Part shown: one piece after another, positions 1-46,820 of the stretch
How the letters are laid out: each line of letters starts with the position of its first letter
How positions within the stretch are numbered: the first letter of the stretch is position 1
Assembly (NCBI GenBank): GCA_027309085.1
Contig: DAIDDL010000033.1
Coordinates: 1 to 46,820 of the forward strand
Reading direction: 5' to 3'
Length of the DNA: 46,820 bases
DNA from: Sulfobacillus sp.
GTDB lineage: Bacteria > Bacillota > Sulfobacillia > Sulfobacillales > Sulfobacillaceae
Notes under the pieces: generated by a model
Seen by the model: the letters and a program-made list of their open reading frames with translations, nothing else
Told to the model about the DNA's origin: nothing
Database searches by the model: none
Translations under genes and position numbers: made by a program

Positions 1-7
1 AAATATT

Positions 8-88
8 GGCCCTGTCGGGCCATGGGCTTATATCCCCAGGCCTAAAGGCCGGGGCTTTACGCCCTGTTTTGGTAATCGATGCATTACC
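8..88. terminator. Cluster of three hairpins, terminator-like or transposon end
   Basis: Three stem-loops lie in a row. GGCCC-TGTC-GGGCC is at 8-21. A compound stem spans 24-64: an outer GGGC/GCCC pair encloses CCCC-A-GGCC-TAAA-GGCC-GGGG at 34-54 and is followed by TGTTTT. GGTAAT-CGATGC-ATTACC is at 71-88. The middle stem with its trailing T run reads as an intrinsic terminator on the + strand for a gene left of the window. Stacked GC-rich hairpins of this kind also occur at the ends of IS200/IS605-type elements, so a transposon end is the main alternative. No coding sequence is visible in 1-429; from 89 to 429 I see nothing recognisable. Confidence 0.4.
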
Positions 89-429
89 CGATGAAGAATA
101 ACAGCACCTTATGTTTCCTGGTTAAGACCTCACGGGCCCCGCGGCAGACGGTTGCCCGGACCTGGATTTTTTATGGAGCCCCTGGCGAACCCGTTAGGCC
201 CCCCCCTTCTTTGCAATATGCGGCCATCACCGAGCTTTCACTCCAGGTGTTTTAGCGGGTAAATATTCCTGCCTGGCTGCAAAACAGCGCCGCGCATTTC
301 CCTCCGCAGCCGGTCAATTGGTCCTAAACATTTCGGTGAATCCTGCATAGAGCTTATCCCAAATCCCCATCACGCCAGCACTCCATGCCAGGCACCTGTG
401 TTAAAATGTCAATAAACGGGAGTCAGTCC

Positions 430-1140
430 ATGAGCCTTTATCTGTTTGCCGCACTCGAAGTCCTTATTATGGCGCTCACTGTCGGCGCGGCCTATTTCGT
501 TTCCGCTTGGGCATTCAAAATAAGAGGATCCGCCCAGATAGCCCGTTCTCAAGCAGACCTGCGTGAAAAAATCGACCAGCAGCTGAGGGAGAATCAAAAC
601 CACATGGACCGGATCACGCGCAAGGCCGCATCCATGATGGCACAAGGGCCTTCCGGCTTCCTCCCCGCTCACAAACAGGCAGTCTATCCAGAACTCTACC
701 ACAAGCTCTACCGGGCTTACCGCGCCAGCGTGGCCGTTGTCCGCAATATAGCGCCGATATCCAGTTTGGCGCACAACGGATACATCGAAGAAACGCTCCG
801 CTCGGTAGGCGCCTCGAAAAAAGACGTGGCGAGGATCACTGGGCGGGACCGCAGCCTCGCGGGCGATCAATCGATCATCCATGAGCTTAATGCAGCCTAT
901 TTCGACCATCTTCACCACCAATGCCAGCGCGACTACACGGCCGCCATGGAATTTTTTGAGGGATGCCAGCTCTATGTCCCTCAAAGCGTTATCGAAGCCG
1001 TGGAGTCTCTGGACTCTCTGCTCCACCCCATCGTGCTGAAAATGCCGGGCCAGCAGGCAGCCCTCCAGGAGTCACAGCTCACCACCCAAATCACACTGAT
1101 CCGCCACCTGCTGCTGGCAGCCCTGAGTCCAGAATCGTAA
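430..1140 (+). CDS. Membrane-anchored protein of unknown function
   Basis: I do not recognise this family. The best start is the ATG at 430, preceded at 7 bases by GGGAG (418-422). The longer reading from 385 has no such site. The 236-residue product begins with one hydrophobic helix (about residues 3-30) ending in positively charged residues, so it is probably a bitopic inner-membrane protein with its bulk in the cytoplasm. The rest is a charged, mainly helical soluble domain with a likely short coiled coil just after the membrane segment. No catalytic motif or cysteine pair stands out. It lies directly upstream of cbbL on the same strand, but a 180-base gap with its own candidate promoter separates them, so a shared role with RuBisCO is not shown. 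That it is a gene is fairly sure; its function is unknown. Confidence 0.6.
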   Translation: MSLYLFAALEVLIMALTVGAAYFVSAWAFKIRGSAQIARSQADLREKIDQQLRENQNHMDRITRKAASMMAQGPSGFLPAHKQAVYPELYHKLYRAYRASVAVVRNIAPISSLAHNGYIEETLRSVGASKKDVARITGRDRSLAGDQSIIHELNAAYFDHLHHQCQRDYTAAMEFFEGCQLYVPQSVIEAVESLDSLLHPIVLKMPGQQAALQESQLTTQITLIRHLLLAALSPES

Positions 1141-1181
1141 CCAGGGGCTCCCGCCACCTACTTACGGCCGCCTCTCGCTCC

Positions 1182-1248
1182 ATAAATAAAATGTTATGCA
1201 TTTTTAAAGTAATCCATATTTCACAAATACTATTTCCTCATGTATGCT
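1182..1248 (+). promoter_or_regulatory. Candidate cbbLS promoter and LysR-type site
   Basis: TTCACA (1220-1225) and TATGCT (1243-1248) are separated by 17 bases, a reasonable sigma-A-type promoter about 75 bases before cbbL. Just upstream, ATAA-N8-TTAT (1182-1197) is an AT-rich inverted repeat where a LysR-type activator such as CbbR would be expected to bind. The surrounding 1180-1260 is clearly more AT-rich than the flanking genes. The assignment rests on sequence pattern only. Confidence 0.4.
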
Positions 1249-1283
1249 AGGAGCATAAAAGGCTTACCCTTCAAACGTCTTGA

Positions 1284-2768
<1,485 letters not shown>

Positions 2769-2798
2769 CAGCAGGGCAAAGCAAAGGAGGAACACTGC

Positions 2799-3227
2799 AT
2801 GGCTTTCCACTTGACCCAAGGCACGTTCTCGTATCTGCCGCCTTTTTCCGATGATGAGATTAAGAGCCAGATCAACTATGCTCTCTCTAACAACTGGCCC
2901 ATCAGTCTGGAGTTCACAGACGACCCCCACCCGCGCAATACCTACTGGACCATGTGGGGGCTGCCCATGTTCGATCTCAAGGATCCCGCCGCCATCCTGT
3001 ATGAAGTCAACGAGTGCCGAAAAGCATACCCTAACCACTATATCCGCCTCAACGCCTACGACCAGAGGCGGGGCAAGCAGACCATCGCGCTGTCCTTCAT
3101 CGTGCAGCGGCCAGCCAGCGACCCGGGATTTGGCCTACTGCGGCAAGAAGGCGCTGACCGGAGAATTCACTACACTTTGCACAGTTATGCCACAGACAAA
3201 CCCGAAGGCGAGCGGTTCGCCGACTAA
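2799..3227 (+). CDS. cbbS: RuBisCO small subunit
   Basis: Small chain of form I RuBisCO. Eight copies cap the L8 core in the hexadecameric enzyme. The 142-residue product begins with the typical GTFSYLPP segment. It continues with [20 protein letters not shown] and GLPMFDL in the order expected, and its C-terminal extension is longer than in plant-type small subunits, as is usual for red-type enzymes. The ATG at 2799 follows AAAGGAGG (2783-2790). The 30-base gap to cbbL and the strong terminator just after it define a cbbLS transcription unit. Confidence 0.97.
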
Positions 3228-3249
3228 AGCGGCTTGCTGCAAGGTCACT

Positions 3250-3287
3250 AACCCACAGCCGGACCTGATTCCGGCTGTGGGTTTTCA
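3250..3287 (+). terminator. Rho-independent terminator of cbbLS
   Basis: A perfect 14-base-pair stem (3250-3263 with 3270-3283, starting AACCCACAGCCGG) closes a 6-base loop and runs into TTTT. It lies 22 bases after the cbbS stop. The 3' end of the convergent LysR-type gene overlaps it. The sequence beyond the other side of the stem is not T-rich, so it acts chiefly for cbbLS. Confidence 0.9.
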
Positions 3288-4205
3288 TTTCGTAGGCGCT
3301 GGCTGGCCCAAGAGCATTTCCTTGAATGCTTGCGCCGGCGGGGGGAGGTAATGCCCACGCAAGTGCACCACGTACCAATAGCGTTTTAGGGGGAATCCCT
3401 CGACCGGCAAAATCACCAGGCGCCCGGCTTCGAGCTCCAGCTGCACCACCTTGCGCGAGATGACAGCAATCCCCAGCCCATTGGCGACCCCTTGCTTTAT
3501 CGTGCTGTTGTTGCCTAGCTCCATGTTGACACGGTACGCAATTCCGGCTGACTGAAAATAGCGCTCCATGGTTGCCCGTGTCCCGGATCCCGGCTCGCGC
3601 ACCAAGAACCCCTCCCGGCCCAGAGCCGCAGCATTCACGAGCGGACCCCCTGCGAGAGAATGGTCGGGGTGGGCAATCACCACCAGGTCGTTTTCCATGA
3701 ATGGGGTGGCATCCCAGTCCTCTGCGTTGTCCGGCACTTGCCCCATCACCGCCAGGTCACTGTCCCTCCCCACAATCCGGTCCATAACGGCTGTCCGGTT
3801 GGCCACGTCCAGCATGATCGCCACTTGCGGAAATGCGCGCCGGAATTGCCCCAAATATTCAGGCACGACGTACACCCCGACCGTCGTGTCAGCCGACACA
3901 CGCAACCGTCCCAGCTCGCCGCCTTTCAGCGCGCCCATCACCTGCCAGGTTTCGTCAATCAGCGCAAAAATTTTTTGACTGTATTCCCATAACGCCAGAC
4001 CGGCATCTGTCAGCTGAATCCGGTGCCCGATTTTCTCAAACAGCGGGAGGCCTGCCGCGCGTTCCAGACTTTTCACGTGCATCGATACGGCCGACTGGCT
4101 GATCAGCAGCTCTTCTCCGGCCCGGGAAAAGCTCAGATGTTTGACCACAATTTGGAAAACCTTCAGATGGTGCAAATTTACGGACCCCACGGAATCCCGA
4201 TCCAT
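3285..4205 (-). CDS. cbbR: LysR-type regulator, probably CbbR
   Basis: A 306-residue LysR-family transcription factor. Residues about 8-67 form the winged helix-turn-helix (LHHLKVFQIVVKHLSFSRAG, then SQSAVSMHVKSLE). The effector domain follows, with REPGSGTR, a motif common in CbbR and related members. CbbR proteins usually activate cbb operons in response to metabolites such as RuBP or NADPH. Its position convergent to cbbLS suggests that role, although CbbR is more often divergent. The ATG at 4205 is favoured over an upstream GTG (4229) because it overlaps the TAA of the preceding Rrf2 gene as TAATG, which implies translational coupling. Given the cysK-rrf2 neighbours, a sulfur-responsive LysR (CysL-like) is the main alternative. 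Confidence 0.75.
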   Translation of the reverse strand: MDRDSVGSVNLHHLKVFQIVVKHLSFSRAGEELLISQSAVSMHVKSLERAAGLPLFEKIGHRIQLTDAGLALWEYSQKIFALIDETWQVMGALKGGELGRLRVSADTTVGVYVVPEYLGQFRRAFPQVAIMLDVANRTAVMDRIVGRDSDLAVMGQVPDNAEDWDATPFMENDLVVIAHPDHSLAGGPLVNAAALGREGFLVREPGSGTRATMERYFQSAGIAYRVNMELGNNSTIKQGVANGLGIAVISRKVVQLELEAGRLVILPVEGFPLKRYWYVVHLRGHYLPPPAQAFKEMLLGQPAPTK

Positions 4206-4666
4206 TAAATGCCTGCCCCATTCTGCCACAAGGGAGCATCAGGCAGCACCACGGAGTGGGCCATAATGTGAAAAGACTCGCGCGAAATCAGGTGGGCAAG
4301 AGAAATGCTGGCCAGCGAACTGCCCAGGCAGGCTTCAAGCGCCTCCCAAATTTCAGGACGGACACAGTCGTTGCACTGATGCGTGCCGCAATCGCAAAAT
4401 TCAATCGGCCCCTGCAGCGCGGTCATCGTATCCAGGAGCGAAATATCCTCTGGGGGACGGGCCAGCACAAATCCCCCGCTGGCCCCGCGCACCGAGCGCA
4501 CCAGCCCGGCCCGCTTGAGGTTCATCAGCAGTTGCTCCAGGTATTTATCCGACAAGTCCAGCTGCGGAGCCATCAGACTGATAGGCATCGGCGAAGTGGA
4601 AGACCGCTCGCCCAGAAGGGCCAAAATTCTCAGACCTGATTTGAAGCCCGAGGACAATTTAAACAT
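4205..4666 (-). CDS. Rrf2-family regulator with a cysteine cluster
   Basis: A 153-residue Rrf2-type winged-helix repressor. The N-terminal domain has the family hallmarks LDLSDKYLEQLLMNLKRAGLV and GASGGF (DNA recognition helix and wing). After it comes a cysteine-rich stretch, FCDCGTHQCNDC (C-x-C-x4-C-x2-C), in the place where IscR, NsrR and RirA carry iron-sulfur ligands. Cluster binding is therefore likely but the spacing is not that of IscR. The start at 4666 has a strong AGGAGGAG site inside the end of cysK, and the two genes overlap by 8 bases. In Bacillus the Rrf2 protein CymR controls cysteine metabolism together with CysK. Adjacency suggests a similar circuit here, but Bacillus CymR lacks these cysteines. 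Confidence 0.85.
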   Translation of the reverse strand: MFKLSSGFKSGLRILALLGERSSTSPMPISLMAPQLDLSDKYLEQLLMNLKRAGLVRSVRGASGGFVLARPPEDISLLDTMTALQGPIEFCDCGTHQCNDCVRPEIWEALEACLGSSLASISLAHLISRESFHIMAHSVVLPDAPLWQNGAGI

Positions 4667-5591
4667 TGGGCTCCTCCTGGTATAGCGCTGTGCTGAGATA
4701 TCGTTCCCCGGAATCTGGGAGAATGACCACAACCACCTGCTTGCGGTCCGCATTAGCCAGCCACTTCACCGCCCCCGCTATGGCGGCCCCGCTTGAAATT
4801 CCTACCAGGATACCCTCGCTGCGGGCGATCTGCCGTGACGTTGTCAAAGCCTCTTGGCTTGGCACCGCGACCACCTGATCCACCACAGGCAACTCCAGTG
4901 TGCCTGGAATGAATCCGGCCCCAATCCCCTGAATCTTGTGCGAGCCAGCCTGTCCGCCGTTCAAAATGGCTGATTCAGCGGGCTCCACGCCGATAATGCG
5001 GACAGCAGGGTTCTTGCTTTTCAGATAGCGGGCCACCCCCGTAATCGTGCCGCCAGTACCAATTCCGGCTACCACCGCAGTGACCTCGCCATCCGTGTCC
5101 TCCCAGATTTCCGGACCGGTGGTGAGAAAGTGCGCCATAGGATTAGCCGGATTGTCGAACTGGTGCAAGCTCGTGCAGCCCGCCACCTCTTTCTCAAGCT
5201 CGCGGGCCCGCTCAATGGCCCCTGTCATGCCCAAGCGGCCCGGAGTCAGGTCGAGCTGTGCGCCATAGGCCTGAAACAGCATCCGGCGCTCGATGGATGC
5301 CGAATCCGGCATGACCAAGATACACCGGTACCCCCTCGTCGCTGCCACCATGGCTAGCCCGATCCCAGTGTTGCCTGACGTTGGCTCGACAATGGTCCCT
5401 CCAGGTTTCAACGCTCCGCTTTTCTCCGCGTCCTGGACCATGGCCAGGGCGATCCGGTCCTTCACACTGCCGCCTGGATTAAAGGATTCTAATTTACCCA
5501 GCACCACAGACCCCGCAGCATGTGACAGGGCTTGCAAGGTAATGAGTGGCGTCCTGCCAATAAGGTCGCATATCGAATCGTAGGTCCGCAT
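4659..5591 (-). CDS. cysK: Cysteine synthase (O-acetylserine sulfhydrylase)
   Basis: A PLP enzyme that makes cysteine from O-acetylserine and sulfide in the cytosol. Its 310 residues match the family length. The PLP lysine is K44 in NPGGSVKDR. The substrate loop PTSGNTGIG and the phosphate-binding GIGTGGTITG follow in the usual order, and a GISSGAA segment near the C-terminus completes the active site. The start ATG (5591) has AGAGGTGG upstream. It is the first gene of a three-gene unit with the Rrf2 and LysR-type regulators, which overlap it or each other. Whether it prefers O-acetylserine or O-phosphoserine cannot be told from motifs alone. Confidence 0.95.
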   Translation of the reverse strand: MRTYDSICDLIGRTPLITLQALSHAAGSVVLGKLESFNPGGSVKDRIALAMVQDAEKSGALKPGGTIVEPTSGNTGIGLAMVAATRGYRCILVMPDSASIERRMLFQAYGAQLDLTPGRLGMTGAIERARELEKEVAGCTSLHQFDNPANPMAHFLTTGPEIWEDTDGEVTAVVAGIGTGGTITGVARYLKSKNPAVRIIGVEPAESAILNGGQAGSHKIQGIGAGFIPGTLELPVVDQVVAVPSQEALTTSRQIARSEGILVGISSGAAIAGAVKWLANADRKQVVVVILPDSGERYLSTALYQEEPNV

Positions 5592-5636
5592 GTTCCACCT
5601 CTTTTTCTATCGTCTGCTATTCCTATAGACATTGTC

Positions 5637-5671
5637 GTGATTATTATATCACAGCAAATCACACATATTAA
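5637..5671 (-). promoter_or_regulatory. cysK promoter with overlapping palindromic operator
   Basis: On the minus strand TTAATA (5666-5671) and TATAAT (5643-5648) are 17 bases apart, a good sigma-A promoter about 50 bases before cysK. The -10 box lies inside an inverted repeat, GTGAT-TATTAT-ATCAC (5637-5652), which is well placed for a repressor. The Rrf2 protein encoded in the same unit is the obvious candidate for autoregulation, but this is inference. Confidence 0.6.
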
Positions 5672-5688
5672 CCGAAAGGAGGAAGCCT

Positions 5689-5859
5689 ATGGCCCGCAAG
5701 AAGAAGCCTCTCGTCCCCGGTTCTCAATTGGGGTTGCAAAAGTTGCAGGAGGAAATTTTAAAAGAGATCCGCCCGCACCGAACTCCGATGCGCGAGGAAT
5801 TCCGCGCTATGGCGGCAAAAATTCTGGAACAGAGCGAAGACTCCTCTACTCCGGAGTGA
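5689..5859 (+). CDS. Small basic protein, probable alpha/beta-type spore protein
   Basis: A 56-residue ORF starting at the ATG at 5689 behind a near-perfect AAAGGAGG (5675-5682). It begins MARKKKPLVPG, then SQLGLQKLQEEILKEI, which resembles the first helix of alpha/beta small acid-soluble spore proteins (LVPEA..AL..FK.E.A.E). These bind and protect DNA in dormant spores. The second helix (MREEFRAMAAKIL) would replace the conserved glycine-containing segment, which is not seen, so the match is partial. It is divergent from cysK, and its 3' end overlaps the convergent dapB end by 14 bases. It could also be an unrelated small nucleoid protein. Confidence 0.5.
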   Translation: MARKKKPLVPGSQLGLQKLQEEILKEIRPHRTPMREEFRAMAAKILEQSEDSSTPE

Positions 5860-6598
5860 TGATGTCCCCCATGTCCTGAACCACGGTGCCTCCAAATTCC
5901 CGCACTCTCCGCACCGCTGCCAACACTCCTGCGGAGTAGGCGCTGCGGTCATGCACATCGTGGCGCAGGGTCAGGGTTTGGCCGCTCGCTCCAAAAATCA
6001 CCGCCTGGTGGGCTACCATACCCGGCAGGCGCACGGAATGCACCGGCACAGTGCTGACGTCGCGCTGCCACGAATCCGCAAGCAATCCCGCCATCCGCCT
6101 CGCTGTGCCGGAGGGCCGGTCCTTTTTCGTGTCGGGGTGCGCTTCAAGCACTTCAGCACGGTTGAGGTACCGGCTGGCCTCGAGGGCCAGCCGCTCCATA
6201 ATCCATGCCCCCAGGGAAAAATTGGCAATAATCACGGCCCCGACTTGGTAGCGGCGGACCATTTCGGCAATCTCCTCATACTGCCTGCCGGAAAATCCGG
6301 TCGTGCCTACCACAATGTCCCAGCGCCGTGCAATTGCCTCCATCATGCGCCCGTATGCGGATTCCGGTTCGGTGAAGTCGACAAGAACGGCATAGGGCGC
6401 GGTGATGTCCGCCAGGTTCCGGCTCACTATTACAGGCAAGCCCGGGTCCCCCCACAGATCCCCCAGCGCCATGCCCGCATGCGAGTGGCCCAAGGCCCCG
6501 GCCAGTTCCATATCACCGGCCCGCATTACGGCGCGGCCCACTTCCTTTCCTGTCTTGCCGGTAGCCCCGGCGACCACCACCTTGATTTTCGTTTCCAT
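5846..6598 (-). CDS. dapB: 4-Hydroxy-tetrahydrodipicolinate reductase
   Basis: DapB reduces 4-hydroxy-tetrahydrodipicolinate with NAD(P)H in the lysine/diaminopimelate pathway, which also supplies dipicolinate for spores. The 250 residues begin with a Rossmann motif (VVVAGATGKTGKEVGRAV), then have VDFTEP and VGTTGFS, all typical. The catalytic signature is altered: EAHPDTKKDRPSGTA where most family members have E-x-H-H-x4-K-x-D-A-P-S-G-T-A. The first histidine, the lysine and PSGT remain, but the second histidine is proline and the alanine is arginine. AGGAGGA lies just before the ATG at 6598. It is the last gene of a minus-strand unit, 9 bases after the acyl-CoA dehydrogenase. A DapB-like paralogue with shifted substrate is possible. 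Confidence 0.85.
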   Translation of the reverse strand: METKIKVVVAGATGKTGKEVGRAVMRAGDMELAGALGHSHAGMALGDLWGDPGLPVIVSRNLADITAPYAVLVDFTEPESAYGRMMEAIARRWDIVVGTTGFSGRQYEEIAEMVRRYQVGAVIIANFSLGAWIMERLALEASRYLNRAEVLEAHPDTKKDRPSGTARRMAGLLADSWQRDVSTVPVHSVRLPGMVAHQAVIFGASGQTLTLRHDVHDRSAYSAGVLAAVRRVREFGGTVVQDMGDIITPE

Positions 6599-6607
6599 CA
6601 GATCCTC

Positions 6608-7771
6608 CTAAATGTTTCCTAAGTCGTATTCTTTCAAGAGACGGCTGGCAATAACCAACCGCATGATTTCTGAGGTGCCCTCGTAGATTTCCGTGACTTT
6701 GGCGTCACGCAGAAGCCGCTCCACCCCGTATTCACGCATATAGCCGTACCCTCCAAAAATTTGGATGGCATCGGCGGCATGCTGGACCGCCTTTTCTGAC
6801 GCGAATAATTTCGCCATGGCGAACAATGGGCGCTGTGCCGGCCCTTCCTCCCTCCGGTGGGCCGCCTCATAGGTCATCAGGCGGGCGGCGTGGAGGTCTG
6901 TCGCCATATCCGCCAGGCGCCACTGCACCCCTTCAAACTGCCCGATGGGCCTGCCGAACTGCTGGCGTTCGCGCGCATAGGCCAGGGACCGCTCCAGTGC
7001 CGTGCTCATGATTCCGACACTTTGCGCGGCAATGCCAATGCGCCCGCCGTCGAGCAAGAACAGCGCCATGCTGTAGCCCTGGCCCTCCTGGCCCAAACGG
7101 TTTTCCTCGGGGACGCTGACATCGTCCAAAATGAGCTCCGACGTCCTCGATGCCCGAATCCCCAGCTTGTCTTCGGGAGGGCCGAAGCTGAGCCCGCTGG
7201 CTCCCTTGGGCACAATAAACGCCGTAATGCCCTTTTCACCCAGCGCGGGATCCATAGTGGCAAAGACGATGTACCAGTCCGCTTCCCCGGCACTGGTGAT
7301 AAAGACCTTGCGGCCGCTCAGGTGGTACTCCCGGCCCGATTTCACAGCACGGGTGCGCATCGCCGCCGCATTCGACCCGGATTCCGCCTCAGTAATCGCG
7401 AAGGCCCCAATCGCCGTCCCCCGGCACAGTTCCGGCAATAGCCGCTGTTTCTGCTCATCGTTGCCAAATCGCCAGATTCCTTCAATATGCAAAGAATTAT
7501 GCACTTCATAAATCACCGCCGTAGCGGGGTCCGCCGCTGCTATCGCCTCCACGACCAGGGTCTGCGCCAGGTAGCTGGCCCCCGCTCCTCCCCACTTGGG
7601 ATCCACGATCATCCCCAGGTAGCCTTGCCGGCCGAGCATCTCAATATTTTCCCGCGGAAACATAGCCAAACGCTCATATTCCTGCGACTTCAGCGCAATC
7701 GTGCTCTTCACGAGCTCCAAAATCGCGTCGCGAATTGCATTTTCTTCCTCGTTCAGAATACTTAGGGCCAT
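6608..7771 (-). CDS. Acyl-CoA dehydrogenase
   Basis: An FAD enzyme that introduces the alpha-beta double bond in acyl-CoA thioesters. The 387-residue product has ITEAESGSNA (FAD and substrate binding, near residue 130) and the C-terminal IYEGTSEIMR with the catalytic-base glutamate region, as in short-chain or branched-chain enzymes. GYGYMREYGVERLLRD is also typical. The ATG at 7771 is preferred because AAGGAG lies 10 bases upstream; the GTG at 7780 would sit on top of that site. Neighbours (a B12-dependent mutase subunit and MeaB) point to oxidation of short or branched acyl-CoA, for example in propionyl or isobutyryl metabolism. The exact substrate cannot be read from the sequence. Confidence 0.93.
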   Translation of the reverse strand: MALSILNEEENAIRDAILELVKSTIALKSQEYERLAMFPRENIEMLGRQGYLGMIVDPKWGGAGASYLAQTLVVEAIAAADPATAVIYEVHNSLHIEGIWRFGNDEQKQRLLPELCRGTAIGAFAITEAESGSNAAAMRTRAVKSGREYHLSGRKVFITSAGEADWYIVFATMDPALGEKGITAFIVPKGASGLSFGPPEDKLGIRASRTSELILDDVSVPEENRLGQEGQGYSMALFLLDGGRIGIAAQSVGIMSTALERSLAYARERQQFGRPIGQFEGVQWRLADMATDLHAARLMTYEAAHRREEGPAQRPLFAMAKLFASEKAVQHAADAIQIFGGYGYMREYGVERLLRDAKVTEIYEGTSEIMRLVIASRLLKEYDLGNI

Positions 7772-7776
7772 TGCAC

Positions 7777-8733
7777 TCACTCTCCTTCGGCCGTGGCCTT
7801 AAGCCACTGAGCCATTAATTCCCGTGCAAAATGGGGAGCAGGCTGCCCTTCACGGATTTGGGACACAGACTTTTGCCATGTGTCTTGCAGACGTCGGTCT
7901 TTAGCAATGTCTGCCGCAATATCCTGCAGTGCTTGTTCCAACAGATTTTCTGCCTGGTGCTCCCGCATCTGACCCCAAATGGCGTGTTCCACAAGATAAG
8001 TCCGGTGGCCGGCGATAGCCTGAGCCAATTCTTCCACCCCTTCACCCCGGTCAGCGGATGTCTTGATGATGGGAGGAACCCACGCTTGCGGGTGCGCCAA
8101 TCCCAGCATGGACCGCAAGGAGCGGATGGTTCTGTCTGACCCTTCCCGGTCGCCCTTGTTGACCACAAAGATGTTGCCAATCTCCAGGATACCAGCCTTA
8201 ATCGCCTGAATATCATCGCCCAGTCCCGGGGCGAGCACCACCAGCACGGTCTGCGCGAACCGCATGACGTCCACTTCTGCCTGACCGGCTCCTACCGTTT
8301 CAATGAGCACCACATCAAACCCCGCCGCATCCAGCAGGGTCATGGCCCCAAAAGTGGCGCGGGACAGCCCTCCAACATGGCCCCGGCTTGCCAGGCTCCG
8401 CATGTAGACCCCGCCGTCGTCCACAGAGTCCTGCATGCGAATGCGGTCTCCCAAAATCGCTCCCCCGGTGAATGGACTCGAGGGATCCACGGCCAGAATG
8501 CCGACAGACTGGTGGTTCCGCCGCAGCTGCAGGGTCAGCGCATTGACCAGGGTAGATTTGCCCACACCGGGCGCCCCGGTGATGCCGATAACGTGGGCAT
8601 TTCCGGCATGGGGAAACAGTCTGCCCACCAAGTCATTGCCGCGCGCCTGCCCCTCATCGATCCACGACAGACCGCGGGCGACGGCCCGGCGGCGGCCCTC
8701 CCTGATTCCGCGGTACAGCGTCTCCATATCCAT
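7777..8733 (-). CDS. meaB: MeaB/ArgK-type G3E GTPase, mutase chaperone
   Basis: MeaB proteins are P-loop GTPases that load and protect the adenosylcobalamin cofactor of methylmalonyl-CoA-type mutases. The 318-residue protein has GITGAPGVGKST (Walker A, about residues 50-62), AVDPSSPFTGGAILGDRIRM (switch I region), VLIETVGAGQAEVD (Walker B) and VVNKGD (guanine specificity). The ATG at 8733 overlaps the TGA of the upstream B12-binding subunit (TGATG), indicating coupled translation. A GTG one codon earlier is possible. Context supports a mutase partner, although the catalytic large subunit is not in the window. Confidence 0.95.
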   Translation of the reverse strand: MDMETLYRGIREGRRRAVARGLSWIDEGQARGNDLVGRLFPHAGNAHVIGITGAPGVGKSTLVNALTLQLRRNHQSVGILAVDPSSPFTGGAILGDRIRMQDSVDDGGVYMRSLASRGHVGGLSRATFGAMTLLDAAGFDVVLIETVGAGQAEVDVMRFAQTVLVVLAPGLGDDIQAIKAGILEIGNIFVVNKGDREGSDRTIRSLRSMLGLAHPQAWVPPIIKTSADRGEGVEELAQAIAGHRTYLVEHAIWGQMREHQAENLLEQALQDIAADIAKDRRLQDTWQKSVSQIREGQPAPHFARELMAQWLKATAEGE

Positions 8734-9122
8734 CACTGCATCCCTTTATTCTGCCGGATGTACTCGACAATATCCTGAGTGTCTGTGCCGGGCCCAAATA
8801 CCTGGCGGACACCGGCGTCCATCATGGCCGGGACATCCTCTTCAGGGATAATGCCGCCGAGCAGGACCAGCATATCTTCCAACTCATTGCCGCGCAAAAG
8901 CTCCATGATTCTCGGCACCAACGTGGGGTGGGCCCCCGAGAGAATAGAAATAGCCAGCACATCGACATCTTCCGACAGTGCCGCATCAACGATCTGTTCG
9001 GGAGTCTGGTGCAGGCCCGTGTAAATCACTTCCATGCCCGCATCCCGCAAAGCCCGGGCAATCACTTTGGCTCCCCGGTCATGTCCGTCCAGGCCGGGTT
9101 TAGCCACCAACACGCGTATCAT
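8733..9122 (-). CDS. Cobalamin-binding subunit of an acyl-CoA mutase
   Basis: A stand-alone 129-residue B12-binding domain. It has the base-off/His-on signature DGHDRGAK (D-x-H-x2-G), a later SILSG, and [11 protein letters not shown], all in the order seen in the C-terminal domain of methylmalonyl-CoA mutase and in the small subunit of isobutyryl-CoA or 2-hydroxyisobutyryl-CoA mutase. The ATG at 9122 is chosen for the GGGGAG 8 bases upstream rather than the GTG at 9140. The protein would need a separate catalytic subunit, which must be encoded elsewhere. It heads the unit with meaB, the acyl-CoA dehydrogenase and dapB. Confidence 0.92.
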
Positions 9123-9663
9123 GCGATTCACTCCCCGCACTCCTATAGTGACAGTCTATGGCATTTGGTCTGGCAGGGTCACAAGTTCGCAAAACCCTTT
9201 TCAGTGTACCATTTTCGGACATCAGAACAGACAAAGAAGACTCAAGGCATCTGCTTTTGGGGCGAATCGGAATTTTTGCGCATATTAAACCGCCGTTCGC
9301 CGCTCACCATTTTTAATGACGAGCGGCGAACGGCGCTACAATAACCCAGTCAGTTTTTTGGTGAGGAGGTGGCGTCCCGTAAATCGCAGAGCCTAGTCAG
9401 TGAGCAGTTGTCCTAGACAGTGTGCCCAGGACGTCCTAAAAGACAGCAAGGGAACGGTTCCCAGTACTGATTTTGCCTGTGTTTCCCTGTACTGCCCGAA
9501 AGACAATAAGGCCATCCCGGCACTCTGACCAAAACTGCGCCCGAATGTGTATGGCCAAGATCCTCTTGGGTGGTGTGACCCCGCCCCGGAAAGTCTTCGG
9601 AATTGCTCCGGACCTTGTGCGCAATTGGTCACAGAGCCCCTCGGCACACGGCCGCCGGCCATT
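9123..9663. other. Gene-free interval with one long perfect hairpin
   Basis: No convincing gene lies here. Short ORFs on both strands (for example 9473-9676 on + and 9436-9624 on -) lack ribosome binding sites and family features. The one clear structure is the hairpin at 9291-9335, listed separately. A GGTGAGGAGGTGG run (9359-9371) looks like a ribosome binding site on the + strand but no ORF of useful length follows. Confidence 0.6.
9291..9335. repeat. Perfect 15-bp inverted repeat with 15-base loop
   Basis: The arm CGCCGTTCGCCGCTC (9291-9305) is exactly complementary to 9321-9335, with a 15-base AT-rich loop (9306-9320). No T run follows directly on either strand, so it is not a standard terminator. 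It lies in the gap between two minus-strand genes. A repetitive extragenic palindrome, a transposon remnant or an RNA element are all possible. Confidence 0.85.
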
Positions 9664-11046
9664 TCATTCCAGGTGAGGAGCGGCGGAAAATAGGGCATAC
9701 ACTGCTAAAGTCACAGCAAACCCGAGAATAAAGCCAAGTGATGAATCTGCGAAAATGCCCCGGGCCAGGGGGCCCGTAAAAATCTCCGTAGAGGTCGTCG
9801 CCAGAGATACACACAATCCCAAAAGCCACGCGATAAGGGCGCTCAGCCGGACATCCGGGATCCGGTAATTCCCTTGAGCGACAATCTTGCGGGAATCCCA
9901 AAGGAAGATTGCAGCCCACGGAGCGAGAACCCCCGCAAGCAGAGTCAGAAAGGCCTCGAATGTGCCAATAAAGCTCTGGGCTCTGAGCAGGATAAATAAA
10001 CTGGCCCCGATAGACAGGACGGCATCGACAAAGATTGTGCGGGACCGCGGAATCTTTACGCCCAATGCCAGCAGACTCATGCCCGAGGAGTATACGTCCA
10101 AGATATCGGCCGTAATGATGCCACCGATAGCTACTAGCAGATAGGGAATGGCAGCCCATGCTGGCAGGACGTGGTCGATGATGCTTACCGGGTTGGCGGC
10201 GGAATCTAAAGAGGGCATGGAACTGGCCAGCAGAACTCCCAGCCCCATGAGGAAAACTCCGGGGATTACAGCTCCCCAGGTTGTGGCGCCCACAACTTTC
10301 CGGTGGCTGGTGCCGGACGGAAGATAGCGGGTATAATCGGATGCCGTATTGACCCAAGAGAGGCCGCTTGCGGCAATAACGATAGACGTTGCCGGAATGA
10401 CACCCCTCAGCCAGGACCCATCTTTAGCGGACATCAGGGCCGCCCAGTGTACGTGCGGCAACAGGAGGATGAAGACACCGATGGTCATCACTCCAAATAG
10501 GTAAGAAAATAAGGTCTGAATCACGACAATGGTAGCATGCCCCAAAAACGCAACCGTAAATGCCACAATAGTAACGACGCCCAGGGAAATAAGGATGGAA
10601 GGAGTGCCGAAGGGCATGTGAAACGCGAGAGCCAGTGTACTCTCACTGGCAAACACGGCAATCACCAGCATCACCGTCTCCCAGCCCACCAAATTCAGCC
10701 ACGAAATCAAGCTGGGCGCCTTGTTGGCCACACGTCCAAAGGACTGGGCCGACAAGACCATTGTAGGCTGGCCAGTCTCCATTCCGGGCAGGCCGAAATG
10801 GCCTACGAGCACGAACGAAAAAAGTCCGACGAGCGGAATGAGACTTTGCCAGAACGACAGGCCGAAACTAAAAATTACCGCTCCCACTACAATCAGGGTA
10901 ATATTCAAATTCCCGGCAAACCAAATCCAGAAAACATTGCGGGGAGATCCCCTGCGCTCTTCCCCGGGAACGGGGTTGACGCCATTTTTTTCAATATGCC
11001 AGGCGTTAGTGTGGCAAGATGGATCGTGCGAACGGTGTTCAACCAT
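9664..11046 (-). CDS. cytX: NCS1-family permease, HMP/thiamine-precursor transporter
   Basis: A 460-residue membrane protein of the nucleobase:cation symporter-1 family. It has about 12 predicted membrane segments, an N-terminal GEERRGSPRNVFWIWFAGN entry motif and internal segments like those of cytosine permease CodB (ASDYTRYLP near the middle). On sequence alone it could be a cytosine or purine permease. The TPP riboswitch in its leader points instead to CytX, the NCS1 member assigned to uptake of the thiamine pyrimidine HMP. The ATG at 11046 has GAGGAG about 11 bases upstream. It is transcribed alone. It fits the TPP-controlled thiC operon at 39.5-45.5 kb. Confidence 0.88.
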   Translation of the reverse strand: MVEHRSHDPSCHTNAWHIEKNGVNPVPGEERRGSPRNVFWIWFAGNLNITLIVVGAVIFSFGLSFWQSLIPLVGLFSFVLVGHFGLPGMETGQPTMVLSAQSFGRVANKAPSLISWLNLVGWETVMLVIAVFASESTLALAFHMPFGTPSILISLGVVTIVAFTVAFLGHATIVVIQTLFSYLFGVMTIGVFILLLPHVHWAALMSAKDGSWLRGVIPATSIVIAASGLSWVNTASDYTRYLPSGTSHRKVVGATTWGAVIPGVFLMGLGVLLASSMPSLDSAANPVSIIDHVLPAWAAIPYLLVAIGGIITADILDVYSSGMSLLALGVKIPRSRTIFVDAVLSIGASLFILLRAQSFIGTFEAFLTLLAGVLAPWAAIFLWDSRKIVAQGNYRIPDVRLSALIAWLLGLCVSLATTSTEIFTGPLARGIFADSSLGFILGFAVTLAVYALFSAAPHLE

Positions 11047-11164
11047 GAAAAATCCTACTCCTCAAAAGCCCTCTCGGGCAGCAGATACACAGATCAGGAT
11101 GAAGTGGAACTTTCTGGGAGGCTGGGAAAAGAGTAGAGGGATAAAGCTCTTTTCCTGAGTGATA

Positions 11165-11246
11165 ACACTGTTCTTTGCCGGAATTGCCCGGCCAAGTTCA
11201 AGGGTTGGCATCCTGCCTCTCAGCGCTTTTGGCACCCCTAGTGTCC
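11165..11246 (-). promoter_or_regulatory. TPP riboswitch (THI element) of cytX
   Basis: Reading the minus strand, the conserved TPP aptamer pieces appear in order: CACTAGGGGTGCC, then GCTGAGAG, then ACCCTTGAAC, then GGGCAATTCCGGC, with ACACT/AGTGT closing the basal helix (P1). These match the THI-box consensus closely. The expression platform lies in 11047-11164. It contains a hairpin with GGAAAAGAG/CTCTTTTCC arms and a small GCCC-GAGA-GGGC-TTTT stem (11064-11079) abutting the GAGGAG ribosome binding site, so control could be by termination or by blocking initiation. TPP binding should reduce permease synthesis. Confidence 0.93.
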
Positions 11247-11253
11247 ATTTTTC

Positions 11254-11262
11254 ATGATAGCA
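11254..11262 (-). promoter_or_regulatory. Extended -10 promoter for the cytX leader
   Basis: TGCTATCAT on the minus strand is an extended -10 element located 8 bases before the aptamer, so transcription would start at the riboswitch. I see no good -35 box at the normal distance, which is usual for extended -10 promoters. Confidence 0.45.
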
Positions 11263-11893
11263 CAGTATCGGGTCCGCTGGCAGGCAAAAATAGTATCCGT
11301 TTAAAATCCCCCGTACGCTGGCATTCTCCCTGCAACATCAGTTTTCAATAGGGCGGGTGGCTGCGCCACCTGCGGCGGTGCCCAGAATTCTCTTGAAATT
11401 TGGCGCCCGGTGAGGCCATCCCCCGTCTCCGCCATCATGGTCCGTTTACGTTTGATGCATGAGCGACGCCTTTCTTGGTGTCTGAATTATGGCGCAATGT
11501 CACAGGCCATCTGCCCAGCGCCACGATGCAAATGACATGAGAAAGACGCCGCAATAAGCAAAGGCCGACACGAGCGGACCATTGAGTCGCCGGCTCTGCG
11601 TCCTGGCAACGGAGACAACATCCACACCATGGCTCGCGAGGAGCGCCTCCGTTCGCGGCACGAGGGAGAAAGACTGTGCCGCGCCAGACGCGAGCGTCGG
11701 CGTTGGGAATTTAGCCACGGAAAATAGCCATCCCATATTCGGCTCCTGCGCTCCCCGGGGGCTATGCGCTCTAAACGGCTTGACAGCCGTTCTTCCTGCC
11801 ATCCATCCCATCACGATTTGAGGCCTGCCCATCCTCTAAGAGGTTATTCCACCGGGCTGCCAAGCCGCGTTGTATTGGGATGCCTGCATGTGG
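11263..11893. other. Gene-free interval
   Basis: I find no gene I can support. A 110-codon minus-strand ORF (11500-11832) has one hydrophobic stretch near its C-terminus, but its start codon abuts the only ribosome-binding-like sequence and it resembles no family I know. A short hairpin, GGTGGC-TGC-GCCACC, is at 11356-11370. The interval could hold a decayed gene. Confidence 0.5.
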
Positions 11894-12121
11894 TTACAGC
11901 TCCCTGCCGCGGACATTGGGAACGACAGGAGGAGACGGCTCGGTGACAGATAATCCAGGCTCCCGTGCAGACCATTCGTCTGTGAGCATTTTCACGTCGT
12001 GGGTCAACTGCCGGCTTTTACGCAGCATTTTAAACATGAACCCGAACATGATCAAAAACAGACCCGTGTAGGCCAGAAAGAGAAACGCCAAGTACATTTT
12101 CTCCTGCGCAGTCATCATCAT
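11894..12121 (-). CDS. ccmD: CcmD-like small membrane protein
   Basis: A 75-residue protein with one membrane helix (about residues 9-31) followed by a basic, helical cytoplasmic tail. CcmD has this build and stabilises the CcmABC-CcmE complex that loads heme onto CcmE. Sequence similarity in this family is weak, so the assignment rests on size, topology and position as the last gene of the ccm cluster, 49 bases after ccmC. AAGGAGGA lies 10 bases before the ATG. Confidence 0.65.
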   Translation of the reverse strand: MMMTAQEKMYLAFLFLAYTGLFLIMFGFMFKMLRKSRQLTHDVKMLTDEWSAREPGLSVTEPSPPVVPNVRGREL

Positions 12122-12170
12122 CGTAGTTTTTCCTCCTTCGTTTCCTTGGAACCCGTATGCTCGCTCCCGT

Positions 12171-12860
12171 TCAGGGTCCTGTCCGTGTTCTCACGGCATT
12201 TTTCACGGCAGCGATGCCCATCTCCGCATGCAAAAACCGAATTCTAATAACCATCCAGGCGAGAAACAGCCCAGTCAACGCGATCATGGAGACCACCATC
12301 GCATCAGCCATCCGGGGATCCATGTTCACCCCGTGCGCGGTAATCACGACGGGGTGAATGGAATGCCACCAGCGGATAGCCATGTAGTCAACCGGCACGT
12401 CGGCAAAGGCGACAAGCGCTAGTACAGCCGAATATGCGGCACGGCGGGCCGGGTTGTCTGAACTTTCCCTGAGCAGCAGGTATCCGGCAAACAGCACCCA
12501 CAGAATCAAGGTCGCAGTCAGCCGCGGGTCCCATGTCCACCAGACTCCCCACGCCGCCCGTCCCCACAGCGTGCCGCTCAGCATGACCATGCTCGTAAAG
12601 ACGGTGCCGATTTCTGCTGAAGCGGCCGCCCACACATCCCAGGCGAGATTCCGGGTCAGCAGATAGCCGGCACTGGCGGCCGCTGTCACACTGAACGCTA
12701 GTGCGACCACCAATGCGGCTCCCATATGGAAATAAAATATGCGCTGGCTGGCTCCGAGCACGCGGTCGTCGGGAGTCCAGATGAAATCCATGTAGAGCGC
12801 CAGCAGCATGGTTGGCAGTAGAAGCCAGTACCAGCCATCATGGCGAAAAATTTTTGCCAC
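12171..12860 (-). CDS. ccmC: Heme-handling membrane protein CcmC
   Basis: CcmC holds heme through two external histidines and a tryptophan-rich loop, and passes it to CcmE during cytochrome c maturation. The 229-residue protein has six predicted membrane helices, the tryptophan-rich signature WGVWWTWDPRLT, and candidate heme-ligand histidines before and after it (in RIFYFHMGAA and WWHSIHPVV). The GTG at 12860 is chosen because GGGAGG lies 7 bases upstream, inside the end of ccmB. An ATG at 12875 lacks a site. Confidence 0.92.
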   Translation of the reverse strand: MAKIFRHDGWYWLLLPTMLLALYMDFIWTPDDRVLGASQRIFYFHMGAALVVALAFSVTAAASAGYLLTRNLAWDVWAAASAEIGTVFTSMVMLSGTLWGRAAWGVWWTWDPRLTATLILWVLFAGYLLLRESSDNPARRAAYSAVLALVAFADVPVDYMAIRWWHSIHPVVITAHGVNMDPRMADAMVVSMIALTGLFLAWMVIRIRFLHAEMGIAAVKNAVRTRTGP

Positions 12861-12862
12861 GG

Positions 12863-13546
12863 CTATACCTCCCATAAATAGTCATACAGCATCAAGGGCA
12901 GGGCCATAAAAATGGCATCGTAACCCATCAGTCCGTGAATCCACAGCCAGGGACTTCCCCTGCCCCGGACCAACATGTCCGCAGTGGCTTGCACCGCGGT
13001 GATCATGACCGGAATCTCCAGGGGAATCAGCAAGGTAGTGAGGATCAGGTCCCCCGACGGCATCTGCGCGCCAATCATGGAGAACAATGTCCCCACTTCT
13101 ACAAATCCTAGCGCGCCGAGGGTCAATACCAGTGCCAGCAGTCCCCAACGCTTTGGCCACGGTTCCTGAAGCAAGGCGAAAAAGATCGGCGTGGATGCCG
13201 CCTCGACCAGCACCATAAAAATGAGTGAACCGGCCATCTTGGCTAAATAGACGGCGGTCCTGTCGCCAGGCGCCAGAATCAAGCCAGTCAAGGTCTCCTC
13301 AGGCATCTCGTGTCCAAAAATCGTTTTCATGCCTATCATGCCCGCAAACAGGAACGCCATCCATAAAATCCCGGGAAATGCGGCACTGATGCGGGCAGAC
13401 GGGGAGCCCATGGCAAAGGCAAAGAGAAACACGGTCATAAGCACAAAAGCCATCATGGCTACCCACCGGTCCTTCGTGCGCATTTCCATAGTCCAGTCTT
13501 TTTGCAGTATCCACCAGAATTTACGAATGGTGCCAGCCTCCCGCAT
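12863..13546 (-). CDS. ccmB: Cytochrome c maturation ABC permease CcmB
   Basis: A 227-residue integral membrane protein with about six helices, matching CcmB, the permease partner of the CcmA ATPase. Together with CcmC they release holo-CcmE using ATP. The N-terminal region (about residues 10-30) is a charged amphipathic segment and later helices carry the LLLPLEIPVMI-like segment (here LLIPLEIPVMI) typical of the family. The start lies 26 bases inside the end of ccmA, so the genes are co-translated. Confidence 0.92.
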   Translation of the reverse strand: MREAGTIRKFWWILQKDWTMEMRTKDRWVAMMAFVLMTVFLFAFAMGSPSARISAAFPGILWMAFLFAGMIGMKTIFGHEMPEETLTGLILAPGDRTAVYLAKMAGSLIFMVLVEAASTPIFFALLQEPWPKRWGLLALVLTLGALGFVEVGTLFSMIGAQMPSGDLILTTLLIPLEIPVMITAVQATADMLVRGRGSPWLWIHGLMGYDAIFMALPLMLYDYLWEV

Positions 13547-14252
13547 CCAACTGGTCCTGGCAAACGCTGGCTAGATACTCAGGAGCCACTGCCGAGAGAT
13601 CGGACCACCACGTGAGCTGGCCGCGGTCCATGATGGCCACGGCATCTGCGATGCGCATGACCTCGTCCACACGGTGGGAAATCATCACGATGCTCCGGCC
13701 CGCCCCCTTTATCTCATCCAGCACGCCATCCAGAAGCTGCCGCCCCGCGAAGTCAAGGCCGGTATACGGCTCATCTAGCAGCACGAGCTCCGGGCCGCTG
13801 AGAAGCATGCGCGCGATAGCAGCGCGCTGCAGCATTCCCCGCGAGAAAGTTCGTATGGGATCATCTTGAGACCATCCCAAACCCACGCGCCGGAGAACAG
13901 CGGCAGCGTGCTCGGCGGGTTGGCCCATTCCCCAGAGCCGCGCGTAAAACATTAGATTCTCCCTCGCACTGAATGCCGGGTACAGAAACGACTGGTGTCC
14001 CAGAAACCCTATCCGCCTGTCGCTTTTGGCCTCCTTATCCACCCGGGCGCCGAATCGCCGCAGTTCTCCCTGAGAAGGGGCCCAAAGACCGCTGAGAATT
14101 CTCAAGAGAGTGGTTTTTCCAGCGCCGTTGGGTCCCATAATGGCCAAACTTGTTCCGGGCGCCATCGTCAGGGAAATATCCCGAAGAATGGCGGTGTCGC
14201 CAATGCTTTTCCCCATGTGTGAGGCCTGGATGACGGGAACCGTCTGACTCAC
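13521..14252 (-). CDS. ccmA: Cytochrome c maturation ATPase CcmA
   Basis: A 243-residue ABC ATPase. It has Walker A (GPNGAGKTT, about residues 40-48), an ABC signature variant FSRGMLQRAAIAR, Walker B with LVLLDEPYTGLD, and the switch histidine in ISHRVDE. It powers heme release from the CcmC-CcmE complex. The start is a GTG at 14252, which overlaps its own AGGGAGG site, so initiation may be inefficient. The next in-frame ATG (14216) would cut into the conserved first strand. It sits 8 bases after the upstream unknown gene. Confidence 0.92.
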   Translation of the reverse strand: MSQTVPVIQASHMGKSIGDTAILRDISLTMAPGTSLAIMGPNGAGKTTLLRILSGLWAPSQGELRRFGARVDKEAKSDRRIGFLGHQSFLYPAFSARENLMFYARLWGMGQPAEHAAAVLRRVGLGWSQDDPIRTFSRGMLQRAAIARMLLSGPELVLLDEPYTGLDFAGRQLLDGVLDEIKGAGRSIVMISHRVDEVMRIADAVAIMDRGQLTWWSDLSAVAPEYLASVCQDQLDAGGWHHS

Positions 14253-14260
14253 CTCCCTAA

Positions 14261-15088
14261 CTACGGAATCTGGCGGTGGTCCCAGACCCGCTGCAGTGCG
14301 GCCACCAATCCCCGCTTCTCTTGTTTGTAGACGTCATCCGGAATCTCTCCCCGGCGGTGTGCAGCTTCCGTGCTGGCGAGCGCCCCCAGCAGCTGGGACC
14401 GGAGCTTTCCCATGTCGCTAAACATGGCCCCTATTGGCTTCCAGCGCCAGCTGGCGATTCCCGCCAAAAGAGCTGAGCCAGCCATCAGAGCCACCAACAG
14501 TGCCCGGGCCCATGCGGGGCCTGTAAGGCCATGAGGATCAGGGGGGCTGGCAGAAGCGGCCGCCGGGCCCTCCAATACCAGCGGCAGCGACTGTCCCGGC
14601 GCCACATTGGTAGTCACATACTCCTCAAACACGGGGCTGTCCGCCACGCCGGGAATCTTTCCCTGATCTTTCAAAGCCAGAGAAGGGTTCAGCACTGCAG
14701 GCACGTCTAAACTGCCGGGAACCAGGAGCGCCACCGTACCCGTCGCAAAGTACGCCGGGATAGGGTAACTCCCGGAACGGCCATTCCACGGCACGTCATA
14801 CCGTACGGCAAACTTTGCCGGGCTGCCCTTCATGACCAGATAGCCAGGTCCCTGCCTGAGCACCGAGGCCGACACCACTTGAATGCGGGCGGCGTGCGCC
14901 ATAATGCCGGCCACCGGATGAGGAGCGGGCCGCTCCATCGTGACTTGCTCGTAAACGGCTAGATGTCCTTTGGCCGGCAGCATCACGAGCATTTCCAGCC
15001 TGATAGCGCTCGAGCCAGCCGCTTGGCTGGCAGTTGCGGGCAACACTGCCAACGCCATCCCTGCCAGCCCAATCCAGACCGACCTCAT
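14261..15088 (-). CDS. Exported membrane-anchored protein of the ccm cluster, unknown
   Basis: A 275-residue protein with an N-terminal signal peptide (about residues 1-24, ending near AxxASQAAG). An extracytoplasmic beta-rich domain follows (about 25-190). Then come one membrane helix (about 198-220) and a charged C-terminal tail with LLGALASTEAAHRRGEI and DDVYKQEKRGL, which resembles short helical tails in CcmI/CcmH-type proteins. I do not recognise the extracytoplasmic domain. Position inside the ccm cluster, with an ATGA overlap to the preceding gene, implies a part in heme delivery or apocytochrome handling. The start at 15088 has GGGAGG upstream; the longer reading adds a segment without a signal. 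Confidence 0.75.
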   Translation of the reverse strand: MRSVWIGLAGMALAVLPATASQAAGSSAIRLEMLVMLPAKGHLAVYEQVTMERPAPHPVAGIMAHAARIQVVSASVLRQGPGYLVMKGSPAKFAVRYDVPWNGRSGSYPIPAYFATGTVALLVPGSLDVPAVLNPSLALKDQGKIPGVADSPVFEEYVTTNVAPGQSLPLVLEGPAAASASPPDPHGLTGPAWARALLVALMAGSALLAGIASWRWKPIGAMFSDMGKLRSQLLGALASTEAAHRRGEIPDDVYKQEKRGLVAALQRVWDHRQIP

Positions 15089-15336
15089 TGCGGACCCTCC
15101 CGCGGTATCCGGGACGATCCGCAATGAGGACACCCGAGGGCCCCTAGATGATCCCCCTGTCCTCCACAGGCGGGACAGTACCGCTGCAACTCATGGAGAA
15201 GATCGTCATGAAAACCACCCCCGGGTCTGCTCTCCGGGACCGGCTCAATTGGACGCGCGTCGCGGGCTGTTTGCGCAGGCAGATAAATCAGGGCAAAAAC
15301 CGCCAAGGACAGGAGAATCGCTAGAAAGTCAATCAT
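15085..15336 (-). CDS. Small membrane protein with a zinc ribbon, ccm cluster
   Basis: An 83-residue protein with an N-terminal membrane helix (about residues 1-22) and a C-terminal four-cysteine knuckle, RYCPACGGQ then GCPHCG (CxxC-x11-CxxC). The pairs could bind zinc or, in a maturation context, act as thiol redox pairs. CcmH proteins carry an LRCxxCQ motif, and the first pair here (YCPACGGQ) is loosely similar, but the second pair is not a CcmH feature. The start overlaps the ccmF stop by 8 bases and is preceded by GGGAGG. The overlaps on both sides show that it belongs to the ccm unit. Confidence 0.8.
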   Translation of the reverse strand: MIDFLAILLSLAVFALIYLPAQTARDARPIEPVPESRPGGGFHDDLLHELQRYCPACGGQGDHLGALGCPHCGSSRIPREGPQ

Positions 15337-17371
15337 GGCCGGACCTCCCATGAGCGGCTGCCAGAATGGACCGGCCACGCCGCTGGGTATCCTCCCCCGT
15401 GAATTCCCATGCCCTCACAAGGGCCGCGTCCCCGTGCGGCGGCGCCCCCATGGCCAGCAGTGTGCCCGCCACCAGCACATACATGCCTATCCAGATCCAA
15501 CTCACCATCGGGTTGACAAAAATTTGGATGGTGGCTGCCTGATGTCCGGGAGTGCCTTCGAGCACCAGGTACAAATCCTCCATCACCCCACTGTCAATGG
15601 CCACCGTTGCCACAGGTTGAGCGCTGCCCCGGAAGAATTCGAGACCGGGATCCTCCCGAACAACCCGCCCTCCTCTTTCGACATCCAGCCGCGCATCCAG
15701 AAGCTGGTATCCCCCGTGGCTGCTTGTGCCTAGACCCCGGTACATCATCCGGTATCCCCTCATAGCGATTTGCTGCCCCGGCCGCAGAGTCGTCGTCATC
15801 GCCAGGTTATTGGTGTGCGACCCCACCACCCCGAGCACGATGATCAGAAACGCCAGATGGGCGGTATAGCCTCCATACCGCCTGCGGTTGTTGTTTACGG
15901 TTTCATATAGAGCCAGCATCCATCCCGGAGTCCCAGACCTCCTTCGTGCCCGGGCCGCCCGGTACAATTCCTGAACCATCGAGGCCGCTGCAAACACACT
16001 CACGCCTACTCCCCCGCACTGCAATACGGTGTGAAACCCTTGCGTATAGGCGAGGACACCCGCCGCCAGTCCGACAGCCCACGGCACCCCCAAGCGGCGG
16101 ACAACTTGGCGGAGCCGTGCGGCCCGCCACCCGATAACGGGAGCAGCCCCCAGCATCAGTACCAGGACCAGAAAAATGGGTACGCTGAGGCTGTTGAAAA
16201 AATGCACCGTCAACACCACTGTCGTACCAAGCACGGCCTTCGAAATGACGGGATAAAAAGTCCCCACCAGGACGACCGCCGCCAGAGAGGCAAACAGCAT
16301 GTTAATCAGCAGATAGATGCCCTCTTTCGAAAACGCCGTGGTCAGCGCCATTTTGTCGCGCAGCTGGTCCCTCCGCAAAACCAGCACGATGAGAGCTCCC
16401 GCCGCAGCTGTCCAGAACAGCCCGACAAAATAGGGGCCGACTCCCGTACCCGTAAACGAGTGCACAGAATTCTTCAAGACCCCGCTGCGGGTAATATAAG
16501 TGCCGACCAGTGTGAGCAGAAAACTGCTAATCCCCAACAGGGCCGTCCACCAGCGAAACATCCCCCGGCGCTCTTCTATCTGCAGCGCATGGAGAAAGGC
16601 CGTGGCGGCTAGCCACGGCATTAATGAGGCATTTTCCACAGGGTCCCATTCCCAATATCCGCCCCATCCCAACTCCATGTAGGCCCACATCCCGCCCAAA
16701 ATGATGGCAGCCGACAGAAACATCCATGAGAACAGCATCCAACGCCTGATCACAGGCACCCATTCCACGGACGGCATCCGGGTCCATAACGCTGCTATTA
16801 GATATGCCGCCGGCACTGCCATGCCAATCAGGCCAATGTACATCGCCGGCGGGTGAATGGTCATCACAAGATTTTGCAGCAGCGGGTCCAGCCCCGCGCC
16901 GTTGACAGGGTTTCCCGGAACCATGCGAAACGGATTCACCACGAGGTTCGACATGCCGGTAAAGAACACCAGCAGACTCGCCAATATCGGCACCGCCAAA
17001 GGCGTCATGCGGTTCTCGCGAGGCCAGCTTCGCCACGCGGCGAAAGCGGTATACAGAGACAGGATCCATCCCCAAAACAGGACGGACCCGGCATCTCCCC
17101 CCCAGAGCGCTCCCATTTTGAACAGGAGGGGAAGTGCCCGGTCGGTGTGATTATAGACCGCTTGAACCTGGTAATCTCCTGCGACCATGAGGTATTCTAG
17201 AACCAACACCGCGAATGTCAAGGCCAGGGCTATGGCAACAGCTGCCCCGCGCGTGCTTTCCTTGAGGCGGGCTGATTGTGCACGGTAATTCCATGCGCCT
17301 ATTCCTGCGGTATAAAAGGCACTGGCCCCCGCAAGAAAAAGGGCATAACGCCCCAATTCCGGCATATTCAC
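15329..17371 (-). CDS. ccmF: Cytochrome c heme lyase subunit CcmF
   Basis: A 680-residue polytopic protein of the HemeHandling/CcmF family that attaches heme from CcmE to apocytochrome c. It contains the tryptophan-rich WD domain (GGYWEWDPVENASLMPW, about residues 235-251), conserved histidines flanking it (MTIHPPAMYIG and TAFLHAL), and a large C-terminal extracytoplasmic part, as in bacterial CcmF. The start is given at the GTG (17371) because GGGGTGG lies 6 bases upstream; the ATG at 17365 is nearly as likely. It follows ccmE by 15 bases. Confidence 0.95.
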   Translation of the reverse strand: MNMPELGRYALFLAGASAFYTAGIGAWNYRAQSARLKESTRGAAVAIALALTFAVLVLEYLMVAGDYQVQAVYNHTDRALPLLFKMGALWGGDAGSVLFWGWILSLYTAFAAWRSWPRENRMTPLAVPILASLLVFFTGMSNLVVNPFRMVPGNPVNGAGLDPLLQNLVMTIHPPAMYIGLIGMAVPAAYLIAALWTRMPSVEWVPVIRRWMLFSWMFLSAAIILGGMWAYMELGWGGYWEWDPVENASLMPWLAATAFLHALQIEERRGMFRWWTALLGISSFLLTLVGTYITRSGVLKNSVHSFTGTGVGPYFVGLFWTAAAGALIVLVLRRDQLRDKMALTTAFSKEGIYLLINMLFASLAAVVLVGTFYPVISKAVLGTTVVLTVHFFNSLSVPIFLVLVLMLGAAPVIGWRAARLRQVVRRLGVPWAVGLAAGVLAYTQGFHTVLQCGGVGVSVFAAASMVQELYRAARARRRSGTPGWMLALYETVNNNRRRYGGYTAHLAFLIIVLGVVGSHTNNLAMTTTLRPGQQIAMRGYRMMYRGLGTSSHGGYQLLDARLDVERGGRVVREDPGLEFFRGSAQPVATVAIDSGVMEDLYLVLEGTPGHQAATIQIFVNPMVSWIWIGMYVLVAGTLLAMGAPPHGDAALVRAWEFTGEDTQRRGRSILAAAHGRSGHD

Positions 17372-17386
17372 CCATTTCCACCCCGT

Positions 17387-17788
17387 TTAAGTGCTGGCAT
17401 TTGGCGCAGCTGCATAGTGATCTGGGCATTGAATTTCTAGTTTCTGCGCGTCAAACGTTCCATTAGCCCCCATATGCCCTTTCACAATGGCACTAGCGTC
17501 TTTGAACTGCTCATTCGGCATCGCGCCATGGTATATAATGGGCAAACTCTGACCTTTTGATACCAAGCGAAAACGGAGAGTGTTGGTGGCGGAATTATAC
17601 TGGACACTGGGGGCCAGCATGGTGCCCTGAACCCGGACCGCCATTCCTGAAAAACGCCCCATATCCCGCCGGTATTGGCTTACCGTCAAAAAGTAATTCG
17701 AAAAGTTGTGCGCACCCTGTATGCCGAGGTAGGTCAACGCACCAAGCACTACAAAAGCGCCCATCTGCAGCCTGAGTTTCTTCGTCAT
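17387..17788 (-). CDS. ccmE: Heme chaperone CcmE, CxxxY type
   Basis: CcmE carries heme covalently from CcmC to CcmF. The 133-residue protein has an N-terminal membrane anchor (about residues 7-25) and an OB-fold domain with typical VRVQGTM and FRLVSKGQSLPIIYHGAMP segments. The heme-attachment motif near the C-terminus reads CPDHY, that is CxxxY, in place of the usual HxxxY. The Cys form is known from some archaea and sulfate reducers. The ATG at 17788 has AGAGGG upstream. The open frame extends further back into the neighbouring tRNA gene region, but that part is not expected to be translated. It heads the ccm unit. Confidence 0.9.
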   Translation of the reverse strand: MTKKLRLQMGAFVVLGALTYLGIQGAHNFSNYFLTVSQYRRDMGRFSGMAVRVQGTMLAPSVQYNSATNTLRFRLVSKGQSLPIIYHGAMPNEQFKDASAIVKGHMGANGTFDAQKLEIQCPDHYAAAPNAST

Positions 17789-17901
17789 TCTCTGCCCTCT
17801 GCTCCATAATCTAAACCGCACTATTTTTTGTCTCCCGCTGATCTTGCGCAAGTTCCGCAAACATGATACACTCATTTCTGCACCTCGAAGAACTTGGAGA
17901 T

Positions 17902-17988
17902 GTCGAAGTGGTGGAAATGGCAGACACGCGGTGTTCAGGGCGCCGTGAGCGAAAGCTCGTGTGGGTTCAAGTCCCACCTTCGGCACCA
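17902..17988 (+). tRNA. tRNA-Leu (CAG)
   Basis: An 87-base class II tRNA with encoded CCA. The acceptor arm GTCGAAG pairs with CTTCGGC (one G-U pair). The anticodon stem CGGTG/CGCCG encloses TTCAGGG, giving anticodon CAG. A long variable arm (GAGC-GAAA-GCTC) and a T arm with GTTCAAGTC are present. It is divergent from ccmE. Confidence 0.95.
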
Positions 17989-18037
17989 CAACTATGTTTT
18001 GGGTATTAATTTTGGGTAACCTGTTCATAAAAAAGAA

Positions 18038-18075
18038 CCCGACACCATAAATATATGGTGAAATCGGGACTTTTT
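18038..18075 (+). terminator. Terminator after tRNA-Leu (CAG)
   Basis: The stem CCCGA-CACCAT pairs with ATGGTG and TCGGG (a 3-base AAA bulge interrupts the 3' arm), and ACTTTTT follows. It lies 50 bases after the tRNA. The remaining 18076-18403 holds no gene I can support, only leader sequence for the next tRNA. Confidence 0.8.
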
Positions 18076-18385
18076 ATATTGTGCTTTAAATGGCTCATAT
18101 TTATCGGTCCGGTATATTACGCGATGGCGCGTATCGGGGCCCAAGCCGCAGTAAATGGCCTCCTTCCCATGTCATGACAATGCTACCTCTCTCCGCTAAC
18201 GAAAAGCTTCCCAAAGATCGACTGCCATCTGAGCCGTGGTAGATTGGCCAGAGATGCAGGCCGTGAGACGGCACTTCAAATATAAATTCACAAAAATTCT
18301 GGGCTTTTTCGATAACAGTTGCTCATGATGTGTCTCTGTGGTAAAATAAATTCGTTGTTGATACGCGTGTGGTTTTTCTAACAAA

Positions 18386-20153
18386 TTATTGCACTGTATC
18401 ATTGTCGGGATGGCGGAACTGGCAGACGCTTACGTTTGAGGGGCGTATGGAGCAATCCGTGGGGGTTCGAGTCCCCCTCCCGGCACCAACATTAAACACA
18501 CGCTTTGCATCAGAAAAAGGCGCGTGTTCTTTTTTTGACATTTTGCCTTCTGGCGCGGACAACACGGGAAACCGTAAAGTCAATTCTAACGTGTCATCCC
18601 GCACCACTACTTTCTCGAAAAAGAGTCGAAACAGTTCGCGTAAGTCTTGCGCGTTCGAGGAATCCGCCACATCAATAGCTTCTGTCGTCACCAAAGTGGC
18701 CCAATCGTTCCGCAACGTCTCCATGGCTGCCTGCCAAGAGGAGGCTTCTGTGGATTCCTGGGCCGCCAAAACTTGTTCTTCTTCTAATGCCTGCGCCAAT
18801 CGGTCTCGTTCTCCTTGGACGGTCTGAAGCATAGTCTGCACCTCTCGGATTACCCCGGTGTCAGTTAGCACGAGAACATTTCGTGTGCCTTGAGCGATTG
18901 CGGCTTCCTTTTCTTTTAGCTGAGCTTTAATCCTCTGCATGGTTTGGGACCGCTGGGTCGATTCACGCCGTTGAGTATTTGTCACCTCCTCCAGAACCGC
19001 CTCCCATTGCTCTGGAGCAAACAACCGCCGTACTTCGTCTAAAAGAATACCATCGACCGTGTAGGCATCAATTTCCGGTCCAGTACATTGGTCATAACCC
19101 TTGTTGCTGCGGGTGCCACAACGATATTTGCGATAGACGGCTTGGCTGCCATTCGCGGCGCCGTGTATGCCGTTGTCCTTGATACGGAGCGCCACAGATA
19201 CCACACGTGATAAGCCCACTTGTTGGATAGACACTGCGCCCATTGGGATTTCCACTAAACCCGTGTAATCGGTCTCTCGCCGCCGCGATTTGTGGAATGC
19301 TATTGAAGACCTCACGGTCAATCAAGGCCGGATGGGTATTCGGTGTCGTGATCCAGTCTTCCGGCGCATTCCACTTGGCATCATGGACCGTATGCTTGCG
19401 CCGGCGCTGGCGATTCCAGACTAAATCTCCGGTATAAGCGGGGTTCCGTAATATCGAATACAGAGTGTTTTTACTCCAACTCTGCACTCCCCGATTCCCA
19501 CGCGGGAGAGGAGCCTGCACAGTATTGAGCCAACTCGTAATGACTGCTAATCCATCTCCAGCGACATATCGTTGAAATATCTCTTGCACATAGGGTGCTG
19601 TCGCTGGGTCGGGCTCAAGATCCCCATCTGACGTCAATTGATATCCATAGGGTGCCTGTCCCCCATTGCGACCGCCTTGTTGGGCATTTTCACGTTGACC
19701 TTTCACGGTTTCCCGTGCGAGATTCGCCTTGTAATACTCGCTGATGGCGTCCAACAAAGATTCAATGATGATGGTCACAGGATCGTCCTTCTCTAAGGGT
19801 TCTTGCACGCTAATGACCGCAATCCCTTCACGTCGAAGGGCTGCCTTGTAAAAACTAGAATGCTGCACGCTCCGCGCAAATCGGTCAAATTTGTGAACAA
19901 GAATCACATCAAAGCGATGTCGTTTAGCATCCGTGATCATGGTTTGAAAGCCCAATCGGTCATCCGTAGACCCTGATCGCCCTTCATCCCGGTAAATGTG
20001 TTCGTTGGCCACGGTCCAACCGTGATTGAGAATATAGCTACTACACGCTTTGATCTGTGCCGGAATAGACAGGCCTTGCTCGGCCTGATCTACCGTGCTC
20101 ACACGAGCATAAATAGCGGCCGTTTTAATTTCATGCGTGGTCACGATCTTCAC
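18386..20153 (-). pseudogene. Large serine recombinase, frameshifted
   Basis: A site-specific integrase of the large serine family, in two overlapping reading frames. The first (19092-20153) has the catalytic domain with the nucleophile Ser (AIYARVSTVDQ, residue 19), FDRFARS and a recombinase domain ending in a zinc-ribbon half, TCGICGAPY. The second (ending at 18386) supplies the other half (YRKYRCGT, then YDQC), a long coiled coil and the C-terminus. The shift falls at about 19145-19190. The last frame reads through tRNA-Leu (GAG) with no stop of its own before it, so the native end was probably replaced on integration. A GTG at 20144 with AAAGGG 8 bases upstream is a better start than 20153. 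It was the integrase of the element inserted here; now probably inactive unless the shift is a sequencing error. Confidence 0.88.
18404..18488 (+). tRNA. tRNA-Leu (GAG), integration site
   Basis: An 85-base class II tRNA with encoded CCA. The acceptor GTCGGGA pairs with TCCCGGC. The anticodon stem TACGT/GCGTA encloses TTGAGGG, giving anticodon GAG. The T arm is GGGGGTTCGAGTCCCCC. A serine recombinase gene runs into its 3' end from the right, and the reading frame of that gene continues through the tRNA, so the 3' end of this tRNA probably served as an attachment site. Confidence 0.95.
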
Positions 20154-20268
20154 CCTTTCTATAGGCCTGCGACTTCATTGTACGTGACCGCTGGATCAAA
20201 CGAAATATATAGTGGTCCCAGAAAACTAGACAGTGTGGGAGGTCCTCAAGTGTTACACTGGACACGCT

Positions 20269-20568
20269 ATGAAAAGACATACAGCTACATTCAAGGCCCA
20301 AGTGACCTTGGAGCTCCTCAAAGAGGAAAAGACCGTGACTCAAATCGCTGCCGAGCACGGCGTTCATCCCGGGCAATTGCATCGGTGGAAACGCCAGGCG
20401 CTCGAGAACTTTCCGCATTTGTTTACCGAGTCCGAAGCGCTCAAACAGGAAGCGCAAGCGCACGAGCAACAACTGGCCGAGCTCTATGGCCAAATCGGCA
20501 AACTCACCACGCAGTTGGAGTGGCTCAAAAAAATCTGGGATCGACCCTCTCTCGCGCTGAGCGGGTAG
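20269..20568 (+). CDS. IS3-family transposase OrfA
   Basis: A 99-residue helix-turn-helix protein. It has the IS3 OrfA pattern TFKAQVTLELLKEEKTVTQIAAEHGVHPGQLHRWKR, followed by a leucine-zipper-like helix (about residues 50-88). It binds the IS ends and regulates transposition. A run of seven A residues (20527-20533) near its end allows -1 frameshifting to make the OrfAB fusion, which is the active transposase. Confidence 0.93.
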   Translation: MKRHTATFKAQVTLELLKEEKTVTQIAAEHGVHPGQLHRWKRQALENFPHLFTESEALKQEAQAHEQQLAELYGQIGKLTTQLEWLKKIWDRPSLALSG

Positions 20569-21398
20569 CCTGGCTCGACCGCGGGCGAGGCGCGCTGCCT
20601 CTGACGGTTCAGACGGAGTTGCTCGGGATTAACCGCACCAGTCTGTATTACCGGCCCGTCGGGCCGGATGCCATGGAAGTCGCGCTGAAACACCGCATCG
20701 ATGAAATCTATACCAAGTGCCCCTTTTATGGGTCTCGCCGGATCATCGCCCAGTTACAGCACGAGGGCTATGCCGTCAATCGGAAACGCATTCAGAGCTA
20801 CATGCGGGAGATGGGTATTTGGGGCCTGGCCCCCGGACCCCACACGAGTACGCCGCATCCTGGGCACACCATTTATCCGTATTTATTACGGGGCGTCACC
20901 GCGGCCTATCCCAATCACATCTGGGGGATCGATATCACCTATATCCGCTTGAGGCATGGCTGGCTCTATCTCGTGGCCATTATTGATTGGTATTCGCGCT
21001 ATGTGGTGGCATGGGAGCTCTCGGAAACGCTAGAACTGCCGTTTGTGCTGACCGCTGCACGACGGGCCCTCGCCACCGCAGTCCCCGCCATTTGGAATCA
21101 CGACCAAGGGAGCCATTTTACCAGTCCCCAGTATACGGCGTTGCTCTTAGCTCAGGAGGTGCGGATTAGCATGGATGGCAAAGGTCGGGCACTCGACAAC
21201 ATCTTCACCGAACGACTCTGGCGTAGCGTAAAGTACGAGGAAGTCTATCTCCACGACTATGAAACACCCCGTGCAGCGGAGCAGGGATTAACTCAGTACT
21301 TTGCGTTTTACACTCACGAACGGCTCCATCAATCGCTGGCGTATGCGACCCCCGCGTCCGTCTACGCCGACCCCGTCGGACCGGATGCCGTCCGATGA
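20526..21398 (+). CDS. IS3-family transposase OrfB (via -1 frameshift)
   Basis: The catalytic half of the transposase, about 290 residues, in the -1 frame relative to orfA. It has no obvious start of its own and would be made as OrfAB by slippage on the A7 tract, which joins LEWLKK to NLGSTLSRAERVAWLDRG without a gap. The DDE residues are visible: Asp in IWGIDITYI, Asp in WNHDQGSHFTS, and Glu in DNIFTERLWRS. The frame is intact to its stop, so the element may still be able to move. Confidence 0.92.
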   Translation, partial: QKNLGSTLSRAERVAWLDRGRGALPLTVQTELLGINRTSLYYRPVGPDAMEVALKHRIDEIYTKCPFYGSRRIIAQLQHEGYAVNRKRIQSYMREMGIWGLAPGPHTSTPHPGHTIYPYLLRGVTAAYPNHIWGIDITYIRLRHGWLYLVAIIDWYSRYVVAWELSETLELPFVLTAARRALATAVPAIWNHDQGSHFTSPQYTALLLAQEVRISMDGKGRALDNIFTERLWRSVKYEEVYLHDYETPRAAEQGLTQYFAFYTHERLHQSLAYATPASVYADPVGPDAVR

Positions 21399-21429
21399 GG
21401 TCCTGTCCACTGGGGCGATCCCCACCGTC

Positions 21430-21449
21430 GATCGTCACTAGTGACGATC
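21430..21449. repeat. Perfect 20-base palindrome inside the IS
   Basis: GATCGTCACTAGTGACGATC reads the same on both strands. It lies between the transposase stop and the passenger gene, 24 bases before that gene's start. A dimeric regulator binding site is the simplest reading. A nearby GGGG-CGAT-CCCC stem (21412-21423) adds structure to the same interval. Confidence 0.85.
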
Positions 21450-21472
21450 TCATCCTCGAAGGAGGTGCTGTC

Positions 21473-21670
21473 ATGGATCCCACGCACCGAGACCGCCAGG
21501 CCACGTATCGCTTCTGGCACCCACAACTGAATGTCACCTTTCGTTGGCGCTCAGACTGCATACTGGTCAGCCAGGCATTGGCGCTCACCCACCAACACCC
21601 GCGGGAGATACTCCTGCGCTGGGCGCGGCAAGTCCTGGACGATATGCCGCCGCACGACCCGAGATCCTGA
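21473..21670 (+). CDS. Small passenger protein in the IS, unknown function
   Basis: A 65-residue ORF inside the inferred IS borders, starting MDPTHRDRQATYRFW behind a strong GAAGGAGGTG (21458-21467), better than the sites of the transposase genes. I recognise no family. The protein is rich in Arg, Trp and His, has no membrane segment and is probably helical at its C-terminus (REILLRWARQVLDDM). The palindrome just upstream suggests its own control. Small extra proteins are not usual in IS3 elements. Confidence 0.55.
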   Translation: MDPTHRDRQATYRFWHPQLNVTFRWRSDCILVSQALALTHQHPREILLRWARQVLDDMPPHDPRS

Positions 21671-21775
21671 ACCACAACCGTAGGACCATTCATCTCAAAC
21701 CATCAAAGGAGGGGACATCAGTCTCACACTTAAAGGACTAAAAAATTGTCTTGACAAAGGGGTCCACTTTAACGT

Positions 21776-21862
21776 TTATCGGGACAACGGCGAATATGCG
21801 GCTGCCACTGCAATCATTTCACGCGTTTTTTCGTCCACTACTTCACATCCCTTCATATGCAT
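21776..21862 (-). pseudogene. Short remnant resembling an AhpD/CMD-like N-terminus
   Basis: A 28-codon minus-strand ORF reading CEVVDEKTREMIAVAAAYS, which loosely resembles the D-x-KTRELIAL-AVA start of carboxymuconolactone decarboxylase/AhpD-like proteins. It stops 10 bases from the right IS end. If real, it is the stump of a host gene lost when the IS inserted or deleted adjacent DNA. No ribosome binding site is seen. The rest of 21767-22057 holds only an inverted repeat AGTCTAA/TTAGACT (21890-21911) and AT-rich sequence. Confidence 0.25.
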
Positions 21863-22057
21863 ATAACAATGTGATTATAATACTGATTTAGTCTAATGAT
21901 AACCTTAGACTCAGACAATCGTAAGATCTGAAACAGTCTTACCGCTTGGTAATATGGCAGAAAATACCAGTTTTAGTGGGTTCTCACTGAAGGGGAAATT
22001 GAAAGACTGCCAGCGGCAATCTTGTTAAGCGGCATAGGCTTGACACTGGGTAACGAT

Positions 22058-22474
22058 TCATTCCCGGACCTCATGGTCTGCATTGGCCATGGGCGTGACC
22101 GGAAGAAGAAATTCTCGTTGAGAGGTGCCCGCAGGATTGGCATGGGGTCCGACGACAACGCATGCAGCCACTCCTTGCGCATGATCGCGCAACATTTCCA
22201 AACCTAAGTCAAGGAGCGTATTAACGCGGGCATCGGCGATGCGGTAATACACGAATCGGCCCCGGGCAGTTGTACTTACGAAACCACAGCTTTTTAGGCA
22301 GCTGAGGTGATTTGAGAGATGGCCTTGTCCGATCTGAAGAGCCTGCACCATTTCCCCCACGTTGGCAGTCTCCCGCTGCCGTAAAAGATCTAAAATCCGC
22401 AGTCGGATGGGATGACTGAGCCCTTGCCAGAAAGCCGCCATCAAGTCCTGCTGACCACTGTCTTCCTGACCCAT
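22058..22474 (-). CDS. ArsR/SmtB metal-sensing repressor, CmtR-like
   Basis: A 138-residue winged-helix repressor. The recognition region reads GQGHLSNHLSCLKSCGFV, in which two cysteines four residues apart lie in the DNA-binding helix as in CmtR of mycobacteria, where they bind Cd or Pb. A third cysteine in VAACVVVG near the C-terminus fits the third CmtR ligand. Metal binding would distort the DNA-reading helix and release the operator. Divergence from mercuric reductase suggests that Hg(II) or another soft thiophilic metal is the signal. The ATG at 22474 has AGGAGG 9 bases upstream; the ATG at 22480 is too close to it. Confidence 0.9.
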   Translation of the reverse strand: MGQEDSGQQDLMAAFWQGLSHPIRLRILDLLRQRETANVGEMVQALQIGQGHLSNHLSCLKSCGFVSTTARGRFVYYRIADARVNTLLDLGLEMLRDHAQGVAACVVVGPHANPAGTSQREFLLPVTPMANADHEVRE

Positions 22475-22509
22475 TCGCATATGCCTCCTTCTTGACGATT
22501 TCTCCGACG

Positions 22510-22527
22510 TATTGTCCAAATACAATA
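22510..22527. promoter_or_regulatory. Inverted repeat upstream of arsR-like gene, likely operator
   Basis: TATTGT-CCAAAT-ACAATA is a perfect 6-6-6 inverted repeat 36 bases before the repressor start, the usual size and AT content of ArsR/SmtB operators. It should mediate autoregulation and perhaps control of merA. Confidence 0.6.
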
Positions 22528-22682
22528 TTACTAGTTCAGATGAGCTTTGGCAACCGCGCAGGCCGCAAGGGACAGTGCTCCTCGGGTAGGGGGTGCGCCC
22601 ATCCGCAAATTTTCTGCGCGGTCACAGCAATACTGGTGACAGAGTCAGGATATTAATTCCGGCAGCAACATTGTAATATTGT

Positions 22683-22704
22683 GTTTATGTGATACATTAT
22701 AAAC
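22683..22704. promoter_or_regulatory. Second inverted repeat in the arsR-merA gap
   Basis: GTTTAT-N10-ATAAAC lies in the AT-rich core of the 435-base divergent interval (22475-22909), with TTGTAA (22671) and TATAAA (22698) nearby as loose promoter-like boxes for merA. It may be a second site for the same repressor. The remainder of the interval contains no gene. Confidence 0.35.
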
Positions 22705-22909
22705 AAGCGGTGCCGTGGCAGCAGGTTCCATGGGGGCACCACCAGTCGATAGGGCGGTAGATCGGATGACTGCCCAGACAATAAAGTACGCATACTGCTC
22801 TTCAACCACTGAATCACGCGGGCATTCGCCTGTTACGCTGCTATTAGGCATACGGGCGCGGGAAATCTAATCAGGGTGCGGACAGCGCCAAAAAAGGGAG
22901 TGTCTAGTA

Positions 22910-24568
22910 ATGGATGAGAAGATACAGTACCACATGGATATTCAAGGAATGACCTGCACGGACTGTGAGCATCACGTGACGTCAGCGTTAGAATCAGTGG
23001 GTGCCTCACGGATTCAGGCAAGTTTTCGGAAAGGCGAAGCACTGTTTTGGGCTCCGCCCGACTTTTCTGTCACGGCGGCGCGCAGTGCTGTATCACAGGC
23101 CGGGTACATACCGAAGACAATGCATCCGGTGGTGTCCAGTGGCAGTGTTTATGAACCATCGCACTCTGATGATGAGTATGACTGGGTAGTGATTGGCTCC
23201 GGCAGTGCAGCTTTTGCCTCGGCGATTGAAGCACGGCTGGCGGGAGCCCGGGTGGCGATGATTGAGCGCGGCACTTTGGGCGGCACATGTGTGAACATTG
23301 GCTGCGTGCCTTCGAAAACGCTGTTGCGGGCCAGTGACCTGCACCATGCGGCTCAGTCAAATCCTTTTGTGGGGTTGCACACCTCGGCCGCTCCAGCTGA
23401 TTTAGCAGCCCTCGTGGCTCAGAAGAACCAATTGGTAGCCACGCTCCGGCAGAAAAAGTATGCGGATCTCCTGCCGGAATACGGAATAGACTTGTTCGAG
23501 GGGGAAGCGCGCTTTTTGGACCAATCGCGGGTGGCCGTGGGTGACCGTGTTATCACGGGAGGACACTACCTGATTGCGACCGGCGCCCGCCCTCGCATCC
23601 CGGAGATCGCCGGAATGCAGTCCGTGGATTATCTTACCAGCACGTCGGCACTAAACCTGACAAGCCGCCCCGACCATCTGATCATTATCGGTTCCGGCTA
23701 TACTGCTCTCGAGTTGGGGCAAATGTTTCGACACTGGGGTTCGGCCGTGACCCTGGTTCAGCGGGGACCCATTCTGATGCCTTTCTATGATGAGGAAGTG
23801 CGTGCGGTGATCCAAGATATGCTGGAGGATGCTGGTATCGAAGTCATTACGGGGGCGTCTTATAGCCAGGTCCAACAAGATGGTCTAAAGAAGACGTTGA
23901 CTGTCAGCGTAGACGGCGTCGTACGTCATTTACAGGGAGATGCACTGCTGGTGGCGGCCGGGAGAGACCCTAACACGGAGGCGCTCAATCTCGATGCCGC
24001 GGGAGTGCTTCTTGGCAGCCGGGGGGAGCCTGTGACGGACCGGACTTTGCAGACTGCTAATCCCAGAATCTATGCCGCGGGGGACGTGACTTTGGGCCCG
24101 CAATTCGTCTATGTCGCTGCTGCCGAGGGAAAAATTGCCGTGCAGAATGCGTTGGGTCTCCGGCCGTCTCAGGAAGTCAACCTCGAAGTCGTGCCGGCGG
24201 TCACCTTTACACAGCCCGCCCTGGCATCTGTTGGCCTGACCGAGGATGCGGCTGAACATCAAGGGCTGGCGGTCAAGACCTCGGTGTTGCCGCTAGAGGC
24301 GGTAACGCGAGCGCTGGCCAACCGCGAGACACGCGGCGTGTTCAAGATCGTGGCAGATGCCGAGGGGGGCCGCATCCGCGGGGTGCAAATTGTCGCGGAG
24401 AATGCGGGAGATGTGATCTATGCGGCAACTTTGGCCGTGAAATTTGGGTTGACTGTCAGCGACCTGACCGACACATTGGCACCTTATCTGACGATGGCGG
24501 AGGGACTAAAACTGGCCGCCCTGACATTTGACAAGGATGTCAACAAATTATCCTGCTGCGCGGGGTGA
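22910..24568 (+). CDS. merA: Mercuric reductase with N-terminal heavy-metal domain
   Basis: MerA reduces Hg(II) to Hg(0) in the cytosol using NADPH and FAD. The 552-residue protein begins with an HMA domain (IQGMTCTDCEHHV, about residues 10-22). It then has a FAD-binding fold (VVIGSGSAAFASAIEA), the redox-active pair in GGTCVNIGCVPSKTLL, a second nucleotide fold (IIIGSGYTALELG), AAGDVT, and the C-terminal LSCCAG whose vicinal cysteines receive Hg. All key cysteines are present. The ATG has GGGAG 9 bases upstream. No merT, merP or merB accompanies it, and the regulator next door is ArsR-type and not MerR. Confidence 0.97.
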   Translation: MDEKIQYHMDIQGMTCTDCEHHVTSALESVGASRIQASFRKGEALFWAPPDFSVTAARSAVSQAGYIPKTMHPVVSSGSVYEPSHSDDEYDWVVIGSGSAAFASAIEARLAGARVAMIERGTLGGTCVNIGCVPSKTLLRASDLHHAAQSNPFVGLHTSAAPADLAALVAQKNQLVATLRQKKYADLLPEYGIDLFEGEARFLDQSRVAVGDRVITGGHYLIATGARPRIPEIAGMQSVDYLTSTSALNLTSRPDHLIIIGSGYTALELGQMFRHWGSAVTLVQRGPILMPFYDEEVRAVIQDMLEDAGIEVITGASYSQVQQDGLKKTLTVSVDGVVRHLQGDALLVAAGRDPNTEALNLDAAGVLLGSRGEPVTDRTLQTANPRIYAAGDVTLGPQFVYVAAAEGKIAVQNALGLRPSQEVNLEVVPAVTFTQPALASVGLTEDAAEHQGLAVKTSVLPLEAVTRALANRETRGVFKIVADAEGGRIRGVQIVAENAGDVIYAATLAVKFGLTVSDLTDTLAPYLTMAEGLKLAALTFDKDVNKLSCCAG

Positions 24569-24612
24569 CCAGTTGCATAAGACAGTTATAGTTTGACAAA
24601 TCAGGACCCCGG

Positions 24613-24644
24613 ACCCCCAAGCAGTCCTTAGAGTGCTTGGGGGT
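24613..24644 (+). terminator. Terminator-like hairpin after merA
   Basis: ACCCCCAAGCA (24613-24623) pairs perfectly with TGCTTGGGGGT (24634-24644) around a 10-base loop. The T run after it is poor (TAATTG). It lies 45 bases after merA. The truncated MFS gene on the other strand ends inside this stem. Confidence 0.65.
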
Positions 24645-25158
24645 TAATTGTCGATGCGGTTTCTATATGGGGGGAGTCTCCTATTGCACCCAGCGGCGCT
24701 AGGGCGTGCCCGATCATGCCGCTGACCATCCATCCACTCATTTTCCGTCCTTTGTCCGTTGAACCGGTCTGTGTGACCAGGGCGGCCATGTGCGGATGAA
24801 ATGCAGCATTGCCAAGGCCTGCCAGCATTAAAGCCACTGCAAACACAGCATATGATGGAGCCCACGCCAGTCCTAAGGCATTGCCCACACTTCCAGCGAT
24901 CAGGCCCCCTACGATAAACCAAGGACCTCCTAAACGGTCAGCCCACCAACCCCACAGTGGCTGCATGGCCTGAGTGGTCAGGGTCAGGAGGCCGGCAAGA
25001 AGGCCGGCCTGAGCAACGCCGAAGTGCCAGCGCGGCATCAATACCGGCAGCAATGCGAGGTACAGTGTGGGATAACCGTCATTTATCGCGTGTGCTATGC
25101 CCCATATGACGGCGGTTTGGCGGATTCCCCGGCGATTGTCGCGTCCCACTGCTGTCAC
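24628..25158 (-). pseudogene. MFS transporter, C-terminally truncated
   Basis: The 176-residue product contains the first five or so membrane helices of a major facilitator, with NDGYPTLYLALLPVL at the start and GWWADRLGG in the first cytoplasmic loop. It is closest in style to fosmidomycin-resistance-like members. Full proteins are about 400 residues. Here the frame ends within the terminator of merA after unrelated residues. The second half is missing, so a functional transporter is unlikely. The ATGA overlap with the methyltransferase gene shows they were once one unit. The truncation marks a recombination junction next to merA. Confidence 0.8.
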
Positions 25159-25865
25159 GTCTTGAGGACCCCCGCTTCTTGACCCTGCTCATAGCGAAGA
25201 CCAAGAAATCCTGCCTCGGCTAGAGGACGCTCCGCGGCTCGACTACGCTCGATATTCCACCCCTGCGCTGCGGAGAGAAATTCTGTGGGGCCGATGTAAA
25301 GACCGCCCCGCACAGCGGAGGGGAAAGTCCGCAGCAACTGGTCGATGGCTGATTGGGTGAAAAAATGCGCACTGCGGTATACGGACGATGAATGGGTTTT
25401 GGCCCTGTTTTGGTAGTGTTGAGCCCAAGGCCCGCTGGCGTTGATTAAACCGATGACTAGTCGGCCGTCTGGCTTGATTACCCGCAAAGCCTCCTGCAGC
25501 ACGGCTGCGGGATCCAGAACAAACTCCAGAGTGACTTGGAGTAGCCCCCCATTGAAATAAGCGGAGGGATATGGCAAACGCGCCAAATCTGCTTGGATAT
25601 AGCCGGCGGTGCCTTGACTCACGGGCTTCGCGCGCGCTTGTGCCAACATCATTGCGGATTCATCCACACCGGTCATATGACAGCCGTGGGACGCCCAATC
25701 GACCGTGGTGGAACCTGTCCCGCATCCTAGGTCAATCAGGTTTTCCCCTGCTTGGGGATTCATTAATTCCCGAACCAGTTCCCGTTCCACTGCGTCGACA
25801 AATGCACCCAAAGGCGTCTGACAAAAATCATCATAATGTTCTGCCGTTTTATCGAAAAGCGCCAT
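25155..25865 (-). CDS. SAM-dependent methyltransferase, class I
   Basis: A 236-residue Rossmann-type methyltransferase. Motif I is LIDLGCGTGSTT (about residues 45-56), followed by the acidic GVDESAMM, then ADLARLPYPSAYFN and LRVIKPDGRLVIG, in the standard order. The substrate cannot be read from motifs. The ATG at 25865 has AAGGGGGAGG upstream and is preferred over the longer frame from 25952. It is downstream of a cysteine desulfurase and overlaps the truncated MFS gene, so methylation and export of a small thiol or metalloid compound is a plausible but unproven role. Confidence 0.9.
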   Translation of the reverse strand: MALFDKTAEHYDDFCQTPLGAFVDAVERELVRELMNPQAGENLIDLGCGTGSTTVDWASHGCHMTGVDESAMMLAQARAKPVSQGTAGYIQADLARLPYPSAYFNGGLLQVTLEFVLDPAAVLQEALRVIKPDGRLVIGLINASGPWAQHYQNRAKTHSSSVYRSAHFFTQSAIDQLLRTFPSAVRGGLYIGPTEFLSAAQGWNIERSRAAERPLAEAGFLGLRYEQGQEAGVLKT

Positions 25866-25968
25866 CGTGATATTCCTCCCCCTTGTTTGGTTCAACCATC
25901 TCTGGTCAGCGCACGGCGACTCCAACAGGCTCGGTGTGACTAGAAGGGACAATGGCGACCAGAAATTT

Positions 25969-27135
25969 TCACCATCCAGGAGCGGGCATCTGCAGTACTG
26001 GAATCAGCGATTGGCTAGCAATAGTCAACTCAGCCCGAGTAGTGCTTCTCCCCAGACTCAGCCGCACCAGTCCGCGAGCCAGGTCAGGGGCAATTCCCAT
26101 GGCGCGCAGCACGGGAGAGCCTGTATCAGAAGAATGATGGCACGCTGACCCAGTACCGGCCCGGATGGCGGAACATGCTGCAAGGACGGATGCCCCTGGC
26201 CAGCGGGGATGGGCTAGTGCCAAGGTATTGGGAAGACGGAGCGCCTCTTGCCCGAAGACGCGCAGTTCGGGGATGCTCTTCAATAAGCGGTCTTCCAACG
26301 CATCGCGCAATGCGGCTTGCTGCAAAGGCCCGCTGCTTGCCAGCCAATCTTGGGCCAGTCTCGCCGCCGTCCCCAGTCCAGCTATTAGTGCCACTGGCTC
26401 TGTTCCACTCCGGTGTCCGCGCTCCTGGCCGCCTCCGGTTAGGAACGGGGGAAGGGGAAGTCCCTGGCGGATATACAGGGCTCCTATTCCCTTGGGCGCA
26501 TACAATTTGTGCCCTGCGACCGTTAAGAGATCGACTCCGAGAGCTTCTGCATCAACGGAAATCTTCCCCACTGCCTGGGCCGCGTCGGTGTGCACCCAGG
26601 CGCCAGCCGCGTGCGCTAAGCGTGCGATCTCAGCTACGGGCTGCAGGGTGCCGATTTCGTTGTTGGCGAGCATGACGCTGACCAATGCTGTGCGGTCATC
26701 AAGCGCCTCCCTCAACGCGTCAAGACGGAGCACTCCCTGAGTGTCCGCAGGGATGGTGACAATGTCGGCACCAAGGTGCTGCAAGTCCAAAGCTGTCTCC
26801 AGCACTGCCGGATGTTCGATGGCGGAGATAAGAATGCGGCGGCGAGTCGACTGCCAGTATGTCCAGGCCCCGCGCAGAGCCATGTTGTTGCTTTCTGTGC
26901 CGCCGCTGGTAAAGATGATGCGGGCGGGATCCGTACCGAGAAGAGCGGCCAAAGCAGCCCGCCCGTTATCAACAGCCTTGCGTGCCGCCATAGCTTCGGG
27001 ATAGGACGAGGAGGGATTGAAAAAGTGCTCACTCCAATACGGGGTCATCGCTGCCACCACCTCAGGCAAAGCCGGTGTCGTGGCATTGCAATCTAAATAA
27101 ATAGGCATATCCTTCACGGTGTTCTCAGAAATCAT
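25969..27135 (-). CDS. Cysteine desulfurase, NifS/IscS-like
   Basis: A PLP enzyme that takes sulfur from cysteine as a persulfide. The 388-residue protein starts MISENTVKDMPIYLDCNATTP with AGAGG 6 bases upstream of 27135. It has SGGTESNN (PLP phosphate), VHTDAAQAVGK, the PLP lysine in VAGHKLYAPKG, and the catalytic cysteine in GTGSACHHSSDTGSP. This arrangement is that of group I enzymes. No scaffold (iscU or sufU) is adjacent. The neighbours (SQR-like flavoprotein, DsrE-like protein and rhodanese-regulator) suggest persulfide metabolism more than iron-sulfur assembly. It could also supply sulfur for ThiS. Confidence 0.93.
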   Translation of the reverse strand: MISENTVKDMPIYLDCNATTPALPEVVAAMTPYWSEHFFNPSSSYPEAMAARKAVDNGRAALAALLGTDPARIIFTSGGTESNNMALRGAWTYWQSTRRRILISAIEHPAVLETALDLQHLGADIVTIPADTQGVLRLDALREALDDRTALVSVMLANNEIGTLQPVAEIARLAHAAGAWVHTDAAQAVGKISVDAEALGVDLLTVAGHKLYAPKGIGALYIRQGLPLPPFLTGGGQERGHRSGTEPVALIAGLGTAARLAQDWLASSGPLQQAALRDALEDRLLKSIPELRVFGQEALRLPNTLALAHPRWPGASVLAACSAIRAGTGSACHHSSDTGSPVLRAMGIAPDLARGLVRLSLGRSTTRAELTIASQSLIPVLQMPAPGW

Positions 27136-27234
27136 CTTTGACCTCTTTCCTGAATGGTAGGGATCCCACGATGCTCCGTGGTGAGGGCCGCCACATGAAA
27201 ACCTTCGTGCTGAGATCATCCCGCAAAAGGGCAC

Positions 27235-28383
27235 CTACCACCATTGCGCCCACCAGTGACGCTCAAATGCCACCTTGCCCGCATGCCAGTGCCGTCCCGC
27301 TTTGTAGGCGTGAATTGCGGGCATCGGCTCCCCGTAGAAGTTTCCCCGAGCCAAGCCAGCAATGCCTCCTCCCATTTCAATAAAACACTCGCCGACGCCG
27401 TTGAAGACGCTGGCGGACCCCCGTCCAGTGAGTCTTTGAGCGATGATCTCTGCGGCCACTTCACCTTGACGGTAAGCGAACACGCCAGCTTTGGGTAGCG
27501 GTTTGCCGAGAGAAAGAGGGATCTCTGTAACGTCCCCGATGGCAAACACGTTGGTGGTTGAAGTTTCCAGCGTGTGGCGATTGACCTTGATCCAGCCATC
27601 CGCGCGGGCCAAGCCCGCATCGACCACCACCTTGGGAGCCCGGTGTGGCGGCACATAAGCCAAGAGGTCATAGGGGAGCTCGGTTTCATCAGCAAATGTC
27701 AATTGGGAGGCCTCGGTGTTAACGCGGACTGCGAGTTGACGAGGATGATAAGAGATCTGGCGGCTCGCCAGGGCGTCAAGAACCGATTGACTCACGACTG
27801 GTCCGGCGACGCCCATAGGGGATGGCTCGGCGGCCCACAGGCTGACATCAACCTGGTCGCGTCGGCGCCTTTTACGGAGGTATCCATCGATCAGCATGGC
27901 GGCCTCATAAGGAGCCGCCGGACACTTGAACGGCACTCGGCTGATTAAGACCACGATGCGTCCTTGGGTTATGGTTTGGAGGTCTCGCCAGATGGCCTGG
28001 GCCCCATCGACTTGATAGAAATTTCCTGGGACATTCTCCAAACCGGGGACCCCGGCAGGGTCCAATTCCGCCCCCAAGGCGATAATCAGCGCGTCCCCCT
28101 CCCACCGCGCATTTCCTGCGACGACGGTTTTGGTTGAGGGATCTAAGGAGGTAATTGGTGCCTCGATTATGTGAATACCTTGATCGCGGAGGGTGCCTAA
28201 AGGGCGGACCACCTGCTTGGCATCCCGGGTTCCGGTCATGACCCACAATAGCGACGGCCAAAATGTGTGCACCGCATGGTGGTCAAACACCACAATCTCA
28301 TCGGAATCGGGCAACAGCCTCCGCAACCGGTGAGCCGCTGCCAACCCTCCCACGCCTGCTCCAGCAATGAGTACCCGGGCCAT
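27235..28383 (-). CDS. SQR/flavocytochrome-like FAD oxidoreductase
   Basis: A 382-residue pyridine-nucleotide-disulfide-type flavoprotein. It opens with the FAD fold (VLIAGAGVGGLAAAHRL). It then has VPFKCPAAPYEAAML, in which the cysteine corresponds to an active-site cysteine of sulfide:quinone reductases, and the second FAD motif NVFAIGDVTEI. It probably oxidises sulfide or a persulfide and passes electrons to quinone at the membrane. Canonical SQR uses two or three cysteines. Here only the one in FKCPAAP and one in GVGECFIE are placed to act, so a related enzyme type is possible. AAGGAGGG precedes the ATG at 28383. Confidence 0.85.
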   Translation of the reverse strand: MARVLIAGAGVGGLAAAHRLRRLLPDSDEIVVFDHHAVHTFWPSLLWVMTGTRDAKQVVRPLGTLRDQGIHIIEAPITSLDPSTKTVVAGNARWEGDALIIALGAELDPAGVPGLENVPGNFYQVDGAQAIWRDLQTITQGRIVVLISRVPFKCPAAPYEAAMLIDGYLRKRRRRDQVDVSLWAAEPSPMGVAGPVVSQSVLDALASRQISYHPRQLAVRVNTEASQLTFADETELPYDLLAYVPPHRAPKVVVDAGLARADGWIKVNRHTLETSTTNVFAIGDVTEIPLSLGKPLPKAGVFAYRQGEVAAEIIAQRLTGRGSASVFNGVGECFIEMGGGIAGLARGNFYGEPMPAIHAYKAGRHWHAGKVAFERHWWAQWW

Positions 28384-28405
28384 AAAATCCCTCCTTAAAT
28401 TGATC

Positions 28406-28756
28406 TTAATACACGATGACTTTGTCGGCCCAAAGCGTCCATGCGCTCAGTTCTTCCATCGTGCTCCGGTGCACGCCAGGGACGAGGGCCGCTTCGCTCA
28501 GTGCCCGCGCATCCATACAGGTGCCACAAGCCGCTGCCTCAACACCATGGTGGAGGGCGATTCTGATCATCCGTTCGAGATTGTAGTATCCTTGCGGAAC
28601 AATCTGGCCCTGGCGTGCGCCCTGCACGGCGTCAGCCATGAAGAACATCCTGATCATGGTCTCAGAATGTTTCGCCACGGCGTTGACGTGGCGCAGAGCG
28701 TTGTAGGTGCGTTCCGTGCCGTACGGGGGATCGTTCATAATAAACAGCAGCTGCAT
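28406..28756 (-). CDS. DsrE-family sulfur-carrier protein
   Basis: A 116-residue DsrE/F-like protein. It starts MQLLFIMNDPPYGTERTYN behind GAGGAGG, with the fold's conserved glycine-rich turn. The cysteine-containing loop AAACGTCMDARAL holds the probable persulfide-carrying cysteine. Such proteins move sulfane sulfur between rhodanese, TusA-like and oxidising enzymes in the cytosol. It lies 22 bases before the SQR-like gene and 198 bases after the ArsR-rhodanese gene. The longer open frame from 28948 has no support. Confidence 0.88.
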   Translation of the reverse strand: MQLLFIMNDPPYGTERTYNALRHVNAVAKHSETMIRMFFMADAVQGARQGQIVPQGYYNLERMIRIALHHGVEAAACGTCMDARALSEAALVPGVHRSTMEELSAWTLWADKVIVY

Positions 28757-28954
28757 AAGGCCAGCCTCCTCGTTTTCTGTGATGTGGTGCAAAACAGCAG
28801 GGCAGGAAGATTCGTAAACCCTGCGCATCACGGTTTTCCGCTCCCGTTTACAGCGAATAGCATGGCGGGCGGGAAAAATCCGATATTTGAAATGAAGTAT
28901 GCACATTTGCCGGGTCGACAACTGATGTGCTTGCCCTAGCCCGATCACGGCGTC

Positions 28955-29632
28955 TCAGGCGAGATCTTGTCCTTGCGACACCGGAAGCCCCTGGGCGCGC
29001 CAATCGGATACTCCCTCGGCCAGGCGGATTGTCTGGAATCCGTGCTGTTGCAACACCTCCACGGCATGCAGGGCTAGAACGCAATATGGTCCCCGGCAGT
29101 AAGCTACTACTGTGCGGTCGCGCGGCAGTTCCGCTAGGTGCTCGACCAACTCCTCCAAGGGCAGGGACCATGCTCCAGGCCAGTGTCCCGCTGCAAACTC
29201 CTCGGGGGGGCGAACATCCAGGAGCACTAAGTCCTCATCATCCATCCGCCGCTGCAGGCTCCTGGTATCGAGCGGTTCCAGGGCCTCCCGGTCATGGAGA
29301 AATGTCTCGGTCACGGCCTGCATGTCGGCATAGTAACGTTCCGCCAGTCCCCGCAAACTGCGAAAGAGATCACAAGTGGCGGCGTCGTGAAGATGATAGA
29401 TGCGAGCCGATCCACGGGGTTCCACGCGGACGAGTTGCGCCTCTTTGAGATGCTGCAGATGCTGTGAGGCGCTCCCAACGGACATCGCGCTTTTCCGGGC
29501 TAATGCTTCTACGCTCATCGGGCTCTGGCACAGGAGGTCCAGCAACTCCAATCGGCGGGGGTGCGCTACGGCTCGCCCCACACGCGCAATTTGTTCATAA
29601 ATCGCTTCTTTGAATACCCGGTCCGGATCCAT
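28955..29632 (-). CDS. ArsR-type regulator fused to a rhodanese domain
   Basis: A 225-residue two-domain protein. Residues about 8-95 are an ArsR winged helix (VAHPRRLELLDLLCQSP, then SASQHLQHLKEAQLV). Residues about 115-220 are a rhodanese domain (LLDVRPPEEFAAGHWPGA) with the active loop AYCRGPYC. The rhodanese cysteine could sense or transfer persulfide, coupling sulfane sulfur level to repression of the downstream genes. Such fusions are known, but their ligands are mostly untested. GGAGG lies 7 bases before the ATG at 29632. A TTCTATAGAA palindrome (29657-29666) just upstream is a candidate operator. Confidence 0.9.
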   Translation of the reverse strand: MDPDRVFKEAIYEQIARVGRAVAHPRRLELLDLLCQSPMSVEALARKSAMSVGSASQHLQHLKEAQLVRVEPRGSARIYHLHDAATCDLFRSLRGLAERYYADMQAVTETFLHDREALEPLDTRSLQRRMDDEDLVLLDVRPPEEFAAGHWPGAWSLPLEELVEHLAELPRDRTVVAYCRGPYCVLALHAVEVLQQHGFQTIRLAEGVSDWRAQGLPVSQGQDLA

Positions 29633-29656
29633 CTCTATTCCTCCATAATTCAATGG

Positions 29657-29666
29657 TTCTATAGAA
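29657..29666. promoter_or_regulatory. Palindrome upstream of ArsR-rhodanese gene
   Basis: TTCTATAGAA is a perfect 10-base palindrome 25 bases before the regulator's start in AT-rich DNA. It could be an autoregulatory operator. It is short, so chance occurrence is possible. Confidence 0.35.
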
Positions 29667-29899
29667 TACAGAAATATGGTAGCATGATCGGCAGCGGGCG
29701 TCAATTTCCACTCACTGGAAAAACGGCGCGCGTAGGGAATGTTTGTCACCGGACCAGGCACTGAAAAAAAGACCCGCGGTAAAATGTCAAGCACTATTTT
29801 TTGAACCGGCGGGCGCAAAAAAGGCACAACAACCCTAACCGGTTTTAACAACCAGTTATTGTCAGGGAGGAAATGGTAATGGCCTACCGGGCAACGGTG

Positions 29900-30538
29900 T
29901 TACGCTCCGAATCTCCTTCCATCATAAAGTTGACCTCGGGTCAGCAGCCCGAAGATCACGCCGGTCAGCTTGCGTGCCGTCAGCACCAGCGCCCGCTTGT
30001 GCGGGTGGTGGGCGGCCCCACTGTACTTGCGGATGTAAAACGCTTCAAAAGCCGGGTCGCGCACACGAACCCGGTCGGCCGCTTCGATCAGGTAATACCG
30101 CAAATAGGCATTCCCCGACCGCGTCAGCGGTCGATCTTCGGCGTCCAACGTCCCCGATTGGTGGGCACGCCCAGTCAACCCCGCATATTTCGCGAGGGCA
30201 TCGTCCGAGGGGAACCGGGCAATGGGGCCGATTTCGGCCACAATCCCGGCCCCGTACACGGGCCCGATGCCCGCTACCGAGGTGACGGTTTGAGGGATGG
30301 CCGCCAGATCGCGGGCGATCGCCCGCTCAATCTGCCGGATTTGACTTTCCCAGGTGCGGATGGTGTCCAGATGCATGACCAAACTGAACTGGCGCGCCTC
30401 GGTTTCCTTGGGTCGCAGGCGGAAGGCTTTCTGGGCCAAACGCTGCAAGGTGTGGGCGATATCGTCCGGCGCTTTCAGCGCCGCGCCGCCGATTTCGGCG
30501 ATTTCCTTGGCGACCGTCGCCAAGGGGGTCGTGGCCAA
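29900..30538 (-). pseudogene. IS110-family transposase, C-terminal remnant
   Basis: The 212 residues cover the C-terminal transposase_20 part of an IS110 enzyme (TVTSVAGIGPVYGAGIVAEIG, then LAKYAGLTGRAHQSGT and RPLTRSGNAYLRYYL). The N-terminal RuvC-like DEDD domain, about 180 residues, is missing. Upstream sequence (30539-30600) has a few matching codons in another frame, so the gene is both truncated and shifted. It is not functional. Confidence 0.88.
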
Positions 30539-30645
30539 CCGATCGGGGGTGTACTCAAGGCCTCGTCAAGTACCGCCAAACACTGACGGTGTATCACTTT
30601 TATTCTAGACTGGATTTATTCTAGCGGGCGTGATATCCTGACACT

Positions 30646-32416
30646 ATGCATACGGAATCTGCTCATATTGAGGGAAGAGCTGTCTCGGATTGGCGGACTC
30701 ATTTGGCGGTCCGGCTCATACGTCCCAATGAACGGGATCGGTGGCGGACGTTGATGGCCGCGCATCACTATTTAGGATTCCGCGGCTTGGTGGGCGAAGC
30801 CCTGTATTATGTCGCCTGTCTCGACGACGAGTGGGTCGCTCTCCTCGGATGGACTGCGGCCGCGTGGATGTGTCGGCCGCGCGATCAATGGATCGGATGG
30901 ACTCGCGCTCAGCAATGGGCGCGCCTGCGCTTCGTGGTCAACAACGCTCGCTTTCTAATCTTACCGGGCGTGCATGTGCCCAACCTCGCCTCTAAAACCC
31001 TGGCGCTCAATACTCGACGTTTGGCCACGGATTGGCAGGCGGTGTATGGACATCCCGTCGTGCTGGCCGAAACCTTTGTCGATCCGGCGCGCTTTGCTGG
31101 CACGGCTTACCGCGCCGCGGGATGGCAGTATCTGGGGCAAACCCAAGGGTTTGCCCGCCAATCCCACCATTATGTGTACCACGGCCACCCGAAAGCCCTC
31201 TGGGTCCGCCCGTTGCGCGCGGGCAGTCCTCAGGGTCTGACGGCGCCGCTTCTCCCCCCCACATTACAAGGAGGTGCTCTCACCTTGGTGGATTTTAACG
31301 CCCTGAATTGGGTCGGCCCGGGCGGCCTGCGCGACCGCCTGCACGCGCTCATCGACCCGCGCCATCGGCGCGGGATCCGGCATTCCGTCACCCAAGTGCT
31401 GGTGTTAGCTTTAGCCGCTGTCGTCGCCGGCCAACGCAGCTTTATCGCCATCGGCGACTGGATTCACGATCTGAGCCCGGAACAACGGGCCCTGTTCGGG
31501 TGCCCCCGCTGGGGCCAGACCTTCAAAGTACCCAGTGAGCCGACCGTGCGCCGGGTGCTGCAAAGAATGGATGCCGATGCCTTGGATATGGTGCTGAATC
31601 AGTGGCTCACTGCAGAAGAAGTGCGGGTGGGCGATGCCATCGCCATCGATGGCAAAAGTCTCAGGGGTTCGGCGCACGGCCATCGTAAGCGGCCGGTACA
31701 CCTCTTGTCCGGGTTAGTGCATCGCACGGGGCAAGTGATCGGTCAAGTCGATGTGGACATCAAAACGAACGAGATTCCTAAACTGAAAGATCTGCTCGAG
31801 CCCCTCGACATTGCGGGGGCCATTGTCACCGTCGATGCCCTTCATACGCAAACGGAAACTGCCCGCTACCTGGTGGAGGACAAACAGGCCCATTATGTCA
31901 TGGAAGTGAAAATGAACCAACTTACTCTCTATAAAACCCTGGAGGCTCTCGACCTCGAGGATTTTTCCCCCTCCCGTCCAAACGGACGATAGAGGCCACG
32001 GCCGCATGGAAACGCGTACGGTCCGCACCGCGGCGGTACCCAAGTCTGTCACCTGGCCTCATGCGGGCCAAGTGTTTCGCATTGATCGCCACGTCACGGA
32101 CCTCCCCGGGGAGAATCCCCGGGATGAAACGGCCTACGGTATCATCGATCTGGGCCCCCAAGTCGCCGATGCGACACGCATCGACACGCTCGTGCGCGGC
32201 CATTGGGGCATTGAAACGCGTCTGCATTACGTCCGCGACATGACCTACGATGAGGACCGCTCACAAGTGCGTACCGGGAATGGACCGCGCGCGATGGCCA
32301 TCCTGCGCAATACCGCCACTGGGCTACTCCGGCGTCTGCAGTTACCCAACATTCAACGGGCTGTCAATCACTTACAGCGCCGACCGGACCAGGTGGCCAC
32401 GCTCCTCTTGAGCTGA
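30646..32416 (+). pseudogene. DruA-domain/ISAs1 transposase fusion, frameshifted
   Basis: The first frame (30646-31992, 448 residues) begins with a DUF4338/DruA-like domain of about 200 residues (ERDRWRTLMAAHHYLGFRG, LPGVHVPNLASKTLA, VLAETFVDPARFAGTAYRAAGW). A standard ISAs1 transposase follows (RRGIRHSVTQVLVLAL, IAIDGKSLRGS, and a following VTVDALHTQTETA). The second frame (to 32416) continues it with RIDTLVRGHWGIETRLHYVRD. The shift is near 31965-31980 in a run of five T then five C residues. Correcting one base restores GHGRMETRTV. DruA domains attached to ISAs1 transposases are known. The gene is probably dead unless the shift is an error or programmed. Confidence 0.88.
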
Positions 32417-32577
32417 CGGCTCCTCCTGGGCCCACACGCACCAACCCGGTCATAGACCCGGTTACCCCCCGTTTGCGCGAGGATTATATCTGACCTCTGG
32501 AAACCTGCCTCGCGTACCCCCCGGTGAACATTTAACGGCACATCGGCTTTCACGTAATTTTCACACTAATACTTTGA
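32417..32577. other. Spacer between transposon remnants
   Basis: No gene is visible in the 160 bases between the ISAs1-type and IS1595-type remnants. The repeated ACCCGGT motif near 32444-32463 may be part of an IS end. Confidence 0.4.
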
Positions 32578-32877
32578 CGTTACCTTTGGACCGCCCCGGT
32601 CTATGAATGTGCCCAGTGTCACCATCAAACCTCGGTCACCGCTGGGACGCTCTTTCATCGCACCAAAGTGGCCTTGCGCCTCTGGTTTATGGCGATCTTC
32701 ATGGTTGGGGTCGATAAAGGCGGCAAGTCGGCCCTCGCGTTAAGCCGTGAATTAGGCCTGTCCTATGTGACGGTCTTGGTGTTGCATCATAAAATTCAGC
32801 ACGCCATGGCGGAATCAGCCACGGGCCCGGCAAGCAAGGCCGGGGCACGGACCAAGATCCGGTCATCGTGGGCGTGA
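32578..32877 (+). pseudogene. IS1595-family transposase fragment
   Basis: About 100 codons of an IS1595-type transposase: a zinc-binding CAQCHHQTSVTAGTLFH, then the family's KVALRLWFMAIF and LGLSYVTVLVLHHKI segments. The frame stops at 32877. In another frame the following bases (to about 32912) read DPVIVGVSLDAKGHQ, a continuation after an internal deletion and shift. The MITE-like repeat begins there, so the rest of the catalytic domain is gone. Confidence 0.8.
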
Positions 32878-32911
32878 GTCTTGATGCGAAGGGACACCAG
32901 CGCCTATGTCT

Positions 32912-33068
32912 TTCATGCATCCCCAGATAAGTCAGGTGGGACCCTTCTAATGGAGAACATAGAGTAAAACTGGTGGCTACAGCGCTCCGAACGGGCGGTA
33001 ATTCTTCGGAATTTCGCGAGAAGTGCGGTGCGTTTCCCTGCTGCCTGACTTATCTGGGGATGCATGAA
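32912..33068. mobile_element. MITE-like palindromic repeat, copy 1
   Basis: A 157-base unit with perfect 25-base terminal inverted repeats beginning TTCATGCATCCCCAGATAAG. A second copy at 45610-45763 differs at about 7 positions. It has no coding capacity. An inner CCGAA/TTCGG pair adds structure. It sits at the broken end of the IS1595 fragment. Confidence 0.88.
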
Positions 33069-33547
33069 GTTTTTTCCCGCTCTTTGCACCGCGTCCAACA
33101 AGGCCCCCCTGCACAGTTTAAATCCGGCCGTGGTCCCGAATGTCGTAAAACTGGATCAGGTATGATTTTTCCATCAATCCATCAGGTGTCTGATAAGAAG
33201 GAGTTGCACGTTGCACACGACATACGACAAGCTCTCGTTCTGAAGGCGATAATCTTGGAAGAGGGCGGTCTCGCATGGATGGATGCGTCTTCCAATCTTT
33301 CTTGTTCTTGTGGTGTCGATTTCTCAATAACGTAAGTGACGAACCCGGTGGTCCCGTCTTTATCCATTCAGGTCAGGGGCTCGGCTACCATGATAGAACA
33401 GCGCCGCAGGCCAACAAGCGGCGCTGTTCTATGTTTGCTTCCAGCCGGGTGCTGGGCCCCCGCAGATGGGGGCTCAGCAAGTCAGCCGTGGGTACGATCT
33501 GCTGGGGTATGATACCCGGATTCCGCTGACCACACATGAACCGGCAT
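33069..33547. other. Gene-free interval
   Basis: I find no supported gene. Short minus-strand ORFs (33118-33327 and 33182-33367) lack ribosome binding sites and could be pieces of one decayed gene, since both overlap in different frames. The interval ends with the strong hairpin at 33393-33432. Confidence 0.5.
33393..33432. terminator. Perfect 15-bp hairpin, terminator-like
   Basis: ATAGAACAGCGCCGC (33393-33407) pairs exactly with 33418-33432 around a 10-base loop. The + strand continues GTTTGCTT, and on the minus strand there is no T run. It could end transcription from either side. It lies 115 bases after the pabBC stop on that gene's strand. Confidence 0.55.
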
Positions 33548-35309
33548 TTAGCCTTTGTCCAACACGGGAAGCGCGAGGGCTACCCATCCGTGGAGACTGT
33601 TGATAAACCATGCGCGCCGCACCCCACGCAACTCATGGCGGGTTATTGTCTTTTCTTGGATCACACCATGGGAGAGCAAAGCCGCGCGAAGTGTGCCCGC
33701 CAGCAATCCGCTGTCACGTGCGGGAGTCCAAAAGTGACCGTCTTGCCAGATCACCAGATTGCCACGGGTGAACTCTGTCACTTCATCCTCTTCGTTCCAT
33801 AGTAAATGATCAAAAACATCCGACGGCAGCGGGTGATGGTGGTCATAAACCTCCCGGGCGGTAGTCTTGTGAAACATCAGAGGACTGCTTTGGTTAATGG
33901 GTGATGCGGCCCAGGCTACCACTTGGGGCTGCGCCGGCACACTCGAAATCAAGGTGGCATCCGTGCCGATTGCACCGATCGGTGATACGGTAATGCGCAC
34001 CTTCCAGCATCCGGTACGATGAGCCGCTGCCATGGTGTCAAGACAGGCCATGATGTCAGGCTCCGCCGCTGGAAACCCATAATAGGCGGCCGAATCCAGC
34101 AGTCTGAACATATGGTAAGATAATAGCCAATAGACCCCGTTTTCGAGGCGCAGGGTTTCCAGCAGGGCAAAGGTTGGACGCTGATTTGTTAGAAACTGGC
34201 TTTTTGTCATGGATTCCTGGTATTCTTCTTGCGGGCGCGAATCCCAGGTAATGCCTCCCCCCGTTCCGAATTCTGCGCGGCCCGTCCTCTTATCCAGGAC
34301 CACGGTGCGGATCGCCACATTGAACACCGCCGAACCTTTCGGGTCGGCATAGCCGAGGCTGCCGCAATACACGCCGCGCGGCGAGGATTCCAATCCGGCG
34401 ATAATCTTCATCGTGCTTAATTTCGGGGCACCGGTAATCGAGCCGCTCGGAAAGAGCGCGCGCATCACATCCGTCCAGTCCAGGCGGGGTGGGATGTCTC
34501 CTTCTACTGTGGAGGTCATCTGCCATACGGTGGGATAGCGTTCCACCTCACACAAGGTCGTGGTGCGCACACTGCCAGTCACGGCGATGCGGCCGATATC
34601 GTTGCGCAGCAAATCCGTAATCATAATATTTTCCGCGCGATTTTTCTCGGAATTTTGCAGCCATTGCTGCAGACGGTTATCTTCTTCCAGATAACGGCCC
34701 CGAGGGGCTGTTCCCTTCATGGGCCGGGTCAGCACGTGGTTTTGATTCAGTGCAAAAAACAGTTCGGGAGAGGCCGACAGGATAGCCAAAGAGTCGGTTT
34801 CTATGTACATGCTATAGGAGGCTTGCATCGCAAAGAGCCTGGTAATAGGCTAAGGGATCGCCTGAAAACGCTGTCCGCATCCGAAAAGTGTAATTAGTCT
34901 GGTACGTCAGACCCGCGCGGATCGCCTCACGGATCTGGTCGATCTTCCCAGTGTAGGTAGTGTTGTCTTCATCAGGCACCCATTCGCCCAGACGGTAGAT
35001 TCTCGGCGCCAAGGCCGTGTCTATAACCGAGGGGCCGCGGGAGAACACCCCGAAGAGCAGAAGAGGCACTGGCGCGGAAGAAGCAGACCGGTGGACCACC
35101 ATATTGGCATCCAGACCAGGAGCTGCATCATAGGCCAGATAGCCCGCAACCCACTTGCCACTCTTGGTGGCGGCTATGAGCTTATCGAGACACTCGCTAA
35201 TTTCGTGGAGACGATACGCAACAATAACGTCGTCAGGATGCTCAAAAAGCCAGGGATGCCCCTGCCCAGCGGGAAAGTCCGTTCGCACAAACATCGTCAT
35301 GGTAGGCAT
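33548..35309 (-). pseudogene. pabB: Aminodeoxychorismate synthase I fused to lyase, frameshifted
   Basis: A PabB-PabC fusion that makes p-aminobenzoate for folate from chorismate. The N-terminal frame (34812-35309) ends in AYYQALCDA. The next frame (33548-34828) continues with SYSMYIETDSLAILSASPELFF, then PMKGTAPRGR, ITDLLRNDIGRIA, FPSGSITGAPKLSTM and FGTGGGITWDS (chorismate-binding core). A PabC-like PLP fold follows (residues about 230-426 of this frame, with EVTEFTRGNLV). A single missing base near 34825 separates them. Together they give about 590 residues, the size of known fusions. No pabA is adjacent. The gene is broken unless the shift is a sequencing error. Confidence 0.88.
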
Positions 35310-35315
35310 GGATTA

Positions 35316-35321
35316 TTTATA
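35316..35321 (-). promoter_or_regulatory. -10 box implying a leaderless pabBC mRNA
   Basis: TATAAA on the minus strand ends 6 bases before the ATG at 35309. No ribosome binding site is found before that ATG. A transcript starting at the normal distance from this box would begin at the ATG itself. No good -35 is visible. Confidence 0.35.
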
Positions 35322-35521
35322 CCACACACAGCCAGCTCACACTATGGCGGGGTCTTGTGTGCGCCTGCGGGATTGTGGATAAGCTGGCCATGGCTCCGTC
35401 CTTTCATTCGTGACATCCAAAGGCGTTGGGGTCTCCCCTGACCTTGCATGGACGTGCTATGGCCATGGGAAAGCCGCAGATGACAGGCGGTGGTAGGAAA
35501 TGATGTTCGGATAATGGGCTC

Positions 35522-36448
35522 TTAGCTTACAGAGACCATCCGCTTTAGAGGAAGTATGGCGCGCAGACGGACAGCCTCCGGCACGCGCACTTCATAACGA
35601 TCCCACCGGAGGGCATCCCGGATCTTTTCCAGGGAAATCATGTTCATAAAGGGGCAGAGGGCCCCATCATGGGCAGCGACAAAGTTTTTATCGGGATTTT
35701 CCTTGCGCAGCCGATGCAACAGGCCAACTTCCGTGGCGACAATGAATGTGCTGGCCGCCGAACGTTTGGCGTGTGCCAGCATGCCGTCCGTGGATAGAAC
35801 CCGCCCTTGGACTGTGGTGGGAGGGATGGCCAACGCCCGTGTGGTGCACCCGCATTCTGGGTGAATTAACAGTTCGGATCCGGGGTTTTGGCGCACCTTC
35901 TCCACCATTCCTTCGTTTTCAATAGCGGCATGAACATGACATTCTCCATGCCAGAGGTGAAGATTTTTACGGCCGGTGATACGGCGCACATGAGCTCCCA
36001 GAAAGAAGTCCGGAAGAAACAGGACATCTTGCTCTGGAGGAATGGCATTGACTACCTGCACGGCATTGGATGAGGTACAGCAGTAATCAGACAATGCTTT
36101 GATGGCAGCCGACGTATTGACATATGAGACGACGACCGCTTCAGGATACTCTGCGTGCCACTGGAGCAACTCTTCCGGGGTAATCGTATCTGCCAGGGAA
36201 CAGCCCGCCTCGCGATCTGGAATCAGCACCCGTTTATCGGGGCATAAAATGGAGGCCGTTTCCGCCATGAAATATACTCCCGCCATCACCAACACTTGGG
36301 CGGCACTCTGCTGTGCCCAGCGGGCCAGGGCAAGCGAGTCTCCTAGAAAATCCGCGATGTCCTGAATAGGACCAGGCTCGTAGTTATGAGCCAGAATAAC
36401 GGCGTGGCGTTGTGCCTTTAACATTTCGATTTCATCCAAAAGTGTCAT
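35522..36448 (-). CDS. nadA: Quinolinate synthase
   Basis: NadA condenses iminoaspartate with dihydroxyacetone phosphate to quinolinate using a 4Fe-4S cluster. The 308-residue protein has AHNYEPGPIQDIADFLGDSLAL near the start. Three candidate cluster ligands are placed as in the family: a cysteine in SDYCCTSSNA, one in HPECGC, and one in GALCPFMNM. AGGGGGA lies before the ATG at 36448. It is the third gene of nadCBA, 20 bases after nadB. Confidence 0.96.
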   Translation of the reverse strand: MTLLDEIEMLKAQRHAVILAHNYEPGPIQDIADFLGDSLALARWAQQSAAQVLVMAGVYFMAETASILCPDKRVLIPDREAGCSLADTITPEELLQWHAEYPEAVVVSYVNTSAAIKALSDYCCTSSNAVQVVNAIPPEQDVLFLPDFFLGAHVRRITGRKNLHLWHGECHVHAAIENEGMVEKVRQNPGSELLIHPECGCTTRALAIPPTTVQGRVLSTDGMLAHAKRSAASTFIVATEVGLLHRLRKENPDKNFVAAHDGALCPFMNMISLEKIRDALRWDRYEVRVPEAVRLRAILPLKRMVSVS

Positions 36449-36468
36449 TCCCGATCCCCCTATGTATT

Positions 36469-37983
36469 CTATTCCTTACCAGACAGTGCCTGGAAGCGCA
36501 TGCTTCGCCCTTTCTGATGAATGAGGTGGCCTCGCCACCGTGCGTCGCTGTGCGGAGCATCGGACCGGAAGTGCGCGCCACGGCTCTCTTGGCGCTCTAG
36601 TGCTGACTGGGCGACCAGGGATGCGAACGAGAAAATCCAGTGGTTTTCCTGCGCGGCAAGGGTAGAGAGGCGAGCACGTGCCCGATCCATGGTCTGCCCA
36701 GCACGCATCACACCAAAATTATCGTCCATCATCCGGCCCAGTTGTTCTAAAGCGGTCTCATCAGATATAGTCCACGGCTTGGGAGCGATGAGAGCGCCAT
36801 CATTCAGCTCCTGAGCGGCCGCACGGTGTCCGGCCAGATATTGTGCCACACGGCGCGCAAATACCAACCCTTCCAGTAGGGAGTTGGAAGCCAGACGGTT
36901 GGCCCCATGCACCCCGGTGTGGGCGACCTCCCCTACCGCGTACAAGTCAGCCACGGTGGTCCGCCCGGAAGTATCGGTCCGAATGCCCCCCATGCAAAAA
37001 TGCGCGGCGGGATAAACCGGCAGCGGGTCAGCAGCCAAATTCCACCCGCGCTGTGCGGCCAGTTGGGCGATGTCCCCGAAACGCCGATAAAGCTCGGCCG
37101 CATCCAAATGATCCAGACGAAGAAACGCTTGCGGCTGCTGATAGATGGCGCGGGCCACCTCATCACGCGGCGCTAGTTCCTGTTGCGGATAATCCTGCAT
37201 AAATCGGTGACCCTGTCCATCCACCAAATACGCACCGAATCCCCGCAGGGCCTCGGTCAGCAGCAAGGCCTGACCGCGCGGCACGCCTTCGTCCAGGACT
37301 GTGGGATGAAATTGGACAAACTCCAAGTCTGCCAATGCTGCACCGGCGTCATATGCCAGCCAGTGTCCTTGGCCCAGTGACGAAGTCGGATTCGTTGTCT
37401 GCTGCCATAACGCTGCATACCCTCCCGTTGCCAGCACGGTCGCCCCTGCCCACAGGGGAAATGGGGATCCGGAGGACGGCAGAACCCAGATACCCCGGCA
37501 CGATCCAGAGGTTCCGGTGATTAATTGCACTGCTCGTCCTGTTACCCAGTGAATGCGGGAACTGCGCATAACCTTGCTATAGAGAAATTCTGCGATAGCC
37601 CGTCCAGTTAGACCGCCGACCGCGTGCACAATACGGGCGCGCGAGTGCCCGGCCTCCTGTTCCATGGCAGGCGCTGTCTCACCCTGCATTTCAAAAATTT
37701 CGCCCCGGATGAGGGGCTTTACGGCCTCCTCCCCGGATTCGACGAGAATCGCGACAGCATTTTCGTGTGCCAAGTCCCGTGCGACCCGTACCGTGTCGTC
37801 ATAGTGATAACGGTAGTGATCGTCTGGTCCGAGTGCCACTGCTACGCCGCCCTGGGCCCGATACGTACTGCTCTGTTTCCAACCCTGGTCAGGGGCGCAG
37901 AGGGTGACGTCTTCAAATTGGGCAATCTCCAAAGCTGTCGCGAGTCCTGCGATACCGGCTCCCACGACCACTACCGGGGTCAT
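36469..37983 (-). CDS. nadB: L-aspartate oxidase
   Basis: NadB is an FAD enzyme that oxidises aspartate to iminoaspartate for NadA, and iminoaspartate is unstable, so the two work as a pair. The 504-residue protein has the FAD motif VVVVGAGIAGLATALEIA, the substrate region HSRARIVHAVGG, EFVQFHPTVL, RDEVARAIY, and the C-terminal FAD motif GVHGANRLASNSLLEGLVF. The ATG at 37983 overlaps the nadC TGA (TGATG). The reading frame is intact and full length. Confidence 0.96.
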   Translation of the reverse strand: MTPVVVVGAGIAGLATALEIAQFEDVTLCAPDQGWKQSSTYRAQGGVAVALGPDDHYRYHYDDTVRVARDLAHENAVAILVESGEEAVKPLIRGEIFEMQGETAPAMEQEAGHSRARIVHAVGGLTGRAIAEFLYSKVMRSSRIHWVTGRAVQLITGTSGSCRGIWVLPSSGSPFPLWAGATVLATGGYAALWQQTTNPTSSLGQGHWLAYDAGAALADLEFVQFHPTVLDEGVPRGQALLLTEALRGFGAYLVDGQGHRFMQDYPQQELAPRDEVARAIYQQPQAFLRLDHLDAAELYRRFGDIAQLAAQRGWNLAADPLPVYPAAHFCMGGIRTDTSGRTTVADLYAVGEVAHTGVHGANRLASNSLLEGLVFARRVAQYLAGHRAAAQELNDGALIAPKPWTISDETALEQLGRMMDDNFGVMRAGQTMDRARARLSTLAAQENHWIFSFASLVAQSALERQESRGAHFRSDAPHSDARWRGHLIHQKGRSMRFQALSGKE

Positions 37984-38822
37984 CACAGCGTCGCTTCCCA
38001 GTCGGCCCCGATGTCAACGTGGGGCGCGGAATGAGTGAGATAGCCTAGAGATATGGCATCCACACCCGTTTCCGCCACCGTGCGGACCTGATCCGGGCGA
38101 ATACCTCCCGAAGCCTCCACAAATACCTGATGGTCAATAATCGCAACAGCCTGACGCAACTCTTCCATCGACATATTGTCCAAGAGAATGCCATCAACGC
38201 CCGCCGTGAGGAGTTCAGGAATCTGATCGAGCCGGTCCACTTCCACTTCCACAAACATTACGTGGGACACCCTGTGGCGTATGCAAGAGACAGCGGCAGA
38301 AATTCCGCCCATTGCGGCGATGTGGTTGTCCTTGATTAAAATGGCGTCATACAGGCCAAACCGGTGGTTGGTCCCTCCTCCGGTACGGACAGCATATTTT
38401 TCCCATAGACGCTGTCCCGGACGCGTTTTCCGGGTGTCCAATATGGCCACCGGAAGGTCCGCGACCTGCGCGACGGCTTGTTGGGTCACGGTGGCGATTC
38501 CGCTTAGCCAGGTCATCACGTTCAGCGCGGTGCGTTCTCCGGTCAGCAGTGCCCGAACAGGCCCTTCCAGAGCGGCAACAGCCTCGTCCGCACCACAAAA
38601 CTGTCCATCCTCTGTCAGCACGGTGACCCCCACCTCATCGCTTAACTGCCGGTATACCGCCTCCAAAATTGGCGTGCCGCACACTATCAGCGGTTCTCGG
38701 GCCTTCAGTACCAAGCTGCCTCTCAGGCTTTCACCGATGGTCAGTTCCGATGTAATGTCTCCAGATCCCACATCTTCTTCCAATCCCCACTGGGCCAACT
38801 GATCCCATGACCACTTTTGCAT
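37983..38822 (-). CDS. nadC: Nicotinate-nucleotide pyrophosphorylase (carboxylating)
   Basis: NadC (quinolinate phosphoribosyltransferase) converts quinolinate and PRPP to nicotinate mononucleotide and CO2. The 279-residue protein has DTRKTRPGQRLWEKYAVRTGGG (about residues 130-151), then NHRFGLYDAILIKDNHI, and EVEVD, GILLDNMS and EASGGI in order, all active-site signatures. The ATG at 38822 is supported by AAGGAG 6 bases upstream. It heads the nadCBA operon. Confidence 0.96.
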   Translation of the reverse strand: MQKWSWDQLAQWGLEEDVGSGDITSELTIGESLRGSLVLKAREPLIVCGTPILEAVYRQLSDEVGVTVLTEDGQFCGADEAVAALEGPVRALLTGERTALNVMTWLSGIATVTQQAVAQVADLPVAILDTRKTRPGQRLWEKYAVRTGGGTNHRFGLYDAILIKDNHIAAMGGISAAVSCIRHRVSHVMFVEVEVDRLDQIPELLTAGVDGILLDNMSMEELRQAVAIIDHQVFVEASGGIRPDQVRTVAETGVDAISLGYLTHSAPHVDIGADWEATL

Positions 38823-38855
38823 GGCGCACTCCTTGTCACTTGACATGATAGGTGT

Positions 38856-38884
38856 AGTATACTTGGAGAGATAGCATATGACAA
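38856..38884 (-). promoter_or_regulatory. nadCBA promoter
   Basis: TTGTCA (38879-38884) and TATACT (38856-38861) on the minus strand are separated by 17 bases, each one base from the sigma-A consensus. Start of transcription falls about 25 bases before the nadC start codon. Confidence 0.75.
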
Positions 38885-39504
38885 GACATCTGTATTTCCG
38901 TGAACTTTCCGTTGCAAATCGCTGTGCAACAGGGGACGGGGCAGCCCGTGCAGCTTTCTACAGCCAAAGAAATTCCTGTTCCTGAACAGTGGATCAGTTG
39001 AATCCGTTGCTTCAGCAATATGTACGGGTAATCTGGATGATTGTTTAACGACGACGGGCTCCATTTGACTCAGCGGTGGCCGTGTCCGCCCCCGTCCCGT
39101 TGACGGCAGCAGGCCAGGGTTTTTGGAACACTTCCTAATCCAGGCGGATGGCACAGTGCCCATTTCCCCGGCTTCCGGCAGGGCGCAAGAAAAGGCTCTG
39201 AGTCATGTTTCTGTGCCCATTTTGCTCCACCAGGCGCCATCGCATGCCAGTGCCCGGGGCGGAAATCAGCAGGCGACGAGTTTTTCCAACCAAGTCGCGT
39301 CTCTTCCGAGCCAGCCACACACTGGATTCTTGGGGACTTGGCTGTCCCTTCTTTGTCTTATCCAGACCGTTGTCATCGTGTCTTGGACAGTGCAGCACGC
39401 TCTGCTGACCTATCCTCATCGGATGTCTCGTCAAGATGTCTTGATCCCGTCTGGTGAATTTCGCCACCCTCTTAAAATTTCAGTCGTGAACAGGCGAATG
39501 CCTC
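38885..39504. other. Gene-free interval between nadC and the thiC leader
   Basis: ORFs on both strands (for example 39123-39593 on + and 39135-39467 on -) have no ribosome binding sites or family features, and the + one runs into the riboswitch. CTGTTC-CT-GAACAG (38976-38989) is a short inverted repeat of unknown meaning. Confidence 0.5.
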
Positions 39505-39533
39505 TTGCTAAAAATGCGCAGGCAGGGCATAGT
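39505..39533 (+). promoter_or_regulatory. Candidate thi operon promoter
   Basis: TTGCTA (39505-39510) and CATAGT (39528-39533) are 17 bases apart, placing the transcription start at the first base of the TPP aptamer. Confidence 0.45.
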
Positions 39534-39539
39534 GGTCTT

Positions 39540-39624
39540 AACGGGAGCTCGGGGAACTGGGCTGAGAGGGTGGATTACCGCCACCGACCGTAAAACCTGA
39601 TCTGGATAATGCCAGCGGAGGGAA
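39540..39624 (+). promoter_or_regulatory. TPP riboswitch (THI element) of the thi operon
   Basis: The conserved aptamer pieces are in order: ACGGGAGCTCGGGG, GGGCTGAGAGGG, then ACCTGATCTGGATAATGCC followed by AGCGGAGGGA. The last two are almost exactly the classical thi-box sequences. The expression platform is in 39625-39721, ending at the GAGGAGG ribosome binding site of thiC. TPP should repress the whole thiC-thiO operon. Confidence 0.95.
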
Positions 39625-39709
39625 AATATGATTATAATAGTCCCCATCATTTCTCCTTTTTGCCACCTGTTCCATCAGGAATTCGGTCCTCCCGTCTATT
39701 GCGATCTGA

Positions 39710-41470
<1,761 letters not shown>

Positions 41471-41475
41471 CTGGA

Positions 41476-42096
41476 GTGTTGTGGGGCTTAATCGACACTG
41501 CCCGGTTTGATCCGCGCCATTGGCGGGATTTGCCTGCTGTGGGAGTATCTCTTGACGGGTTATGGCTGCGTGGACCCGCTCTATCTCCTGCTGAATGGCT
41601 CGAGTGGGGTCAAGCGATTGCCCGTCTCATTCCGCAGGTGCCGCTTTGGATCGGAGGAAATGTTCTGGCAGCGCGGGCACTGGAGGCTGATGGGCTGCAA
41701 TTGCCCAGCCATCATCTGGCAGCACGGAGAGTACGAAATCAATGGGACCGTCCTATCGCAGCCTCCGTTCATTCTTTGGAGGAGTTTGAACGGCACTGCG
41801 AAGCGGATTGGTTCATTTGGGGCCATGCTTTTGCCACACGGTCTAAACCGGGAATGTGTCCCCGCTCCCGCGCTAGTTTGGAGGCCATTTTAGAACGGAC
41901 GGCCCACCCTGTGATGATTATTGGAGGCGTAGACGCGTCCACTGTGTCGGAGGTCGCTCACTGGGGGGGATCAGGAGTGGTGGTCGGTGACGGAATTTGG
42001 CAACAGTCTAATCCCGCCTCGGCGGCAGCCGTCATCAAGCACCTTTGGAACCAGGAAACACGGGGAGGGACACCAACAGATGACCTTGACAGTTAA
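41476..42096 (+). CDS. tenI: TenI-type thiazole tautomerase (ThiE family)
   Basis: A 206-residue TIM-barrel protein of the ThiE/TenI family. The segment ASVHSLEEFE, then WGHAFATRSKPGMCPR, matches TenI, in which the histidine of GH(V/A)F serves in aromatising the thiazole made by ThiG. GGVDAS and GVVVGDGI form the phosphate-binding site. The aspartate pair used by true ThiE for HMP-PP is not obvious. With its place before thiS-thiG, tautomerase is the better call, and thiamine phosphate synthase the alternative. A GTG start at 41476 has AGGGAAG upstream. It overlaps thiS. Confidence 0.75.
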   Translation: MLWGLIDTARFDPRHWRDLPAVGVSLDGLWLRGPALSPAEWLEWGQAIARLIPQVPLWIGGNVLAARALEADGLQLPSHHLAARRVRNQWDRPIAASVHSLEEFERHCEADWFIWGHAFATRSKPGMCPRSRASLEAILERTAHPVMIIGGVDASTVSEVAHWGGSGVVVGDGIWQQSNPASAAAVIKHLWNQETRGGTPTDDLDS

Positions 42097-42280
42097 CGGC
42101 GAACCGAAGGTCATTGCCGCCGTGACAACGGTTGGCAATCTATTGGACCACTTCGGGGTATCGCATCAAACGGTTGCGGTGATGGTCGACGGCGTAATCA
42201 TCGCTCGCGAACACGTCGGGAACACGTTATTGCGCGAAGGGGCTTCAATAGAAATCATTCGTTTTGTGGGAGGGGGATAA
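42080..42280 (+). CDS. thiS: Sulfur-carrier protein ThiS
   Basis: A 66-residue ubiquitin-like protein starting MTLTVNGEPKVI and ending FVGGG. The C-terminal Gly-Gly is adenylated by ThiF and then converted to a thiocarboxylate, the sulfur donor for the thiazole ring. The start at 42080 lies inside the end of tenI in another frame, with GGGAGG upstream. The very C-terminus has three glycines. Confidence 0.93.
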   Translation: MTLTVNGEPKVIAAVTTVGNLLDHFGVSHQTVAVMVDGVIIAREHVGNTLLREGASIEIIRFVGGG

Positions 42281-42282
42281 TT

Positions 42283-43083
42283 ATGCCGATATTGGAGGAC
42301 AGTCCGATTCAGGTCGGACCTTATACGTTTCATTCTCGTCTCTTTGTGGGAACCGGAAAATATGCCAGCAACACTCTAATGCAAGATGCCCTCGCTGCGT
42401 CCGGTACTGAACTAGTCACTGTGGCGCTACGCCGGGTCAACTTGTCCCGTTCTGACGAACCTTCACTATTAAATTTCGTGCCGCCCTCCGTCAAAATTTT
42501 ACCCAATACCGCGGGCTGCTACACCGTGGAGGATGCGCTCCTAGCAGCGGACTTGGCCCGCACAGCCGGAATCGGCGACTTAATTAAACTCGAAGTGATA
42601 GCGGACAGCATGCTTTTGTGGCCCGACCCGATCCTAACCCTTCAAGCCACGGAACGATTGGTGGCAAAAGGATTTACGGTCATGGTCTATACCACACCGG
42701 ACCCCATATTGGCCAAGCATCTGGAGGACGCGGGCGCCGCTGCCGTGATGCCTTTGGGCTCTCCTATCGGATCTGGACAAGGGATAATCGATATCGAAGC
42801 GATTTACCGCATCAAAGAACGCGTCACGCGTGTACCCGTGGTCGTGGATGCAGGAATTGGGGGAGCGGCCGACGCGGCCGTGGCTATGGAAGCCGGGGCG
42901 GATGCGGTACTGGTGAATACCGCGATCGCTTTGGCGAAAAATCCCGCGGCCATGGCCGAGGCCATGAAATGGGCCGTGATAGCGGGACGTCAGGGATATT
43001 TGGCAGGACGCATGCCCAAGCGTCGGGTGGCCGAGGCATCTTCTCCAGAATCGGGACGCGTCGAGGCGTATGGTGGATTGTAG
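42283..43083 (+). CDS. thiG: Thiazole synthase ThiG
   Basis: ThiG joins DXP, dehydroglycine (from ThiO) and sulfur (from ThiS) into the thiazole phosphate. The 266-residue TIM barrel has SRLFVGTGKYAS, the Schiff-base lysine in LIKLEVI, MPLGSPIGSG and VDAGIG, all conserved. It starts 3 bases after thiS and its end overlaps thiF by 14 bases. Confidence 0.96.
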   Translation: MPILEDSPIQVGPYTFHSRLFVGTGKYASNTLMQDALAASGTELVTVALRRVNLSRSDEPSLLNFVPPSVKILPNTAGCYTVEDALLAADLARTAGIGDLIKLEVIADSMLLWPDPILTLQATERLVAKGFTVMVYTTPDPILAKHLEDAGAAAVMPLGSPIGSGQGIIDIEAIYRIKERVTRVPVVVDAGIGGAADAAVAMEAGADAVLVNTAIALAKNPAAMAEAMKWAVIAGRQGYLAGRMPKRRVAEASSPESGRVEAYGGL

Positions 43084-43831
43084 TCCGGTGATTTCGGACA
43101 AAGAACGGGTACGGCGCCTGGTGTCGCTGCCGGGAGTCAAACCAGAGCGGGTGGCGCGACTGCGAGACACGACCGTCGCCATCGTCGGAGTCGGCGGCAT
43201 TGGCCAGGCTGCCGCACAGCATCTGGTGGCGCAAGGGGTGGGGCGTATCATACTCATCGACCCTGACCGGGTGGAAGCGCATAATCTCTCGCGGCAAATC
43301 TTGCTGACGCCGCCCATGGTGGGCCAATTCAAAGTGGATGCCGCGGCCGAGCGTCTATGGGAGCTCTCCCCCACGGTGCAGATTGAACAGCGCCGGGACC
43401 AGCTTGATGAGGCAAATGTCGACGCACTGTTGCAAGAGGCCGCCATTGTGTTGGATGGGGTGGATTTGGGACAGCCGCGCGAGGTATTGAACCGCTACGC
43501 CATGCGCTCGGGTAAACCGGTATTTTTTGCTGGAGCTACCGGGTATGAAGCACAAGTCTTTGGTGTCCACGGCGGGCAACCCTGTTTGACGTGCTTGTTT
43601 GGATCCGTGGCGGATGTAGAGGATGATTGTGCTGCGACGGGTGTGCTAGGACCCGTTGTAGGTATGGCGGGGCTGGTGCAGGCGCAAGAAGTGTTGAAAT
43701 GGGTGCTGCAGGTGGGCCAGTCCTTGGTCGGGCGTTTATGGCAATGGGATGGATTTTCCGGGTCTACGCGCATCATTGCGATTCCATCCCGCACGGACTG
43801 CCCAGTATGCAGCCCGGCTCATCCCCAATGA
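43070..43831 (+). CDS. thiF: ThiS adenylyltransferase ThiF
   Basis: An E1-like enzyme that adenylates the C-terminus of ThiS. The 253 residues include the nucleotide-binding GVGGIGQ, the IDPDRVEAHNLSRQ segment, and two CxxC pairs (CLTC and CPVC) that bind structural zinc. The start lies within thiG. The family also includes MoeB, but the neighbours make ThiF the natural partner. A 122-base gap follows before thiO. Confidence 0.92.
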   Translation: MVDCSPVISDKERVRRLVSLPGVKPERVARLRDTTVAIVGVGGIGQAAAQHLVAQGVGRIILIDPDRVEAHNLSRQILLTPPMVGQFKVDAAAERLWELSPTVQIEQRRDQLDEANVDALLQEAAIVLDGVDLGQPREVLNRYAMRSGKPVFFAGATGYEAQVFGVHGGQPCLTCLFGSVADVEDDCAATGVLGPVVGMAGLVQAQEVLKWVLQVGQSLVGRLWQWDGFSGSTRIIAIPSRTDCPVCSPAHPQ

Positions 43832-43953
43832 GGAGAAGAACAGGGACCGAGTGACTGACCCTTTTCAGCCTGGGATGGAGAGTTGGCTTGCGAGAGAGAA
43901 AGCCCTCTCCCAAGACCTCACGGAAGACCGGCCTTTTGATTAAAGGGGGTATG

Positions 43954-45543
43954 ATGATCTTGGCGGATACAACCGTGGATGTGCTCATCGTGGGCGGCGG
44001 AGTGATTGGCTGTGCTCTGGCCTATGACCTTGCGGCAGCGGGGATTGGTGTGAAACTGTTGGAACGGGATACGGTGGGAGCCGGAACATCCTATGGTGCC
44101 GGCGGCATGTTGGCACCGCAAATTGAATTCTCCGAAGGCGGCCTGGGCTTGGAGTGGGGGTTGCGATCTCTCGCTTTATACCGAGAATGGGATCACACTA
44201 TCTGTGATCGTATCGGACTCGGATTGGATCTGGATCTTTCCGGGGTAGTGCGGGCCACGGAAGGAGGACCAGATGAATTAGGAGCGTTGGCCGCCCGCCA
44301 AGTCCAGATGGGGCACGTGGCCCGATTGCTGGATGGTCCGGGCATTCGCGATTGGGCACCCGGAATTAATTCCGAGGCGCAATTCGGACTCTGGGTGCCT
44401 GGGGGACAGGTGGACGCATGGCGGGCCACCCGGGTCTTGGCTCAAGCCGCGGCCAGCCAGGGGGCGATGATCCATACCGGTGTGACGGTTACCGGTTTAG
44501 AGGACGGAGCCGTGCTGACTTCTATGGGGCGCTTGGAAGCACAGTACATTATTGTGGCCGCCGGTGCGTGGATTCCTCATCTCTTGGATTTGCCCTTGCG
44601 GCCGGTAAAGGGGCAGCGCCTTTTGGTCGAACTGCCTCAATTGCTGGCGCGGGCGCCGATTTTTGGAGACAGTGTCTATGTCGTGCCCAAGGCGGGCGGA
44701 CGCTATTTTTTGGGGGCGACCGAAGAATCTGATGGAGGCTATGACCGTCGGGCGACCTTGGCGGGGTTGACAGCAGTGGGAGCGGCAGCTGAGCGATTAT
44801 TTCCCAAACTCGCTCAGGCAGAAGTGGTCGAGCAATGGGCTGGTCTTCGGCCTGTATTTCCCGATGGCTTGCCGATGATTGCGCCTGCCCCTCAGTATGA
44901 CCGAGTGCTGGTAGTGGGCGGACATTACCGGCACGGCTTTCTTCTTGCACCGGTCACGGCGCGCGCGGTGCGGGATTGGATGATCAAGGGAACTCCCTTG
45001 CCCTCCGATTTTTCTTACAATCGGTTTGACCAGGCTGAGAAGGCTGTGACTGAACCGCCAAAGAAAGACGCGCCAGTATCTGCTGTAAGTGTCTCAACGG
45101 CTGCCGATGTGTTGCGGGGAGAAGTCACGATTGCGGCCGATCCTGCTGTAGTCTACCGAGTCTTTTGCGATCCTACTCATTATCCTCGACTGATGCCGGA
45201 TGTCCAGCAAGTGGAGGTAGTGAAGGCGGAATCAGCCTATCGCATTGTTCAGTGGACAGTCCACTATTTCGGTCAACGGATTGAGTGGACGGAACGACAA
45301 ACATGGGATGGGCGGGAGAGTCTAGAAGGGGATCTGCTTGCGAGCAATTTCTTTGAACATTATCGCTATTGTGGCCGTGTGACTCGCGACCCTATCGGCA
45401 GCATAGTCACCATCGAAGTAGAAATGACGTCCCGGCGTCGGGGACTGGTGCTGGCAGCTGCCCGGAAAATATTAGCGCAAAACCTTCAAGCTTTTTTGCA
45501 TGCACTGAGACAAGAATTGGAAGCCGTGGCTAGAGAGTCCTGA
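43954..45543 (+). CDS. thiO: Glycine oxidase ThiO fused to an SRPBCC/START-like domain
   Basis: A 529-residue protein. Residues about 1-357 are ThiO, a flavoenzyme oxidising glycine to the imine used by ThiG: FAD motif LIVGGGVIGCALAYDLA, then GAGTSYGAGGMLAP, and GLRPVFPDGLPMIAP with HYRHGFLLAP near the end. A proline- and alanine-rich linker (about 358-383) joins a second domain of about 145 residues (EVTIAADPAVVYRVFCDPTHYPRLM, later FEHYRY and VEMTSRRRG). That domain has the pattern of the SRPBCC/Coq10-START fold, a hydrophobic-ligand pocket. ThiO is usually about 370 residues. The ATG at 43954 is 5 bases from AAAGGGGG; the adjacent ATG at 43951 is too near. Confidence 0.88.
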   Translation: MILADTTVDVLIVGGGVIGCALAYDLAAAGIGVKLLERDTVGAGTSYGAGGMLAPQIEFSEGGLGLEWGLRSLALYREWDHTICDRIGLGLDLDLSGVVRATEGGPDELGALAARQVQMGHVARLLDGPGIRDWAPGINSEAQFGLWVPGGQVDAWRATRVLAQAAASQGAMIHTGVTVTGLEDGAVLTSMGRLEAQYIIVAAGAWIPHLLDLPLRPVKGQRLLVELPQLLARAPIFGDSVYVVPKAGGRYFLGATEESDGGYDRRATLAGLTAVGAAAERLFPKLAQAEVVEQWAGLRPVFPDGLPMIAPAPQYDRVLVVGGHYRHGFLLAPVTARAVRDWMIKGTPLPSDFSYNRFDQAEKAVTEPPKKDAPVSAVSVSTAADVLRGEVTIAADPAVVYRVFCDPTHYPRLMPDVQQVEVVKAESAYRIVQWTVHYFGQRIEWTERQTWDGRESLEGDLLASNFFEHYRYCGRVTRDPIGSIVTIEVEMTSRRRGLVLAAARKILAQNLQAFLHALRQELEAVARES

Positions 45544-45554
45544 GACGCTGTTGG

Positions 45555-45608
45555 TTGCTGGTTGTTTTGGATGGCTTAGGTATTCCACCATCTCGTGCCC
45601 AATTGTGA
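45555..45608 (+). pseudogene. Possible 5' stump of an alkaline-phosphatase-superfamily gene
   Basis: Directly after thiO a short frame reads LLVVLDGLGIPPSRAQL and stops one base before the MITE-like repeat. The opening resembles the metal-binding VLDGxG start of the phosphoglycerate mutase/alkaline phosphatase superfamily. It could be the beginning of a former last gene of the thi operon cut off when the repeat arrived. The match is only 17 residues long. Confidence 0.25.
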
Positions 45609-45609
45609 A

Positions 45610-45763
45610 CATGCATCCCTAGATAAGTCAGGTGGGACCCTTCCAATGGAGGACATAGAGTTAAAACTGGTGGCTACAGCGCTCCGAACGGGCGGTAATT
45701 CTTCGGAAATTCACGAGAAGTGCGGTGCGTTTTCCTGCTGCCTGACTTATCTGGGGATGCATG
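45610..45763. mobile_element. MITE-like palindromic repeat, copy 2
   Basis: A 154-base second copy of the unit at 32912-33068, about 95% identical by eye, with the same terminal inverted repeats (CATGCATCCCTAGATAAGTC at the left, one mismatch). The ORF that crosses it has no coding character in copy 1, so it is not a gene. It separates the thi operon from the WGR cluster and ends 5 bases from the WGR gene stop. Confidence 0.88.
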
Positions 45764-45768
45764 ATTTT

Positions 45769-45999
45769 TTAACCCTGATACCCGCGCCGTTCCTTGCGGT
45801 GGCGCTGGTGGGACGCCGCGTGTAACGCGGCGTCTAACGTCCCTTCGCACAATAGCTGCCGCCCACGAGAGCGCTGACCGATCCGGCCCCACGTGGCCCA
45901 GCATTCCCATGTGCCCCACAATGTGGGCTGGAGGCTGATGGTATACCACCGAAAGGCGTTGTGCGCGGGATCAAGGCGCGTGCCGGTCCACCACGGCAT
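45769..45999 (-). CDS. Small WGR-domain protein
   Basis: A 76-residue protein that is almost entirely a WGR domain: FRWYTISLQPTLWGTWECWATWGRIGQ with the defining Trp-Gly-Arg, then a basic stretch. WGR domains occur in poly(ADP-ribose) polymerases and in MolR-like and other bacterial proteins, and are thought to bind nucleic acid. The ATG at 45999 has AAGGAGGG just upstream, and the start overlaps the preceding gene by 29 bases. Its 3' end abuts the MITE-like repeat, so the last codons may have changed on insertion. Confidence 0.75.
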   Translation of the reverse strand: MPWWTGTRLDPAHNAFRWYTISLQPTLWGTWECWATWGRIGQRSRGRQLLCEGTLDAALHAASHQRHRKERRGYQG

Positions 46000-46177
46000 G
46001 CCGCCCTCCTTCCTGCGGCTGAAGGGCCGCGGAGCACGCCTGGGCGATGCGCCACCAGACCCAGCGGGAGGCACCGGAGGCTGCGTCCAGTTGATCGAGG
46101 CAGACCCGGAGCAATTCGTCCGCGTCTTCGGTCCGCAAGCGGACAGAGACCGCAGGCAGAGGCGGCCGCCGGCTCAT
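45971..46177 (-). CDS. Small protein of unknown function
   Basis: A 68-residue protein, MSRRPPLPAVSVRLRTEDADELLR at its start, mostly helical, with no membrane segment. I recognise no family. The ATG at 46177 overlaps the TGA of the upstream gene (TGATG) and has GGAGG 7 bases upstream, so it is co-translated with both neighbours. The tail is rich in His and Arg. Confidence 0.65.
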   Translation of the reverse strand: MSRRPPLPAVSVRLRTEDADELLRVCLDQLDAASGASRWVWWRIAQACSAALQPQEGGRHAVVDRHAP

Positions 46178-46767
46178 CAGGGGGCCTCCGTGGTGTCTGC
46201 CGGGGCGTCGTCGCCTTCCGGTCGTGCGTCGGGCGTCTCTGCATCCCGCACCTGCCAAACGATCTCACTCCACGCCCGATCCGATTGTCCCCAAACGGTA
46301 CAGACCGTGAGCCAAAAGGCCCGGTCCGGTAGATCAACGCCGGGCCAGGCACACACCGCTTGCAGATAGTCGGCCTGGTCGGCGCGCGATTGCGTCGGAA
46401 AGATGGTGGCAATCTGATCAGCCCATGCGGCGAGAATCGTCGGGTCACAACGCCGGGTCTGCATGCCGTGGCTCAGGGTTTGCCAGAGGGGCCGCCAGGG
46501 ACTGGTGGGATCGCGCTGGGCGTGCCAGAGAGCGGGGGCCGGAATCCAGCGGCCCGTGGTAGGCGGCGCGGTCTCGGAGACTTGGGGACCGAGTGCCGCC
46601 GTGTACTGCGCAAAGAGGGTGTCGGCATCGGGAATGGCTCGGAGGCACAGACGATCTGGCGTCAGAAGCGTCGTGAGGAGTAACTGGCCTTCGGTCCAGT
46701 CGAGTGTGGCCCGATCCGTTTGTGGCACGGTGAGGGCGCCACGTTTCTGTAGAGTGGTCAAGGGCAT
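46177..46767 (-). CDS. Protein of unknown function, first gene of the WGR cluster
   Basis: A 196-residue acidic, tryptophan-rich soluble protein that I do not recognise. The ATG at 46767 has AAAGGA upstream. It has no signal peptide, membrane segment or catalytic motif that I can see. It ends in a low-complexity acidic tail. It leads a three-gene unit with stop-start overlaps. The unit is separated from the thi operon by a mobile repeat, so it may be accessory DNA. Confidence 0.65.
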   Translation of the reverse strand: MPLTTLQKRGALTVPQTDRATLDWTEGQLLLTTLLTPDRLCLRAIPDADTLFAQYTAALGPQVSETAPPTTGRWIPAPALWHAQRDPTSPWRPLWQTLSHGMQTRRCDPTILAAWADQIATIFPTQSRADQADYLQAVCAWPGVDLPDRAFWLTVCTVWGQSDRAWSEIVWQVRDAETPDARPEGDDAPADTTEAP

Positions 46768-46801
46768 GGGCGAGAGCGGTCCTTTCACGGAATTTGACGA
46801 T

Positions 46802-46807
46802 AGTATA
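46802..46807 (-). promoter_or_regulatory. -10 box of the WGR cluster
   Basis: TATACT on the minus strand lies about 35 bases before the first gene of the cluster. The -35 region would fall beyond the window edge. Confidence 0.4.
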
Positions 46808-46820
46808 TCACACCAAGCCT

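Follow-up and report, generated by a model that had tools for sequence, protein, structure and literature searches.

A miniature inverted-repeat element with IS1595-type ends, probably a non-autonomous IS1595 derivative, in Sulfobacillus and its relatives

The window, which here means the whole analysed stretch of 46,820 nucleotides of a Sulfobacillus contig, contains two copies of a short repeat. Copy 1 (153 bp, 32914-33066, plus strand) is bounded by a 23-bp terminal inverted repeat (TIR) at 32914-32936 on the plus strand and by its perfect complement at 33044-33066 on the minus strand. Copy 2 (154 bp, 45610-45763, plus strand) starts 66 bp 3' of an open reading frame ending at 45543 and has its TIRs at 45610-45632 (plus strand) and 45741-45763 (minus strand), with one mismatch between them. 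The original prediction of two copies of about 155 bp and about 95% identity was thus accurate, the measured identity being 95.5%. It had also announced perfect 25-bp inverted repeats. These repeats exist and are perfect in copy 1, but they are 23 bp long, since the target-site duplications (TSDs) of other copies place the border at CATG, and copy 2 is mismatched once; the figure of 25 bp came from counting an extra TT/AA at copy 1, which belongs to the flank. Allowing up to three mismatches, we counted four occurrences of the end sequence CCTGACTTATCTGGGGATGCATG in the window, where shuffled sequences gave an expectation of 0.00. No transposase-like open reading frame lies inside the 153-154-bp element. 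A terminator role was also considered and set aside, a scan having returned one weak internal site against a mean of 0.6 in shuffled sequences.

The left edge of copy 1 is abutted by a 330-bp remnant of an IS1595-family transposase gene (32584-32913, plus strand). On the other side, the right flank (33067-33225, plus strand) resembles a locus on another contig, C5, of the same genome. Further upstream, a predicted 448-aa protein (30646-31989) combines a DruA (PF14236) region at its N-terminus with a DDE_Tnp_1 transposase of the ISAs1 type; the remainder of the C-terminal part continues in another frame at 32006-32413. A TPP riboswitch (RF00059) is found at 39531-39640, upstream of a thiC-like gene.

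We analyzed the distribution of the element in its own genome (4.49 Mb, 172 contigs, 99% complete) and beyond. Six near-full copies are present in this genome, namely the two of the window and those at C44:12310, C100:14894, C92:31094 and C82:66461. They are accompanied by a copy with a decayed right end (C44:7362), by several shorter remnants (C87, C120, C44:14191, C124) and by numerous solitary hits to the end sequence, several of which are part of insertion sequence (IS) copies. The flanks differ from copy to copy, so that these are dispersed single elements and not pieces of one duplicated segment; neither of the two conditions set for refuting the original prediction, a lack of further copies or a larger duplicated segment, thus applies. 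Among the 61 genomes searched, 16 contain matches, and the near-full ones belong to relatives of the same bacterial family, with many copies in related genera. Where the exact end sequence was found on named contigs, these come from metagenome-assembled genomes (MAGs) of Bacillota or Clostridiales. The plasmid collection searched with the element gave no match.

Target duplications were then evaluated on 24 curated copies. Perfect 8-bp TSDs flank eight of them and a 7/8 match flanks three more; a perfect 8-bp match would arise by chance with a probability of about 1e-5 to 1e-4 for each copy. Three of the perfect TSDs are in the own genome, at the copies C44a (TAGCAATA), C100 (AAAAACAA) and C92 (TCCCGAGA), and the other five are in relatives. 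In the case of C100, an alignment with an empty site could be obtained: the orthologous region of the congener G004 lacks the element and reads CCTTTGTTTTTTTGC, to be compared with the joined flanks of C100, CCTTTG-TTTTTTGC, in a joined-flank local alignment. No empty site was obtained for copy 2, as nothing in the genus matches its left flank. Its right flank (45781-46270) has a paralogue of 75% identity on contig C2 and a relative of 68% identity in G003, the similarity starting in both at least 13 bp from the element. In G021, a genome of another genus, a 588-bp IS1595 derivative on contig C256 (L142:1274-1861), flanked by the TSD TCTCAGTT, harbours a nested copy of the element, itself with a perfect TSD, TGAATAAA.

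The absence of a transposase gene, the shared TIRs, the dispersed copies, the 8-bp TSDs and the empty orthologous site altogether identify the repeat as a miniature inverted-repeat transposable element (MITE), as the original prediction had proposed. One could nevertheless assume that the repeats are host-derived functional hairpins, such as a regulatory RNA, a terminator or a REP-like sequence, spread by some means other than transposition. The predicted fold of the element is indeed a hairpin of very high stability (-77.2 kcal/mol, z -7.7), and copy 2 sits shortly 3' of a gene and is followed by T6. However, this stability is a direct consequence of the 23-bp inverted repeats, and the Rfam search of the region returned nothing at the element and only the TPP riboswitch elsewhere. 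Host hairpins would also fit poorly with 8-bp TSDs, an empty site, diverse insertion sites and ends of the IS1595 type, and we consider this explanation very improbable.

The ends of the MITE lead to its parent family. Positions 1-44 align to the left end of an IS, with 82% identity to the IS copies of C92 and C102, and positions 122-153 align to the last 32 bp of the IS, the right 30-32 bp being 87-90% identical; the two matches stand in the same order as the IS ends. The IS of contig C77 is 1201 bp long, has TIRs that differ from those of the MITE at 2 and 1 positions and is flanked by the TSD TTTCCGTT. Its transposase gene is frame-broken and matches the Pfam families PF12760 (zinc ribbon) and PF12762 (DDE_Tnp_IS1595). 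The IS copies of C102 and C162 contain one exact MITE end sequence each, which in C102 lies upstream of the transposase gene. The search for a full IS with the same type of ends led to relatives, where intact transposases of 298, 304 and 337 aa with both Pfam domains are encoded by related IS of G006, G005 and G013. These intact IS show 2-4 TIR mismatches to the MITE ends, and that of G006 has both ends present and the TSD CTTGGAAA. In the own genome, no complete and uninterrupted parent transposase gene is assembled, all IS copies there being either broken or truncated at contig borders. An IS left end, identical in the two cases (72/72), is interrupted in this way at the end of C82 and at the start of C11, the C11 piece having a frame break as well, and an open right half is interrupted likewise at the end of C118. 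A repeated IS would be expected to give this pattern when the assembly is fragmented, and a complete copy could therefore be hidden at these contig ends.

The remnant next to copy 1 belongs to the same parent family. It displays 88% amino-acid identity over aa 52-128 (tblastn) and, at the DNA level, about 97% identity to the C102 IS over 226 bp and, further on, 87% identity to the C77 IS over 107 bp. The original prediction had the parent transposase missing from the window, but a remnant of the parent family is present. As for the middle of the MITE (~75 bp), an origin by internal deletion of the IS is not clearly supported by the sequence comparison: the match between MITE 53-81 and IS 201-230 is marginal, with a best score of 17 against a shuffle maximum of 15.5, and it was obtained with the window copies' subfamily but not with the other.

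The target sites provide a further link between MITE and IS. From 19 insertions with clear duplications, three of them full-size IS and the rest MITEs or other small derivatives, we derived the palindromic consensus CA-[TWNNNAAA]-TG, in which the bracketed 8 bp are the duplicated part. With correction for 144 tests, seven of the eight favoured columns lie under 0.035, and the outermost left C does not reach this level on its own. Restricting the set to sites with exact duplications may have biased it towards A/T-rich octamers, though this would leave the outer CA and TG unaffected. This preference is common to MITE and IS, which supports the action of one type of transposase. Mobilization by a transposase of another family, sharing the terminal sequence by coincidence, might be considered because the own genome has no assembled complete IS1595 parent. 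It would have to account for a match that extends beyond the TIR (over 44 and 30 bp, arranged as in the IS), for the same 8-bp TSD and for the same target consensus, and it seems to us hardly credible.

We thus propose, with a probability of roughly 94%, that the element is a non-autonomous miniature derivative of an IS1595-family IS, moved by an IS1595 transposase made elsewhere. It would have kept about 44 bp of the left and about 30 bp of the right IS end, including the 23-bp TIR, and it has no transposase gene. An IS1595 transposase with zinc-ribbon and ISXO2-like DDE domains, supplied from elsewhere, would bind the TIRs and move the 153-bp element into palindromic CA-TWNNNAAA-TG sites with duplication of 8 bp. 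We infer this mobilization in trans from the shared ends, the TSD length and the target preference.

The two window copies themselves are less simple. Neither has a clear TSD, the flanking octamers agreeing at 6/8 positions for copy 1 and 5/8 for copy 2, levels that A/T-rich sites would reach fortuitously at rates of about 1.5% and 7%. Their present positions may therefore reflect later rearrangement. Copy 1 had been described as lying on a broken IS1595 gene. The IS1595 remnant does adjoin its left side, but the right side is not IS sequence: similarity to C5 begins at the first base after the element, at a locus that has no MITE and a different left neighbour. Copy 1 consequently sits at a joint of two unrelated sequences, which could have been produced either by a decayed insertion with a deletion next to it or by two MITE copies having recombined. 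A hint of the latter process comes from G021, where the flanking octamers are TCTCCGAA and TTCCGTTA for the copy of G021_C5 and TTCCGTTA and TCACCGAA for that of G021_C128 (L032/L101, L048/L098). Such swapped TSD halves are the pattern of a reciprocal exchange between MITE copies; G021 being a MAG whose contigs bear k141_ names, a chimera is a possible alternative.

That the window copies owe their positions to recombination or adjacent deletion after insertion, and are not two untouched insertions, is compatible with their transposon nature. The unclear TSDs, the joint at copy 1 and the swapped TSD halves in G021 speak for it. On the other hand, the 6/8 agreement could be a decayed TSD, and each copy has private differences, the two being 96% alike as are other independent insertions. 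We give this possibility a little less than an even chance. Whichever process operated, recombination between copies, adjacent deletion or decay, the window copies would have lost their TSDs after insertion. The recent movement that had been proposed from their high identity is reasonable for the C44 and C100 copies, which are 99% identical and have perfect TSDs, but the window copies have no clear TSD to support it. As they may mark rearrangement joints, the local gene order should not be taken as ancestral.

Two MITE subfamilies coexist. The two window copies, C44a and C100 share about 96-99% mutual identity. The C92 copy is 88-89% identical to its siblings in the same genome, versus 95-96% to two copies of G021. 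The core gene thiC is only 74-76% identical between congeners, and no DNA match to it was found in G021. The C92 copy being closer to the G021 copies while thiC is far more divergent, horizontal transfer between genera is favoured; the sequences suggest such a transfer, in a tree with few well supported branches. A wider and tentative picture, which we regard as possible but less likely than not, would be that of an IS1595 MITE family with a palindromic CA-N8-TG target that spreads horizontally between genera of the same bacterial family and whose copies act as recombination points rejoining genome segments, as at copy 1 and in the G021 pair.

Named subgroups of the IS1595 family include ISPna2, ISNwi1 and ISNha5, among others. 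The parent IS resembles the zinc-ribbon groups of this family in its size of about 1.2 kb, its PF12760 and PF12762 domains and its 8-bp TSD, whereas the MITE lacks the transposase that these groups carry. Members of the family usually generate 8-bp TSDs and have an N-terminal zinc finger, except for the IS1016 group (PMC8101967). Within the latter, ISApl4 prefers A/T-rich 8-bp targets (PMC12561309). The A/T-rich 8-bp duplications are as observed here, but ISApl4 is 712 bp long with a 14-bp TIR, and the CA...TG palindromic target is a feature of the MITE family of the window. A parallel can also be drawn with Haloquadratum walsbyi, in which an IS1595 MITE of 165 bp with an IR of 25, a DR of 8, 7 copies and the partner ISHwa6 has been published (PMC3852290). 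Judged from this description, the two are alike in size, IR, 8-bp DR and IS1595 partner; the hosts differ, that one being archaeal. The element therefore belongs to an already known kind, the IS1595 MITEs, of which it is a new example. In the literature searched, the archaeal example was the only IS1595 MITE, and for one in Bacillota the present analysis provides the ends, the family of the parent, the preferred target and the distribution. Finally, a sister MITE family was observed in G001, G030 and G032, with elements of 153-159 bp (L051:1378-1530, L052:567-719 and L108:3270-3428), unequal ends such as CATACATGATCGGTTAAGTCAGG and CCTGACTTATCTGGGGATGTATG, and 8-bp TSDs.

What the first reader, a model, noticed from the sequence alone, without database searches (positions are those of the whole stretch)
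43954..45543. ThiO glycine oxidase carries an extra C-terminal SRPBCC/START-like domain
The thi operon otherwise looks standard, but its ThiO is about 160 residues too long. After a Pro/Ala-rich linker comes a domain with the Coq10/polyketide-cyclase pattern. ThiO makes unstable dehydroglycine, and a ligand-binding domain could protect or hand over an intermediate, or bind a product for feedback. I know of no described ThiO of this type.
Basis: partly seen in the sequence, partly recalled or inferred. Interest (0 to 1): 0.75.

Follow-up and report, generated by a model that had tools for sequence, protein, structure and literature searches.

The report
ThiO enzyme with extra ligand-binding domain
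In a Sulfobacillus-like bacterium the vitamin B1 enzyme ThiO (glycine oxidase) really does carry an added START-type domain at its end, but the fusion is a rare lineage-specific add-on, absent from the closest relative's ThiO, so it is a new domain combination and probably not a needed step of vitamin B1 synthesis.

Summary
One uninterrupted 529-aa ORF (43954-45543) is a complete ThiO-type flavoenzyme (residues 9-342), a flexible linker (lowest confidence 366-376) and a C-terminal SRPBCC/START-like domain (385-525; Pfam PF10604 E 2e-14; AlphaFold pLDDT 84.5; best PDB match TTHA0849, Z 19.7). The gene closes a TPP-riboswitch-headed operon, thiC-tenI-thiS-thiG-thiF-thiO.

The fusion is not unique. 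Three other genomes of the class carry it intact, all away from their thi genes; one more has a remnant. In two of these three it is the only intact ThiO, and no ThiH was found, so the enzyme half probably serves thiamin synthesis. S. thermotolerans has a 65% identical ThiO in the same operon place but no SRPBCC domain. The fused ThiO belongs to a clade distinct from the usual Sulfobacillus ThiO and apparently replaced it in this operon.

The domain is therefore an accessory module, evolving faster than the enzyme yet kept in frame. Guarding or handing over dehydroglycine is not supported. I favour a tethered binder of a hydrophobic ligand that tunes or places the oxidase; the ligand is unknown. 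No paper found describes this architecture. New variant of a known kind, moderate interest.

The parts
39531..39640 (+). TPP riboswitch (RF00059) heading the thi operon
   Evidence: cmscan 63.1 bits, gathering 54.3
39722..41470 (+). thiC
   Evidence: PF01964 E 1.6e-190
41476..42096 (+). tenI/thiE-like
   Evidence: PF02581 E 1.5e-18; best NCBIfam TenI, below its cut-off
42080..42280 (+). thiS (likely start at MTLTV)
   Evidence: TIGR01683 above cut-off; ORF
42283..43083 (+). thiG
   Evidence: PF05690 E 3.4e-98
43070..43831 (+). thiF
   Evidence: PF00899 E 1.4e-57
43954..45543 (+). thiO-SRPBCC fusion, 529 aa plus stop
43978..44979 (+). FAD/DAO catalytic domain, residues 9-342; Y242, R299 and R326 (invariant in 45 ThiO proteins) present
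45028..45105 (+). linker, residues 359-384, poorly conserved and flexible in its core (366-376)
   Evidence: pLDDT below 50 at 366-376; 12-31% identity to the other fusions
45106..45540 (+). SRPBCC/START-like domain, residues 385-529
   Evidence: PF10604 and PF03364, fold

Best explanation
This is a working ThiO (glycine oxidase) of a ThiO clade peculiar to this bacterial class, whose ancestor gained a C-terminal SRPBCC domain. In the window's lineage this gene sits in the thi operon in place of the usual Sulfobacillus ThiO and supplies dehydroglycine to ThiG. The SRPBCC domain is an accessory, tethered binder, most likely of a hydrophobic (aromatic or isoprenoid) small molecule, that tunes or places the oxidase. 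It is not a required part of thiazole chemistry. Shown: domain identities and fold, operon and riboswitch, recurrence, absence of the domain in the sister ThiO, conserved catalytic residues. Inferred: glycine oxidase activity, displacement of the older ThiO, ligand binding and its effect.
For: Catalytic half: TIGR02352 and glycine oxidase structures are the best matches, with the substrate-site Tyr and Arg residues kept. In the window genome, in G244 (thi genes without thiO) and in G220 (thi-linked thiO broken by frameshifts and a large deletion) the fusion is the only intact ThiO, and no ThiH was found. Accessory status: S. thermotolerans ThiO is 65% identical, in the same operon place, and ends at the linker. 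A tree with all fusions apart from S. thermotolerans is rejected (p-AU 1.4e-32), while one clade of fusions plus S. thermotolerans is not (p-AU 0.25), which fits one gain and a loss. The domain is 24-27% identical between the window and the other fusions, against 42-49% for the catalytic part, with four-fold sites near saturation in both, so it is kept but under weaker constraint. The fused domains form a subfamily apart from the solo SRPBCC protein common in the class (solo split 100/98). Nearest folds bind hydrophobic ligands (fold matches; ligand classes from general knowledge and entry titles).
Against: No ligand, activity or expression data. The domain's fast divergence and absence in S. 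thermotolerans also fit a passenger with no important role. G257 keeps a second, usual ThiO in its thi operon, so there the fusion may do something else. In G244 the fusion lies beside a methylmalonate-semialdehyde-type dehydrogenase and a PucR regulator, a catabolic setting.
Confidence: 0.5

Rival explanations
1. Passenger: the domain belonged to an ancestral, unlinked (perhaps catabolic) oxidase and has little function now that the gene sits in the thi operon; it is on its way to being lost, as in S. thermotolerans.
For: Missing in the sister ThiO; fast divergence; the three other intact fusions are unlinked to thi genes; G244 copy next to a dehydrogenase and PucR gene.
Against: Intact fold prediction with pLDDT 84.5 and open frame in four genomes although four-fold sites are near saturation.
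Confidence: 0.22
2. Fold stabiliser or oligomerisation module with no ligand, for instance protecting the enzyme in an acidophile.
For: Recurs only in this class, which includes acidophiles (habitat from general knowledge); linker-tethered.
Against: Most relatives in the same class do without it; SRPBCC folds normally have a cavity (general knowledge).
Confidence: 0.13
3. Electron-acceptor module: the domain brings a quinone to the reduced FAD, so the enzyme works as a glycine dehydrogenase when oxygen is scarce.
For: COQ10-type proteins of this fold bind quinones (general knowledge); CC1736 is among the fold matches (Z 15.5); one close solo relative in G221 lies next to a geranylgeranyl reductase family gene.
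Against: Fold matches rank TTHA0849 and polyketide cyclases above CC1736; no quinone motif was identified; single-genome neighbourhood.
Confidence: 0.08
4. One reading: the domain shields or hands dehydroglycine to ThiG, or senses a thiazole/thiamin product.
For: Located in the thi operon under a TPP riboswitch here. Analogy: dimethylglycine oxidase has C-terminal domains that process its labile product (general knowledge; DMGO is among the fold matches of the enzyme half).
Against: Absent from the sister ThiO in the same operon; other fusions unlinked and without a detected TPP riboswitch; dehydroglycine is small and polar.
Confidence: 0.07

Closest known systems
Glycine oxidase ThiO (Bacillus subtilis 1ryi/1ng3, Geobacillus kaustophilus 4ysh)
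   Same: Catalytic domain, fold, substrate-site Tyr and Arg residues, thi operon
   Different: Known structures end near residue 370-390 with no SRPBCC domain
ThiO-ThiG fusions of cyanobacteria
   Same: ThiO with a second domain fused at its C-terminus; 14 seen here
   Different: The partner there is the next pathway enzyme ThiG, not a ligand-binding domain
SRPBCC/START-like proteins PF10604 and PF03364 (TTHA0849, ZhuI and TcmN aromatase/cyclases, CC1736)
   Same: Fold and sequence family
   Different: Those are stand-alone or sit in polyketide pathways; here fused to a flavin oxidase and divergent from the solo family in the same genomes
Dimethylglycine oxidase/dehydrogenase (1pj5, 5l46)
   Same: DAO-type oxidase with accessory C-terminal domains
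   Different: The C-terminal part there is a folate-binding T-protein-like module (general knowledge), unrelated to SRPBCC

Membership tests
ThiO glycine oxidase | DAO/FAD fold with ThiO as best family and structure match | tested here: met
   TIGR02352 is the top model and glycine oxidases the top PDB matches
ThiO glycine oxidase | Score above the NCBIfam TIGR02352 equivalog cut-off | tested here: not met
   241.6 against 250.8 bits for the window protein; its S. thermotolerans sister is also below (227.6); the three other intact fusions are above. A near miss, so the name ThiO rests on context and homology
ThiO glycine oxidase | Substrate-site Tyr and two Arg residues (Y246, R302, R329 of B. 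subtilis, recalled numbering) | tested here: met
   Y242, R299 and R326, invariant in 45 ThiO proteins
ThiO glycine oxidase | Linked to thiS-thiG-thiF under TPP control, with no alternative ThiH | tested here: met
ThiO glycine oxidase | Oxidises glycine | not testable with these tools
   needs an assay
SRPBCC/START-like domain (PF10604) | Profile match above the curated cut-off | tested here: met
   54.5 bits against 27.4
SRPBCC/START-like domain (PF10604) | Helix-grip fold | tested here: met
SRPBCC/START-like domain (PF10604) | Binds a hydrophobic ligand | not testable with these tools
   coordinates and assay not available
COQ10-type quinone binder | Quinone binding | not testable with these tools
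   only fold-level similarity to CC1736 (Z 15.5)

The most novel reading that the evidence does not exclude
The SRPBCC domain brings a membrane quinone to the flavin, turning ThiO from an oxygen-dependent oxidase into a quinone-linked glycine dehydrogenase that makes dehydroglycine without oxygen and without ThiH.
Probability: 0.07. Interest if true: 0.72.

Novelty: new variant of a known kind. Interest (0 to 1): 0.38.

Why it matters
It is a domain combination for which no description was found, on an enzyme of a core vitamin pathway. It shows the ThiO C-terminus accepting a ligand-binding module as it accepts ThiG in cyanobacteria, and gives a natural pair (window with the domain, S. thermotolerans without, 65% identical, same operon) for testing what an SRPBCC domain does to a flavin oxidase. 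If the ligand were a quinone, it would bear on how thiazole is made when oxygen is scarce.

Tried and rejected
Assembly artefact: rejected because independent genomes show the same architecture. Fusion as part of the thi operon in general: rejected, as the three other intact fusions are unlinked. A wide spread: not found. A scan of 84,980 genomes with ThiO patterns kept the best 80 of 395 relatives, and only the class members G244 and G220 were fused; 398 genomes sampled over the phylum gave no further fusion; plasmid records had none covering most of the query. Apparent long open frames around solo SRPBCC genes in G200, G195, G198, G199, G232, G211 and G214 were not shown to be fusions; those examined looked like open frames of high-GC DNA around a solo gene, or gave no clear coding ORF; G199 was not examined. 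Two longer ThiO-like hits (L027, L029) were not pursued. TPP riboswitch next to the unlinked fusions: none at gathering threshold. Literature searches for ThiO or glycine oxidase with SRPBCC found only incidental co-mentions, judged from titles and counts. Cavity analysis was not possible, as model coordinates are not exposed. Domain orientation is not interpretable (full-length pTM 0.70).

Full report
Observation. The ORF 43954-45543 encodes 529 residues in one frame. Pfam finds the DAO oxidase domain at 9-342 and Polyketide_cyc2/Polyketide_cyc at 389-523. NCBIfam's best family is ThiO, at 241.6 bits just under the equivalog cut-off of 250.8. The nearest solved proteins by sequence are glycine oxidases 4ysh, 7cyx and 1ryi for the first part and TTHA0849 (2d4r) for the last part. 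AlphaFold predicts the isolated domain with pLDDT 84.5 as strand-helix-helix-six strands-long helix; PDB comparison gives TTHA0849 Z 19.7 and ZhuI Z 19.6. In the full-length model both domains are confident overall and residues 366-376 are not, so the link is flexible and the relative placement is undetermined (pTM 0.70).

Setting. The gene is last in thiC-tenI-thiS-thiG-thiF-thiO, headed by a TPP riboswitch at 39531-39640. The genome shares its genus, as grouped by the tool, with G258, whose 3,317,203-base contig equals in length Sulfobacillus thermotolerans Kr1 CP019454. No other protein of the window genome scores comparably as ThiO (next best 111.5 bits) and ThiH was not found.

Relatives. 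A search of 154 genomes of the class with the whole protein and with a model of the fused domain found the intact fusion in the window genome, G257 (same genus), G244 (same family) and G220 (another family); they share 36-41% identity with the window protein end to end. G219 has the domain and the very end of ThiO joined to an acyl-CoA-dehydrogenase-like piece, a remnant or misassembly (the piece named by eye). S. thermotolerans has a 65% identical ThiO at the same operon position that ends at the linker, with the next gene 93 bases on. ThiO of the G220 family next to thiG (G217, G218, G221) is unfused, as is a partial one at a contig edge in G216. Most Sulfobacillus genomes have a quite different ThiO, about 32% identical, in their thi operon.

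Linkage and dependence. The fusions of G244, G257 and G220 are not near thi genes and have no detected TPP riboswitch. G244 has tenI-thiS-thiG-thiF on another contig with no thiO, and G220 has a broken thiO beside thiG (several frames, much of the middle missing). In both the fusion is the only intact ThiO scoring at family level. G257 has both the fusion and the usual ThiO. This pattern supports a thiamin role for the enzyme half in three of the four genomes, though the catabolic neighbours in G244 (methylmalonate-semialdehyde dehydrogenase family and PucR regulator) leave room for another role. G244 and G220 are metagenome-assembled, so absence of a second thiO there is less certain.

History. 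In trees of the catalytic part, the window and S. thermotolerans proteins pair (100/100), sister to G244+G257 (100/99), within a clade with G220 and the unfused ThiO of the G220 family, apart from the usual Sulfobacillus ThiO. Holding the fusions together without S. thermotolerans is rejected (p-AU 1.4e-32); holding them together with it is not (p-AU 0.25). The simplest reading is one fusion event, loss of the domain in S. thermotolerans, and entry of this ThiO into the thi operon in place of the older one. Whether the unfused relatives of the G220 family lost or never had the domain is open, and separate fusions are not excluded. The fused domains and two solo proteins of G221 lie apart from the solo SRPBCC protein common across the class (100/98), with long branches.

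Constraint. Between fusions the catalytic part is 41-61% identical and the domain 21-41%, while four-fold degenerate sites are near saturation in both. The domain is maintained, but less strictly than the enzyme.

Interpretation. The enzyme half keeps the substrate-site residues Y242, R299 and R326 (assignment to B. subtilis Y246, R302 and R329 from general knowledge). Because the nearest ThiO does without the domain in the same operon, a compulsory role in guarding or passing dehydroglycine is unlikely. SRPBCC proteins as a rule hold hydrophobic ligands (general knowledge), so I favour a tethered binder that tunes or places the oxidase, with a passenger as the main rival. A quinone-delivery role is the most novel reading not excluded; it rests on fold-level similarity and on one solo relative beside a geranylgeranyl reductase family gene, which is weak.

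Known or new. ThiO-ThiG fusions exist (14 cyanobacterial examples seen here) and DAO oxidases with other C-terminal modules are known (dimethylglycine oxidase). A ThiO-SRPBCC fusion was not found in the searchable papers. I file it as a new variant of a known kind.

Noticed in passing
window 30646-31992: One ORF joins a DruA (Druantia protein) domain to a DDE transposase with its associated domain; a DruA-like ORF also lies near the thi genes of G244 (L166 94-612).
   Followed up: partly
L167 6876-7512: Broken thiO (frameshifts and a large internal deletion) directly after thiG in G220, whose intact ThiO is the SRPBCC fusion elsewhere.
   Followed up: yes
L200 249-1652: In G219 the fused-type SRPBCC domain and the very end of ThiO follow an acyl-CoA-dehydrogenase-like fragment in one ORF; recombination or misassembly.
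   Followed up: partly
L202 8116-10427: A solo SRPBCC gene close to the fused domain subfamily sits beside a geranylgeranyl reductase family gene (TIGR02032 above cut-off).
   Followed up: partly
window 44932-44934: ThiO of the window has His327 where at least 90% of 45 aligned ThiO proteins have Asn (RNG motif); S. thermotolerans also reads RHG, and both score under the TIGR02352 cut-off.
   Followed up: no
window 41476-42096: The TMP-TENI gene of the operon matches TenI better than ThiE, both below NCBIfam cut-offs.
   Followed up: no
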